64,000 nt of DNA from Sialis fuliginosa (lineage: Eukaryota; Arthropoda; Insecta; Megaloptera; Sialidae): positions 9,457,001-9,521,000 of the forward strand of contig OY540813.1 in assembly GCA_961205875.1 (NCBI GenBank). Reading direction: 5' to 3'. Position 1 is the stretch's first letter. Each line of letters opens with the position of its first letter. Of this stretch, positions 1-64,000 are shown piece after piece. The notes beneath the pieces are model-generated. The model had not been told where the DNA came from, made no database searches, and worked only from the letters and a program-made list of their open reading frames with translations. The position numbers and the translations under genes were made by a program.

Positions 1-839
1 TAAACAAACATACAAATATAAAGTCATTGAATTTAAAAATGCGATAACCTTGAAGACGATATTTTTTATTATGAAAACATATCCACCATACGTGTCGTAC
101 GTACATTATGCATATACACCTCAACATTTGACAACAAATTCTACAATATATTTGTACGTATCGTCGCCCGCATTTAATGACCACTCTATCTATTTCCTGC
201 GGATATGCGTAAAATAACATATGTTATACTTGTACTTCTGTCATATACTATTTGATTATATTTACATAGACACACGTATGTACTCAACAATATGTTTATT
301 AATTATTAAACATTATAATTAATGATATACTTTTATTATTAAATTAAATAATACCGCGATTATTTATCAAGTATGCTAATGAACGGTTTTTTATTATCCA
401 TTATTTTACATACTTAATTTTATAATTTCGCATTTAGTGGTAATTTCAAAGTAATAAATATATATGACTAGAGAATTTTACCAAAAGCAGTATCGTAGCC
501 TTAAGCATGAACAATTGACCACCCTGTATAAATAGTCATATATCTATAATGTACAGACAACCTTTTAATCTACGTATATATTAAAACCTATTTTAAATAT
601 TAATGCGATAATCTAGTTTTGTAAGATAATAACTAATACAAACTTGTATTAACCTTCAAAGTAAATTATAATTTTTATTATTATATAATTTAAATAAATT
701 TAATTACAAAATACGCTATTTTAGATTCACTATTACAAATAAAGCAAGGTATACAAGTGGTTTCACAAGTTTCAACCAGTTTAATTGTTATTTAGATATT
801 TCATAAGGATTGATGTTTCCGCAATGATTACAAGGGTTT
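1..839. other. AT-rich non-coding stretch
   Basis: No coding exon, RNA gene or complete repeat was recognised. At 517-535 the minus strand reads ATACAGGGTGGTC, a motif that recurs as a TE-end-like signal near 31936 (minus) and 46722 (plus), but no partner end is visible here. Confidence 0.5.
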
Positions 840-1100
840 CTGGGCGCAAGTAATGTTTACTCGCCTAGGTGTGTATGTGTTTGTGCGACGACAAACGCGT
901 GACGCCAGCCGTGCGTGATTTGTGAATTCGCAACGCGGTCACGTGCGAGCGCGGGTATTTGTTAGTCCGCGGCAGCTGACACTCACAATCCGCACGCCGC
1001 GGCTCCGTGTGTCACTCACTCTCCTCCCTGCTGAAGATTATTCGTTTTTGCGAATTCTTTTTGTGCTTGTCTGGCTTTCTTATTTTCACAAATTGATTAC
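840..1100. promoter_or_regulatory. CpG-rich pocket, candidate promoter or enhancer
   Basis: This segment stands out from its AT-rich surroundings by many CG dinucleotides and GC-rich words (GACGCCAGCCGTGCG, CACGTGCGAGCGCGGG, GTCCGCGGCAGCTG, CACGCCGCGGCTCCG). It contains E-box-like CACGTG and CAGCTG cores. In insects such islands in AT-rich introns or intergenic DNA often mark promoters or enhancers. The open frame at 922-1122 is a by-product of this composition and matches nothing I know. Orientation is not determined; a plus-strand transcript could start here, because a Kozak-like ATGGTT followed by GTAAGT lies at 1309-1320. Confidence 0.4.
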
Positions 1101-1308
1101 AAAAGATACTATATCTATATAACAAATGCATGTACTATCAAGAACATAGTCTGTCTACATGCAAGTAAAGACGAGTATCTATTTATTTAATCGAAGGCCA
1201 ACCTAAAGTATTATATAAATAATTAGTATTTAGTACGTAAAAATAGTATAAATTGTTATTTATTGTTATACGAAGTAACGTAATTAATTGAAGAGGGTAA
1301 TAGAAAAA

Positions 1309-1320
1309 ATGGTTGTAAGT
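1309..1320 (+). other. possible short first coding exon with splice donor
   Basis: ATGGTT in an A-rich, Kozak-like context is followed directly by GTAAGT, a near-consensus donor. The exon would end in phase 0. Joined to the candidate exon at 3452 it keeps an open frame. Such motifs arise by chance in AT-rich DNA, so this is only a lead. Confidence 0.15.
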
Positions 1321-1369
1321 AATTACCACATAAATAAGAATTAATTTTAGTGATTCCGTATTGAATCGA

Positions 1370-1770
1370 TCTGGCTTGCAGTAGTGACACAGAGACGCGC
1401 GGGCGTATGCGTGCGAGCTCGTATATTACTCACACACAGAACGTATCAAATCCCCCCGCGCACACATATCTGTTATCGCTATGGGAGAGCTTTTAAGAGT
1501 TGTGCCCTTGGCAACAGGAGTGAATTGAAGGAGCTTTTTATGTCACAGCTAGATACAAAGCACAGACCGACCGCTCACAGCTGGCCTGACATGTTTTAAA
1601 GATGTGTGCGATACGAGAGCGCCTCTCGGATAAGGACGTCGAATCGGCTGATTTTCGCATCGTCCCGTCTCTCTCTGTCGCAATAATCGCTCGATAAGTC
1701 GGCGCTCGGCTAACGAATCAAGCACCGACACTGCAAACAGTATCGTTCTCTTTATCTTGCACAACATCAC
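1370..1770. promoter_or_regulatory. second GC-rich pocket, candidate cis-regulatory block
   Basis: About 400 bp of high-complexity sequence rich in CG and in short TF-like words (GAGACGCGCGGGCG, GCGTGCGAGCTCG, CACAGCTGGCC, GAGCGCCTCTCGG, GTCGGCGCTCGGC), set in AT-rich DNA. Overlapping frames exist on both strands (1384-1599 plus, 1549-1770 minus), but neither shows a recognisable domain. Conserved enhancer, alternative promoter or untranslated exon are all possible. Confidence 0.35.
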
Positions 1771-3288
<1,518 letters not shown>

Positions 3289-3451
3289 TATAGAAAGCAA
3301 CAGTAACGCCAAAAGTTACACAACTCCAGAGAAACAATTTAGATACAACGATAGTGTATGTGTGTATGCGTACATACGTATAAAGCCGAATACATTTAAT
3401 ATAATGAGATCCGAATATGTATAATTATGAATTTTCGTTCTTCCTTCACAG

Positions 3452-3584
3452 TTAAACCGTGGTGTGCAGCAAATTAAATTAATCCAAGTAGGCCAAGGAA
3501 CGTATACAACTGTTCAGGATATGGTAGCGTGATTTTCACCGAGTGTTCAACAAAAAATACAACCAGCGCGCCTACTACATATGC
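3452..3584 (+). CDS. candidate internal or terminal exon, unidentified
   Basis: A strong acceptor-like tract (TTCGTTCTTCCTTCACAG) ends at 3451, and a consensus donor GTGAGT starts at 3585. Between them lie 133 bp that are less AT-rich than the surroundings. In frame from the acceptor it encodes 26 residues, LNRGVQQIKLIQVG onward, ending VQDMVA and then TGA at 3530-3532. The same frame stays open after that stop to the donor. I do not recognise the product. It could be a 3'-terminal coding exon, a non-coding exon, a decayed repeat-derived exon, or chance splice-like signals. Phase matches the ATGGTT|GTAAGT at 1309, which would give a 28-residue peptide, but nothing confirms the join. Confidence 0.25.
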
Positions 3585-6500
3585 GTGAGTATTTTTTATG
3601 TATGTATACATATATACATTATAATATGAATAAAAACAATTACCAACTAATTATTGTAATTTTGTTCTTTTTGGAGTAGTTAACTTTTGATCGTTATCGT
3701 GTGTATATGACTTTTTTAACAGTTCTACTTGACCGCTTTTTTATAAAACTGTTAAGTGTGTCTGTACTATATATATACAGATATGTTTTAATGTAATGTT
3801 ATGTAAAGAATAGCTATTACTAAGCATATTATAAGGTACGCATTAATTATATAATTATTATTACAAGAGCAGTACCTTTTTTAATTTTCTGACATTGGCT
3901 TTACAGAACGTGATCAAAAAAAGTTTCATAACGCTAGGCTATATGCGTTTTTAATTAAGAAACATCATGCGACAGCAATTTTTAATTTGTAATTTTTATA
4001 GAAGAATCCATTACAAAAATATGACCATGCACATTATATAATAATAAGTTAATCATATCATTATCTTATTCAGTGAGCTTATTTTATGTATATTTAATTA
4101 ACTTTGACAGCAATAATAGGGCCACACATTTAAATAATTTGTAAATGACATTAAACAACACAGAACTTCCAAATTATAAGTTATACTACTCAAAACAGAT
4201 ATTATAATATAAACAGAACTTAACTATTTCAAAATCAGTTTACAATATTTCCATGATCAAAAGTTATACATTCTAACATAAACACAGTAAAACATGTGGC
4301 CGCAGGCGTCATTAAAAAGTAAAAAAAAGAATAATTAAGCCCCACACACATATACGTACACAAAACACATTTATTCTGTTAATCGCGTACATAATTAATT
4401 GGCGACCATAAATAGCTTGTGATCTCTCCCTTCTAATTAGACTGTTAGTGTTCACGGCAACGCGGACGGTGGTAGCGCTGTATACAAGTACAACAATCCC
4501 CAGTGCTGGAATGGCCGTACCGTATACAGAGTGCAAATGTCCAGGCTATTTGTATTAAGACTTTCAAATGTTTCCGTTTCTCCCGTGATGGGGATCCCTG
4601 GACGCTATTTCTACGCTGCACGCAAGTCCCTCATCAGCGACCGATGTCTACAATATTATAACATCGTTCAAATTACATCCCAGGGGAAAGGAGTAGAGAG
4701 AGCTCACAAAACATTATATGCCTCTCAGTGTAATAAGATTGTGAAATATCGAACGCGATTATTTTTAATGAAGGAAGCCCTCCTCTCTCTTTCCCACCCC
4801 GTTCCGATGGTAATCGTGAATTCGGATCGTAAAAATATGTATGTATATCACTTTATTTGATTACTGTAGAAAAATTTGATCGATTTTGTAAGTCGACTCT
4901 ACTAGTTATAGAAACTTTTAGTAACGGTATAATATCATGTCTGGGTTAAAAAAAAAACTAGTTAGATAGTTTATTGTGTGATGTCAAAAGTACGATATAG
5001 TGGGTTGGAATTGAATTGAATTAAATAAAGTTTTAGCTTGATATTTTAAAAGTTTAAAAGTCATTGCCTGAATGAATATAGATCGCAAGAATTAAAACGA
5101 ACAGAAAATAGTACAGCTTTATCGTAATTCAAATCTACTCCACTTTAAAACGAGGAAGAACTTTTCGAAAGTACGACCATGTATAACACAAAAGATCAGT
5201 AATGATATGTCATGGTATTATAACTAAATTAAGAAAATAGAATCGTAATTTCCTTGAAACAAGAAGCTATATTTTAAAGTACACCTTCATTACACAACAG
5301 TAATAAAAAAAAGAACTGTTTTTAATAACACTTGAGGATAATTGTATACTGCTACAATATTTTTCACGATAATTCTTATCTTCTGTGTAGTGTATGTAGC
5401 TTCGTGCACAACTTCTACGTGTATAACTCTGGTTATTATCGGGAATAGTTTCTACCAACATTTATACCCTTTCACACGGTTATCTTTTTATATATCTGTT
5501 ATTGAAATTTATTTGCATTAGAAACTAAACATGTATATTATATTATTATTATAAAAACTCTAATATCTAGTTGTAAGTATTCTAAATAAATTTTAACAAA
5601 ATAAATATTTATTGTGAATCCGATACTCTCGTTAAAGTACCTATAAATATCCGAAATTATATATTTGTTTGTTTTTTTCGTTCGTGTGAAAAGAAAATTG
5701 ACCATTTGAAACAACTCCAACTCGAGAGCTATTATCGGAGTAGTTCCAAACAACATTAGTTAGAACAAGAATAGAAGGTTCGCCATTGCTCTTGTTATGT
5801 AGTGAACAATTACCCAGATTATACAACGGTTTTGTTAAAACAACGGCGGTTCAATGACAAGAACAGACCGATACACGTTACGCTAATTCTCTCACTCGCA
5901 CCGATCTATAAAATATCCGATTGAAACACTCGACAATGGGAAAAAAGTTCCCGCGGAAGTTATAAAAAGTGACCGTCGGTTTGTGTAAGCTGCTTAATGC
6001 AGGTCTATATTATGTCGTATATTTTGCAATGCTGTTACTTTTTTACAAGTTCCATCTAAATACAAGGTAATTTGTTAGTGTGATTCCTGTTGTTTTTATT
6101 GTTGCATTATTTTCATTAACACTATATTGTTTCTACAAAAATATTCACTATTTTTACAACAAAATTTGCAATCGATTTTTCTCAAACTTCCCTTCGTCCG
6201 ATTTCCTTCAAATTTTGGAATTTGATTTACTTTAATACAATATTTATTTAATATCTTTAATATTTTTACATGGATTTTTTTCTAAGCAAGAGTTTTATAA
6301 ATAAAAACACTAAAACCAATTTTGAGTAAGTTGCACGTTTGAAACATTGATATTTCATGAAGCTATTAAATAAATGATTTAATTACATGCACGAAACTCA
6401 TTTAACAAGCTGAAATAAATAATTTAATATCGTTTGTTTCAACAACAGTCACATTATTCAAAGCGGGAATGAGACACGTGTGAAAGCAAGCAATCTGTGA

Positions 6501-9500
6501 CTTCTACTACACAGTACACTACTTCTAATGAATAATACACAACATATTTGCAAGTTTTATATTTAGAACACGTCTAACGTAATAATATTAGCCTTTCCGC
6601 CATAAAATCGTCCATTTTTCATAAGTAGTTACATAAATTCTTAAATTGTTAACAAAATGTGTAATTATTATATTTTAAACGAGCAGATTTTTTCAAGTTG
6701 AAAGCTGTTGAAGGACTACGACGGCCTTGAAGATATGTTAACTGCGATCACGAATAAGATAACTAAATGAAATTTAAAAAAAGTAATGCCTTCCATATTA
6801 GCTAGTCTTGCTGTCAAGACAAAAAATAAACTATCAAATTTTGAACTTCCTCAATGATCCTTCACCATTTGATCATAATATTATCAAACAAGTTTATCGA
6901 ACATTGAACCTTTTCATTATTAAAACAAAAATTACTAATTATGTATAATCTTTTTTTCAAAAATAAATTGAAAACATTAGACGGAATTGATTTTCGACGA
7001 AGAATAATAAAAAAAAACGATTCGATGACTTCGCAGTTTCTTAACCAGCATAAAATTAATTAGATATATTTACATCCTATCTGTCGTCTCCCTTCATCCC
7101 TTACATATCTGCCAACACTATCTCTGTCCATCGGTTCTGACGCGAGTATGGTACGGGAAACACTGTTACACATTAAGACCTATTTTAATTATCAAAATGA
7201 CAAGTTAACGGCACCGAATATCGGCTAATTGGTTAATGTCGTGAGCTTGTTCGACTATGCAGTCACGCATACGTTCGTTCTTCTCTTGTCCTCAAGCCTT
7301 GGATATCCCCTGACAGGATTTTATATAAGATAATGTGTATGTGTTTGATTATTTAAAATTTATAATTATATCACTCTACATAAATCATGTCAATGAAAAT
7401 GATTAATAAAGGTAATATGTATAATATATTGAATTTGAAAACGTTAGAACTAAATTTAAAATTTATAACACACCAAGGACATAATGGGTATTTAACATCT
7501 TAAAAAGTAATTTATTTCAATTCATTATTATTAAATTACCGTTTTACACTCGCTTATTTCTGATAGTAATTTTATATTTTGATGAGTGATTTTAAATTAC
7601 AACACAGTGAAATAAATATGTAATGATGAGTCGGTAATAAAAAATATTAAAACTTATCTATTAAATACCAATATTTATTACGTTCAAATTTCAAATACGA
7701 ATGGACCAAAATACATTTACAATGCAAGCTGTGTACCTGTAATTTTGTTTTATACATTAATCATTTATTTAACCGGCAATTTTCTTATAATTACAGATCA
7801 TGTCTCAGCTACTGTTTGGAACATATTCTGATGGTACAAATTATACATAATATGATTCCTTGTTGTATATGTACCTATTTCAAATTTAAATACTAATTAT
7901 ATAGGTAGTTCTTTTTTTCAACCGTCCATTTTGAGTTATTGATTCTAATATTCTATATTCTTCATTTGTGTTATGTCTACATGATTTGGAACAAATAAAT
8001 TACATAATTATATATCAGTGTTAATTTATTCATTCATTTACATGCAATAAAATTAGTATTTATTCGAATAATTTTGTTTTGAAAATAAAGTTATAATTAT
8101 TTAATAAAAGGGTATATTACTTAAATAAAGTATTTTCAAACATTTTGATATACAATTAAATAAATTTATATCATCCAACTATAGAGAAAAATATTTTAAA
8201 CTGGTTTTCGTACTCAAAAGCAAATTCTATTTGCTGACAAAAGCCCTCTTATACCAGTATATAGTATATAATCAATAACAGTGTTATCGTACTTCCTGGT
8301 TTGTTATTCGGTGAGCTCAGCATTTAACGTTAAGATTTGTGAGCATTTCAATTTATTAGATTTATTAACTTACAAACCCCAAGCTGACACTTGACCTTTA
8401 TACTGTTTATTATTAATAATTGAAATTACGAAATCATTTTCCCTACATTTCATTTTTTATTTTTGTCTGTAATTAACAGGAAATGTAAATGCAATTGTGA
8501 AACTTTTTATATAAATGAACTTACCAAGACATATTATCTTTAAGAAAACTTGATTATCATGCTAGACAATTAATGTTTCTTTAGCTTAAAATTATTTATC
8601 GTATAGTTTGCATAATATATCTCGCATATTTTTTGTTTAAAATATAAATCTTAATTTAATTTTAAGTTGGTCAGAAAAATACACGCTGCTTACTTTAAGT
8701 TTAAATAAAAATGTATATTTAATATTTCCAGCGTAATACATTTAAACGAAAAAAGCATTTTACAAGATTCAAGATTACTTTAAGTTAAGCAAATTATAGT
8801 ATAAAGTTTTTTTAGAAACAAACATATTAATTCTGTATATCTAATTACATAAATTGAATAAAGTCAACATTTAAGGCGTCACACTGTGCCACAATCTGAA
8901 GTTTTTATCCCTAATTTCAGGACGTTTCGTGTATAATGCTCGTTAGAATCCATACCAAGTTATGTATATACACAAGCCCGTGCATTTCAACTAAAATTTA
9001 TAAAGCATCCAAACACTTGGTGAACAATTTTAATATTTCACATTTTAACGTAGTTATACCGTTACTTTTTTGTCATTCTTATTTTAGTTTTTATTTATAC
9101 ACCTGCCTAGTTCGTTTTATATCTCATTTTGACGTTATTATGAAATACATCTTTTCGTTTATACACATTTCATGCTTTGTGCTTTTTTTACTTTTACATT
9201 TACTATTTATATACACCGTGTATTTTTAAAATGTATGAGCATGCACTGAAGTATATCGAAAGTGAATTTTACGTATGAAATAGAATTATAAAACACATAT
9301 CATATGAATTTAGAATATGTAAGTATATCTACATACTTACCTATATCAAACATAATCTAGTTACTCAAAGAAATTTTGAGTTTTGAAGTATTTGGAAGAA
9401 AGTCATTTATTTTATTACAATAATTTCATTATCATACTTTTTCATTTCATATAACTACTAGACCTACAAACATTTTTTGTAAATACATTTTTTTAACGTA

Positions 9501-10124
9501 TAACAGTCATACAATGCACGCAATTAAACTTTAAAATAGTTTGAAATTATGAGGTTCAAGTGAAAAGAATTAAACCTGAATAACTTGAACATATTCAAGT
9601 ATATAAACATAAGAATGTCAAGTAGTGCTATTCTAAAGTGTTTGTTCAATTTACGATTATACGCGTTTCCCGGATATATTATAAAACTTTAATGTAATCT
9701 TGAAGTGGTAATGCGGGTTGAATATAGGAACAACGATAATGTACTCGGAAAAAAACGTGTTATGGCCTCCCACATCCAAGAGACAATTTTAGATTCACGC
9801 TCAAGGTTACGGGAGTGTAAAGATAATTTTAAGTTTCTGATGCATTCAGGCTTTCCCATGACTGAGTCAGAATTGAAACGTACTGTACTATTTTATTTTA
9901 AGAAATATTGATTCATGTCTACCTGTTAATATTAATTCCGTTATTTTAAATTGAAAAATACCCGATTAAACATGATTCAGATAATAATAATTTATAATTA
10001 TGTTAAGTACAAAATTAAATATATTCTTAATTAATTTAATCTAAATAATCAATAATTTAATATTATAAACTATTAGCGTTAAAATGAACAGAAAAGTGAA
10101 ATATATACAGACGAAAGATACACA
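3585..10124. other. long AT-rich stretch, probably intronic or intergenic
   Basis: No exon, RNA gene or transposon with defined ends was recognised over 6.5 kb. Patches with somewhat higher complexity occur at 4440-4850 and 7070-7300 and might be regulatory. The 109-codon frame at 4531-4860 shows no recognisable domain. The SoxC-like exon at 14100 is transcribed leftward, so this stretch is likely to lie within that gene's intron. Confidence 0.4.
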
Positions 10125-10138
10125 TAGCGCCATCTAGT
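10125..10138. promoter_or_regulatory. CTCF-like insulator motif
   Basis: TAGCGCCATCTAGT, or ACTAGATGGCGCTA on the other strand, resembles the core of the insect and vertebrate CTCF recognition motif (AGATGGCGC). It sits in AT-rich DNA with little other GC content. A single match of this length can be chance, so occupancy is inference. Confidence 0.35.
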
Positions 10139-13100
10139 ATATGAGTAACGAACTAACCAACTATTATTGGAGATAAGAAAACTTACTTCGTAAAAACATA
10201 TTTAGTGGCATTTTATGTATTTTTAAGTCGTTTTAAAAAATGTACTTTACTTTATTTACACTGTTTTTTAATTTATAAATTTTATAACATTAACACGGTA
10301 AGTTGTGGGGGTCGCAGAAAATTTGGTGAACGTAATTAAAACTTACTTTTATACTGGATTGTAAATATTTCACTGAAGTACTTACTATATGTACTTAATT
10401 AAAATATAGAATTTTTGAAAAATGTTATTGTACTAGCCCGATATTTTTTTCAATAAAGATGCAAAATAATACAATTATCTGATTGATTATCACGTAAGTG
10501 TTCGAAAATAATATTTAATGTGATGACTAACAACGCATACGGGCACAGCGCGGAACTCTAAAATTGAAATCGTGACTTGGTATTTTTTTGTAATGTTCGA
10601 ATCAAAAACTAGTAATGAACATTAATTTATTTGTGGTCTGTACATGATGTATTAAATCATACTATAAATAGCAATATTAAATGATGCAAAACAATTTTAG
10701 AGGTCAAGAAAAAAATAATAAAATATCAACAGAATTAATTAAAAAGCAATTACTTCGGTTTCCTGTCATAATTATTCTCATACTATTTAATATATTCATA
10801 ATTCGGTATAAAGTAAACCTATCAAATACATTATTTATTATACAAATACTTGTTTGTGTTATCGTATTTCATGTCTTTTAAATCTGTCACAAAATATTTA
10901 CGAAATTATTTCTGTTATCTTATTTATCACACGTGCAATTTAAATAATTGGTCGTTTTTTTTTTGTAATTCAATTTTAAAGTGACATGGAAAATATGTAT
11001 ATTAATTTACTCACGGTTAATTAAAACATAAAACGGTTTCAGAAAAAAAAAACCTAATATGCTTTTGACAAAAATTGATGATTTTGTAGTAAAAATAGTA
11101 ATTCACTCAGCTGTTCTAAGAATAATTACATACTTCACGTCGTTTCAACACTGTCACACCACAATATTAGTCACTGTGCAGTTAGGAACTTCCGAAAAAA
11201 ATTCTCACTCTATCGTATTACAATCGAGTAGCCGAAAAAATACCGCAAAAAATGACACCGCATTATCTTTCATAAATAAGTTCCCTTCGTGAAAATCAAT
11301 ACGTGTTAAATTTTAACATATTTTACATTTTACGTATTACATTTACATCTCATATTTAATTCTGCAAATACATAAATTATAATTTCATTATATTCTGTCA
11401 CGTTTGTAATAAAATATGGGCTGCATTTTTTACGAGCAAAAAAGTGATGAAATGGTTTTTTTTAACCAATTCTTAACATTTGTTAAACACATGTTTTTGC
11501 AATGTTTACATTATTATAAGACAAAAAATAATGTATAAACAACAACCTAATATATTTAATTATATTGAGTAATTTATCAGCATTAACTAAAAAAAATATG
11601 TATTAAACCTTTAAAAGCAAAACCATTTGTCTTATCACAAGAACGAGATATAAAGTACATATTTATGCAAACACGTATATTATTCACAATTACAATATCA
11701 CCTTGGAAAATGTTAAATAGCTGTTTGATTTTTCAAGTCAGAAATACAGATCAATACGGAAATCAATTTATCTTATCGTACAAACTTTTTGAATTTGTAA
11801 ATGTATTTAGTAAAAGGTCAATTTCTATATATTTACAGAAACACACATGTATGTATGTACATATATGCAAAATACGGTTTTTTGAACTGTGAGTGTGACT
11901 CCCAACCTTGTAGTCGGGCAAACACCTTCATAAAGGTCGACACGAGTTGTCTATGCGATATATCTAAAACCTAACTGATAACATAAACTCACTCATAAGA
12001 GGTAATCAAATAGGTGTATAATATATCTACGTTAAAAATAGACACTTGTTGTCAACATGTCTCTCATATTTATACTGCAATTAAACGTGTATGTATTTTA
12101 TTTTGTTTTCTATTTTAGTTAAATATTGATTTAGAAGAATGTGGTATATTTTATTTTCCACAAAATAATTCTCATAATTTTTATGAAAATGTTTTACGTC
12201 AGAAAACGTTAAATATATTTATGTTTATTTTCATATTTCAAAAATCATACTTCTTATATAAACTTACACATATTTTATAGTAAAAAAATGTAAATTATTG
12301 AGTAATACTCTCATGAGATTATTTGAAAATACACTTACATGTGTATATTATAAGTGATTTAATTGTGTTTTTTTAAACGAACATAACTCTAATGAAATAT
12401 AAAATAACAAATATGTAATTTTCATTATCGTAGTTTCTATTTTAATACGCATTTCAGCAATAAAAATATTATCAAAATTTAATTTAATATAACAATATTA
12501 ATAATATTGAATTTCTAGTGATTTGACGATAAAGGTATCAGCTGAATTGTAAATACATTTTTTTATTATTCATTCAATTCAATTTTTGATAATGATTAAT
12601 ACGTCTATTAATACACTATATTGCTTAAAGTTAAAAACCATTTGATAGCAGATGTTTCTGAAGCTAAAATAGCTACGATATTTAATTTAAAACATATTAT
12701 TTTTATCGCGTTTATCTATTCAAATTGATATATTTTCAATAACGTTGACTTAAGTTAAACATTACAAACAATATTTATTAGTGCCTAATAAAATTATATG
12801 ATGGAATTAATTACCCCAAATTTGGTACCGTGAAACTAGTTGAAATTTTAATATTTGATAAATATTTATTTTCAGTTGTAAATATCGATAGACGATCAAC
12901 AAACGTAAAAATAGAAAATTGTTTACACCACGTACACATAAACATTGCGCCGTGAAAATCCTAAAAAAATATGTCACTATTGATTTTTATCTAAACAGTT
13001 TATTATTAAAAATAAAACGTATTGTACTAACGCCCAACCGTGATAAATACGACGCTATAATTTTTTATGAACATAAATAATACGCAAATACAAAATATTA

Positions 13101-14099
13101 TTGTACGTGCTCTTAAAAATGATTTTATTTTAACAACTGTTCGCGTCAGTTTATAACAGACAATATGACGCTTGATTGTCTGCACTATAAATAAAACATA
13201 AATAAAAAGTACAATTTCAACTGATTACAATATTTCCCCGATTTATCTTTAAGTATAGGTATCAATTCGAAATCAAATCACAGGTTTTTTTTATTCGTTT
13301 GCAGTGCAGATGTTCAAAAAATTATAATTTAATATCTAGTGCTAGACGCGTTTAGATTTAGACAATAGTGTTCAGGCTTTGCCAGTTGTCAGGTATGTAG
13401 TATATAATTTATTTTGGCATTGAAATAGAGTACGTTCACATTATGATATAAACGTATATGTCAAAATGTAAAGATCTTTTCTAGATAAATTTAATTTAAA
13501 TTGTGATGTCATTCTCTCATACATTATTACAACGTGTAGCTGTTTTTTTGCGCAACAATGATCTGATTAACAATTCGTTTTGCAAAATTATACTTGACCG
13601 TGCTGGTTGGTAGTATAAAATTACGTACATTTTTTGTACGCAAGTGAAGGTTAAATTTTTTTCTGTATCATTATAATTCGAGTAAATGATTGTTAAATTT
13701 TTAGAACTGATCTTGTCATTAGTAATTATAATTGCTATCTAGTTTTTTTAAGTTATGTCTTGCTATATTTTCCAAGAATTTATTTTAACGGATAATATTT
13801 AATTTTCACGCGATACTTATTCAAAATATGAAAAAATTATTTACGTCCCTTGAGTTTACATTTTTATATCTTTTTCAACCGATTTTAAATATTCATATTT
13901 ATTTAATTTTGCGATAACACTGAAACTATTCTTTTTTATCAGTCACATTTTTTTAATACAATACGCAAAAAATATTATTATTATTAGTAAAAAAAATCAC
14001 AATATTTTATTTCGCTCGAAAAATTATTATTATTATTAAATGTGTGGGTGGCTATGTGTATGAAAAAATGATTCAAAAACAAAATACTCTTCAACATAC
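10139..14099. other. AT-rich, probable first intron of the SoxC-like gene
   Basis: This DNA directly follows the splice donor of the minus-strand exon at 14100. I looked on the minus strand for an HMG-box exon (words such as KRPMNAFMVW) here and in the rest of 1-14099 and saw none. The small frames at 10681-10881, 11059-11292 and 11665-11892 look like chance frames. Confidence 0.4.
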
Positions 14100-14222
14100 C
14101 TGAGTAGCATCAGAGTATGGTGTTGTTGAATTTTTGTCAATCAGCTGTGATCCAAACATTGGCAATCCGCTTGATGTAGGACTGTCAGAACGATCTGAAT
14201 CAAGATTTTGTTGTGGCACCAT
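14100..14222 (-). CDS. first coding exon of a probable SoxC (Sox14-like) HMG-box transcription factor
   Basis: On the minus strand an ATG at 14222-14220 opens a 41-codon exon with no stop. It ends exactly in phase 0 at CAG followed by GTATGTTG, a good splice donor (intron starts at 14099). The peptide starts MVPQQNLDSDRSDSP, is rich in Ser, Asp and Gln (a disordered N-terminus), and ends SDATQ, with TPYSDATQ as its last eight residues. From memory, insect SoxC/Sox14 proteins carry TPY(S/T)DATQ followed by TKK and then the HMG box (KRPMNAFMVWSQ), so this exon would supply the region just N-terminal to the DNA-binding domain. The HMG-box exon is not in the window. SoxC factors are nuclear regulators of development and ecdysone response. 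The CpG-rich block upstream and a 5-codon upstream ORF (14397-14414) fit a developmental regulator. That it is a coding exon is well supported; the family name rests on a short motif. Confidence 0.65.
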
Positions 14223-14472
14223 TGTCACAAAAATAATACAACACTTCACCAATAAAAAAAAATTAAAACTTCTGATAAAAATATGTCTCTTATCAGACTT
14301 TTAACGTCTATTTAATTAAATGTATTTATTTTCACACTGTAGTAATTTAATTAATATACAACAACTAATACAAGGAATCTGTATGCATGTAATATATCAG
14401 AGAGTATCCAACATGATTGTTGCTTCTCTCTTACAAATTCAATCCTCACTGTAGCCCGACGAACGACGAACT
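14223..14472 (-). other. likely 5' untranslated region with a 5-codon upstream ORF
   Basis: Between the putative start codon and the CpG-rich block lie about 250 bp of AT-rich leader. On the minus strand an upstream ATG at 14414-14412 opens MLDTL and stops at 14397. A short uORF like this often lowers translation of a regulatory gene. An initiator-like TCAGT (14474-14470, minus strand) lies just inside the CpG-rich block and is a reasonable transcription start. The leader could instead contain an intron that I cannot see. Confidence 0.4.
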
Positions 14473-14662
14473 GATGTCAGCATGCAATTGTTGACATTAC
14501 ATACAGTATACCACACTCAGCTGTTCGTTCCCACTCCTCTCGATCGCAATGCGCACTCGCGGGCATGCGCAGTACGTCTGGCCAGTGCACACTATATCTC
14601 GGTGCGTGTCCTAACATGATCTCAACAAGTTGAAGCCTGCATGATTTAATTTTTTTACCTGC
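14430..14662 (-). promoter_or_regulatory. CpG-rich promoter-like block of the SoxC-like gene
   Basis: About 200 bp rich in CG (GCCCGACGAACGACGAAC, CTCTCGATCGCAATGCGC, CTCGCGGGCATGCGC, TATCTCGGTGCGTG) lies directly upstream of the exon at 14100. It contains TGCGCATGC-type, NRF1-like words and an initiator TCAGT on the minus strand. A CAG|GTAAAA donor-like site (minus strand, exon end at 14659) could end an upstream untranslated exon. The position next to a validated-looking first coding exon is the main argument. The 83-codon minus frame here is a composition artefact. Confidence 0.5.
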
Positions 14663-15459
14663 AGAGAAATATGTGTGGATCAACTTCAAATAAAATTTAT
14701 ATGATTTAAAAATACTATTTTTTTTCATAGGTTTTGTAATAATACCTATATAATTTTTTTTATGCCACTGTTTTAATTAACAGCGACGCTACGGAATACA
14801 TAAAATATAAATTTAATTATATTATCTTGCTTATATTTTTTATTTATTATAAAAAGAAGATAAAACATATTCATAGCGAAGAGTATATTATTATAAACAT
14901 ACCAGTACCAAAATAAATTATAGGTACCTACTTACAATTTCAATAAATATTATTTTTAGGTATTTTCTATAAATTAAATTAAATTATTTTAGTATGACAT
15001 ATTTTTTTGGAAATGTTTACTATTTTTTAAATTATATTTTTTCAATTATTGTAATTTAAATTTTACTATACAACTTATTTTTTATTTAATTTTTTTTTGT
15101 AAAAATGATTTTAAAGAAAATACATTAAATGCAATAACACTCATGTGTTTTAATTACATACATGATAATGGTATGTGTGTATATTATTATCTAATATATT
15201 TTAATTATTTTCTTCTTTCATAAAACTACCATAAATTTATTTTACCTATATTACAATATTTCAAATATACCTAACGTAAATAACAATAATTTATTACTAA
15301 ATATTTATATAAATAAAAATGCATTTATAAAAATACAAAGTTCAAAATATGCATGCAGGTTCTATTTTAAAACACGTGTTCTAACAATTTAAGTAATATA
15401 TATTTTTTTATTATTATAAAATTCTTATATGATAATATTAGAATAAAATGTATCAAGAC

Positions 15460-15663
15460 TAGGGTGACCAGGTCTCAGGTTTAAACCGAAGTCTCAAGAT
15501 TTGCATACTGCAAAAGTGCAGATTAGGGTAGTAAATTTTTAATATATTTAATGAAAATGAAAATAAAAAGAATAAAATAAAAATAAAAAGGTTGAAATGA
15601 AATAAAAAAAGGGGTCTTCATTTACATGTCAAGGTTTACAAAAACTAAAATCTGGTCACTCTA
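15460..15663. mobile_element. hAT-type MITE with TAGGGTGACCAG ends
   Basis: The left end reads TAGGGTGACCAGGTCTCAGG. The right end, read on the minus strand, is TAGAGTGACCAGATTTTAG, so the terminal inverted repeats match over about 12 bases with one difference. The flanking 8-mers ATCAAGAC (15452-15459) and ATCAATAC (15664-15671) agree at 7 of 8 positions, fitting the 8-bp target duplication of hAT elements. There is no coding capacity in 204 bp, so it is non-autonomous. Confidence 0.7.
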
Positions 15664-16019
15664 ATCAATACCATAATATGAAAATATTGCCATTTTCAAA
15701 ATAAATGTAGTCAGACTTCAATTATTGTGTTGATAATAAAAAAACTACAGAAAAAGTTATTAAAAAATTAATATTAAATCACAACATTAAAAAATTGATT
15801 AGACAATTAATTTCATTTTATTATTTGAAATATAGTACCTGACAATTAATTTAAATTACAAAAAAAAAAATGTATTATAAAATAAACATTGATACCAATA
15901 ATATACTATTGTGAAATAAAAATTTATTTAAAAAAATTCTAATGTATAGTAAAAAATCTGAAAATGAACATTAAAGCATGATATGTGTATAGAAACTACA
16001 AACACATGTGTGCAGGAGA

Positions 16020-16150
16020 ATTATACACAAACGTAGCATCGCTCTGCTACTGATTCACGGCGCGCAATGGACCCTGCGTTTCCCCCACTATTATTGTCTG
16101 TAGTTCAACTTTCTACCACAGAGAGCAGCACCTATCGAGCGCTGTTCGAA
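16020..16150. promoter_or_regulatory. GC-richer patch upstream of the SoxC-like promoter
   Basis: ACGGCGCGCAATGGACCCTG and neighbouring words form a high-complexity patch about 1.5 kb upstream of the minus-strand promoter block. It could be an enhancer or an alternative 5' exon; nothing decisive is visible. Confidence 0.25.
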
Positions 16151-16780
16151 ATTTATATTTTATACTCTACTGACTGCTGCATTTAGACTGATTTTTTAAT
16201 GATTAATTTTAGATAGTTATAAAGTTCAATATAATTTGTATTTTTGCAATATATTTAGTAAATTTTGATTAAAATATGGATATATTCTAAATAACTACGG
16301 GGTTTTTCAATACAAATCTAGAATATTAAAAGGGAAAAGTTATTTTTGGGGTCTCGTGGACAATTAGGGCACAAGTACATATTACAAATTTAAATAATTG
16401 ACTAAAATTTAATTTGCGTGTTTACACTACTTTGATTTTTTCTTCAATCTTTCATCTTGCAAAATTTAGCTCGAATCGCTACTGAACATTTAAGTGTTAG
16501 TTGATTTTTTAATTTTTAGAATAAGGAGGTACCAGTCTATAACTATGTGTTTTTTATAAATAAAACAATCGCTTAGTTTACCATTTCTTTTCCAATCCAT
16601 TTATCTTCAATGACAAAAATTTATAAATTGATAGCATATAAATGTTAATTAATAAGTTATTGAGATTGAAAACAAGAATTTCTGTATGTGTGTTTGGCAT
16701 TAAGCAAACTATACAGTCAGTAAACGAAACTAATAAATTAAATACTATACAGTTGCTATACCTGCGTACAAACAATAATA

Positions 16781-17533
16781 TACAGGTTGTCCCAAAATCC
16801 ACGTTCAATATTTTGTAGGCTGATGTATCTCATGAAAATCAATGCTTTTTTCCCTTATCATTTTTTTATTTAAGTGTTTTGTTATTTTTCTTTAAAAGTG
16901 ATTTTATAACTTTCTTTTTACATTTATTTTTAATTTTCTTAGTTTGAATCATCATAGAAACATTTTTTGTAATAAACTTAATCTTTGACTTCACGAAATA
17001 AAATTTCCTTACTTCTAATGTCTGCTATTATAAAGAATTTGCTCTCGCGCAAAAGTTAAACTAACGTTTCAGCGAGGTATTAAATATAAATGACAACTAC
17101 CTATATATTTCTAATGAATGGTACACAATATATGAATGACCTTAACGCATGCATACATTAAACAGAAATAATCGATTTAAAAGCACTGGTGATAATTGTA
17201 CCTCATAAAAAATATTGCATTATTACACATTTATTACCACTGCTCTAAAATCCTGAGCAAAGTCATAGCGATTTGACACCTCGCAGATAGTGTTAGCTCA
17301 GCTTTTGCTTTAGAACAAATTCTTTATAATACCCAACATATAACGATTAATTTAGAGAAAACATTTAAAAATAAAAATATATTGAATGACGAATACGTGT
17401 AAGTTACTAATCAAATACTAATTATTATTTCTTCAGTTAAATGAAAAAATGATATAGGAAAAAAGTATTTATTTTCATGACATACATCAACCTACAAATG
17501 ACAGGGCGCGAATTTTGTGACATTCTGTATATA
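16781..17533. mobile_element. foldback-type element with TACAGG(T)TGTCCC ends
   Basis: The left end, TACAGGTTGTCCCAAAATCC, mirrors the right end read on the minus strand, TACAGAATGTCACAAAATTC. Homology continues inward. TGTAGGCTGATGTATCTCATG (16815-16835) matches TGTAGGTTGATGTATGTCATG on the other arm. Deeper, TATTATAAAGAATTTG is shared between about 17026 and 17330, followed by AAAAG(T/C)T and GCGAGGT words. The inverted arms therefore reach about 300 bp each, leaving a small centre near 17100-17180. There is no open frame, so the element is non-autonomous. Superfamily is unclear; AT-rich flanks make the target duplication ambiguous. Confidence 0.75.
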
Positions 17534-18128
17534 ATAACTGCAGACATATGAAACCTTGAATATCAAATATCTTTAATCTTTCAGACGTGCAATGATCAGA
17601 AATCGTTCGCATATATCAATCTCTTCTCGTCGACGATTTAGAATAAAAAACATTCTCTTTATTTAAATTATAACCGACCTTTTGTGTCCAAAAACGTCGG
17701 TATTGTATAGGCATCAAAGGAACTATGTAACCAATTCCATTCCGAGTCAAAAACAAACAAATAATATATATGTTTAGTCTGAATTTCTTGGAAAGTAAAC
17801 CGACCAAAAAGAACTGAAGAAACTCTACCGTATTTACTCAGCGTGTGTGTGTTGTTACTAAGTACATTTTATTTGGATCATTTGTTTGTATTTTCGTCAT
17901 CCACTAAATATATTGCCTCATTTTTATGATAATTTCACTTACATTAACATGAATGTGTAGGTATATATCCCGAAGTGAATTCATTAATTATGGGTTTATT
18001 TATTTTTGTTATAATTCCACCAATCATTTCTGTACAATGATGTATAAAAAAAACATGTGAATGCCACAGCAGTTTATTTATAATATTTGATCTAAAAATA
18101 AAAATGAAATTCGTTAAATATAGGTATA
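17534..18128. other. AT-rich spacer
   Basis: No gene or repeat with clear ends was recognised. The minus frames here (17616-17807, 17944-18195) look like chance or repeat-overlapping frames. Confidence 0.4.
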
Positions 18129-18132
18129 GATA

Positions 18133-18700
18133 GGGGAAAGTGGGGTAATCACGAATGCGAGGTAGTCGCGAATTCAGTTGTTGTTCTCTCTTCACTTACC
18201 GACAGTTGGGCCGTTAATGTTCAGTGTAGATCATGCTCTCAGTACAAAGTAAACTTATATAAATGTGATTAAGTAATGTTCAAGTAATCCTCGACCAAAC
18301 AAAGAGAATAACAAAATGAAGAATACTGAAGAAATACCAAGTAAAAAAAAGAGAAGGAATAAATATGTTAATAAAGAAATAATTATTTTTGTTATTGTAA
18401 TGAAAAATACCAAGACCCTCCTGTTGAAGACTAGGTAATGTGCTACAAGTGCAATGTATGGACACGTGATAAATGTACCAATGGTCAAAGTACATCTATG
18501 GGCTGCGACTTTTGTACCAATTAGGTTTAATTATCCCACTGTCCGTGATTACTCCATCCTAGTCGAGAAATCACGAACACCTAAGGTTTAGTTTTTTTCT
18601 ATAACGTTTATTTTGTTCTTATATTTTATCAAAATGAATAACTAATAGATTATATAATATCTAATAATTAAAGTATTCGTAATTACCCCACATTCTCCTA
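18133..18700. mobile_element. TIR element with GGGGAAAGTGGGGTAAT ends, flanked by TA
   Basis: The left end GGGGAAAGTGGGGTAATCAC and the minus-strand right end GGAGAATGTGGGGTAATTAC match over about 24 bases with three differences. Both ends are flanked by TA, as expected for a Tc1/mariner-type target. Additional internal inverted words occur near 18150 and 18540 (ATCACGAA / TCCGTGATTA). The frames at 18255-18495 on the minus strand lie inside and show no transposase motif, so the element is a non-autonomous derivative of about 570 bp. Confidence 0.65.
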
Positions 18701-20040
18701 TACGCACTAAATGTTGCACATAAAATAATACAAAAAAACTGCTCGATATTCGAATAACCCCTTATATTAATTATATTATTATTATAATCCATAAAAACTT
18801 AAAATATTACCTCAATATATTTGTTTTTGTTATATGTAATTGTAATCACATAAAATACGTTAAATATTAAAAAAGTCATTTTGTAATAAAACATCTCTTC
18901 CAAACAGGCATTTATGTTTTCAATAATAATTCCAATTAAAAAATCATGTTGGTTTTCAATTTAGTATTCCATAACTTCTGAGAAAAAATGCAATAAAAAA
19001 CATATACTACGCATCAAAACGTATTAATATGCTAATTATTACGCTACTGTATATATTTTTTTTCTATTTGTTTACAAGTTATTACACCAGAGAGTGTTGG
19101 AACGTCGTCTGTAGTATTTGAACTGTCATGTGGAATTACAAAAACATGTATACATAAAAAAAATCATTAAATATTATACAAAAAGTGAATACCCGATATT
19201 AGGTCACAGATGCTTTCTGAACAATGTTGATATTATGACTATGAATAAGTTTTTGTAAACATTGAATGTTTTTCCTCGTTTTTTAAAATACCATTTAAGA
19301 CACTTAATTGCCGCCACGGACTTGGCAATATGTACGCTGAAAAAACTACACTGAAATATGTACCAGGGGTGTGTGAAACTTTCATATATCATCTGGTATT
19401 TTTGATTTATAGAGTTAAAAATGTATATTTAGTAATTGTATTTTGTTTCGACTTTTATGTTATTTTATAGAAGGATTTTAAATTAAAATGTTTACTCATC
19501 GCAAAACTTAAATCAAGCCATGGGTTCGACCCTTGAGGTCCACACAGCCAACTTCCCAACATGGTATGACTACAAATACTTGAATGCTGATTATTTATTG
19601 TTTCCATATAGTTTATGTGAATAATTTTTGAATATGTATATGAAAAATTTTAATGGAATTTATCAGAAGTAACTCACCGTCGTTGTATTATGATTATTAG
19701 TTTTCTAATATCCTAATGTCAATAATATAATACAAATTTATAGAATAACTAATCTGATAATTTAAATTTAATTAAGTAGACGTATTTTTTAATATTTAAG
19801 TTTTGAGGGTGGTTTTCTTTCACCCCTCGAATGGTTGTTTGTATAGCAAAAAAATACTGAAATACATATTTTATTATTTGTATTGTAGAATATTTATGCT
19901 AAGTTTCAAGTAAATCCGATCAAAAAAATATTTTTTATCCACACAAACTTTTACACCTTTCTTTCGGATCATATTTACGTCAAGTAACTTCGATTGGCAC
20001 CCCAACAAAGTCAATAGCATTTTTTATTTGCAAGATTTCG
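18701..20040. other. AT-rich stretch
   Basis: No supported gene. A B-box-like GGTTCGACCC at about 19523-19532 hints at a decayed tRNA-derived SINE, but no A box or tRNA fold was found. Confidence 0.4.
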
Positions 20041-20240
20041 TACACGTAAAAAATGACACGTACGCATACGTACATACACACACACACACACACGTACATC
20101 TTTCTGAAAATAATATGAATACACTTTTGTGACCTTGAAACATAAAAATATGTTGAAATTTTCGATTTTGATTTTCGGACCGATTACAATAACTTCCTGT
20201 TGGGAAGTTAAAAATAATAACTGATTTTTTAACATATCAT
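20041..20240 (-). repeat. dispersed repeat with AACTTCC hairpin, plus CA microsatellite
   Basis: On the minus strand the segment begins with AACTTCCCAACAGGAAGTT, a 7-bp hairpin, followed by ATTGTAATCGGTCCGAAAAT. The same order (hairpin, ATTGTAATGGGTCCGAAAAT) occurs on the plus strand at 45749-45792, so this is a dispersed repeat family. A perfect (AC)9 run follows at 20076-20093. The family is not identified; a conserved hairpin followed by conserved sequence suggests one end of a mobile element. Confidence 0.55.
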
Positions 20241-22745
20241 ATTATTACTGTTCCATAATAATTATTGTTGTTAGTGAATGAGTCGATTTGTTTTACTATA
20301 ACATTATCTACAATTTATTTAAGACCAAGAACCCAAAATTTGTTACTTATTAATATTTAGATATGTTTTACACATCCCTAGAAATATTCATTAAAATTGC
20401 TTTCAACACCGATGAAAAAGTTACATTCTTGAAAAGAAAATGGAATTTATTTTTCATCGATTAATATTTACATTGCCATATTTTTTACACCTATATAAGA
20501 TACTGGCTCCAGTCTTGAACGCTTTAAGACCAAAGTATATTGTTTTTTGAGATTCATGGGCTACTTTTTTGTAATGCTCATGAACTCATGTTACTAATAA
20601 AACAACTATTTATAAAATCAATTTAATTACCAAAATCCGCAGATGTAATTTGTTTTTTGAATTATAGCATTTTATTTTGTATATGTTTTTTCTCCAGTAA
20701 TGAACACCCAGTGATGAACACTTGCTAATGATTACAAAATGATAAGTACTACTATACAAACGTTATAAAATAAAAAGTCCGTAAAATTTAAAACAATGTA
20801 AAGCGTTTACATAAGAAAATACGATAATTATTTGTCCACTGTTTTAAAAAAAAGATCAATTATCATCAAATCACGTTTTTAAATTTATATAAATTAATTT
20901 CTAATAATCGCAGTAATCAAATATCATCAAATATTTTTAATTCACTATATTTAATTTAAAAATGTTCAACACTGGGGTATTGTTCAAGCCAAGTACCAGT
21001 ACCTTAAATGATATAATAATTATTTCTGTATAAATTTATATAAAACTTTAGTTTTTTTAATGAAATACATATATTGCAAATACTTTATTTTTTTACTTTG
21101 TCGACTGAATTTTTAAAATTAGTTGTTAAAGCTTTCAACTAAAAAATAAAAAGTGATATCAAAATTCTGAAGGCAATCGCTGAATTCTACATGAAAAGTG
21201 CCTTAACGATTGATGCCAAAAATCATACTTTATAGCAAATTAAGTTCTTAAACTACGTGAATTATTTTTTTACAAAACTCTTAACTTAAAACCAGTATGT
21301 GAGTACATATGTGTATCTTCACAAAATAATAAGAGTATAAATAATATTTATACAAAATACTCTTACAATTCCTACGGTCCGAATCGAACTCTTTTAATTT
21401 AATTGTTTGATTACTTATATGTGTTATAAACGATTAAAGAACTTACAAACTTTATAATTTTAAATCACAATCATGATTGTATGACAATAATTATATGTAA
21501 ATTGTAGATATTAGTTTATTAATAAAATAACATATGAGTTCAATGCATATTGTTGATATAACAAATACATATAATGTTGATAATCCGTATGATCTGGGAA
21601 TTCTTCACCTTACTCCTGTAATTACACACTAATTATAACTGTTCTATAATGAATTCTGCAGGTGCACACTATCATAAAGTATTTTAACTTAATTTCTGAG
21701 TATGTTTGTATATGATGACATGTATTTATGGCTACCTTCTTGAAAAGAAAGTGTAAGGTGAGTATTTCATTATACAAAACATCTGGAAATAATGTAAAAA
21801 TCATGTACATATATGTAATTTTACAAAAAATCTAAAATATTATTATAAAGTAAATATATTTGTAATCTTAAATTGAATTTTGTGAACGTTTTTCATATTT
21901 CCAATTTAATATCATTTTCTGCCTCCTGAAATCAATACTTCGTAGATTTTTAGTAAAATTTCATATTAAACTTTTTAATTTTAAATAAGTACCTATATAT
22001 AATATATTACTGAAATTCCAAACATAATATTTCTATCTTTCCAAAACACAAATTTCGTCATACAATATTTATCACTCTATTATTAATACTAGAATTACTG
22101 CAAGAGTCTGAATATTGTTTACATTGAAATTACGTTTTTAGACCAGCGGAAACATACAGTGCAATCCATGTAAAGATGATAAATCTATCAATTGTGTGCT
22201 TTATATAACTAATAAACGTTATTTATCTCTTACTTCAGGAAACAGAAAAATATCGAAATTATCATTATATTTCATAACCTTGACCTGCTTTTCAATAAAC
22301 AATCATGCATTCGTTTGTTTAATCTAGTTTAAAAAGGTTTTGTTTAAATTAATATATCTATTAAAAAATAAACATAAAGTGACATGATGGTATCAAATAT
22401 CAATTTTATTTAATTATTGTGTGTAACTACGCAGTAGGCACTAAATAAATAAATATTTTAATAAAAATTGTCTTATTTATAAATGTGTGATTCAAATAAT
22501 TTGTTATCTATTACAACATAATGTATTATAAAAAGCATATATAAATTTACAGTAGGTATGTTCCAAAAATTTCGAAACGGTTGAATATTCATTTCAATTC
22601 AAGAGAAATACAATTTAAAAAATATAATAGAGTATAAAAATTTCTATCAAATAAAGTTCTTTAATTTTAAGCACGATGCCTTTACGTGATCATTTAGAAG
22701 CCAAAACGTAGAGGAAGTTAAATAGTATGTATTATACTTTATAAT
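20241..22745. other. AT-rich stretch without recognised features
   Basis: No exon or defined element was found. A tRNA-like GTTCGATTC word on the minus strand near 21370 is isolated. Confidence 0.4.
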
Positions 22746-23260
22746 TAATAGGCATGATGCCAGTAACAAAGTATCACTGAAATTATGATTTTAAATAATG
22801 AAATAGGTTTAAAAGATTTAAAAAAATATATTTATTTTTATATTAGAAGCGAGATTAATATAATTTTTGTTTAAATAAAAATACAAAATACAGCAATCCG
22901 CCATGTAAATGGAACACCAATCAGAGCGAATGACGTCATACCTAAGTAAACATACATTTTGTTTCGTGTATATCTGCACTGTTTATAAATTATTTTGTGG
23001 TTTTAAATTATCAATTTGCTCAGTTTTGTGTTACCAAAACTAAAACCGAGAAACGTTAGCAGTTGGAACAAGGATTTATTATTGGTGACATAGGAGTGAC
23101 GTCATAAATGCGCCATGACACCTGTGAGCGTTTTGGCGTCAAATTCAAAATTAGTTTTAAAAGGTTAAATTTTAGCGATTAAACCTTTATTTTTTTGGAA
23201 ATAGGAGACACGTAAGATCATCATAAAATAATTTTTAAAAATTAGGCATCATGCCTATTA
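22746..23260. mobile_element. TIR element carrying TGACGTCAT motifs
   Basis: TAATAGGCATGATGCC at 22746-22761 has a perfect 16-base inverted partner at 23245-23260 (GGCATCATGCCTATTA). Part of this word is itself nearly palindromic, which weakens the inference. The interior holds two copies of (A/G)TGACGTCATA (near 22931 and 23099), each next to a CGCCATG(A/T) word, unlike the surrounding AT-rich DNA. No coding capacity is visible. I read it as a non-autonomous DNA element of 515 bp. Confidence 0.45.
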
Positions 23261-24027
23261 TATCTAACTGAAATTCTAAAAACAAAGTATTAATTTTTTA
23301 TGTCAGCTACTGAATTGTAATAAATAAAATGTAGATCATCCCATTACCAAAATATTTCTTCTACAGATAAGTAATTTACCGTTAAAAAGGAACAAAAGCA
23401 TTGTGAGCTTATCTTAAAAGGTGCCCATTACAATATCTTAATCATTATAGATGTGAAAGCCAATGGGTTTCTATGTTACAAATTAACTTTTCAAGTGTAG
23501 GATATGTCATTATGTTTAATATACATATCTAAATAAATAGGAGAGAATCTATATACTGCATACATGTACACGCGCTGTTTTCTAGGTTGGGTCATTCGAA
23601 AGGGTTTATTATCTTCATAACTGCATTGAAAAGACTTCTTTTTTTTCAACTAGTACTCGATCTTATTTCCTTACACGCACGACAATTGTATTAGCTGCAG
23701 CGAAAAAATATAATAAAATGCATTGAATGAAAAACTAACCCAGGTGTCCGATAGCACATGACTCACGTAGAAAGAGACCTGATAGTAATAGAGCGGCACA
23801 AGCTACTATGTTTCGCGTCATAGAATTATATAAAGTAACACTAAACCGTATTCTTCATATGATTAATGTAGAAATTAAACTAAATCTTTAATTTACTTGT
23901 TTTATATAATACCTATACAAATTTTGTTGACTGTGGCAAAATTTATTCTAAAGCGGTGCTGATAATACTATCCTAAATAAAAGTAATCATTTTATTTTGA
24001 CACTAAATATGGTAATATTGCATATAC
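23261..24027. other. spacer with a GC-richer patch at 23720-23830
   Basis: No gene recognised. The patch containing CCCAGGTGTCCGATAGCAC and AGAGCGGCACAAGC is of higher complexity and could be regulatory or repeat-derived. Confidence 0.35.
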
Positions 24028-24035
24028 ATTTTCCA

Positions 24036-24398
24036 CAGTACCGGCTTTAGGATGAGGGGGGACTGGCTGGATAACCATCTTGGCCCTAGGGCACCAAGCC
24101 AGGAGAAGCGGCGAACGTTCATATGGAGGAAAATTCAAATTCTAGTAAATATTATTGATTTTTAAGAAAATAAATTGTAATTTTGATACGACAAGGTAAT
24201 ACTTACCAGATATTTTATTTCAAATGAGTAGTAGAATTTTTAAAATAATTTTTATATGCTGTGTAGCCAAATATTCTCTCTAATAAAACAGCTTTCCGGT
24301 TAAAAAAGCTCGAAGAGCTAATTTTTAATTATTTGTATTGTTGAAGACGGCGAAAAAAATCCTATCCAGAACACCAGACGCACTAAAACCTGGTAATG
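24036..24398. mobile_element. hAT-type MITE, CAG-ACCGG family, copy 1
   Basis: The left end reads CAGTACCGGCTTTAGGATG. The right end on the minus strand reads CATTACCAGGTTTTAGTGCG followed by TCTGGTGTTCTGG. The element at 56967-57384 has the same order of words at both ends (CAGCGCCGGCTTTAGG; ACCGGACTTAGCAAGTCTGG), so the two are one family. The flanking octamers ATTTTCCA (24028-24035) and ATTTTGAA (24399-24406) agree at 6 of 8 positions, fitting a decayed 8-bp hAT target duplication. No transposase is encoded. Confidence 0.7.
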
Positions 24399-24406
24399 AT
24401 TTTGAA

Positions 24407-25805
24407 GTAAACTTTTTATTATGAGCACGCTGTTTTTCTATTTTTTTATGACAATCTGGTAAAGATATTTTAATTTTGCTATTATTTAGTCAAATATTCG
24501 TTATAATTAAAAATTTCCCAGCGTAATGTGCATCCAAAATGAAATTAATCCACACTAATTATAACTTAATTAATGGCCACTATTCAATACACAGGTTTAA
24601 CGACAACCTCCATGCGGTGTTTAGCACGCTATTTTTTACACATAATTATTATTTAATTACAGGCTTTCGTCAGTTGATTCTTTCGGGGGAATTGACGTCA
24701 TTCTATATCAAAACCCTGGTGGTTTACATGTCATACTCATTCAGGAAGCAAACTATACTACATATTAAAACCCCTCTCCCACGAGAACGTCTTCATTAGC
24801 ACGCGTGTAGACATGCTACATTTAACGTTACACTATGTAATTTCCCGATGACTACGACGAATCCTGAATTTGCGGCTAATACCTAAATGTGGAATTGGAA
24901 TTAACGAGGCTGAAAATTACTAATTTTTATTTCGTATTTTAGTTCAAAATCTAGTGTTCACTTTATTCACAATTTAATTTTTATATTATTCCAATTCTAA
25001 TATTCTGATATTTAATTTGTATAAAAAATATGTTTCAAAACCAATATTTTAGAAGATACCTACTATAATACTATTAGGGAAACAAATATCTAATGATTTT
25101 AATTTAATAAGGATATTAAAAATTAATTGAAAATTCTACATAAATTTTTATCTTAATGAATATAATATTGATAAACTACCAAAAATGCACAATTAGCACT
25201 TCCAATAATAGGAGTTTAATATTTTTAATGAATTTACCTTATACATATTCATATGCATACAAAACTTTCTATCTCATGCATAAATAAACAAGGCTATTAT
25301 AACTCTATGGTTTTGATTACGAGTGTCCACAATTCAAGCTGAGACAACAGTACTTGATTGTGGTTCCATTCCCTCTCTCTGTCTAACACACTGTCATTGT
25401 AGATTTGATTCATTCGGAAGTGTAATAACATTTTTTGTGTAACGCTTTTATGACAAAATTGTCGTTTTTCTAATGAAACCTTATCATCTCAGTTTTTTAA
25501 TGTTTAGTTCACCTGGGATGTTTACAAAAACTCGTATATGGTTTTATTCTCTTTTATATTTACATTTGGGTGGTATGTTTGACCACTGGCGCCTATTAGG
25601 TAATAATAAAAATAGGAATTACGGTATATTAAAACACTATATGACAATTTTACGGCTTCATTAAAAATTAACTTTCTTAATATTTTGTTGGTAAATATTG
25701 TTTTAATTAATTTTTAGAATATAACTATAACCGTTAATCATGCAAGATATTATGACCCAACAGTGATCGTTGCTTTATTCTAGGCAATAAAATATTTGAG
25801 TATTT
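24407..25805. other. AT-rich stretch
   Basis: Two plus-strand frames (24539-24799, 25473-25664) lack recognisable domains or splice context; no other feature is supported. Confidence 0.4.
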
Positions 25806-26440
25806 AATAATAATAATAATAATCTTTATTCTGTAACTCGTTAAGACATTGAAGGTGTAAATACAAAACAAAAGGAGAACAATCATGTTTATAAATTACA
25901 AAAGGAAAGAACAATATAATAATCAATAATATAATAGTTAAGATTATAATTTATACGAAAAAAATTATGCCAAATTATAATGGCAATGAACCAACAAGAG
26001 TGTTTTTAATCGTTTTTTAAAGATATTTAAATGTAGTATTTTAAGTTCACCTGGTAGATGATTGACAATTCTAATCGCGCTATTGAATATGCTTGTATTT
26101 AAAATCTGTAATCTAGTCTGCATCGGAGTAAAGTCACCTCTGTTTCTAGTGTTATAATTATGTAATAATTTATATTTTTCGAACAATTCTTTGTGGTTAT
26201 GTAAGAAAATAGCACATTCATATATATAGCTGTCGGCTAGAGTTAGTATATTTAATTTTTTAAGGACTTTTCTTGAATATTAATCGAATTACTCTTTTTT
26301 GAATTAAAAATAAATCTGAAATACCAACAACGGATCCCCAAAATATAATACCATATGAAATTAGGATATTTATAAGTACTGTGTATATAGAAATCATTAG
26401 TATTTGTTGTAGCAAAACATATACTATGTTAGTAAATAAT
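25806..26440 (-). pseudogene. 5'-truncated non-LTR retrotransposon (LINE) 3' end
   Basis: On the minus strand, from about 26437, the frame reads through YVLLQQILMISIYT to ISYGIIFWGS and on to IQKRVIRLIFKKS, where a frameshift occurs. It resumes as LNILTLADSYIYECAIF, then HNYNTRNRGDF, FNSAIRIVNHLPGELK and a stop at 25965. This order (YGI-WG, QKR-IR, YxTRN, NxLP) is the familiar C-terminal region downstream of the reverse transcriptase in Jockey-like insect LINEs. A short 3' UTR follows and ends in an (ATT)n tail (25806-25823), typical of target-primed insertion. Truncation and frameshift show that it is dead. The clade is not certain. Confidence 0.85.
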
Positions 26441-28405
26441 TAATTATATAAATTAATTAAATGTCTTTTCGAAATGTGGGTATTATTCTTGGAACTTATT
26501 TATTATTAATGATTTATTTATTACACCTCTACTTACTAAAGATTTTAATAAAGTACGGAAAAAATACTTTCTTAAAATAAAATTTACAAAAGTGTTTATT
26601 AAATGAAAAAAGTAAGTCAAGCGAATTTTCAGATACCTATAATTTTATAGTAGTTTTACTACCAAAAATAACAAAAGTATTTTCTTTAGAAATTTATTTA
26701 ATATTGTTTTGTATTTTCAATCCGTATAAGGGTACCCGATTTAACATAAAGTTTATTTGAAAATTCTGATCAAATTCTATTTGTGTTATTTTAAACACTA
26801 TATTGCTAATACTACAAAATAATATCATATAAATAATAATTGTCAATCCACTTAAATCTTTTTAGAGCATCATAGATATTGTATGTCACTGAGCAACACT
26901 GTGTTTTACAGATGATTGACTGTCATGTATACATTAGCTATTGGACTGTTAAAATTATTAATGCCGTTGAACTATTAGTAAGTTAAAGTGCATAGAGAAA
27001 TTATAAATAATTCAGGCTAATGGTTATCTAGGATATAACATTTTATAGACATTTACAGGAGATTATATTTTTTTAATGTGTTAACTTTAGACTACATATA
27101 TATTTTTTTTAGATAAACTGACATTTGAAATTTATTACATACAACCCGTATGTAAGTATAAAATGAATGTATAAAAAAAAATATTTTTCTTCCATGTTCC
27201 AAAGGAAATGGAAGTAATGTATTGTAATTTTGGGTCGATTCGTGTCCGATATAAGTATATATATACAGATTCAGTGACTGTGCATGTTCATTATGTATAA
27301 TCAATAATTAATTAATTATAATCATATTATAATTAATGATTATATTATTTTTAATATTTATAATAATATTATTATTATTTAGAATTTTCTTTCGTTTGTG
27401 ATAATTTCTGTAAAAATGTACTAATTTGATTTTTTTGTAAAAGATTCGTCTCAGTGAGGACTGCCTTAACTAGGGAACGTTGCGAGGTATGTATATCTCA
27501 CCTATTTTGATAAAATTTGAGTTCAATCAAATTTAAGGGGCACATATTTTATATACGTTCACATATTATTATGGCCATTAAAGAGTTGATAACCATAAAA
27601 ATGATGTTTCTAATTTCACGATCAAGTTATTTAGATATTATTTTTCTGTAATCATTTTATTGAACTATCCTTTGTCGTTCATAGATTATTATTATCTTTG
27701 TATATAAAAACCCGACTCTCCTTAGTAAATACATAATAATGATTCCTCAACTGATAATAAACATTTCTTATTGTTTTTAATAATCACATAATGCTTCATT
27801 AGTTTTGTTCTTATAGAGCAAAGTTTTTATAATCAGCTTTGGTCGTATACACATCTCTAGCAGGTTCATATATAAAGTAATCATGTTCATAAGGTATTCT
27901 CTTTGATACATTGCTTTCAGCTATTGCCGCTAACGGCGCTCTTGTATGATGCTAGTATTATTTCAAATAAACCTTGTAAATTATGTATAGTTTTCTTTTT
28001 GAAAGATATAAGGTAATGCTATGTCTGATACTGGAGAAAAATTTAAAATTAATGTAGCGTAAAAGTAATTCTTGGTTTAATACGAAAAATACAGAAAAAT
28101 TAAATTCATTTATTTATTATATAAGTGTTTCTTTGTTATCAATGTAAACTTTTGTAAACTTTGTTAACCATTTGTTACACTTTATTAATTTTAATTAAGT
28201 GTATGTACTTCTAGTGTGTTATTTTGTTTTGGTATAATTATTATTTATTTTAAATTTAAATTAAGTTCTTTATGGTAGATACAAATTTCTTGACACCTAC
28301 ACCAGTGCTGTAGGTAAAAAAATTCAGGGCGATAAATTTGTAGGGACGACAAAATTTCAAAGTGTTCAGTAATTCCTGTAGGTGCATTAAAAGATAAAGT
28401 CTATA
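26441..28405. other. AT-rich stretch with an AT-palindrome cluster
   Basis: No gene recognised. At 27298-27375 AATTAATTATAAT-type words form overlapping inverted repeats able to extrude cruciforms. A higher-complexity patch lies at 27440-27500. At 28296-28316 ACCTACA and TGTAGGT form a small hairpin. Confidence 0.4.
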
Positions 28406-28430
28406 CAGTGGCGAGGCGTGAAATTTTTAA
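28406..28430 (+). mobile_element. solitary hAT-like terminus
   Basis: CAGTGGCGAGGCGTGAAA is a typical hAT-family 5' end. A possible partner on the minus strand, CAGTAGCGGAATTTT, ends at 29496, beyond the palindrome at 28553-29308, which would then be nested. The octamers outside the two ends do not match, so the pairing is uncertain. Confidence 0.4.
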
Positions 28431-28552
28431 TAAGGGAAACATATTTTGTCAATCCTCTCCCTCCTATTAACAAAAAAATAGTTATAAAACACCTTAAGTT
28501 CAAGATTTTACTTTTTTAAATAAATTTTAATATATTTATATAGTAACTAAAT

Positions 28553-29308
28553 GATTCTACGTCTTATTTTTTGTATTTTAGTCGATATTTGTATGACGAG
28601 TTCAAGTTCACTGCAGGAAATTTCACTAAAAAATTTCGAATTTTTGATTTTGTTAAAAGTATGTTTATTGTATAGAAAATGACGTGAAAAGTTGAAATTT
28701 TCAAACCGCAGGTCTGTATCTCGAACCGTTCTCGAGATATAGCCTCTCAAAGTTTTACTTTTTTCAAATTTTTGGAGAAAAAAGGCCATAACTTTTGAAC
28801 GGGTGGTCGGATTTGATTTTAGTTGACGGATTTGAAATCAGCGTGTCAAAATCTATATAATGACATGTATAGTACTTTAAAATCCGACAAAAAAAATTTT
28901 GGTCAAAAATCGACATTTTTTAAGGTATACCCCTTTGAATTTTTTTCAATTTTTCGCGAAATTTTTTTTTTCGAGCTTTAAGGTATTATACATGTCATTA
29001 TAGAGATTTTGAGACGCTGATTCCAAATCCGTCAACTAAAATCAATTCCGACCATCCGTTCAAAAGTTAGAGCCATTTTTCTTCAAATTTTTGAAAAAAC
29101 TGAAACTTTGAGAGGCTATATCTCAGGGACGGTTTGAGATACAAACCTGTGGTTTAAAAATTTCAACTTTTTACGTCATTTTCTATACAATAAACATACT
29201 TTTAACGAAATCAAAAATTCAAAAAATTTTAGTAAAATTTCCTGCAGTGTACTTCAGCTCGTCATAAAAATATCGACTAAAATAAACGAAAATGAGACAT
29301 AGAAGTAT
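28553..29308. mobile_element. large palindromic element with about 330-bp arms
   Basis: The sequence from about 28553 to 28885 reappears inverted at 28979-29308. Shared words in order include TTTTAGTCGATAT, ATGACGAG, CACTGCAGG, GTATGTTTATTGTATAGAAA against its partner, GAGGCTATATCT, GACGGATTTG, and ATGACATGTATA beside the centre. A spacer of about 90 bp separates the arms. Arms are near 85-90% similar by eye, so the element is not very recent. There is no coding capacity. A diverged piece of one arm occurs at about 53010-53140. This is a foldback-type MITE or snapback element of unknown superfamily. Confidence 0.85.
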
Positions 29309-29579
29309 TATAGTTTTATAATTGAGCGTGTAAATTAATATTAAATAGTATTTTTGATTTTTGGTTAAAATGTTTGAGTTGCGCATAAAGATGAATATTC
29401 TAATAATATTTTTAAATTACTTATTAACTGAAAACGTCTATAGTAGTTAATTAAAATTTTTAATATTTATAATTTGAAAATAAAATTCCGCTACTGACAA
29501 CAATACATATATATATTAATTTACTTCGACCCATCACAAATATACATACCTACCTGCGAAACAAATAAATTCTACATGA

Positions 29580-29735
29580 TCCAAATGCGAGTTCCTTCCG
29601 CACCAAATGTGGTCAGTCGGATAACACAGTAAGCACTATACCGCGTGTGTGTGCCGCTGGTGCGGTGCACTCCCGCGGGATACGAGTAGTTACTCTTCCC
29701 GCGAGTCAATTACATCGAGCTCTCAGATGTGTGTT
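29580..29735. promoter_or_regulatory. CpG-rich pocket, candidate promoter or enhancer
   Basis: A sharp local rise in GC and CG content (GTGCCGCTGGTGCGGTGCAC, TCCCGCGGGATACGAG, TTCCCGCGAGTCAATTAC), with a RUNX-like TGTGGTC. No exon with start and splice sites is evident on either strand. It lies about 15 kb upstream of the SoxC-like promoter and may belong to it or to an unseen gene. Confidence 0.35.
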
Positions 29736-29985
29736 CTGTTATATAAGTGGATATATCAGCGTATATCCTCGTGAGGGTCATAGTTCAAACAAAATATCTT
29801 AATACGTTTCCCTATGCCATCGAATTTATCAAATTTATCGATGTTTCCAAAACCTATGAGTGGATTTACATTTACGGGGACAGTGTTCTTAATTTTTTCA
29901 GTTTTATAAAATATTTAGTTTTAATATTTTAAACAAATTTAATCATTTAATTTGATTAATAAAATTTTGATCATTAAGGCCTCTA

Positions 29986-30154
29986 TACAACACCCAATTC
30001 GTAGGGAGGTAGAGTGGGGGTAAATCGGGTACTGTTAAAGTAAGTAGTGTTTTGTATATATATAATCACGCCGACTTGCCTATACACGACCCAATCTTCA
30101 AGGATCGACACTACAGATTGCCCCTGCAGATTGGATGTCAAATTGGGTGGTGTA
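29986..30154. mobile_element. small candidate MITE with TACAACACCCAATT ends
   Basis: TACAACACCCAATT (29986-29999) and its inverted partner AATTGGGTGGTGTA (30141-30154) match at 13 of 14 positions. An internal, direct, related word TATACACGACCCAAT sits near 30080. No target duplication is visible, so the boundaries are tentative. Confidence 0.35.
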
Positions 30155-30275
30155 ATTTAAATAATGTGCTTTACACATAGGTTAGAAAATCAAATATACA
30201 AACCAATGTGTATTTTTTATTGGCTCAACAATTTTTTTAACACATTCTACACGCAAAATACCGTATTTGTAACCT

Positions 30276-30483
30276 CAGTGGCATAGTTAGGGGTTGACGA
30301 AACCAACCCCCACTGGAGGCGCAAGGTCCAGTAAAGAGCTTTATGAGGATAAATAAGTGTCATGTGGACTAAGAAAAATGTTTTTACAAACTCTAGGAGG
30401 GCGCAAAAGTAAGTGTTAGGGGGCGCCAAAATCGATTTTTTTCTGTTTTCACCGAGGCACAGCGACTTGTAGCTACGCCACTG
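30276..30483. mobile_element. hAT-type MITE with CAGTGGC(A/G)TAG ends
   Basis: The left end CAGTGGCATAGTTAGG and the minus-strand right end CAGTGGCGTAGCTACAAG show the canonical hAT terminus. The flanking octamers TGTAACCT (30268-30275) and TATAACCT (30484-30491) match at 7 of 8 positions, a good 8-bp target duplication. At 208 bp it cannot encode a transposase. The minus frame at 30247-30429 is inside it and is spurious. Confidence 0.85.
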
Positions 30484-30491
30484 TATAACCT

Positions 30492-31114
30492 ACGCATTTC
30501 GGTAAGTTAACATAACGAACACACATCATTTGAACCCTTAACCTTTAACAATGAATAACTAATAAAAAAAACTATCCATTTTCATTTGAACAGTATAATT
30601 CAGTTTCAGCTAATTTGAATGTATCTTAATTTACACTGGTTTTTGCGGGATCATTTAACTGATTAAAATATAACAAAGAATATAAATATATTTAGGTAGG
30701 TAGGTACTTTATAAATTTAAGACATACGTCTTAATGTAGTTTTTACTTTAATTATGTAAGTATGTGTTATATTTAATTAATTTTTATGGAACATGATGAA
30801 ATACAGCTTTTATACGAGTTGAATTAAGCTCAGATATATATAGAAATCATAACGGAAGCTACAAATCTTATGTATTTCAAATATCATTTATAAGGAAACA
30901 AAATGTTTTCATATATATATATCAGAGTTTCAATTTATTAGATATGCATTATATGATTTATATCCGTATACTTTCGAGAATACTGGCTCTAGTCGTTAGG
31001 GAACATAATAACTTTTGTACACAGAAAAGTTTAGATTATATCTCGCGACTCTATAGACGCAGTGTGTTCACTTATAACGTGTCCCGAGAAAAATATCTAC
31101 TTGTTTTTATTATA
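30492..31114. other. AT-rich spacer
   Basis: No supported gene or element; the plus frame at 30944-31150 shows no recognisable domain. Confidence 0.4.
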
Positions 31115-31210
31115 TTTCTATGTAAATGTTGTATATATCTACGTGTATAAATATTTGAACACAGTAAATACCAGCAAATATTAAAACTTAAAACAAAACA
31201 TGCTGATACG
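31115..31210 (+). repeat. repeat pair, copy A
   Basis: TTTCTATGTAAATGT, then ATATTTGAA, AGTAAATA, AGCAAATATTAAA and AACAAA occur in the same order here and at 32027-32120, about 910 bp apart in direct orientation, with roughly 80% identity by eye. They could be degenerate LTRs or a small segmental duplication. Confidence 0.5.
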
Positions 31211-31699
31211 GATAAATATATTTATTTAACATTAATACAGCCATAGATTTTTGTTATTAGGTACATTAGTATTTATTATCACAACCTACAAAACTTTTAG
31301 TTTTTTTGCATTCATTATTATTAATTATATGATAATGGATATTAGTTTTTCTGCTAGTGAATAGTATGTTATATATTATTATGTAAAGTACAGAAAAGTG
31401 TACGAAATAATGAGCGCATAAAACTGCTTATTCACACCCTATCCTTTTTTCTGTGAAATATTTGTTACGTAAAAATATACTACTGGTGTATGGTAAATAA
31501 AAACATTTAATAGATTGGTTTCATAGATTTTCGTAAAAAATCATTAACTTTTAATATATTTTAGTGGTTCTCCGTCTTGTCTATACATATTTTTATACTT
31601 AACCGTACATATGTATGTATACACATTTGCATTAGTAGAAAATAAAATGACCAATTGAAATTTTATGTGTCCCAAAAAAACACGTGTAAATATTTTGCT

Positions 31700-31945
31700 A
31701 ATTTCGTAAACTTGAGTTTTTTTAGGGGGTTTTTCCGGTGCGGAGTGATTCTAGTATCGCTGCTCTGCGGTCCTGCTCTTGACTCATCATCGTGTGTGCT
31801 TGAACAAGTGTACCTTACGGTAGAACCAGATCACACATAAACTTAAAATGCAACCCTCTATTTGTAAATTTGTGCTTAACTGTGACGCCAGAACATAATC
31901 TCAAAGTATTTAGGCTTTTTCCTCGACGACCCTGTATATATAGTA
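31700..31945. other. higher-complexity patch ending in an ACAGGGTCGTC terminus
   Basis: A GC-richer segment (TTCCGGTGCGGAGTGATTC, CTCTGCGGTCCTGCTC) lies between the two repeat copies at 31115 and 32027. At 31930-31942 the minus strand reads TATACAGGGTCGTC, resembling ends of insect mobile elements. No inverted partner was seen, so an element cannot be delimited. Confidence 0.3.
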
Positions 31946-32026
31946 CCTAAATACAATACACAGAAAAACATAAAAAAAAGTCAGAGACCTTACTTATCTG
32001 AGCGGTATATTTCACTAGTTTTATTA

Positions 32027-32120
32027 CATTTCTATGTAAATGTGTGTATATCTTCATAGACAAATATTTGAAGAAAGTAAATAATAGCAAATATTAAACG
32101 TTAAACAAACAACACGTTAA
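32027..32120 (+). repeat. repeat pair, copy B
   Basis: Direct, diverged copy of the segment at 31115-31210, described there. Confidence 0.5.
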
Positions 32121-33176
32121 TAACTATCATCAAAGTGGCCGATAGACTGTAACGCTGCTGAAGATTTTGCTTTGTGTACAAGAATATTTTAATTAAAAAG
32201 AAGTCGATGAAGACATGACTTTTTTATTTGTTTTCTAACTCGGTAGTGTTCTTTATTTGCGTAAGTGCGTGTTTAGAAAATCTGTTTAAATAAGGAATAC
32301 GAAATTTTGTTTATCGTTTTAAATTAAACAAAAAATATGTATGTTTAATTAGATTATGTAAATTTTATGGAAATTAGAATTTACTAATTACTTATAGAGA
32401 GATATACTAACATTAAAAATAAACCATTTTTGAGAAACAAAACTAGAAAACATTCTATATATGCATCTTGATTTCTTATTCAGTAAAATATCTACCTCCA
32501 GAGATTTCTGGAATGAAAGTAGTTAAAAAATATAACCAATCAGTAAATAGCAGGTGTCCGGAAATGATCTTGTTCAAGTAAAAAATAAAAAAATTACCAG
32601 TTCTAGTTTTGAAACACTGGAAAAAAATTTACAATTAGACTATAATCAACAATCAAATAGGAATACCAAGGTCGGTAAAAATATAAATAACTAAAAAATA
32701 CAATTTATTTTATACAAAATATAAAATCTACGAATTCATGTATTATGCACGAATATATTTTATACAACAAAATACTAGCAGCAGGTTTTTTTGCCTTAAA
32801 AATGTAAAACATGATTTGAAATTGTTTGACAAGCATAAGATTACGCAACTTGCGTATAAAAAATGTGATGAAAAAGCAGCATATCAAAGTCGATAACAAA
32901 CGTTGCGTGTATTTTGTGACAGACAGCTGTCAAAATTATGTTGGATTTGAACTTTTGTATGCTTTTTTGAATGCTCAGATAATTTTTGTTAGATAAGTAG
33001 ATGAATTTCAATATAACGGTCAAGGAGCCCTAAATATATAGTGATGGTTTTTTGTTTTGTTTTAGCATGTTTATAAATGGTCATATAGAGAATACAAATG
33101 TATATTATACGTTTATATTTACGAAAATATTTTTTTACGTCAACAACGTCTATATATTGTTTCACACTAGATACTA
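32121..33176. other. AT-rich spacer
   Basis: Only chance frames are seen (for example 32705-33023 on the minus strand); no supported feature. Confidence 0.4.
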
Positions 33177-33190
33177 GGGGGGGGGGGGGG
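33177..33190 (+). repeat. poly-G run of 14
   Basis: Fourteen consecutive G in otherwise AT-rich DNA. The complementary situation, 15 consecutive C, occurs 1.45 kb away at 34642-34656. Such runs can form quadruplex structures and are common assembly trouble spots. Confidence 0.95.
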
Positions 33191-33479
33191 TATTTTAGAA
33201 ACTTGATATAACGTTTTCAGGGTGATTAATAATAACACAGAAACTGAAAGTCCAATTGGTATCATTCTAACTGGCGTATAGTTTTTTATGTTCCTAGAAA
33301 TCATAAGAAATAACAAAAAACAAAGAGCAAATTGCAAAAAGTAAACGTTATATATCTCGATTAGATCTACGAGGTGCAAATACAAATTAAATATTTATCT
33401 AGTTTTAGTCAGTGAAAAACTTCATATAATAAAAAAACAGAATGTCGGCTGAAACACACGCAAAAGCCAGCATGAAATA

Positions 33480-33651
33480 TTAAAGACGCATAGCAGTGGA
33501 AAGAGCGTCTCAGCAGCTATCAGAAAATATACCATTACCAGTAGTTAAGAGGGCCAGGAGGTACAGGGCACATAAGCACATCATAAGTCTGAGTTTTATT
33601 TAACCCTACTGCCACAATTGACGCGACCTTAGATTTGAAACGTGTTTACGT
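33480..33651 (+). mobile_element. retroelement 3' fragment, copy 1
   Basis: From 33522 the sequence AGAAAATATACCATTA, GTAGTTAAGAGGG, AGGAGGTACAG, CAAGCACATCAT-like, GTCTGAGTTTTATTTAA, CTACTGCCACAAT and GACGCGACCTTAGATTTG is shared in order with 42282-42411. In frame the upstream part reads RRIAVERASQQLSEN, then PLPVVKRARRYRAHKH, ending at TAA before the shared non-coding tail. This looks like the last codons and 3' UTR of a retrotransposon. The family is unclear; copy 2 continues into a motif typical of Penelope-like or related elements. Confidence 0.55.
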
Positions 33652-33655
33652 CAAT

Positions 33656-34641
33656 CCCTTGACTGTGCATCCCGACACAGTCACATTCATTTTTTTCAAC
33701 ATGGATTTTCCCGAATGCATGTTTTGTATGTTAAATGGCTTTTGAGTTTTAAATAGCTCATTGTCGGACCAATAGTATAGCTAGGTTATTTTTGGGATAA
33801 TAAAGAATATAAAATATTATTTCGGGTTTTTCACAATCGCCCCAATGAAATTAAAGTCCAGTTTGTAATCTAGAATAACATCGGATGATGTAAGTGCATG
33901 CGTAAAATTTTTTATATTAATATTATGTCATAAAAAATAACGAGCAGTATTCATATAAACTTTTCTTTTTGACTTAGATCATCCTTTATAATATGAAGCA
34001 CACAATTTTATGTATTATTATTGTATTATGCTTGAATAAATATGAATAATATGTTCATATAATTTTTAAATTGCCACATTAGCCTTTTTTCTTCGAACCG
34101 GTTTTATATATTGTCCATATAAGTTTTAAAAGGGTATCTAATTTCAGATATTTTTTCACACATCTATGTGAGTTATATCAGCCATCATTCTTCCCACTAA
34201 TGTCTCTCTCTTTCTCCGTTTGTTTTTCGTAGACCTCAATTCACAGTTTATCTATATACATATATATTAGGTTATTCATTTACAATTGTATTTTCCAATA
34301 TAAAGCATTACATATTAGTGTAGTTATATTATGCTTTATTTCACTTTGATAAGTGCCGAAAAGTTAGTGATAAATATCATTTTTCGTCTGTTATATATTT
34401 TATACCTACTTAATAACCTATTTAGAAATTGTATTTAATAGATTCTAACTCATATACATCAACTATCCTAATTAAAATAATTGTTACAATGAAAAATATT
34501 ATAGTTTTCATATATAACACGAACAGTCAAAAATATAAACTAAAACAGTTTACAAACCACTATCTCGAAAAGCAATTATATTTAGAACACATACACATCT
34601 ACATGACTTATATGAGTCATTATTCTTTACACTGGCGTACG
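33656..34641. other. AT-rich spacer
   Basis: No supported feature. A short CT-rich patch lies at 34200-34225. Confidence 0.4.
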
Positions 34642-34656
34642 CCCCCCCCCCCCCCC
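34642..34656 (+). repeat. poly-C run of 15
   Basis: Fifteen consecutive C, followed by TCACATATGTACGTACG. The proline- or glycine-rich frames crossing it are artefacts. Confidence 0.95.
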
Positions 34657-37018
34657 TCACATATGTACGTACGCACATAATACATACATAGTACATATAC
34701 ACGGCAGTAACAAAACTAACAATATCTTCTAGTGAATTTATGTACCAAATTGAAAGTCTATAGTCACGGGAAAGAAGCAATTTCTTGTATAGCGAAAAAT
34801 ATATATCACAGACCATCGGCCTATAAAAATGATTTATGCAGCCCCATTTAGATCGGCGGAGAATCCTTATCAATACACTTTCGCTATTGCTACTTCCGTA
34901 TATGCGATTTCAACATATTTTAGTTTACGTGTAAGCAGTTAAAGGTAACGGCATTTGGTGATAACTTAATATACTTATTCAGGACCGGTTTTCCGCATCT
35001 GAAAACAAACAATAAATGTACATACATTGAAATAATGTGCATACGTATAGATTTGGAGATCTGTGTGGATGTCCAATATAAACAATGACAATATATTGGT
35101 TATGTTCATATGCAAATGCATTAATAATTAAATGACATTTAAAAAATATTTTTTTTTTAAATTTGATAAGATTTGAATTTTACATTTAATTAATTATTAT
35201 CACTTTTGAATCATTAGAGATACATTTTTAACCTTAATTAAAAAATAATATTTCTGACATAATAATGTCATTATTTTAATAAATATCTATTAATCACTTC
35301 TGTCAAATAATTATGTCTAACAAATCTTCAGGAATATTTGAAAAATATTGAATTTAAAAAAATTTCGTACAAGTTTTATTAGTTCAACTCTGGTTATTTT
35401 TATGTACATCTACATATATAAATACATTTATATAGTAAGCGAAACGACTCTCGGGAAAGATTTATTATTTAACAGGCATATTCAAAACGGTGCTTATACT
35501 TTTTGTTTGCAGTAGAAGTTTAAATCTAAAGTAAATCGTTTTATAAAATGTATATCATGATTTTACAATATTGATAGCTGTTCTTTAAGATGATGGGGCA
35601 TGAATATTTTCTCGTATCTCTATTTTTTACTTATGATGTATGTTGCAATGTAAAGCATTCTTTATCAAAAGATTTTAGTTTTATTCTTTCTTATTTAGAT
35701 ACGATACATAAATTGATGAAAAGTAGTACATATATACATTTATATACGAGCAGATGAAAAATTGAGTCTATTGTGAATGTATTTACATGAATTATCAAAT
35801 ATATATATTTTTAAATCTTTTATTATTATGTTTCGTCACATTGAAAGTTAAACTGCAACACTAATTAAATCTTTGTCTACAAGGAGTAATCAATATTGTA
35901 TTGATGAGTCCGCCAATTTTACAGAATCATACCTAAGAAATTTTTTAAACACTCTAGCTCAAAAACTATTAGTCGTACATACAAATGTATAAATTATATA
36001 AGTTCAGTATTATTTCAGATTATAAAACGCATTTACTGCCCTTAAGATAATTTTTCAACTGCAAATACATTCTTTTTTACTGTACACTTACACTTTTTTA
36101 TATTTTTTTTCTATATGCAATTTTTTAACAATACAAATCATCTTTTACAACTGCACTTTTCATTTTTAGAACTGCAGAAACAAGTTACAACTACACATTA
36201 AAATAACCTGCTGTGTTACTCATAAAAATATATGTTTCCGAGATAATCGGTGAAGAAAATAAAATATGTGTTTTCGAAACTTTAGGTAACTTCCTTATAA
36301 TTTTTTTTCTTGAAAATTTTAAAAATTCACATAGAAAACTACAATTCCATAAAAAATCATTATTCTAGTTGAGTCCAAGCAAAAAAATATTATGTACACC
36401 AAATTTTGTTCCATGTGAAGAGAAATTCGCAATTTGATTTATAATATTTATAAAAAATACAATTCGTTTATTTATACATTAATAAATTTATTAAACTACG
36501 AACATGAACTCAAAAAATAAAATTTATTTTATATTATTAATAGAATATAAAAATATTGCTCGATTCTTAAATTGTCTATAGTCTACATAAGCTTTAGAAA
36601 GTAAAAAGCAATTAAAAATAATATCATTAATGAATAACAACGTATATTTTATTAAAATATATACGTCACAATATATTTTATAGCGGCATTTATAGTTAAT
36701 CTATGTTCACAAAAATAAGCCAATACTAAAATGTATCTAAATCAATTTTTACATCCACGCAATATTTTTTTTACGATCAATTAGTCATATATTTTTATAA
36801 CTACTATAGTTTAACTTTAAACAATGCACGTGTAAAATTCAAGGTTATTGTCCAAATAAATTAATATAGTGCACGCATATATGTATAACTTTTTCTTCAC
36901 AGAGAAATTTATAAAAGATTTTTAATCCCATGTTTTTCTTAAATAATTTATAAATGTTTAATAGGTATAATAATAATTGATCGTTATATAAATGACACTA
37001 TTTATTTATATGCCAGAT
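34657..37018. other. AT-rich stretch
   Basis: No coding exon, RNA gene or bounded repeat recognised in 2.3 kb. Confidence 0.4.
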
Positions 37019-37021
37019 TAA

Positions 37022-37315
37022 TGTCCGGTATTATAAATGAGCTAGCAAAATTTGCTAGTTAGCTAACACTTTCAAATGAGGTTTCTAACCTACCTGACAG
37101 TTCTCCTTTAATTTCATGAAGTATTTGACAATTTTCGCACACGCGTGGTAGGTAAACACGGAATTAAAAATGTGGCGATATTATGAAAATTATTTTATAT
37201 GGTCAGAGTGCTCTAAATTTCATAGCTAATTCATTGATACTATCACAGAATTAATACTTCATTTGAAAGTGCTTGCTAACTAGCAAATTTACTAACTCCT
37301 TTATAATACCGGACA
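37022..37315. mobile_element. Harbinger-like MITE with TGTCCGGTATTATAAA ends
   Basis: The left end TGTCCGGTATTATAAATGAG and the minus-strand right end TGTCCGGTATTATAAAGGAG continue as inverted repeats through GCTAGTTAGC-type words to CACTTTCAAATG, giving TIRs of about 55 bp at over 85% identity. Both ends are flanked by TAA (37019-37021 and 37316-37318), matching the 3-bp TWA target of PIF/Harbinger elements. The 294-bp length excludes a transposase. The target length is partly ambiguous in AT-rich flanks. Confidence 0.8.
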
Positions 37316-37318
37316 TAA

Positions 37319-38270
37319 AGGAGTTATTTTCAGAACAAAAAAAAAATAGGTATTTAAAAATAAATAATAACAAATGAATGGTCTAAATGTCAAATTTATT
37401 AAAGAAAAGGTATTTATAAATATATTTATTAATTAACAATTAAAAAAAAATAACAAAATATTTTTACAATAATCATCAAGAACACTTATTAATGGTATAG
37501 TACGTTATAAAAGCTAACACATAGTACTCAATTAAACATAGGTTACATTTATAGTATATACCCTCATTGTCGTATCATACACACGTAATATAATACAACA
37601 TACATATATCTACAAGTATGTATGTTTGTATTATGTTAGGTAAATCGGTTCATTAATATTGAATAAATTATATGGCTGTAGGTTTAACACACAAATGTAT
37701 TTGATATTTTCCCGTAGATATCACATAGAATACATTAAATATAAAATGCAAAAAAATGAAAAACATAATGTAGAGTGTATAATTTTTAACGAGTAAGACA
37801 TAATTTGTCGACCCTGAATATCGATAAAAGTTTTCTATAAAAAGACTTGAACAAAATCGAAAAATAACGACTTGAAATAAACAACAGGCTGCGTGAATGT
37901 AATCTGAGACAACTCTCCGGTTGATTAAATCTAAATCAAACAGTGCGTTATGGCAGTCTGGGTTGGCTTTGTTAACGACCAATATCGAAGAAATACATAC
38001 ATGCAGAGATCAAATTGGTACTTTGCTTATAATTTTCACAAATATTCTTATTTATAACTAAAAAGTAGTTATGGTTTTTTTAATTATTTGTTTTTGATTT
38101 ATACAAATTCTGATTAATATTATAAAATAGGACTGGACTTATAAGCAAGAAAAAAAGAACTGATATCTTTTAACAACTAACGTTCTAAAAAAGTAATTAA
38201 TTAAACGCTAAAAATACTGCTATAGGTGCCGCGAGATTTTCTCATACGCTGTACTGTGTGTACAATATAA
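37319..38270. other. AT-rich spacer
   Basis: No supported feature. The 104-codon minus frame at 37668-37982 has no recognisable domain. Confidence 0.4.
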
Positions 38271-38336
38271 TGCCGTGTTTAGACCGAAAAAACAAAACAG
38301 CAACATCGTCTCTTTTTTACAAAAGTGCAACTAACC
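38271..38336 (+). mobile_element. left half of a MITE interrupted by the foldback element
   Basis: TGCCGTGTTTAGACCGAAAA, ACAAAACAGCAACA and ACAAAAGTGCAA occur in the same order as in the minus strand of the intact MITE at 61053-61191. The sequence stops at the 9-bp word CAACTAACC (38328-38336) and resumes at 41271. Confidence 0.85.
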
Positions 38337-38344
38337 GGGTTGAG

Positions 38345-38581
38345 CACAACTCATACCAAGACAACTAATACCGAGACAAATCATACCGGGACAACTCATA
38401 CCAAGACAACTCATACCAGGAGACAACTCATACCACGACAGCTAATACCAGTAGACAACTCATACCAAGGGACAACTCATACCAGGACAACTCATACCAG
38501 TGGACAACTCATACCGCGACAACTCATACCACGACAAGTCATACCAGGGGACAACTCATACCAGCGGACAACTCATACCAC
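38345..38581 (+). repeat. subterminal tandem array of GACAACTCATACCA-type units, left arm
   Basis: About 16 direct copies of a 12-16 bp unit, (G)ACAACTCATACCA, separated by variable 1-3 base linkers (AG, GG, CG, GTG). An inverted, nearly identical array lies at 41017-41253. Regular short repeats just inside the end resemble transposase-binding arrays of foldback elements. Confidence 0.9.
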
Positions 38582-38689
38582 CGATATTTTTTTATTTTGT
38601 AAGATTAAGGTTTTTACGGAAAAAAAATGATATTTACGTATTAAGTAAGATTATAGGCCCGTATTGTTCAAATAACAAATTCAAATGAA

Positions 38690-39480
38690 CTATATAGAAA
38701 CCTTGTTTATAATTTAATCAATTAAAAAACAATTGTACAGATGCGTATTAAGTGATATTTGAGGCCCGTGTATTAAATTAATTTATAAATTCACAACTCG
38801 TCCCCTGTCACAGATGAAGGGTTGTATTAGGTCTCATTCGATCCGGCGGGAAAAATACTTCGGAATACCAGGGGTGTGGGGGGCAAAACTACCCTCTAAC
38901 TAGCACAGGAGACGAGATATTTTCAATTTTCTGTAATGAATACAGCAAAACAGAAAAATTCAATCTTTACAATAAATACAAAATAGAAACATTAGATATT
39001 ATCATTGAATTCATAAAAAGTCCAGGCACGTATTAAGTGATATTTTAGGCCCGTATTGTTAAAATAACAAATAGACATATACTAAATAGAAACCTTGTTT
39101 ATAATTTAATCAATTAAAAAACAATTGTACAGATGCGTATTAAGTGATATTTGAGGCCCGTGTATTAAATTAATTTATAAATTCACAACTCGTCCCCTGT
39201 CACAGATGGAGGGTTGTATTTGGTCTCATTCGATCCGGCGGGAAAAATACTTCGTGATACCAGGGGTGTGGGGGGCAAAACTACTCTCTATCTAGCACAG
39301 GAGTCGAGATTTTTACTATTTTCTGTAATGAAAAAGTAGAAAAATAAGAGAAAAATTCAATATTTACGATAAATACAGTATAGAAACATATGATATTATT
39401 ATTAAATTTAATAAAATGAAAAAAAAGTCCAGACACGTATTAAGTGATATTTTAGGCCCATATTGTTAAAATAACAAATT
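38690..39480 (+). repeat. two direct 392-bp modules in the left arm
   Basis: Landmarks repeat at a spacing of 392 bases: GTACAGATGCGTATTAAG at 38735 and 39127, CCGGCGGG at 38843 and 39235. Each module contains GAGGCCCGTGTATTAAA, CGTCCCCTGTCACAGATG, TCATTCGATCCGGCGGGAAA and a G-rich TGTGGGGGGCAAAACTAC. The right arm carries the same modules inverted. Confidence 0.85.
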
Positions 39481-39514
39481 CACATATACTATATAAAAAC
39501 CATTTTTTTAAATT

Positions 39515-40910
39515 TATCAAATTATAAACAAGGTTTCTGTATAGTGTATGTGAATTTGTTATTTTAACACTACGGGCTTAAAATATCACTTAATACGTAT
39601 CTAGATTTTTACATTTTATTAAATTTAATCATAATATCATGTTTCCATGCTGTATTTATTGTAAATATTGAATTTTTCTGTTTCGCTACTTATGTAGTAT
39701 TCATTACAGAAAATCGTAAATATCTCGGCTCTGGTGCGAGTTAGAGGGTAGTTTTGCCCCCCATACCCCTAGAATCCTGTAGTATTTTTCCCGCCGGATC
39801 GAATGAGACCAAATACAACCCTTCATCTGTGGCAGGGGACGAGTTGTGAATTTATAAATTATTTTAATACACGGGCCTCAAATATCACTCAATACGCTTC
39901 AATTTTTTTAAATTGATTTAATTATAAACAAGGTTGCTATTTAGTATATGTCTATTTGTTATTTTAACAATACGGGCCTAAAATATCACTTAATACGTGC
40001 CTGGACTTTTTATGAAATTCAATAATAATAATATCTTATGTTTCTATTTTGTATTTATTGTAAAGATTGAATTTTTCTGTTTTGCTGTATTCATTACAGA
40101 AAATCAAGGTTGCTATTTAGTATATGTCTATTTGTTATTTTAACAATACGGGCCTAAAATATCACTTAATACGTGCCTGGACTTTTTATGAAATTCAATA
40201 ATAATAATATCTTATGTTTCTATTTTGTATTTATTGTAAAGATTGAATTTTTCTGTTTTGCTGTATTCATTACAGAAAATCGAAAATATCTTGACTCCTG
40301 TGCTAGATAGAGGGTAGTTTTGCCCCCCACTCCCCTGGTATTCCGAAGTATTTTTCCCGCCGGATCGAATGAGACCTAATACAACCCTTCATCTGTGACA
40401 GGGGACGAGTTGTGAATTTATAAATTAATTTAATACACGGGCCTCAAATATCACTTAATACGCATCTGTACAATTGTTTTTTAATTGATTAAATTATAAA
40501 CAAGGTTTCTATTTAGTATATGTCTATTTGTTATTTTAACAATACGGGCCTAAAATATCACTTAATACGTGCCTGGACTTTTTATGAATTCAATGATAAT
40601 ATCTAATGTTTCTATTTTGTATTTATTGTAAAGATTGAATTTTTCTGTTTTGATGTATTCATTACAGAAAATTGAAAATATCTCGTCTCCTGTGCTAGTT
40701 AGAGGGTAGTTTTGCCCCCCACACCCCTGGTATTCCGAAGTATTTTTCCCGCCGGATCGAATGAGACCTAATACAACCCTTCATCTGTGACAGGGGACGA
40801 GTTGTGAATTTATAAATTAATTTAATACACGGGCCTCAAATATCACTTAATACGTATCTGTACAATTGTTTTTTAATTGATTAAATTATAAACAAGGTTT
40901 CTATATAGTT
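39515..40910 (-). repeat. three inverted 392-bp-type modules in centre and right arm
   Basis: The landmark CCGCCGG occurs at 39791, 40357 and 40749. The last two pair symmetrically with the left-arm copies (coordinate sums near 79,600, equal to the sum of the element ends). The copy at 39791 is an extra, more diverged central module in inverted orientation. The larger spacing between the first two is explained by a 176-bp duplication. Confidence 0.8.
39930..40281. repeat. 176-bp exact-looking tandem duplication
   Basis: AAGGTTGCTATTTAGTATAT starts at 39930 and again at 40106. Each copy runs to CATTACAGAAAATC, and the two look identical base for base. This is a very recent duplication inside the foldback element. 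Confidence 0.9.
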
Positions 40911-41016
40911 CATTTGAATTTGTTATTTGAACAATACGGGCCTATAATCTTACTTAATACGTAAATATCATTTTTTTTCCGTAAAAACCTTAATCTTACA
41001 AAATAAAAAAATATCG

Positions 41017-41253
41017 GTGGTATGAGTTGTCCGCTGGTATGAGTTGTCCCCTGGTATGACTTGTCGTGGTATGAGTTGTCGCGGTATGAGTTGTCCACTG
41101 GTATGAGTTGTCCTGGTATGAGTTGTCCCTTGGTATGAGTTGTCTACTGGTATTAGCTGTCGTGGTATGAGTTGTCTCCTGGTATGAGTTGTCTTGGTAT
41201 GAGTTGTCCCGGTATGATTTGTCTCGGTATTAGTTGTCTTGGTATGAGTTGTG
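41017..41253 (-). repeat. subterminal tandem array, right arm
   Basis: Inverted counterpart of the array at 38345-38581, reading TGGTATGAGTTGTC-type units on the plus strand, in the same order of linkers. Confidence 0.9.
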
Positions 41254-41270
41254 CTCAACCCCAACTAACC

Positions 41271-41325
41271 CTATACATTATTAAATACGAAATGTTTTAA
41301 AACTGTTTTTTTTTTTTGGTCTAAT
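41271..41325 (+). mobile_element. right half of the interrupted MITE
   Basis: After the second CAACTAACC copy the sequence CTATACATTATTAAATACGA continues the MITE, matching CCTATGCATTTTTAAATACGA on the minus strand of the intact copy near 61120. It runs to TTTTTGGTCTAA, the MITE's other end. The inner part near this end has lost about 20 bp relative to the intact copy. Confidence 0.8.
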
Positions 41326-41859
41326 AAGATTGTGTGTCTAATTATTTAGACATAAATTATAAAAATAACGTTCTCGAGAATTTTTATTCTAAACATTTTT
41401 TTCTATTATTTTCTTTAGAATATTTTTAAAATGAATAAAAAATAAATTACGGGTAATAATATTATTTTTTTATTTAAAAATTTCACATTTTTGAAAGAAA
41501 AACTCTCGAAAAAAGGCCAAATTTGACACTTAATTTTGAAACCATTGTGTTAATTCTTATCAGGAAAAAATTTTTCGTATGCCTCTACAGTTTTTCACAC
41601 TGATTAATAATCTTGTTGGTTTTTTAGAGAAGTAGGATTCTCCACCGTCAGGCGCTTTTTTAGGCATCATTTTACGTGGCCAAAAAAATAGATAAAAAAA
41701 TAAAAGTAAAACATTAGAAAATATTTTCATATACAACATTAGTCATTTGAACAAAAAAAAAATAGGACTGTTTATCGAATTTTATTTTTTTTTAAATCAT
41801 GAAAATCACACTGGAATACAGACCTGTTTTATTTCACCGAGAACAATTCCACACACTTA

Positions 41860-42110
41860 TGTGTTGTATTACTGGTTAGGGTAAGTTTACGTGGTGAGTG
41901 TATGAGGAGCGGTGAGGTGAAGTAGAGAGAGGGTAGTAAGAGGTGGAGCAGGGTCATGATCACACTCATTCTACGACAAATCGTAATGCGATCTTATGGA
42001 AACAATAACATCGATTCTGCTGCTAACGAAACGTAACACCGAACTGGTCCACCACATGGGCGCAACATTGAAGAATATTAGAGGGGGAATCTGAATTAAA
42101 GTGGAACGAG
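41860..42110. other. high-complexity purine-rich block, probably repeat-derived
   Basis: A block unlike the AT-rich surroundings (GGTGAGTGTATGAGGAGCGG, GTAGAGAGAGGGTAGTAAG, then CGATTCTGCTGCTAACG and GGTCCACCACATGGGCG). No splice-bounded open frame is visible. It sits between the foldback element and a retroelement fragment and may belong to the same retroelement or be a regulatory patch. Confidence 0.3.
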
Positions 42111-42281
42111 ACTCCCATTTGATTATTTATAAAAAGTTAATCTAAATAAAAAAAATAGAAATAATCATTGCTTTACAATCAAGTAGAGCATATTTTTTTT
42201 CGCTCGATTTAAAGAATTTTAGGTAATAAAAAAATTTAATTATGGGTGGCTAATATATTAACGTGAAAGAATAATAGAATT

Positions 42282-42540
42282 AGAAAATATACCATTATCA
42301 GTAGTTAAGAGGGTCAGGAGGTACAGTGCACACAAGCACATCATGAGTCTGAGTTTTATTTAATCCTACTGCCACAATCGACGCGACCTTAGATTTGGAA
42401 CGTATTCACGTTCTAAAAGTGAACTTTTAGAAGAGCCCTGAAGATGTCCACTGCAATGTGTGACGAACGTTGGCCGATAACACGACCAAACCGACGCGGC
42501 TTACACCCAGAAGCCAAGATCCATATCAATATCACCTCGG
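42282..42540 (+). mobile_element. retroelement 3' fragment, copy 2, with hammerhead-like core
   Basis: Positions 42282-42411 match 33522-33651 in order. The segment then continues with GAGCCCTGAAGATGTCCACT and TGACGAACGTTGG (42435-42473). CTGAAGA followed by a GAA(A)CGTTGG word is the arrangement found in 3' ends of many insect retroelements, and hammerhead-like cores of the form CTGANGA...GAAA are known from Penelope-like elements. The GAAA here is reduced to GAAC. No intact reverse transcriptase is present. Confidence 0.5.
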
Positions 42541-44331
42541 AAGCCTCAAATATAATTTAATAATAGATTTCAGTATGACTTTTAGAGTATATTCGATAGG
42601 TATCACATATACAATTAGTAAAAATAAAGTTTTTTTTTTAATATATAGCTTACACCCAAATTTTATTTGAATTGGAGCTGATGAAAAATAAAAAAATAAT
42701 GGAAAATGACTACCTACTCCAAATCTTCAATTATAATAAAAAATAATAAAAAATTCAATAATAAAAAGGGTACGTAAATTTTATTTAAAAAAAAAACATA
42801 TTAATATTATTTTTTTCCGAGCTATATAGTAATGCAGTACATACTATATACAACAAAAATTAAAAATAGAACTCTTGTAGTACAACATAAATACACTATA
42901 ATATTAAACTGTAACATGTCATGTATTATACATATATTCCTATATGTAAATTATAATAATAATGATCAATATGACGACAAAAAATACGTACAAAATTCAG
43001 TATAATTATAACAACTGCACATTGAATATAGAACAGACGATGAAACAGAATGTTTATAAGTAAAAAACGTACATTATTTTAAATGAAATTTTAAATACCA
43101 CCTATAGCGGAAATAATGGAGTGGGAAGCCACACCGGTTACCTAAAACAGCTGTGCTGGAACAAACAAACAATTATAGAACCCTTATTAAAAAGAGATGA
43201 ATATATTTACATGTATGTAAGTATATGTACGTTATGCATATTTTGTGAAGTAAACTCTTATTAATAATTAATATGTTAGAATATGGGAAATATAAGTAAC
43301 AAATTTTATAATGACTCTTTTTTCTTGAAGATGTTATTAGGAATATTAGCGTAGTGCGTGCTAAATTTTTTCTGTTTGAAATCATTATATAGTTTTATTT
43401 CTTAAATTATACACGATACGTGTTATTTTTTATCCTGGGTATTTACAGGTGTGGTTGTATAATATTAATTTGTTTTTATTATATTGTAAGTTATTAAAAT
43501 TTGATGTGTATAACATTTCAACTTCATGACTATATTATTACCAATCGAAGAAAAAATTCACAAAAAAACACATATTATCTACATATTTAATTTATAAATT
43601 TTTAATTTTTAAACTGACTGAGTGGCTACGCCCGATGACTAATAGCTTAAATAAAAATAAATAAAAACATTTTATAAAAATACAAATTAATAACATTCAT
43701 CTTTTTCTAACTTCTAACAAAATACATTTATAATAGCCTTCTATATACCTATAGTTAAATATACATAGATAAATGCAAAACTATAGCTATGTTGTCATCA
43801 CGAAGTTTGTCAAGACTATATAATATTTGGTGTCAAATAGCCAAGTACAACTTCCTTTCACACGTTTTTGTAAATATTTGTTGATTTAATTTACATGGGA
43901 TTTTACTTTTTAGCTAGATGGCACTTAAAAACATGATACTTTAATGTGATAGTATAATTTAAATTGATACTACTTAATTTGCTATCGCATTTACACATAT
44001 TCAGATTTTAATTAAAACGTCTTATTTGCATTTTATTGTAATATTATCTGTTAAATATATAACCATAAATGGCCATAGTAGTACTAAACTTACAGATTAA
44101 GGTTGTTGAAAATGGAGATAATTATAAAAAATATAACTATAAAAATAAATTATTTTATGATTAAAATATTTATTTTTTATTATTTATAATATTATTTTCG
44201 TTGTTTCTTTAACAAACTAAATAAATTGGTAACTCTTTGTACTTATGCACTTTTATGGATACTGAACATATCTTGTTTCATCAATGTAGGAACTACATAC
44301 CTACGTATACATTACCTGAAAACTAGAGCTA
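42541..44331. other. AT-rich stretch
   Basis: No supported exon or bounded repeat. The minus frame at 43173-43385 shows no domain. Confidence 0.4.
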
Positions 44332-45086
44332 TCTCTATATAGTATAAAAATGAATGTTCGTTTATATGAAGCTTATACTCGGGAATTACTGAACCGATTT
44401 CAATGCGGTATTCACCAATAGTTAGATAATTTTTCTGTGCATGTTCTTGGCTATTAATATATTATGAAAATCTAAGATTTAATATAAAAAGACTAAAAAA
44501 ATCTTTATCAAGTCGTATTTTCTTTCCATGATATCATACCATACAACTGTCATTTAGATATGTATATAAAAACATAGTACCTAGCCATAGAATACAGAAT
44601 TCTATAATTTATGTTTTCGGTATTTTATTCATTTGGGTCACTATGATCACGTCTCTTTCAAATATTTTGTCGAACAAATAGATGATTTTTTACACATGCT
44701 AACAGTTAAATATCTTGAAATATATTGATTGAAAATTGGAATATAATCATTTCACTTCTAAGAAAGGTAAAATATCGCAATTAATTATTGTGATTGTTGC
44801 TAACCTATTTATTTATTTATTTTTGATTTTCATACAAATTTTAAGACAAGACCTTTTTACACGATTTTCTCAATAACTACTGAACGGATTTTATTTCGGT
44901 TTTCAATAATTGATAGGTAAAGTTTAGATGTATATTTTGTGTAAATTTCAAAGGAAAAAAACGGAAAAAACAATTCGCAGTGAATCGTGTGTTGTGGGCA
45001 TGTCCGATGGGCAAGTCGGGTGGGCATGATTACTTTATGTTTAATAGAATTAATATCCCCGGGTTACACTGGGTCCAATGCGTTAG
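44332..45086 (+). mobile_element. non-autonomous Helitron
   Basis: The 5' end TCTCTATATAGTATAAAAAT follows an A, as expected for insertion at A|T. Downstream comes the phrase TACTGAACCGATTTCAATGC, common near Helitron 5' ends in insects. The 3' end has a short hairpin (CCCGG at 45058-45062 and CTGGG at 45069-45073), a short gap, and terminal TTAG at 45083-45086 followed by T. The 3' 130 bp share CGTGTGTTGTGGGCATGT and following words with the copy ending at 47207. A second TACTGAACGGATTTT phrase at 44878 suggests an internal duplication. No Rep/helicase is encoded. Confidence 0.65.
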
Positions 45087-46721
45087 TTTCTGTATATATA
45101 ATTTATTTATTTTATTTCAATTATGTTTTGTTTAGACATTAATGTTTTCAATATTACAAAAACTACCATATCCATTTATTTCTATTGTGATTTTATTAAT
45201 GACATTAAAAATTTACGCAACGCTGATAAAATCATCTATTGGACATTTCAGTGTTATTATTTTTCTAAGGATATGCGTGCAATGTCAAGAATTATTACAA
45301 TGGTGGAATTTATTTAACGGTTTCACTTCTGTTCCGAACCAGAAGACTTCAATTACGATTTGAGACATTTTAATAAATTTTCCTACGCATGTGTCACCAA
45401 TTATTTGAGTTGTTTCTGACATTTTACTGTTTGTCCCACGACGCAAAAAATTGCGTGTAAAATAATGATTAGTTTTGTAACATAAAAAATAAATATTTTC
45501 GTGTGACACTTTGACATTAATAACTTAAGAAATATTGTACTGCTCTATAAAAGTAATAGTTGTTTTGTGTGACGGCACATGAAGAATTTAGGATAAATAT
45601 AATTGGACTATCTATCCATCCATTATACTGAAATTCTGAAGTCATGTTTTTTGAAATTTCCATTTTATGTAGTATTTTCAATTAATTTACGTGTTACCTA
45701 TTGAAAAATTATTATTTTCCTTTCAAAATGTTATTTCTTTTTTTTATCTTCCCGACATAGGGAAGTTATTGTAATGGGTCCGAAAATAGAAATCATTTTT
45801 TGTAAATCTCCAAATATATTGACCAACCAGAACATAGCATTCGCTATTTAAGAGATAGGTATGAAGCTGTCAACACAAACATACTGGCAACATAGATTGG
45901 TAAAATTGAGCATAATTATTGCAGGTAGTAAATAAAAAGTGGGTATATTAAATGCGAATTATGAAGATGGTTGCAAGTGAAGAAAATGCTCATAGCTATC
46001 AATAACGATTTGTCATAAAAAAGTGAAAAGTTTTAAGAATGTGGCTCACTTGAAACAAGGTGAATTATCATAGTCAAAAAAGAAAGATTCAAATTAAAAA
46101 AAATTTGGCACTGCCCTAAAACCTAGTAAATCAATTGATTTGAAACATTGACTATATTAGATACTATGATATGATTAATGTATCATAAAAATAAAAATAA
46201 TCACTATACTCGTACATAAACCTACTCACAAATTATTTCTTCTATTATATTAGACACACCCACTCTATTATATATCATCGCACAAACTCGACGAATTGTA
46301 AAGAAACAAAATCGGTAAAAAATAAAATAACAAAAGTTACAATTCAGTTTTTAGCAGTTGATGAACCGGTTATATACGACTTCATTGTGATTGATTGTCC
46401 AATATGAAATTGTGACTTTGATTCTGGTTAATGATGGTTAAAACTTTTATAACGTCAATTTAAGAATTCCTTTGAACTCGATAAAAAAAGCATTTATATA
46501 CACGTATTATACATATATAAATATTTTAGGATATACCTTGTATTTATGGTAATTAAAATTGCATTATATTATCATTAAATTTATTTTAAGTGAGTTATTT
46601 TTATGTGTGTAATTATTAACCTATTTAATATGTATTTCAGATTGTACCTTTTAAGCCATTCCCACATTTTGCCACATATTGCAGTTAACATTTTTACTAA
46701 ACTAATTACATATCTCTATAC
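45087..46721. other. AT-rich spacer with one dispersed repeat
   Basis: Contains the plus-strand copy (45749-45800) of the hairpin repeat described at 20041-20240. Frames at 45123-45509 on both strands have no recognisable domain. Confidence 0.4.
45749..45800 (+). repeat. dispersed repeat, hairpin plus ATTGTAATGGGTCCGAAAAT
   Basis: CTTCCCGACATAGGGAAG forms a 6-bp hairpin. It is followed by the same conserved word as the minus-strand copy at 20161-20215. The loops differ while the stems pair, suggesting that the hairpin matters to the element. Confidence 0.55.
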
Positions 46722-46990
46722 AGGGTGGTCCGGTTTGGGATACAGATATTTTAAGAGCTGATTCCTTAGCTCATTGTGAGTAAAAAATTGTACGGGAAGA
46801 TGGGGTCTATCTTCAACACCCTCTGAGCTACAGGCTGTTTAAAAACTTCCTTCAGAGTTGTACTTACAAACAAAGATTATCTCATTACTTCCAAAGTAAT
46901 ATAACTAGAGCAACCACAATGAGTCAGTTTCATAGGTAATTAACTAAAGTATTTTCCAGTATTAGCGTTATTGCTAACCGTGTTTCCAGT
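46722..46990 (+). mobile_element. fragment of an unidentified element starting TACAGGGTGGTCC
   Basis: Starts with TACAGGGTGGTCCGGTTTGG, a terminus-like word shared with 519-531 (minus) and 31930-31942 (minus). A higher-complexity segment follows (GGGAAGATGGGGTCTATC, ACACCCTCTGAGCTACAGG). No right partner is visible before the Helitron tail at 47050. Confidence 0.35.
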
Positions 46991-47049
46991 TCAAAGTTAT
47001 TGCTCATCAAAGTCAAAAAATATATTTCTTTTTTTGAAAATTTTTATGA

Positions 47050-47207
47050 AAATGACATTTTTCTCCATTTGAATAAATCTCACGAAGTCGGAAAAAAATT
47101 CGTGGTGAACCGTGTGTTGTGGGCATGTTGGGCGGACATGTTGAATATTTTAGTTCACTATGATTTTGTGGATATTAACCCGGGTAACTCCGGGTTCAAT
47201 GTACTAG
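47050..47207 (+). mobile_element. Helitron 3' end, second copy
   Basis: Shares AATTCGTGGTGAACCGTGTG, GTTGTGGGCATGT and a GGATATTAACCCGGG context with the element at 44332-45086. It ends in a perfect hairpin, AACCCGG (47177-47183) and CCGGGTT (47190-47196), then CAATGTA and terminal CTAG (47204-47207) followed by T. Hairpin, short gap and CTAG|T are the defining Helitron 3' signals. The 5' end is not clear; the copy appears truncated or rearranged. The 72-codon frame here is spurious. Confidence 0.8.
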
Positions 47208-47479
47208 TATTTTTATAAAAGCAACGGAGTTTCTATTTAATTAATATCAATATTTAACGAATGACCACAAAATGTATTTGAAAAAAAATCCAAAAAAATG
47301 TTAAATTTAATATATAGGTACTTAATATGGGAAATCAGAAGCCATAGCCAGAATAGTACAACTAATCGATTTTACAAAACAAAACAAAATGTAGTTTATT
47401 TTAATTACACAAACAGAATATGTTATTTATTATCTAAAGTTAATTTATCTCTATATTAATATAATAACATGGGTATCAT

Positions 47480-47680
47480 TTTACAGCATAAGCAAGCATG
47501 ACACGTCGCATTATTTACATCGAAAAACTTGTTGATAACAAATGCAAATTAATTTGCAAAATCTGTTAACGTAAATTAAAACATCATTGCAAAGATTCAA
47601 CAACAAAAAACGCAAACGTTGGTATTAATTATCATTTACCTTTTAGTGAGACGGATAAGGCATGTTTCACACAGGTAACA
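47480..47680. promoter_or_regulatory. candidate regulatory block with POU/homeodomain palindrome
   Basis: Contains the 16-bp perfect palindrome TGCAAATTAATTTGCA (47543-47558), which joins two octamer-like halves (ATGCAAAT on each strand) around a TTAATT homeodomain core. ATTGCAAAG, GATAA-type and GTTAACG words lie nearby. The block is more complex than its surroundings and lacks an open frame. Enhancer function is inference. Confidence 0.35.
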
Positions 47681-48640
47681 ATATTTACATACAATTATAA
47701 ATTGAAATGATAAACGTTAATTTGTATTAACCTCATTGTTAGTCATAAGTACCTGTATAAAACATTTTAATGGAAACAATTGTTTTTGGCTTCATGTTTA
47801 TTTGGATTCAAGAATCGAATTTTTTTGGATGAGGTATCGATTCGAAATAATATTTCTAGAATTTGTTTTTAAGTTACATAAGCGTAAAACCAACATATGA
47901 TATTACAAAAAGGTTATATAATCTTATAATAATCGTGATCTCTCAGAGGTCAAATCCGACCATCTAAGTCCACTTTAGTTATTAACGTATTATAATATAA
48001 ATATAAATAAATGTGTGTATGTATGTGTAATAATACAGAAACGTGCAAATGATTCATATTATTTACTCAGCGTGTCTTCGACACTCGAGCTATTAAACGT
48101 TTAACATATTAATGGTCCTCACTTCGCTAGGCCATGAGTAATGAACATCAGATAATATGATTCAACAAGTTATAACGACTGTGGCGTACATCAGTGGTCT
48201 CAAAACAATCATTTAATTACTCATAATTACTAGGTTGCTGTAATTACAATGGCAAACCATTATTTTTATGAATATTCGAGAAATATCCAATAGGTAAATA
48301 ATAATAATATCAATCACTGGCATAATAGAACTGTTGGTTATGTTGAACAATATACATATTAAAAATTGAACTCATTCTGCAAGTAATAACAGAAAAATAT
48401 ATTTTATAATATATATATTTTTTATATATTTTTATAATATACATATGTTTTGGAATTATAATTATAGAAAACTACATTTTTCATCTTTGAAATATAACTT
48501 ACGCCCAACAAAATGCACTCACGCACAGTCACATACGATAGTTTTACTTAAATTCACGCTCACGACACAAGAATCACTCATGCTCAAAAATTTAAAACCT
48601 GTATTTTTTCTACTTAAATTAAGTACTAAACTTAGAAAGT

Positions 48641-48674
48641 AGTGGTAACCAATTTGGCAATTGGTACCACTACA
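48641..48674. repeat. imperfect inverted repeat, 14-15 bp arms
   Basis: TAGTGGTAACCAATT and AATTGGTACCACTA flank a 4-base spacer and pair with a single-base bulge. It could be a protein-binding palindrome or a short remnant of a TIR element. Confidence 0.7.
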
Positions 48675-50805
48675 ATTTTTTTAAATATATTTATAATAAC
48701 AAACAACCTAAATCGTATTAAAATAATAGTTAACTCAATCAATCACAAAGTAAATTTATTGATACAATATCATAAAGACTTCAATAGAAACACAAAATAT
48801 TATTGTTAGCTAAATATAAAATTAATGATTCCTTATATTCTGTTAGTATAATATTGAGAAAACCATTAATACACCAATATTAATGTCAGTATATAAAATA
48901 CCAAAAACATATATACACATCGCAAATACGTATTATTTTTCATAAGTACACTAATACATAAGTGTCAAAAGTTTGAAAACAACTGGTACAAACTGAAACT
49001 ACCTAGTCTATTCAGAATGTTCATAATCAGAACGAAATATATTTATCAATCGTAGCTTCTATGTACGACATCGAATTGAATTTTTATTACCTTCGAACTA
49101 AGAGTATTATGTTCTCACCTTTTGTGTTGAGATCTTTCAATTTATCAAATGGAAGATATAGTATTAGTAATATATTTCCTTCAGATCTACAGGGACAAAA
49201 ATGTTTTATTTTATTGCATCTACAGCAATTTTTATAGCATGCAGTTATTGAAAATCAAAACTGTGTGAACCAATAACATGAATACGTTTTGTACTGCAGA
49301 AAATGTATTTTTATCGTGGAATATTTCGTATTTTATATAGTTTTTTTTTTTTAATATAATAAAATAGTCAATGCCATACAGGTATATTCAGAGAGTATAT
49401 TTCTTTCACGCTGGTCGTAACTTTAGTCTTATATTATAGAAAGAAGCTTCCTGAAAATATTCACTGTAATCTATAAACGGTACAGCAATGGTTAAAGTAG
49501 ATATGTATGCTGAAAATAATGTTGTTTCTATCAAGAACTTAAGAACAAAACTATTTTCTTTTACCTTTCCCAGTTTTGCACGACTATGAACCATAAGAGC
49601 TGATTCTGAGGTAGAGGGGGGACAATTGCCACTATGTAAATCTGTACTCTCTATATTCTACTAAATTATTTTTTATGTATATTTCCTAAACAAATGTGCC
49701 ATATTCAAATACATAGCTGTAACTTTAGTAAAAATGATCATAATGAAATTTTTCAAAAAGGTAATAAAGGCTTGAAATCTCTACATTATGTTGTTGTTTT
49801 TTTAATCTATATCCTAAAAAGTTACAGGACAATAAAGGGTGCGCTGAATGTATAAATAATTGTAGCTAAATTTAAAACATGTCATTTAAAAATTAAAACC
49901 ACCAGCTTCAAAATATTTTTTACGATTTTTTTCACAAAAGTTTGTTTTATAATATTACACATTTTTTAAAGAAAATAGCCTCCCCTCTTCCCTGACCATA
50001 CATTTATAACTGGTTATGAAAATCTCGCCCCCCTAGGTAAAATGAAATGTCGGGGCCTATGCTTTGAACTAAATAAAAATTCCTATAAAAATTTATATGT
50101 ACGAAACGTTTTTTTATGTTTTAATTGTGAATTTATGATTTTTAATTACATCCATACTTCGATTAAATTAAAATTAAACACAACCCTTTTCTACACAAAA
50201 ATGCATATTTTTGTAATTAGTAAAGCAGATAGTTAACAAAAAAACATTTCAAAAAAAATATCTCACAGTCTACTAAACATTTTCACAAAACCCCATTGCG
50301 GACAAAAAAATGTTCACATCTAATTACAATGATTATCGACAAATGTTAACTGTACTTTCAGTACATACATGTTTTCGAGAAGGGATAATGACGTCATTAT
50401 TTGTATTTGAACATATGCGAACGTTTATGATCCCTATATATGGATGCTGTTGCACAGAAACAGCTGTTACGCCGAAAACCTGGATAGATTTTTATGTGCG
50501 CATTATAAATACTTAAATTCATTTTTTTCGTTCGGGGATTTCGGTTTAAAAAATTTAATTTCACGACGCCTGGTCGTAAAAAGTCACATAATTTATTTTA
50601 ATTCCTTTTGTGTATATTTTGTATGTATGGCGGTCGATGGTTGTTGGGAATGTTATGTGAATTGTATATATATTTGAGTTATACATTGTATAGTACAGTT
50701 GCAAAATAATAGCCTAATTAATGTAAATAATGCAATTACCTAGTTAGAAAAAAATTATTACTTTCCAGAATAATCCGAAAAAGGAACAATTATATCTATA
50801 TTTTA
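48675..50805. other. AT-rich stretch
   Basis: No supported exon. G-rich words at 49613 and C-rich words near 50030 (GAGGGGGG and CCCCCCTAGG) are roughly inverted and 400 bp apart, but too poorly matched to call an element. ORFs at 50042-50677 are uninformative. Confidence 0.35.
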
Positions 50806-50844
50806 CAGCTTTCTAGCTACTGAATTTTTTGACCTAGAAAGCTG
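50806..50844. repeat. perfect 11-bp inverted repeat
   Basis: CAGCTTTCTAG (50806-50816) and CTAGAAAGCTG (50834-50844) pair perfectly around a 17-base loop. It lies at the start of a higher-complexity segment (to about 51000) and may mark a repeat end. Confidence 0.8.
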
Positions 50845-52079
50845 AGATTTGGTATAGTTATAATAAATCGATAATAGACATAAGATATAAAAATAATTTT
50901 TTTTCCACATTTGAAGAGGGCAGATGAGTTTCCAAAAAATGTGTATTAAATCCTGGCGAGTGGGGTATCCAATGGAAGCTAGCAATTCAAAGAATTTAAA
51001 TTTGTAAACGTTTTGTTATTATTAAAATATTCTTGACCATAAGATAAAAGTGAGAAAAATCTGCAAAAATAGGAATATCTACAGTTGCCAAGATCAAAAG
51101 AAGATTATCAGCACTTACTTATTTTAAAAAAATCAAAATTATATATTTATATAGTATTATAGTACAACAATTAGTGGTTTTTAACTTTTCTTTAATTAAA
51201 TTAAATTAAAATAATTGAACAAATTGAAAAACCTTAAAGTCCGGGACGATAGTACGCGAGGCTCAACTCACACTATAAAGTGTAATAATATTTTATGATA
51301 TTATGAATCCGTTCGAAAATAATATTGTAATCTTAGTAATTCGTGTACCTAGCAAAAAAAAATATTCATATTAATTTGTTTATTAATAATATGGTTTGAA
51401 CATCTACGTCCTTGAATAATAAACGTCACAGACATAAAAAATAATTTCATAAATAACCATATTCAGTATAACACTATCATTTTTATATGCACGTGTCGAT
51501 AAAAAATTAAAGATAGTGAAATGAAATGATAGTCAAATAAACTTTTTAAAATATATTTACACAACTATAGAAGGGTGAAAAACACTATACATTTTCCAGA
51601 GTCAACAAACTTAGTCACACGAATCATAATAATATCAGTACCTATTTTAATATCATAACTTATAAATACAATTCCGTATTTTTATGCTCGCATTTGGTGG
51701 GTATTCATCATAAAAAAAACCAGTGGCATTATATGCATAAATATAAGGTATAACTATTTATATAGGAAATAATACTTTTTTATATTGCTGCATTATATAG
51801 ATGGTATATATATAAGGTATATATAATTGGAAAAAAAATGTCATTGTATTTTGTTAATTAATTTTACTAATACAGAATTCAAATTATTTAAATGTAGAGT
51901 AAGTTAAAACAGTAAAATTTTATTTTGGGATTATTATATTAAAAATATTTTAAAATAATTACCTACATTTAATTCTTATTCACACTGATGAAAACAAGAA
52001 TACAATGACAACATTGCACTAGTAATATTTATTATAAATTTTTATATTGTTCTTACAGAGAATAAATAAGTAAATAACC
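50845..52079. other. AT-rich stretch
   Basis: No supported gene or bounded repeat. Confidence 0.4.
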
Positions 52080-52340
52080 GCCCTGGATCCGGCCTTGCAA
52101 ATGCATGCATCATCAATATACTCACAGCATTATAATATTCATACCCTCAAATACCCCTCGCCACAAACCGTCACTGCATCGCTTTAGGTATGTATCCATC
52201 ATAATGCAAGGCAAACACGGCATCGGTGATTATAATCCCGGCGATAGCAATAAATAAGTTGTTTTTATTGCTAACGGTCCTGTAAATAATACGATATGTG
52301 TCATTCCCGATACATCCCACCACAGCTGAGCCCTACACTG
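52080..52340. promoter_or_regulatory. candidate conserved non-coding block
   Basis: Markedly higher complexity than surroundings. It holds TTGCAAATGCATGCATCAT (octamer-like), CATCGGTGATTATAATCCCG, and a 9-bp inverted repeat AGCAATAAA / TTTATTGCT (52246-52254 and 52264-52272) that includes Hox-like TTTATTG cores. No coding frame or splice sites fit. The mix of GC-rich and homeodomain-type words suggests an enhancer; this needs comparative support. Confidence 0.35.
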
Positions 52341-52645
52341 TCATTCAAACGCATGTTGTTCTTATACACACACATAAAATCTAGTATGTATGTATAAAGC
52401 TTTCGCCTTACATTGACACGTTTACATGCATCAATTGTAGATACGACTTATTATGTAATACAAAAATAGATATGATATTTTTTATAGATATCATATTTCT
52501 GATATTTTGAAAATTTCTATTGTACCTATCCCAGTAAACTCGTCTCTCAGTAAGAGTAAAAATTAGTCAGTATCTACGCTGAATATTGTATCTAAGAACT
52601 ACATTCTAATCAAAATTTTTGATGTGAAATTTTATAAGTCTAGAT

Positions 52646-52670
52646 CAGTGGTCTTAAAACTATTTGTCTG
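52646..52670 (+). mobile_element. solitary hAT-like terminus CAGTGGTCTTAAAACT
   Basis: Resembles the common hAT end CAGTGGTTCTCAAACT. No inverted partner or target duplication was found, so only a fragment is claimed. A similar lone end, CAGTGGTCTCAAAAC, lies near 48190. Confidence 0.35.
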
Positions 52671-53009
52671 CACGCTGAATCCGGTCTATTGAAAGGTTAA
52701 CACATTTTTTCCAGGATTATTAAAACAATTAACTTATTAAAAAGTTGATAATTTTGTAATAAACTGTCACCAAATTATAATTTCATAGTTCAAAGTACTG
52801 AATTATTGCAGGAATGTTTAAAATACCATTTTTACAATTTTTAAAGGGTTGGATACGAGCTGCAATACCGGCCCGGAACAAAAGTAATGAACCGATCTAT
52901 ATACCTATATATAAAGTTTAGTCTTCAATGATTTTTATGCCCATAAGCGTGGACCCGAGGTGAGGAAATGGGGGCGTTTGCTCGCCTCGGCTTGATTCTA
53001 TGGAGGTTT

Positions 53010-53140
53010 TTTGTTTTCACGTCACTTTCTATATAAATAAACTTACTTTTCAGTAAATCTAAAATTTAAAAAAAATTCATGATTCCAATTTCTACTTTTC
53101 ATAGAAATATCAACATATAGATAAGAAAATAAAATAAAAA
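53010..53140 (+). repeat. diverged relic of the 28553-29308 palindrome arm
   Basis: CACGTCACTTTCTATA, AATAAACTTACTTTT, AAATTTAAAAAAAATT and ATAGAAATATCAAC follow the order of the right arm at 29171-29290 (TACGTCATTTTCTATA, AATAAACATACTTTT, ATAAAAATATCGAC). Only one arm segment survives. Confidence 0.6.
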
Positions 53141-53882
53141 TCATTACTTATGTACTGTATAAACAATATTGTTAATTTCATGTAATTTTTTATTTAAATC
53201 ACATTTATTTAAATAGATATTCAACACGCATGCTCTCAACCCTAGATCTAAAAGTTTAAAATAAATAAAATAATAAAGCGATCAATACAACAATAACTGC
53301 AGTTATTGCACGATTTTCTTTTGGATTTCTGAAAAATATTTTATTAAATTTTGCATATTGACAAAAAAATATTAGTCACATTAGAAAATTAGTGGCAGGC
53401 ATAAAAACCTGTATATGTATGCAATAGTGCACAGCTCTAGAATCTAGATTATTACATAACTATATATTTAACATGTATCTAATTTTTCTGATGATAATAC
53501 AACACATAATTAGCAATAAATTTCAAAATCGCCATTATTTTATTTAATTTATTGTTATTACTTTTTAAACAACAAAAATGATAATTTAGAACAATAATTT
53601 TCATTTTTTTGACAAAAATTATACCTGAGGCTGGTCTATAACAAATTTTGACGACAGGATTTTGAAAGAAGTAGAAACTATAAATATAAAATAGAAGAAC
53701 ATTTTCATAATAATTATTAAATATGCTATTACAAGCGGATGAATTTGCATAAGACATTAGACTGTTTTAAACTTCTATAAAAAAATTAAATAAAAACATC
53801 ATGTATTCATAATTACCGTATTAATTAATGTTAAATTAATAGTGGCGGGTAGAAAAATATGCATGTATTAAAAGAATTAAAA

Positions 53883-54284
53883 CAGTAGCTCTCAATTTTT
53901 TTGTAGCAGTGTCCTGCGTACATAGATATGCAACATGATTAAAAAAGTTACAAAGGCCATATCTCTATAGATTCATCGGGTGACAAAAATGTATTTTACA
54001 ACTAATTATAGTTTAAAAATGTTTAATGTTTTTCATATACCACTGCTATAAAAATTTATTGAATTGGCTAAGAACGCATAGAAACACTAAGGAGCTATCA
54101 GAAGAGGAAGAAATCCAACTGACAAAAAATCTATATACATATGTATATAAAAAAAATATTGAAAATTTTAATATGTCATCTTCAACGTCATTTAGTCATT
54201 TTTATATAATTAAACTTATTTTTAGTTTGCAAATTGTTTCACGGATGATGAAACTACTCGCATTACAGTAGTTAGAGACCGCTG
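53883..54284. mobile_element. hAT-type MITE, 402 bp
   Basis: The left end CAGTAGCTCTCAATTTTTTT and the minus-strand right end CAGCGGTCTCTAACTACTG have the CAGYGGTTCTCAA-like form of hAT termini. The flanking octamers AATTAAAA (53875-53882) and TAATAAAA (54285-54292) match at 6 of 8 positions, though both are simple. The interior frame LNWLRTHRNTKELSEEEE (54056 onward) shows no transposase motif. Confidence 0.55.
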
Positions 54285-54292
54285 TAATAAAA

Positions 54293-55603
54293 TGTACTAT
54301 GTTGAACATTACTAAATGAGCACAAGTCGGTTCTTTTGATGTCGGTGAGATAAAATTTGAATATTTCATGGTTTGTAAATTAACAAAAACGCTGAACAAT
54401 TTTTTTCATAATTTACATTATATACATGTACAGCGCTACCGTACAAACATTCTTTTTGATAAAAAAATTTTGAATGAATACATTATTTATAAAACGAAAT
54501 ATTAAAAGTTTGAGATTCTAGTGATATTTTTTTGCTTGCTTGTTTGTAATATTTACAGTAAAGTTGTTATTTAAAAATTGTAGATAAAATTAAAAATTGT
54601 TGCATTTGTATTTAATAGTTTTTATCTACTTTGTAAAGCTAGATAAAAAATTGGCTAGAATGTTCATAGCTAATTATTATATTCTATATGCATATTTAAT
54701 AGATTTTAGATTTAATGATATAAGTATACACAATAATACACATATTTTATAAATACAAAATAATAATGTTTTAAATAAGATAATTATTTTAAAAATGTTA
54801 CTTTTTTCTATTCATAAAATGTGTTCGTGCTGTAAATATATATGGTATTTAAATAATATTTATTTATAGAATTTGAGTATCTATAGTGAATTGTATAAGC
54901 TAGTCCAATGTTTCGACATAAGTTGCAGTGAAAATAACTGTAAAAGTCATTACAATTAGCTCGTAAAATAAGAATATGTTAACTGACAAATGAATAGAAT
55001 TAATCATTTTTATAATACTCTCTCTCTCAAAGCTAATGTGAAGTTGAGTTTTAATGTATTCTAAATCCTCTCTATCCTGTTCAGATGCTTAGTCGTTAAA
55101 AGGATAATAAATCAATAAAAAATCCTTAGTTTTAATGGAGTGTTAAAATATTTTATGGAAAGGTATAAAGTGCTGATTCATCACCAAAATACCCAACATA
55201 TGTATAGAATGTGTTAATATCCTTAACATTTCAACAAAAAAATCAACACCATATGCTCAAATTATATATTAAAATACCTGTATGTTCATTGCCCACTTCC
55301 ATATAAAAATTGGACAATTATCACCAGTGCCGTACCTGGATGGTGGAAAATATGGAGAATGGTGGTAGGTACATGACATCACAAATGTAAAATAAAGTAG
55401 GTGTTAGAATAAAGTAGAATGTGTGAGAATGCATATATGTACATATATACTCAAATCTACGTAAATTTTAAAATTTGTGACTTTGTAACTCTATTTTCCG
55501 ACTAAGCCGTGAATGATATTACATTTTAATTAATTTATTTTAACTGTATAAATAAATTTGTTTTAATGATAAATCTCAAATGAAAATCGAAGAATAGAGG
55601 AAC
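54293..55603. other. AT-rich stretch
   Basis: Contains a hAT-like lone word CAGTGCCGTACCTGGATGG near 55327; no other feature is supported. Confidence 0.35.
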
Positions 55604-56007
55604 CCCCGGGAAAAAATTACAGATCTGAAGTGATCAAATCAGATCTTGATAGATCTGCATTTTGAGACACATTATATTTTTTCACTGGTTTTTGATCTCT
55701 GGAGACCTGCAAAGATCTATAACGATCTACAAAGATCTACAATTATCTACAAAGATCTAGAACGATTTACAAAGATCTCTGAAGATCATTGTAACGTTGA
55801 AAATTCATGAACTTTCAACGTTGAAATTTCATGAATTTCAATCTCTATCCCGAACTTCAACGATCTTTATAAATCTTTGTAGATCACTGTGTAAATCGTT
55901 GTAGATCTTTGAAGGTCAAAAACCAGTGAAAAAAGATGATGTCTCAAAATGCAGATCTATCAAGATCTGATTTGATCACTTTAGATCTGAAATTTTTTCC
56001 CGAGACT
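55604..56007. mobile_element. TIR element packed with GATCT repeats
   Basis: The left end CCCCGGGAAAAAATTACAG and the minus-strand right end TCTCGGGAAAAAATTTCAG are followed on both sides by ATCTGAAGTGATCAAATCAG-type sequence and ATCTTGATAGATCTGC, then ATTTTGAGACA. The TIRs are at least 70 bp and about 90% alike. The interior is a string of AAAGATCTA(C/T)AA-type repeats in both orientations. A palindromic AACGTTGAAAATTCATGAA / TTCAACGTTGAAATTTCATG block sits at the centre. No coding capacity is present. Confidence 0.85.
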
Positions 56008-56958
56008 GCACAATTTTTACTGTATTAGATATATGAAAAAAAGTTAATAACGAAATGATACTAGACTTATTGATGATTTTAAACATAATAACTACACCAC
56101 TGACTTAAATTATATATTATATTACACAGTCTTGCTCACTTCCATATATTCTTTAGTCAATTACGAATCAATTTCCATCTACCTGATTCATCGTGTAACC
56201 AGAATTTTTCAATTTTTGGATAATTATTTCCAGGACAGGTGATTCTTTGCTACTGCGTATCGACAACACCTGTTAATTATGTTTGTCGAAAATACCGTAT
56301 TCCTTATATAATTACTTTCACGAATAATTTGACATGACTTTTATTAACAGTTTTTTTTTATTAATAAAATATCGTTAATTTGAAAACTGTCAATAAAGAA
56401 TACTGCAGGTTCTCTTTTTAAGTAGGTATCTATAAGGAAATAAATATTTTTATGTGTACTAATTGTATACTTTTATCTTCCCATAACTTTTTTTATAAGC
56501 ATACAAATTTTAAGAAAATCTTATACCTTTTTGATTTTTTTAAATATTGTAAAATACAAAATATATGCACTTATAATAATGTACATATATAAAAATATAT
56601 ATAAAGGTTAGTTATCATTATATGATAACGGAAATAATAAATAAATATTATTGAATAATAAGTATTATTTTATATAATTCTATTCAATTAAATGCATTTT
56701 TTAAATATTTTTTAAGTATAAATTGATAAATGTTAAAAATATATAAAAAATAAATTACTTTTCAGATATTTTACTTATTACAAAATAATAATTTAGATTA
56801 GAGTAAATATACCTATTATATGCATGAATCATTTCTAAATAATTTATGAAAATTATAATTATATTTTTTTAAATTATCAGCTTACTACATTTTATTCATA
56901 TCTAACAAATTATTATTATCTACGCGTGTGCAAATTTGCAGTAGATACATGTATTTAC
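56008..56958. other. AT-rich stretch
   Basis: Only short palindromes such as TTATCATTATATGATAA near 56610; no supported gene. Confidence 0.4.
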
Positions 56959-56966
56959 ATAGGTAC

Positions 56967-57384
56967 CAGCGCCGGCTTTAGGGGGGGGGGACCATTATAT
57001 TAAAGAAGTACAAGCACTGTTAGGCCAGTCCCCAGAGCTACAAAATGTATTAGGAAAGGCAAACATATGTACGATTTTTCACGTTTTGCGTTTTAACTGC
57101 AACCCTATCGCGAAATCCATCAAAACTTTATCGATTTTAATTTGTTAATAATAATGGAAGGGGAGCTCGACTGTCTTAGGGCATTTGATAGTCTTAAAGT
57201 TAATAGTGTAAGCTATATTTAAAAAAAATTGAGTTTGTAGGATTGCGCCAAGCTGTGATATTAAATATTGAATTTATTTGTTAATTTATCAATTTTAATA
57301 GTACTTTTTGGTTATTTCTTTTAGGGAGAGAGGGCGGAAAGATAAATCTCGATCAGGGCGCCAGACTTGCTAAGTCCGGTTCTG
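56967..57384. mobile_element. hAT-type MITE, CAG-ACCGG family, copy 2
   Basis: The left end CAGCGCCGGCTTTAGGGGG and the minus-strand right end CAGAACCGGACTTAGCAAG show the family TIR. The flanking octamers ATAGGTAC (56959-56966) and ATACGTAT (57385-57392) agree at 6 of 8 positions. A run of 10 G (56981-56990) follows the left TIR. Shares both ends with the copy at 24036-24398. It is 418 bp, with no transposase. Confidence 0.75.
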
Positions 57385-57392
57385 ATACGTAT

Positions 57393-58254
57393 ACATGTAG
57401 GTACCTAATACATTTAACTAAAAATAAATTTCATATTAAATAAATTTGTCAATGATTTTATAATCAATGTTCGAAAACAGAAAAACAATACAAAAAGATT
57501 CAGTAGATTTGAAAATTATTATAAGAAAATAAAAACATTGATCATAACGTAATCTATAACATAGGTTTCTATAACGTTGCAAGAGAAATGTAAAGTTATA
57601 ATAACTTAGGTATGTACGTATATCCATTTTTTTACGAATCCCCAAAATCTTTATACGACCCCCCATGGAATCTCGATCCATAATTTGAGAACCACATAGC
57701 TTATTTCATTAAATTAACTACTCTCAAATGAATATTAAAAATTGCTACTCATAGATATTCATTATTATTACTTGAACTTTTCATATTTTTAGTTATGATA
57801 AATATCTAATTCTTACCTATGTAAACAGTATTTGAGCCACTGATTAAATGTAACGTAATTAGTACGTAACATTTAATATACATAAATAAATTTAAATAAT
57901 ATGGTATATTTATTTGTATTTATACCACAATTGCATTGTTATAGATTTTCCGGTCATCAAATACAAAACAAATGTTTGTAACTGTAATTAAATCTAAACA
58001 ATTGCGATCATCTGTAAAACAAAACATTCTATGTATGTAGACAAAGTGAAACATAGGTATGCTGTACATAGGCTTTCAACATAGAAGAGCATTGTTAAAT
58101 TTTACAACTTTACATTCTGTAATCTACCGTTAGAGCTGCTTTACATGGGCAAATTATTGTTGATTTGATAACGCGTCGGTACCGTTTCAATTTGGTACAT
58201 AAATTACATAGGTCAACATCATTTTTGCTGCCGAGACCTGAACAGACCTAACCT
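57393..58254. other. AT-rich spacer with lone hAT-like ends
   Basis: On the minus strand, TGTGGTTCTCAAATTATGG starts near 57695 and CAGTGGCTCAAATACTG near 57842. Both resemble hAT ends but point the same way and have no partners here. Confidence 0.35.
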
Positions 58255-58471
58255 TGGGTTGCATAAAGCAAAATTAATCATGACTATTTTAAAACAATAG
58301 TTATATTAATTCTTAACGTTAATTATGGTTATAGTGAATCTACAGTAAAAAATAACTACAATTAATGAAACGTACATAAACTAACCGTGATTAGATTTAA
58401 GATTAACATTAAATCATGGATTTAAAACAGACGATTAACTAATTGTGATTATTTTTGCTTTTTGCAACCCA
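58255..58471. mobile_element. MITE with TGGGTTGCA(T/A)AAAGCAAAA ends
   Basis: TGGGTTGCATAAAGCAAAAT at the left and TGGGTTGCAAAAAGCAAAAA on the minus strand at the right give TIRs of about 24 bp with two or three differences. The interior has repeated (T)TAACCGTGATTA / TTAATTATGGTTA words in both orientations, typical of small insect MITEs. No target duplication is obvious. Length 217 bp. Confidence 0.65.
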
Positions 58472-59574
58472 CCATAAATGTGCTAAAAATGGCGATTCTG
58501 GTAATATTTATGAATATATTACCAAGTAGTTAATTTTTTGTTGTTTACTGTAGCAAATAGTACTATTGTTCCTTTTTAAAATAAACTTATTTTTCACTAT
58601 ATGATTTTTTTCGCTGAGATATATGTTAAAAATAATGTGACATGTAATTACTTTTATTTGTAAAAATAAAATCTTCCTACTAGTACATCTCGTGAAAAAA
58701 AACGTATAATGAAAAATAAAAGTTAAATTTAAAGGAGAAAGATAGCACATAAACCTTCAAGATTGTCTATTTAGGCCTCAATAGAAAAAAAAATTCCCCA
58801 GTGTTGTATTACTCGTACATAAATTTAAAAATATTTTTACATTAATAATCGTTTTTTAAAGAATTTTACTAGAAAATAATTTTTTTAAATCAAATTTTAC
58901 AAAAAACTTATTATGATGTTTATTTTGTTTTTCATAATTTAGCACAAAAGCAATACCACATACCATCTTTTTAATTTATTTATAGTAAGCCTAAATACCT
59001 AAAAACTATTTTAATTGTCCGTATAAATGTACCCTAATTTGATTACAATTCAATTACTCATTTGTTAAATTCCAATCGATCATAAAACAATAAAATAGCA
59101 TACATTTTTGAAACATCCCTCCAGTAATAGAAACCGTCCGTATAAAGTGTCTCTAAAATTTACTACATCACATTCAGTAATCTACCGTTACTTGTAAAAT
59201 ACAACTTTGTTGGATTATGCTAAGTCTGTGCTGCATTATTGAAGGGGTAGCGGACAGTAGTTCTTTACGATTATTACTCCGACTGCAGATAATTGTACCC
59301 TTAACGCATTAAGGGTTTGTTGTAACCCTTTAGAGAACCCGCAACTATACAATGGAGTTGCTATGAATAGGGTTTTGTTTGATGTTTTAAGACACCTTCA
59401 TATTTTTATGAAAAAGTAATAATAATCGTGATTTTATTATATTTACATAGCTTGGGTCCTCCCATAAAAAACGTGTTTGCATTTATTGTCTATGGAATTG
59501 TCTAAGATTATTGTCCAAAGGGTAGGATTAGTTACATAAAATGTTACATAATATCAACTTTGATGTTGTTTGAT
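58472..59574. other. AT-rich stretch
   Basis: At 59297-59316 ACCCTTAACGCATTAAGGGT is a perfect 8-bp-arm palindrome inside a higher-complexity patch (59220-59350). The word GTAATCTACCGTTA is shared by 58119 and 59177. No gene recognised. Confidence 0.4.
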
Positions 59575-59700
59575 ATGATCTCCTAATTTGAATATGAAAA
59601 ATGAATAAATGTGTAAATGGTTGTAAAAAGATCCCCCAGTATTCGATACGGGTTTTATTATTAAATTAAATTTGATTGAAAACCGTTACTGAATCTTCTA
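59575..59700 (+). repeat. direct repeat pair, copy A
   Basis: AATATGAAAAATGA, TGTGTAAATGGTTGTAA, GGGTTTTATTAT and GATTGAAAACCGTTACTG occur here and again in order at 59930-60055, about 355 bp downstream, at roughly 75% identity. Likely an old tandem duplication or two copies of one repeat. Confidence 0.55.
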
Positions 59701-59929
59701 TAAATTTAATCTCGGTATTAAATAATAATAATAATAATTATTAATAGATATTCATAAACTAAATATCAATATACAAAAGTTTGAATTACTTATCATACTT
59801 TTAACAATTACTGTATTAAAAAAACTTATTCAAAAGTAAAATTTATTTATATTAGTACTTGAAATATATTTGCTATTTTCAAGACAGGTGCTATTAAAAT
59901 ACAAAATCCATCTATCACAACATATCCTG

Positions 59930-60055
59930 TTTTAAATATGAAAAATGAGTATGTGTCAACGATTGTAATAAAAAAATACCCCTAAATCTCAACGCAGGTT
60001 TTATTATAGGATTATATTGATTGAAAACCGTTACTGTATATTTTAGAAAACCATC
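59930..60055 (+). repeat. direct repeat pair, copy B
   Basis: Diverged direct copy of 59575-59700, described there. Confidence 0.55.
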
Positions 60056-60494
60056 AAGTCTCAGCACATTGTACATATGTACATAATATATATTATTATA
60101 TATATAAATACTTATGCACAATTCCATATGTATAATTTATACATATATACATTTTACATATATACATACATGTATACGCGGGTGTAGAATTTAAATACGA
60201 GGCGTAAGGAAATCAATATTATTTTAGATATATACAAATATTGATTCTGCTCTTTGTATACTCAATACATTTTTTCTTGTAATATTAATTAATTAAAATT
60301 GTAAATTTTCAAACTAATAATGAAAGACACGAAAGTAATAGATAAATAGATAAGATTTGCATCAACAAAAAATTATAACTAGGTACCATTTTTTAATAAA
60401 ATTTTATAAAAATTACCTTTAACCATATTCGCAACGATCTTTTACTCTTTTTATAAAATATTAAAAATAATGGTAGGGGTATAATATAATATAT

Positions 60495-60590
60495 ACATAC
60501 GAGAGTCGCAGCCGAAGGCTGAGACTCGAGTAAGTTTGAGTATCTAAATATGGCGTGATTTGGGGTTGGCACGCAAAGCCCCTAGTGTAT
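60495..60590 (+). mobile_element. possible Helitron-type end with strong hairpin
   Basis: GAGTCGCAGCC and GGCTGAGACTC (60506-60529) form an 11-bp stem with one mismatch. Further on, GGGGTTGGCACGCAAAGCCC leads directly into CTAGT, a CTAG|T end with a weaker hairpin. At 60880 the phrase CTACTGAACCGATTTTGAT recurs, as in the Helitron at 44332. The parts are suggestive but not assembled into one bounded element. Confidence 0.35.
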
Positions 60591-61052
60591 ATATAGTAGT
60601 AGACTTTACATGTATTTGTAAATTAGTTGCCTATGCAAAACTTCATTGAGAAAATTTTTAATAAAGGAATATTTGCTTTCAGGTAATGTTTGTTTTTCCT
60701 GCACAAGTTTTAATGAATTACTGGAAAATACATTCGTTCAAATAAAACAAATGTTGGATCATATAATAAAACGCTGTATTCATAATATTTTTAAATATGT
60801 TTTGAATTCATCTGTACGTTTTATCTATCCAATATAATATTTTTTTAGGATTATTTGTTTGTTCTTACTTGAAATGAAAACTACTGAACCGATTTTGATA
60901 GGAATTTTACTATTCGAAAACCTTAGATCTAGAATTATTTTAGGTTATATGGATAATACCAAAATAAACGCAGTAGTGGTAGATTGCTTGGAAAACACTT
61001 ATACATAAGCATAGATAGTATTTCTTTTAGGGATTACCAATTTAAGGACTTA
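60591..61052. other. AT-rich spacer
   Basis: Holds the Helitron-like phrase near 60880; otherwise nothing supported. Confidence 0.35.
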
Positions 61053-61191
61053 TGCCGTGTTTAGACCAAAGGAAACAAAACAGCAACACGGTGTTTGAAA
61101 ACACATCGTATTTAAAAATGCATAGGGTTTATTGCACTTTTGTCAAAAAGACACAATGTTGCTGTTTTGTTTTTTTGGTCTAAACACAGTT
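61053..61191. mobile_element. intact MITE with CCGTGTTTAGACCAAA ends
   Basis: The left end GTGTTTAGACCAAAGGAAAC, followed by AAAACAGCAACA, is mirrored at the right by TGTTGCTGTTTTG and TTTGGTCTAAACAC. The TIRs are about 30 bp. Read on the minus strand, this element matches both sides of the foldback insertion at 38271-41325 and contains the uninterrupted counterpart CAATAAACC of its target site. The length is near 140 bp, so it is non-autonomous. The superfamily is unclear because AT-rich flanks hide the duplication. Confidence 0.85.
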
Positions 61192-61199
61192 ACATCTAA

Positions 61200-64000
61200 T
61201 GTAACTAATTTTTGAATTTTTTTTTTATATTGGCTTAAATGATGTAGATACATCTTAAAAATTATATTCAAAAGGAATTATAAGCGAAAAAACTTTTTTT
61301 TTAGAGCTCACTTTCCAAAGTGTCTCTTAACGAACGACACAACCTAAATGGTGAAAGTGGTGAAAAATGATAATGAGTATATAGAAATGTAAAGGGGCAC
61401 CGCTATTCGATCTCAAGCCAAAACAGGAGCAAAATAAGCAACCGAAAACCGCCAAATCGACATAGTTTCGAAAAAATGTCGGAACTAACGTCACGTTTGC
61501 ATGTAGTAAAACAGTTTTCATACTTTAAACTCATTTTTATTGAAACCACGTTTTTAAAAACTGCAGAAAACGTATCTTGGCCATTTTTCATCCAATCGAC
61601 TTGAAATTTTAACTGTAACTTCTTAGATAGATTATACATTGAAGTACATACGATTGGTTAGCAATTATGATTTTTTTTGTAAAAATCAATACTTTTTAAT
61701 AATCGTGTGTACTTCGATCTAGCAACACTTAAGTCTCCATTTTATTTTAATTTCATTAAAAAAGTAACTTTTTTGTATGTTTTGAGACATGGACATAAAC
61801 CCTCCAAATTTTATTTTAATGCTTTTTTTATTATTCTAAAAAAATCTTTAAAAAAGTCTCATTTTCCTAAGTGGCAGTTATATATAATGTAACCCTTTAA
61901 ATAATATATATAATCATTGATACAATACCTTTTCAAATTAGTAAATAAAGATTAATATCCACATTAATTTAAAATTATATTTAAGTGGTGTGTTGGATAT
62001 GATAAAATATTATTTTAATAAACATAGTTCGATATAAACAAATTAAACATATATGACCTTATAATGATCTCCGAAATAAATACAAGGAATTTGATTGAAA
62101 CCTGTCAGAAATATAGAGGCTAATTGTAAATAACTATATGACCTCTTTGAGATAAAATTACCACGATGTTAAAATATTTAATATAAACAACTCACACATA
62201 AACTGGCAGACCACAATCAGTAGAATAAATATTTGGAATAAAATAATTTGTTTACAATCACTCGCTTGGTAACATATTTTAATGATATTTAAAAATATGT
62301 ATAACTGCATACATTTATGTATATAAAATATACATACACATGTGTATATACATATAACCTTTTTAATTCAATAATTACCTAACAATAAAGAGAATAGAAT
62401 TTAAATATAACATTCCAATAATACCACTGCGTGGCTTTAATAATATATATTTTTAATATGAAATATTTCAGTGAAATTTGCTAGAAAAGTCTTATACGAT
62501 ACTGTATGGTATTGTTGGACAATACTGATAAAAAATGTGCAAATTGCGTATCTTTCCAAAACCGCTGATTATAATGCTACCAAAATCAATAGGTCCTTAC
62601 TGGGACAAATAAAAAAAATCAACTATGTATTTTTACAGAAGTTATCGTAAAAGAATGAAAATACTACAGACATACACGTTCAACCGGCATATGAAAACCG
62701 CTTTTTTACGTTTTAAAAGTTATATAAATTGACCGCTTAATAAAATCAAAAAACCATTCTTGATCTTAAAATTATTTATTGTTCAATAAACCTCGATTTT
62801 TTTTATTCTCATAAAAATTGAAATATTAAGGTTTGTAGTCAATACTTGTACTCAAACTAGATAAATATATATATATTTCCAATTGAACGTGTGTTTGTAC
62901 TGACAAGTTACAAAGTATCTATGCATATACCTCAATGACGAAAAGAATAAACAGTATCGTTGGTTATATTCCACGGACATCAAAACCATTATCCGATGCG
63001 ATTCGAATACGAACTACAATATGTTTGCTCGTACAAATTGCAAATGAATAAAACATCCTCTTGGAAAAGGTATGCACTTTCAATATAAGAGAGAATCATA
63101 ATAAACTTGAAATGATGTCCGTAACGAATCCACTCAGCTGCAAACAACAAACTGTAAAATGCAAATGCTAGGAGAATCAAAAATACATGTGTATAAAAAA
63201 AATCACAGTTTCATTCAAAACTGAACAATATTTCACATCCGATCATAAAATCAGACATTAAATGACCAGAAAAAATCATAATCAAGCACAATTCTTCAAT
63301 CCTTGCACAATAGAAAAGCCGTACCCAGAGTCGGTACCAATATCTCATAATATTTTCTTTCACACCACTGAACATCAACACCGTGTCTACATACAAAGGT
63401 GTATTGAGTAGCCTACATGGTCCGCATGTATAGGGTTTAATGTACGAATAAAAATGTATGGGGGGAATTTACATCACAAAGTTGGTATTTGTGACACCCA
63501 ATTGACACTGCATAAAGGAGGTCGCGTGAGGTCGTCTCTCAGGTTCATAAAGTATTAAAATAGATACTTCTTACATAGTATTCTCACCCCTAAGGTTTAC
63601 ATTGGACCACCCCAAGCATTCGGCGTACTAGTAGTCAACTTACCCCGCCGCGCAGTACTCGTAAACATTCTGCTAGATAAACTTACTCGTATAAACCAGT
63701 GACCAAACATCAGTTTTATAACAGCATATACCTGCATAACATTTATTGTATTATTTTATTAAGCAGATTTTATGGTAGATATAAAATATAATATAAATAA
63801 TTAAACCTGATTTAAATATGTACATTTATAATAATCTCGTATGTTGAACTACAAAAAAGTTTTTTTTTTTTAATAATAAAAATTTGCACCAGATTACTTT
63901 TCCAATTTATAACCTATAACAAAAAACTGATTAAAAGTTTATGAGCCAAAGCCTAAATAGATAACATTAATGGTCTCCTGATTTAAGTACCACTGGTACG
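61200..64000. other. mixed AT-rich DNA with a higher-complexity patch
   Basis: 61310-61640 has repeat-like, moderately complex sequence (GGCCATTTTTCATCCAATCG, CTTGAAATTTTAACTG). 62980-63700 is less AT-rich, with CG words (CCCCGCCGCGCAGTAC near 63643), and could hold a regulatory block or unknown repeat. The minus frames at 62989-63180 and 63211-63396 show no recognisable domain. No gene is supported. Confidence 0.35.

What the first reader, a model, noticed from the sequence alone, without database searches (positions are those of the whole stretch)
38271..41325. Foldback/Mutator-like element nested in a MITE, with 9-bp TSD and readable empty site
The element at 38337-41261 is bounded by a perfect CAACTAACC duplication. 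Removing it and one copy restores a MITE whose intact paralogue lies at 61053-61191 on the opposite strand (GTGCAATAAACCCTATGC against GTGCAACTAACCCTATAC). This fixes boundaries and target length without alignment to other genomes. A 9-bp target plus arms made of tandem repeats is the classic Drosophila Foldback signature.
Basis: partly seen in the sequence, partly recalled or inferred. Interest (0 to 1): 0.8.

Follow-up and report, generated by a model that had tools for sequence, protein, structure and literature searches.

The report
Foldback Mutator transposon nested in MITE
A 2.9-kb hairpin-shaped jumping gene has inserted into an older, smaller jumping gene; the same genome holds sister copies and a longer copy carrying the likely enzyme that moves them, so this is a well-resolved new family of a known kind of transposon.

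Summary
Window 38337-41261 is a discrete 2,925-bp element between perfect CAACTAACC duplications, with 996-bp arms, 99% complementary. Each arm starts with GGGTTGAGC and 15 units of a 12-13-bp core at a pitch of 15 or 17 bp. The host MITE reads without a gap at the rebuilt junction in 16 of 16 other copies aligned.

The own genome (392 Mb, 20 contigs) holds nine further copies with both ends. Of all ten, seven have perfect 9-bp duplications, one matches at 8 of 9, one has 8 bp, one has none.

An 8,952-bp copy on C7, with the same ends and a 9-bp duplication, encodes a 482-aa open frame with FLYWCH and MULE domains; a second open frame on C8 is 96% identical (dN/dS 0.31). The window element is thus a non-autonomous Mutator (Phantom/Muta-type) element with foldback arms, probably moved in trans. 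Published Muta1 and Tm1 have nearly the same anatomy: a new family of a known kind.

Extras: the arms evolve in concert (13 of 13 subfamily differences shared by both arms), and the internal monomer also sits in another dispersed repeat.

The parts
38328..38336 (+). left 9-bp target-site duplication CAACTAACC
   Evidence: sequence
41262..41270 (+). right 9-bp target-site duplication CAACTAACC
   Evidence: sequence
38337..41261 (.). whole non-autonomous foldback element, 2,925 bp, no open frame of 120 aa or more
   Evidence: TSD plus TIR boundaries; frames; nine sister copies with both ends
38337..39332 (+). left inverted-repeat arm, 996 bp, 99% complementary to the right arm
40266..41261 (-). 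right inverted-repeat arm
38337..38345 (+). 9-bp terminal motif GGGTTGAGC (left)
41253..41261 (-). 9-bp terminal motif (right)
38346..38580 (+). array of 15 units, core (G)ACAACTCATACC, pitch 15 or 17 bp; proposed transposase-binding array
   Evidence: TRF; unit register; same pitch list in 19 of 29 arms of the family
41018..41252 (-). mirror array of 15 units
38636..39531 (+). left run of ~392-bp tandem units
   Evidence: self-BLAST (38636-39124 against 39028-39531, 87.5%)
40105..40962 (-). right run of ~392-bp tandem units
   Evidence: TRF, 94% matches
39929..40281 (+). perfect 176-bp tandem duplication inside the right half (recent)
   Evidence: TRF, 100% matches
38271..38336 (+). left part of the host MITE; TAA at 38268-38270 is probably its own target duplication
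41271..41325 (+). right part of the host MITE, terminal bases missing
61053..61191 (-). uninterrupted paralogue of the host MITE

Best explanation
The element is a non-autonomous member of a Mutator-superfamily (MULE; Phantom/Muta type) transposon family with foldback arms. It was inserted by cut-and-paste into a PIF/Harbinger-like MITE. A transposase with a FLYWCH zinc finger and a MULE catalytic domain, encoded by the 8,952-bp copy on contig C7 and perhaps also by a relative on C8, is proposed to recognise the terminal motif plus the array of 15 cores in each arm, pair the two ends, cut, and integrate with a 9-bp stagger. Shown: boundaries, duplication length, empty site, sister copies, and a transposase frame inside a copy with the same ends. 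Inferred: that this enzyme moves this element, that the array is its binding site, and that recombination or repair between the arms keeps them alike.
For: 1) Perfect 9-bp duplication and TIR end at the same base. 2) Nine further copies with both ends; 7 of all 10 have perfect 9-bp duplications, each of a different sequence. 3) The C7 copy shares 432 bp of arm at 96.5% with the window element and holds a 482-aa open frame with FLYWCH and MULE domains. 4) A second open frame on C8 is 96% identical: 18 non-synonymous and 16 synonymous changes, dN/dS 0.31, Fisher p 0.0012, which suggests selection on the protein; this rests on one pair of sequences. 5) D203, D267, H291, E398 (numbering) and W380 of the C7 frame keep the D-to-H (24) and W-to-E (18) spacings of D283-H307 and W401-E419 in Muta1, where changing D214, D283 or E419 abolished transposition and W401F cut it by 79% (passages of PMC5225508); the assignment is by motif and spacing only. 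6) Three non-autonomous copies are 99.75-99.89% identical over their full length. 7) At 13 of 13 columns where the C7 copy differs from a base fixed in seven other copies, both of its arms carry the same base.
Against: No activity or binding was measured. The C7 and window elements differ inside the arms (107-bp against ~392-bp units), so the window element is not a simple deletion of the C7 copy. L017 has no duplication and L010 has 8 bp. Nine of 29 tips had no partner end in the stretches fetched, about 5-10 kb. The C8 frame has L where C7 has W380, and no tip was found in C8:1320500-1339400. The structure prediction failed (mean pLDDT 32), so the fold was not checked. No transposase tree could be built, because no reference sequences were at hand.
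Confidence: 0.92

Rival explanations
1. It belongs to another superfamily that also makes foldback-like elements, such as P/Galileo, Merlin or hAT, and the resemblance to Mutator is convergent.
For: Long internally repetitive arms occur in Galileo, a P-superfamily element (passages of PMC3688188).
Against: The one copy with both ends and a long open frame encodes MULE plus FLYWCH domains and no other Pfam family at E up to 1, and the duplication is 9 bp in 7 of 10 copies.
Confidence: 0.03
2. The palindrome arose by local inverted duplication or an assembly error, and the 9-bp repeat is a coincidence.
For: Near-perfect 1-kb palindromes can arise by template switching (general knowledge).
Against: The element with the same ends sits at nine other places, most with their own flanking duplications, and the host MITE gives a clean empty site.
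Confidence: 0.01
3. The family is extinct: the window element moved long ago and the two open transposase frames survive for another reason, for instance as a domesticated gene.
For: dN/dS below 1 would also be seen in a domesticated gene. The C8 copy has no recognisable tips in C8:1320500-1339400 and has L where the C7 copy has W380.
Against: The C7 frame lies inside a copy with intact ends and a perfect 9-bp duplication. Three non-autonomous copies are 99.75-99.89% identical.
Confidence: 0.12

Closest known systems
Muta1 (Aedes aegypti; Phantom/Muta clade of MULEs)
   Same: FLYWCH plus DDE transposase of about 500 aa; 8-9-bp duplications; terminal motif followed by 12-bp tandem repeats with 3-4-bp spacers; classed by its authors as a type 2 Foldback element; non-autonomous derivatives (passages of PMC5225508)
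   Different: Muta1 has nine repeats, 145-bp TIRs and a two-exon gene; here there are 15 units plus a second tier of ~392-bp or 107-bp units giving arms of about 1-1.5 kb. Sequences were not compared. Activity is shown only for Muta1.
Tm1 (Meloidogyne)
   Same: Composite TIR with ~14-bp repeats, mostly 9-bp duplications, FLYWCH plus MULE transposase of 496 aa, mostly non-autonomous copies (passages of PMC3169594)
   Different: Tm1 ends are asymmetric 7-bp motifs and its repeat number varies (1-9), with the two TIRs on average 93% identical. Here the ends are symmetric, the 15-unit array is the same in 19 of 29 arms, and the outer arms are identical in 6 of 10 copies.
Tetris (Drosophila virilis)
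   Same: Foldback arms with large internal tandem units (~220 bp), 8-10-bp duplications, suggested by its authors to be Mutator (passages of PMC4079207)
   Different: No autonomous partner was found for Tetris; here there is one candidate with matching ends.
Galileo (Drosophila, P superfamily)
   Same: Long internally repetitive arms; several transposase-binding sites shown in the arms (passages of PMC3688188); arms of one copy 98-100% identical (passages of PMC3573991)
   Different: THAP domain and P-type transposase; a different enzyme.

Membership tests
Mutator superfamily (MULE) | MULE-type transposase in a copy with the same ends | tested here: met
   PF10551 E 2.1e-11, 44.6 bits against a cut-off of 27.6, in the 482-aa frame of L009
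Mutator superfamily (MULE) | 8-10-bp target duplication | tested here: met
   9 bp in 7 of 10 copies with both ends, 8 of 9 matching in one, 8 bp in one, none in one
Mutator superfamily (MULE) | DDE residues with C-x2-H between second D and E | tested here: inconclusive
   D203, D267, C288-x2-H291, E398 assigned by motif and by spacing to Muta1; no usable structure and no alignment to a reference
Phantom/Muta clade | N-terminal FLYWCH plus MULE domain | tested here: met
Phantom/Muta clade | transposase groups with Phantom/Muta in a tree | not testable with these tools
   no reference transposase sequences at hand; a viral-contig scan, which reaches close relatives only, found nothing
Foldback element, type 2 (structural class) | long inverted arms containing short tandem repeats | tested here: met
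Drosophila FB (FB4/NOF) | sequence homology of arms or NOF protein | not tested
   no FB or NOF sequence at hand
P superfamily (Galileo) | THAP domain and P-type transposase | tested here: not met
   only FLYWCH and MULE found by Pfam at E up to 1
PIF/Harbinger MITE (the host MITE) | 3-bp TWA target duplication | tested here: met
   read by eye: TTA or TAA matching at both ends in 10 of 17 rows (one of them an end unit of the C4 tandem array); of the other 7, 3 are further units of that array and 4 (the window copy, L048, L049, L057) have truncated or changed right ends; the TWA rule is recalled
PIF/Harbinger MITE (the host MITE) | a Harbinger transposase with the same ends | not tested
   not searched

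The most novel reading that the evidence does not exclude
The two arms of each element evolve as one sequence because recombination or repair between the arms rewrites the outer 0.4-1 kb from one arm to the other. The fixed 15-unit array is the transposase-binding platform. The family also exports its internal monomer, which now sits in another, abundant dispersed element, so one foldback family both keeps its own ends in concert and seeds new repeats.
Probability: 0.3. Interest if true: 0.5.

Novelty: new member of a known kind. Interest (0 to 1): 0.36.

Why it matters
Some foldback elements (Tetris, for example; PMC4079207 passages) are known without their enzyme. Here one genome gives boundaries, an empty site, sister copies of graded similarity and a candidate autonomous copy whose protein seems to be under purifying selection. 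That makes the role of the tandem array and the homogenisation of foldback arms directly testable. Long palindromic arms also matter because such elements can cause inversions (Galileo; title and start of the abstract of PMC2775673 in the listing).

Tried and rejected
Tried without result. AlphaFold2 on the transposase (two sequences) gave mean pLDDT 32 and was not used; no fold search was run. A scan of viral contigs with the single protein found nothing. A PDB search by sequence at E up to 1 gave five matches, the best a weak FLYWCH match (2rpr, E 0.0012), the others at E 0.39 or worse. Rfam found nothing in the window at gathering scores, and ARAGORN (bacterial code) found no tRNA. The Phantom founding paper is not held; I know it only through other papers. 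The host was not identified: the telomere-repeat search did not complete, so I name no organism. All papers were seen as search listings or as passages around search terms; none was read whole.

Considered and rejected: chance repeat or assembly palindrome (sister copies); P/Galileo-type element (no THAP); the window element as a plain deletion of the C7 copy (different internal units).

Results against a tidy story. L017 has no duplication (0 of 9). L010 matches at 2 of 9 in the 9-bp register and only reads as a duplication at 8 bp. L023 has a one-base mismatch and 306 of 371 identical arm columns. Nine of 29 tips are single. The rise of arm divergence towards the centre is not steady in L017 and L020 and is partly inherited: four inner differences are common to five copies (four at identical positions in L018 and L025; the same four offset by one base in L011, L019 and L021, my reading). 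It is therefore not independent evidence of conversion in each copy. The test that variation among units sits in the spacers ranked 16 of 455 column triples; it is modest because the last spacer base is invariant, so the core is really 13 bp. Copy counts from genome searches are lower bounds, because the tool skips common words and scores only the best candidates.

Full report
OBSERVATION. The window is contig C5:9457001-9521000 of a 392-Mb assembly in 20 contigs, with 27.7% G+C. The element at 38337-41261 is bounded by CAACTAACC at 38328-38336 and 41262-41270. The repeat is exactly 9 bp: the next base differs on both sides. The inverted repeat begins and ends at the same boundaries with GGGTTGAGC / GCTCAACCC. 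The arms are 996 nt and 99% complementary with 933 nt between, and identical over the first 406 bp.

ANATOMY. Each arm has a 9-bp terminal motif, then 15 units with a 12-bp core ACAACTCATACC. The base before the core is G from the second unit on, so 13 bp is a fair description. Spacing is 15 or 17 bp, never 16 in this element. The exact pitch list recurs in 19 of 29 arms of the family, including both arms of the 8,952-bp copy; the other 10 arms are shortened or degraded. Inward lie ~392-bp tandem units and a perfect 176-bp duplication at 39929-40281. No stop-to-stop frame of 120 aa or more lies in the element; the longest there is 115 aa, starting in the flank and running over the 15-bp array.

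EMPTY SITE. The flanks joined at one copy of the 9-mer align to 61053-61191 (minus strand) without a gap at the junction and likewise to 15 further MITE copies at 12 loci. The MITE is about 140 bp, with ends TGCCGTGTTTAGACC. Read by eye, 10 of 17 rows have the same TTA or TAA on both sides, so the MITE looks PIF/Harbinger-like (rule recalled). In contig C4 it also occurs as a short tandem array of four units with ~142-bp spacing.

SISTER COPIES. A tip search scored all 30 of its first-look candidates and gave 29 tips; this is a lower bound. Twenty belong to ten copies with both ends, nine are single tips. For the nine singles I looked for a partner only within the fetched stretches (about 5-10 kb). 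Target duplications of the ten copies: perfect 9 bp in seven (L009 TATTTTATT, L011 GTATTTGTT, L018 ATTAAAAAG, L019 AATAATGAT, L020 AAAATTATA, L021 AAATAAATG, and the window copy); 8 of 9 in L023; perfect 8 bp in L010 (2 of 9 in the 9-bp register); none in L017. L011, L019 and L021 are 99.75-99.89% identical over their full length.

THE ENZYME. L009 (C7:18227490-18236441, 8,952 bp, duplication TATTTTATT) has arms of ~1.5 kb at 97.4%. It carries a 482-aa stop-to-stop frame on its minus strand, 4032-5477, with FLYWCH (E 9.9e-13) and MULE (E 2.1e-11) domains. The own genome has 10 MULE-domain places over the cut-off in a search that scored all 16 of its candidates. A search with the C7 protein also gave 10 matches: C7 itself, C8 at 96% without stops, six pieces on C11 (46-83%, four of them with stops), a C5 relative at 33% with stops, and a weak C10 piece. 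Between C7 and C8 dN is 0.016 and dS 0.052, ratio 0.31, p 0.0012. By motif and spacing, D203, D267, H291, W380 and E398 correspond to the Muta1 residues D214, D283, H307, W401 and E419 (passages of PMC5225508); this is an inference. The C8 copy has L at the W position and no recognisable tip in C8:1320500-1339400.

ARMS IN CONCERT. In six of ten copies the two arms are identical over 430 of 430 columns; in two (L018 and the window copy) they differ at one, in L017 at three, and L023 is degraded. Yet the C7 copy differs from seven others at 13 of 428 columns, and at all 13 both of its arms carry the same base. The simplest reading is that the arms were homogenised after the two subfamilies split. 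In nine of the ten copies (L023, 585 bp, is too short to tell) divergence between arms broadly rises towards the centre, though not steadily in L017 and L020, and some inner differences are inherited. Galileo authors propose template repair between arms as a way to extend them (passages of PMC3573991); a similar process is my inference here.

INTERNAL MONOMER ELSEWHERE. A search with 38680-39020 had 1,702 first-look candidates, of which only 40 were scored. Apart from the foldback copies, 22 dispersed places match at 87-88%. Eight were fetched. Six of them (L058, L059, L060, L063, L064, L065) align to each other at 89-98% over 0.7-1.2 kb. Wider stretches around two of these (L066, L067) define a 1,321-bp repeat, X, with CCCGGGAAAAAATTTCAGATCT ends, an AGATCGTTGT minisatellite and one ~434-bp stretch that matches the foldback monomer at 86-88%. 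The same stretch matches the C7 copy at 73%. The other two loci (L061, L062) hold inverted arrangements of the stretch. Direction of transfer is not settled. I lean to foldback-to-X, because both foldback subfamilies hold the sequence.

MECHANISM. Shown: the anatomy of a cut-and-paste element with a 9-bp stagger, an enzyme frame within a copy with the same ends, and near-identical copies. Inferred: trans-mobilisation of the window element by the C7 enzyme, binding to the core array (multiple binding sites in long arms were shown for Galileo; passages of PMC3688188, which also says this was untested for Foldback and Phantom elements), and conversion between arms.

KNOWN KINDS. Muta1 and Tm1 share most of these features. 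In a 2019 survey the Phantom group, which includes Muta elements, has duplications of 8-10 bp where given, a zinc finger that is FLYWCH, SWIM or absent, and in aphids a minisatellite after the transposase frame (passages of PMC6446971). The C7 copy also has a ~134-bp tandem array just 3' of its frame. Literature searches were made; none of their listings showed this sequence family, but they could only be searched by words.

Noticed in passing
window 55605-56005: Short palindromic element with AGATCTACAA-type tandem repeats and CCCGGGAAAAAATT-like ends; by its ends a short relative of the 1,321-bp X repeat (L066, L067) that carries the foldback monomer.
   Followed up: partly
L066:3466-4786 and L067:3657-4977: X repeat: dispersed, 96.6% identical between these two copies, AGATCGTTGT minisatellite plus one ~434-bp segment matching the foldback monomer at 86-88%; no clear target duplication (2 bp at most, by eye).
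   Followed up: partly
window 28545-29315: Another long self-palindrome, 85% identical to its own reverse complement over 776 aligned positions.
   Followed up: no
L047 (C4:13732500-13734000): The host MITE occurs as a short tandem array of four units with ~142-bp spacing.
   Followed up: no
L011:206-490: The left flank of this copy is 81% similar to the foldback monomer, so this copy may have landed in an older relic of related sequence.
   Followed up: partly
L017: Copy without target duplication and with monomer-like sequence (88%) in its left flank; possibly a product of recombination between copies.
   Followed up: no
window 33519-33651 and 42279-42411: 133-bp direct repeat at 92% identity, unidentified.
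   Followed up: no
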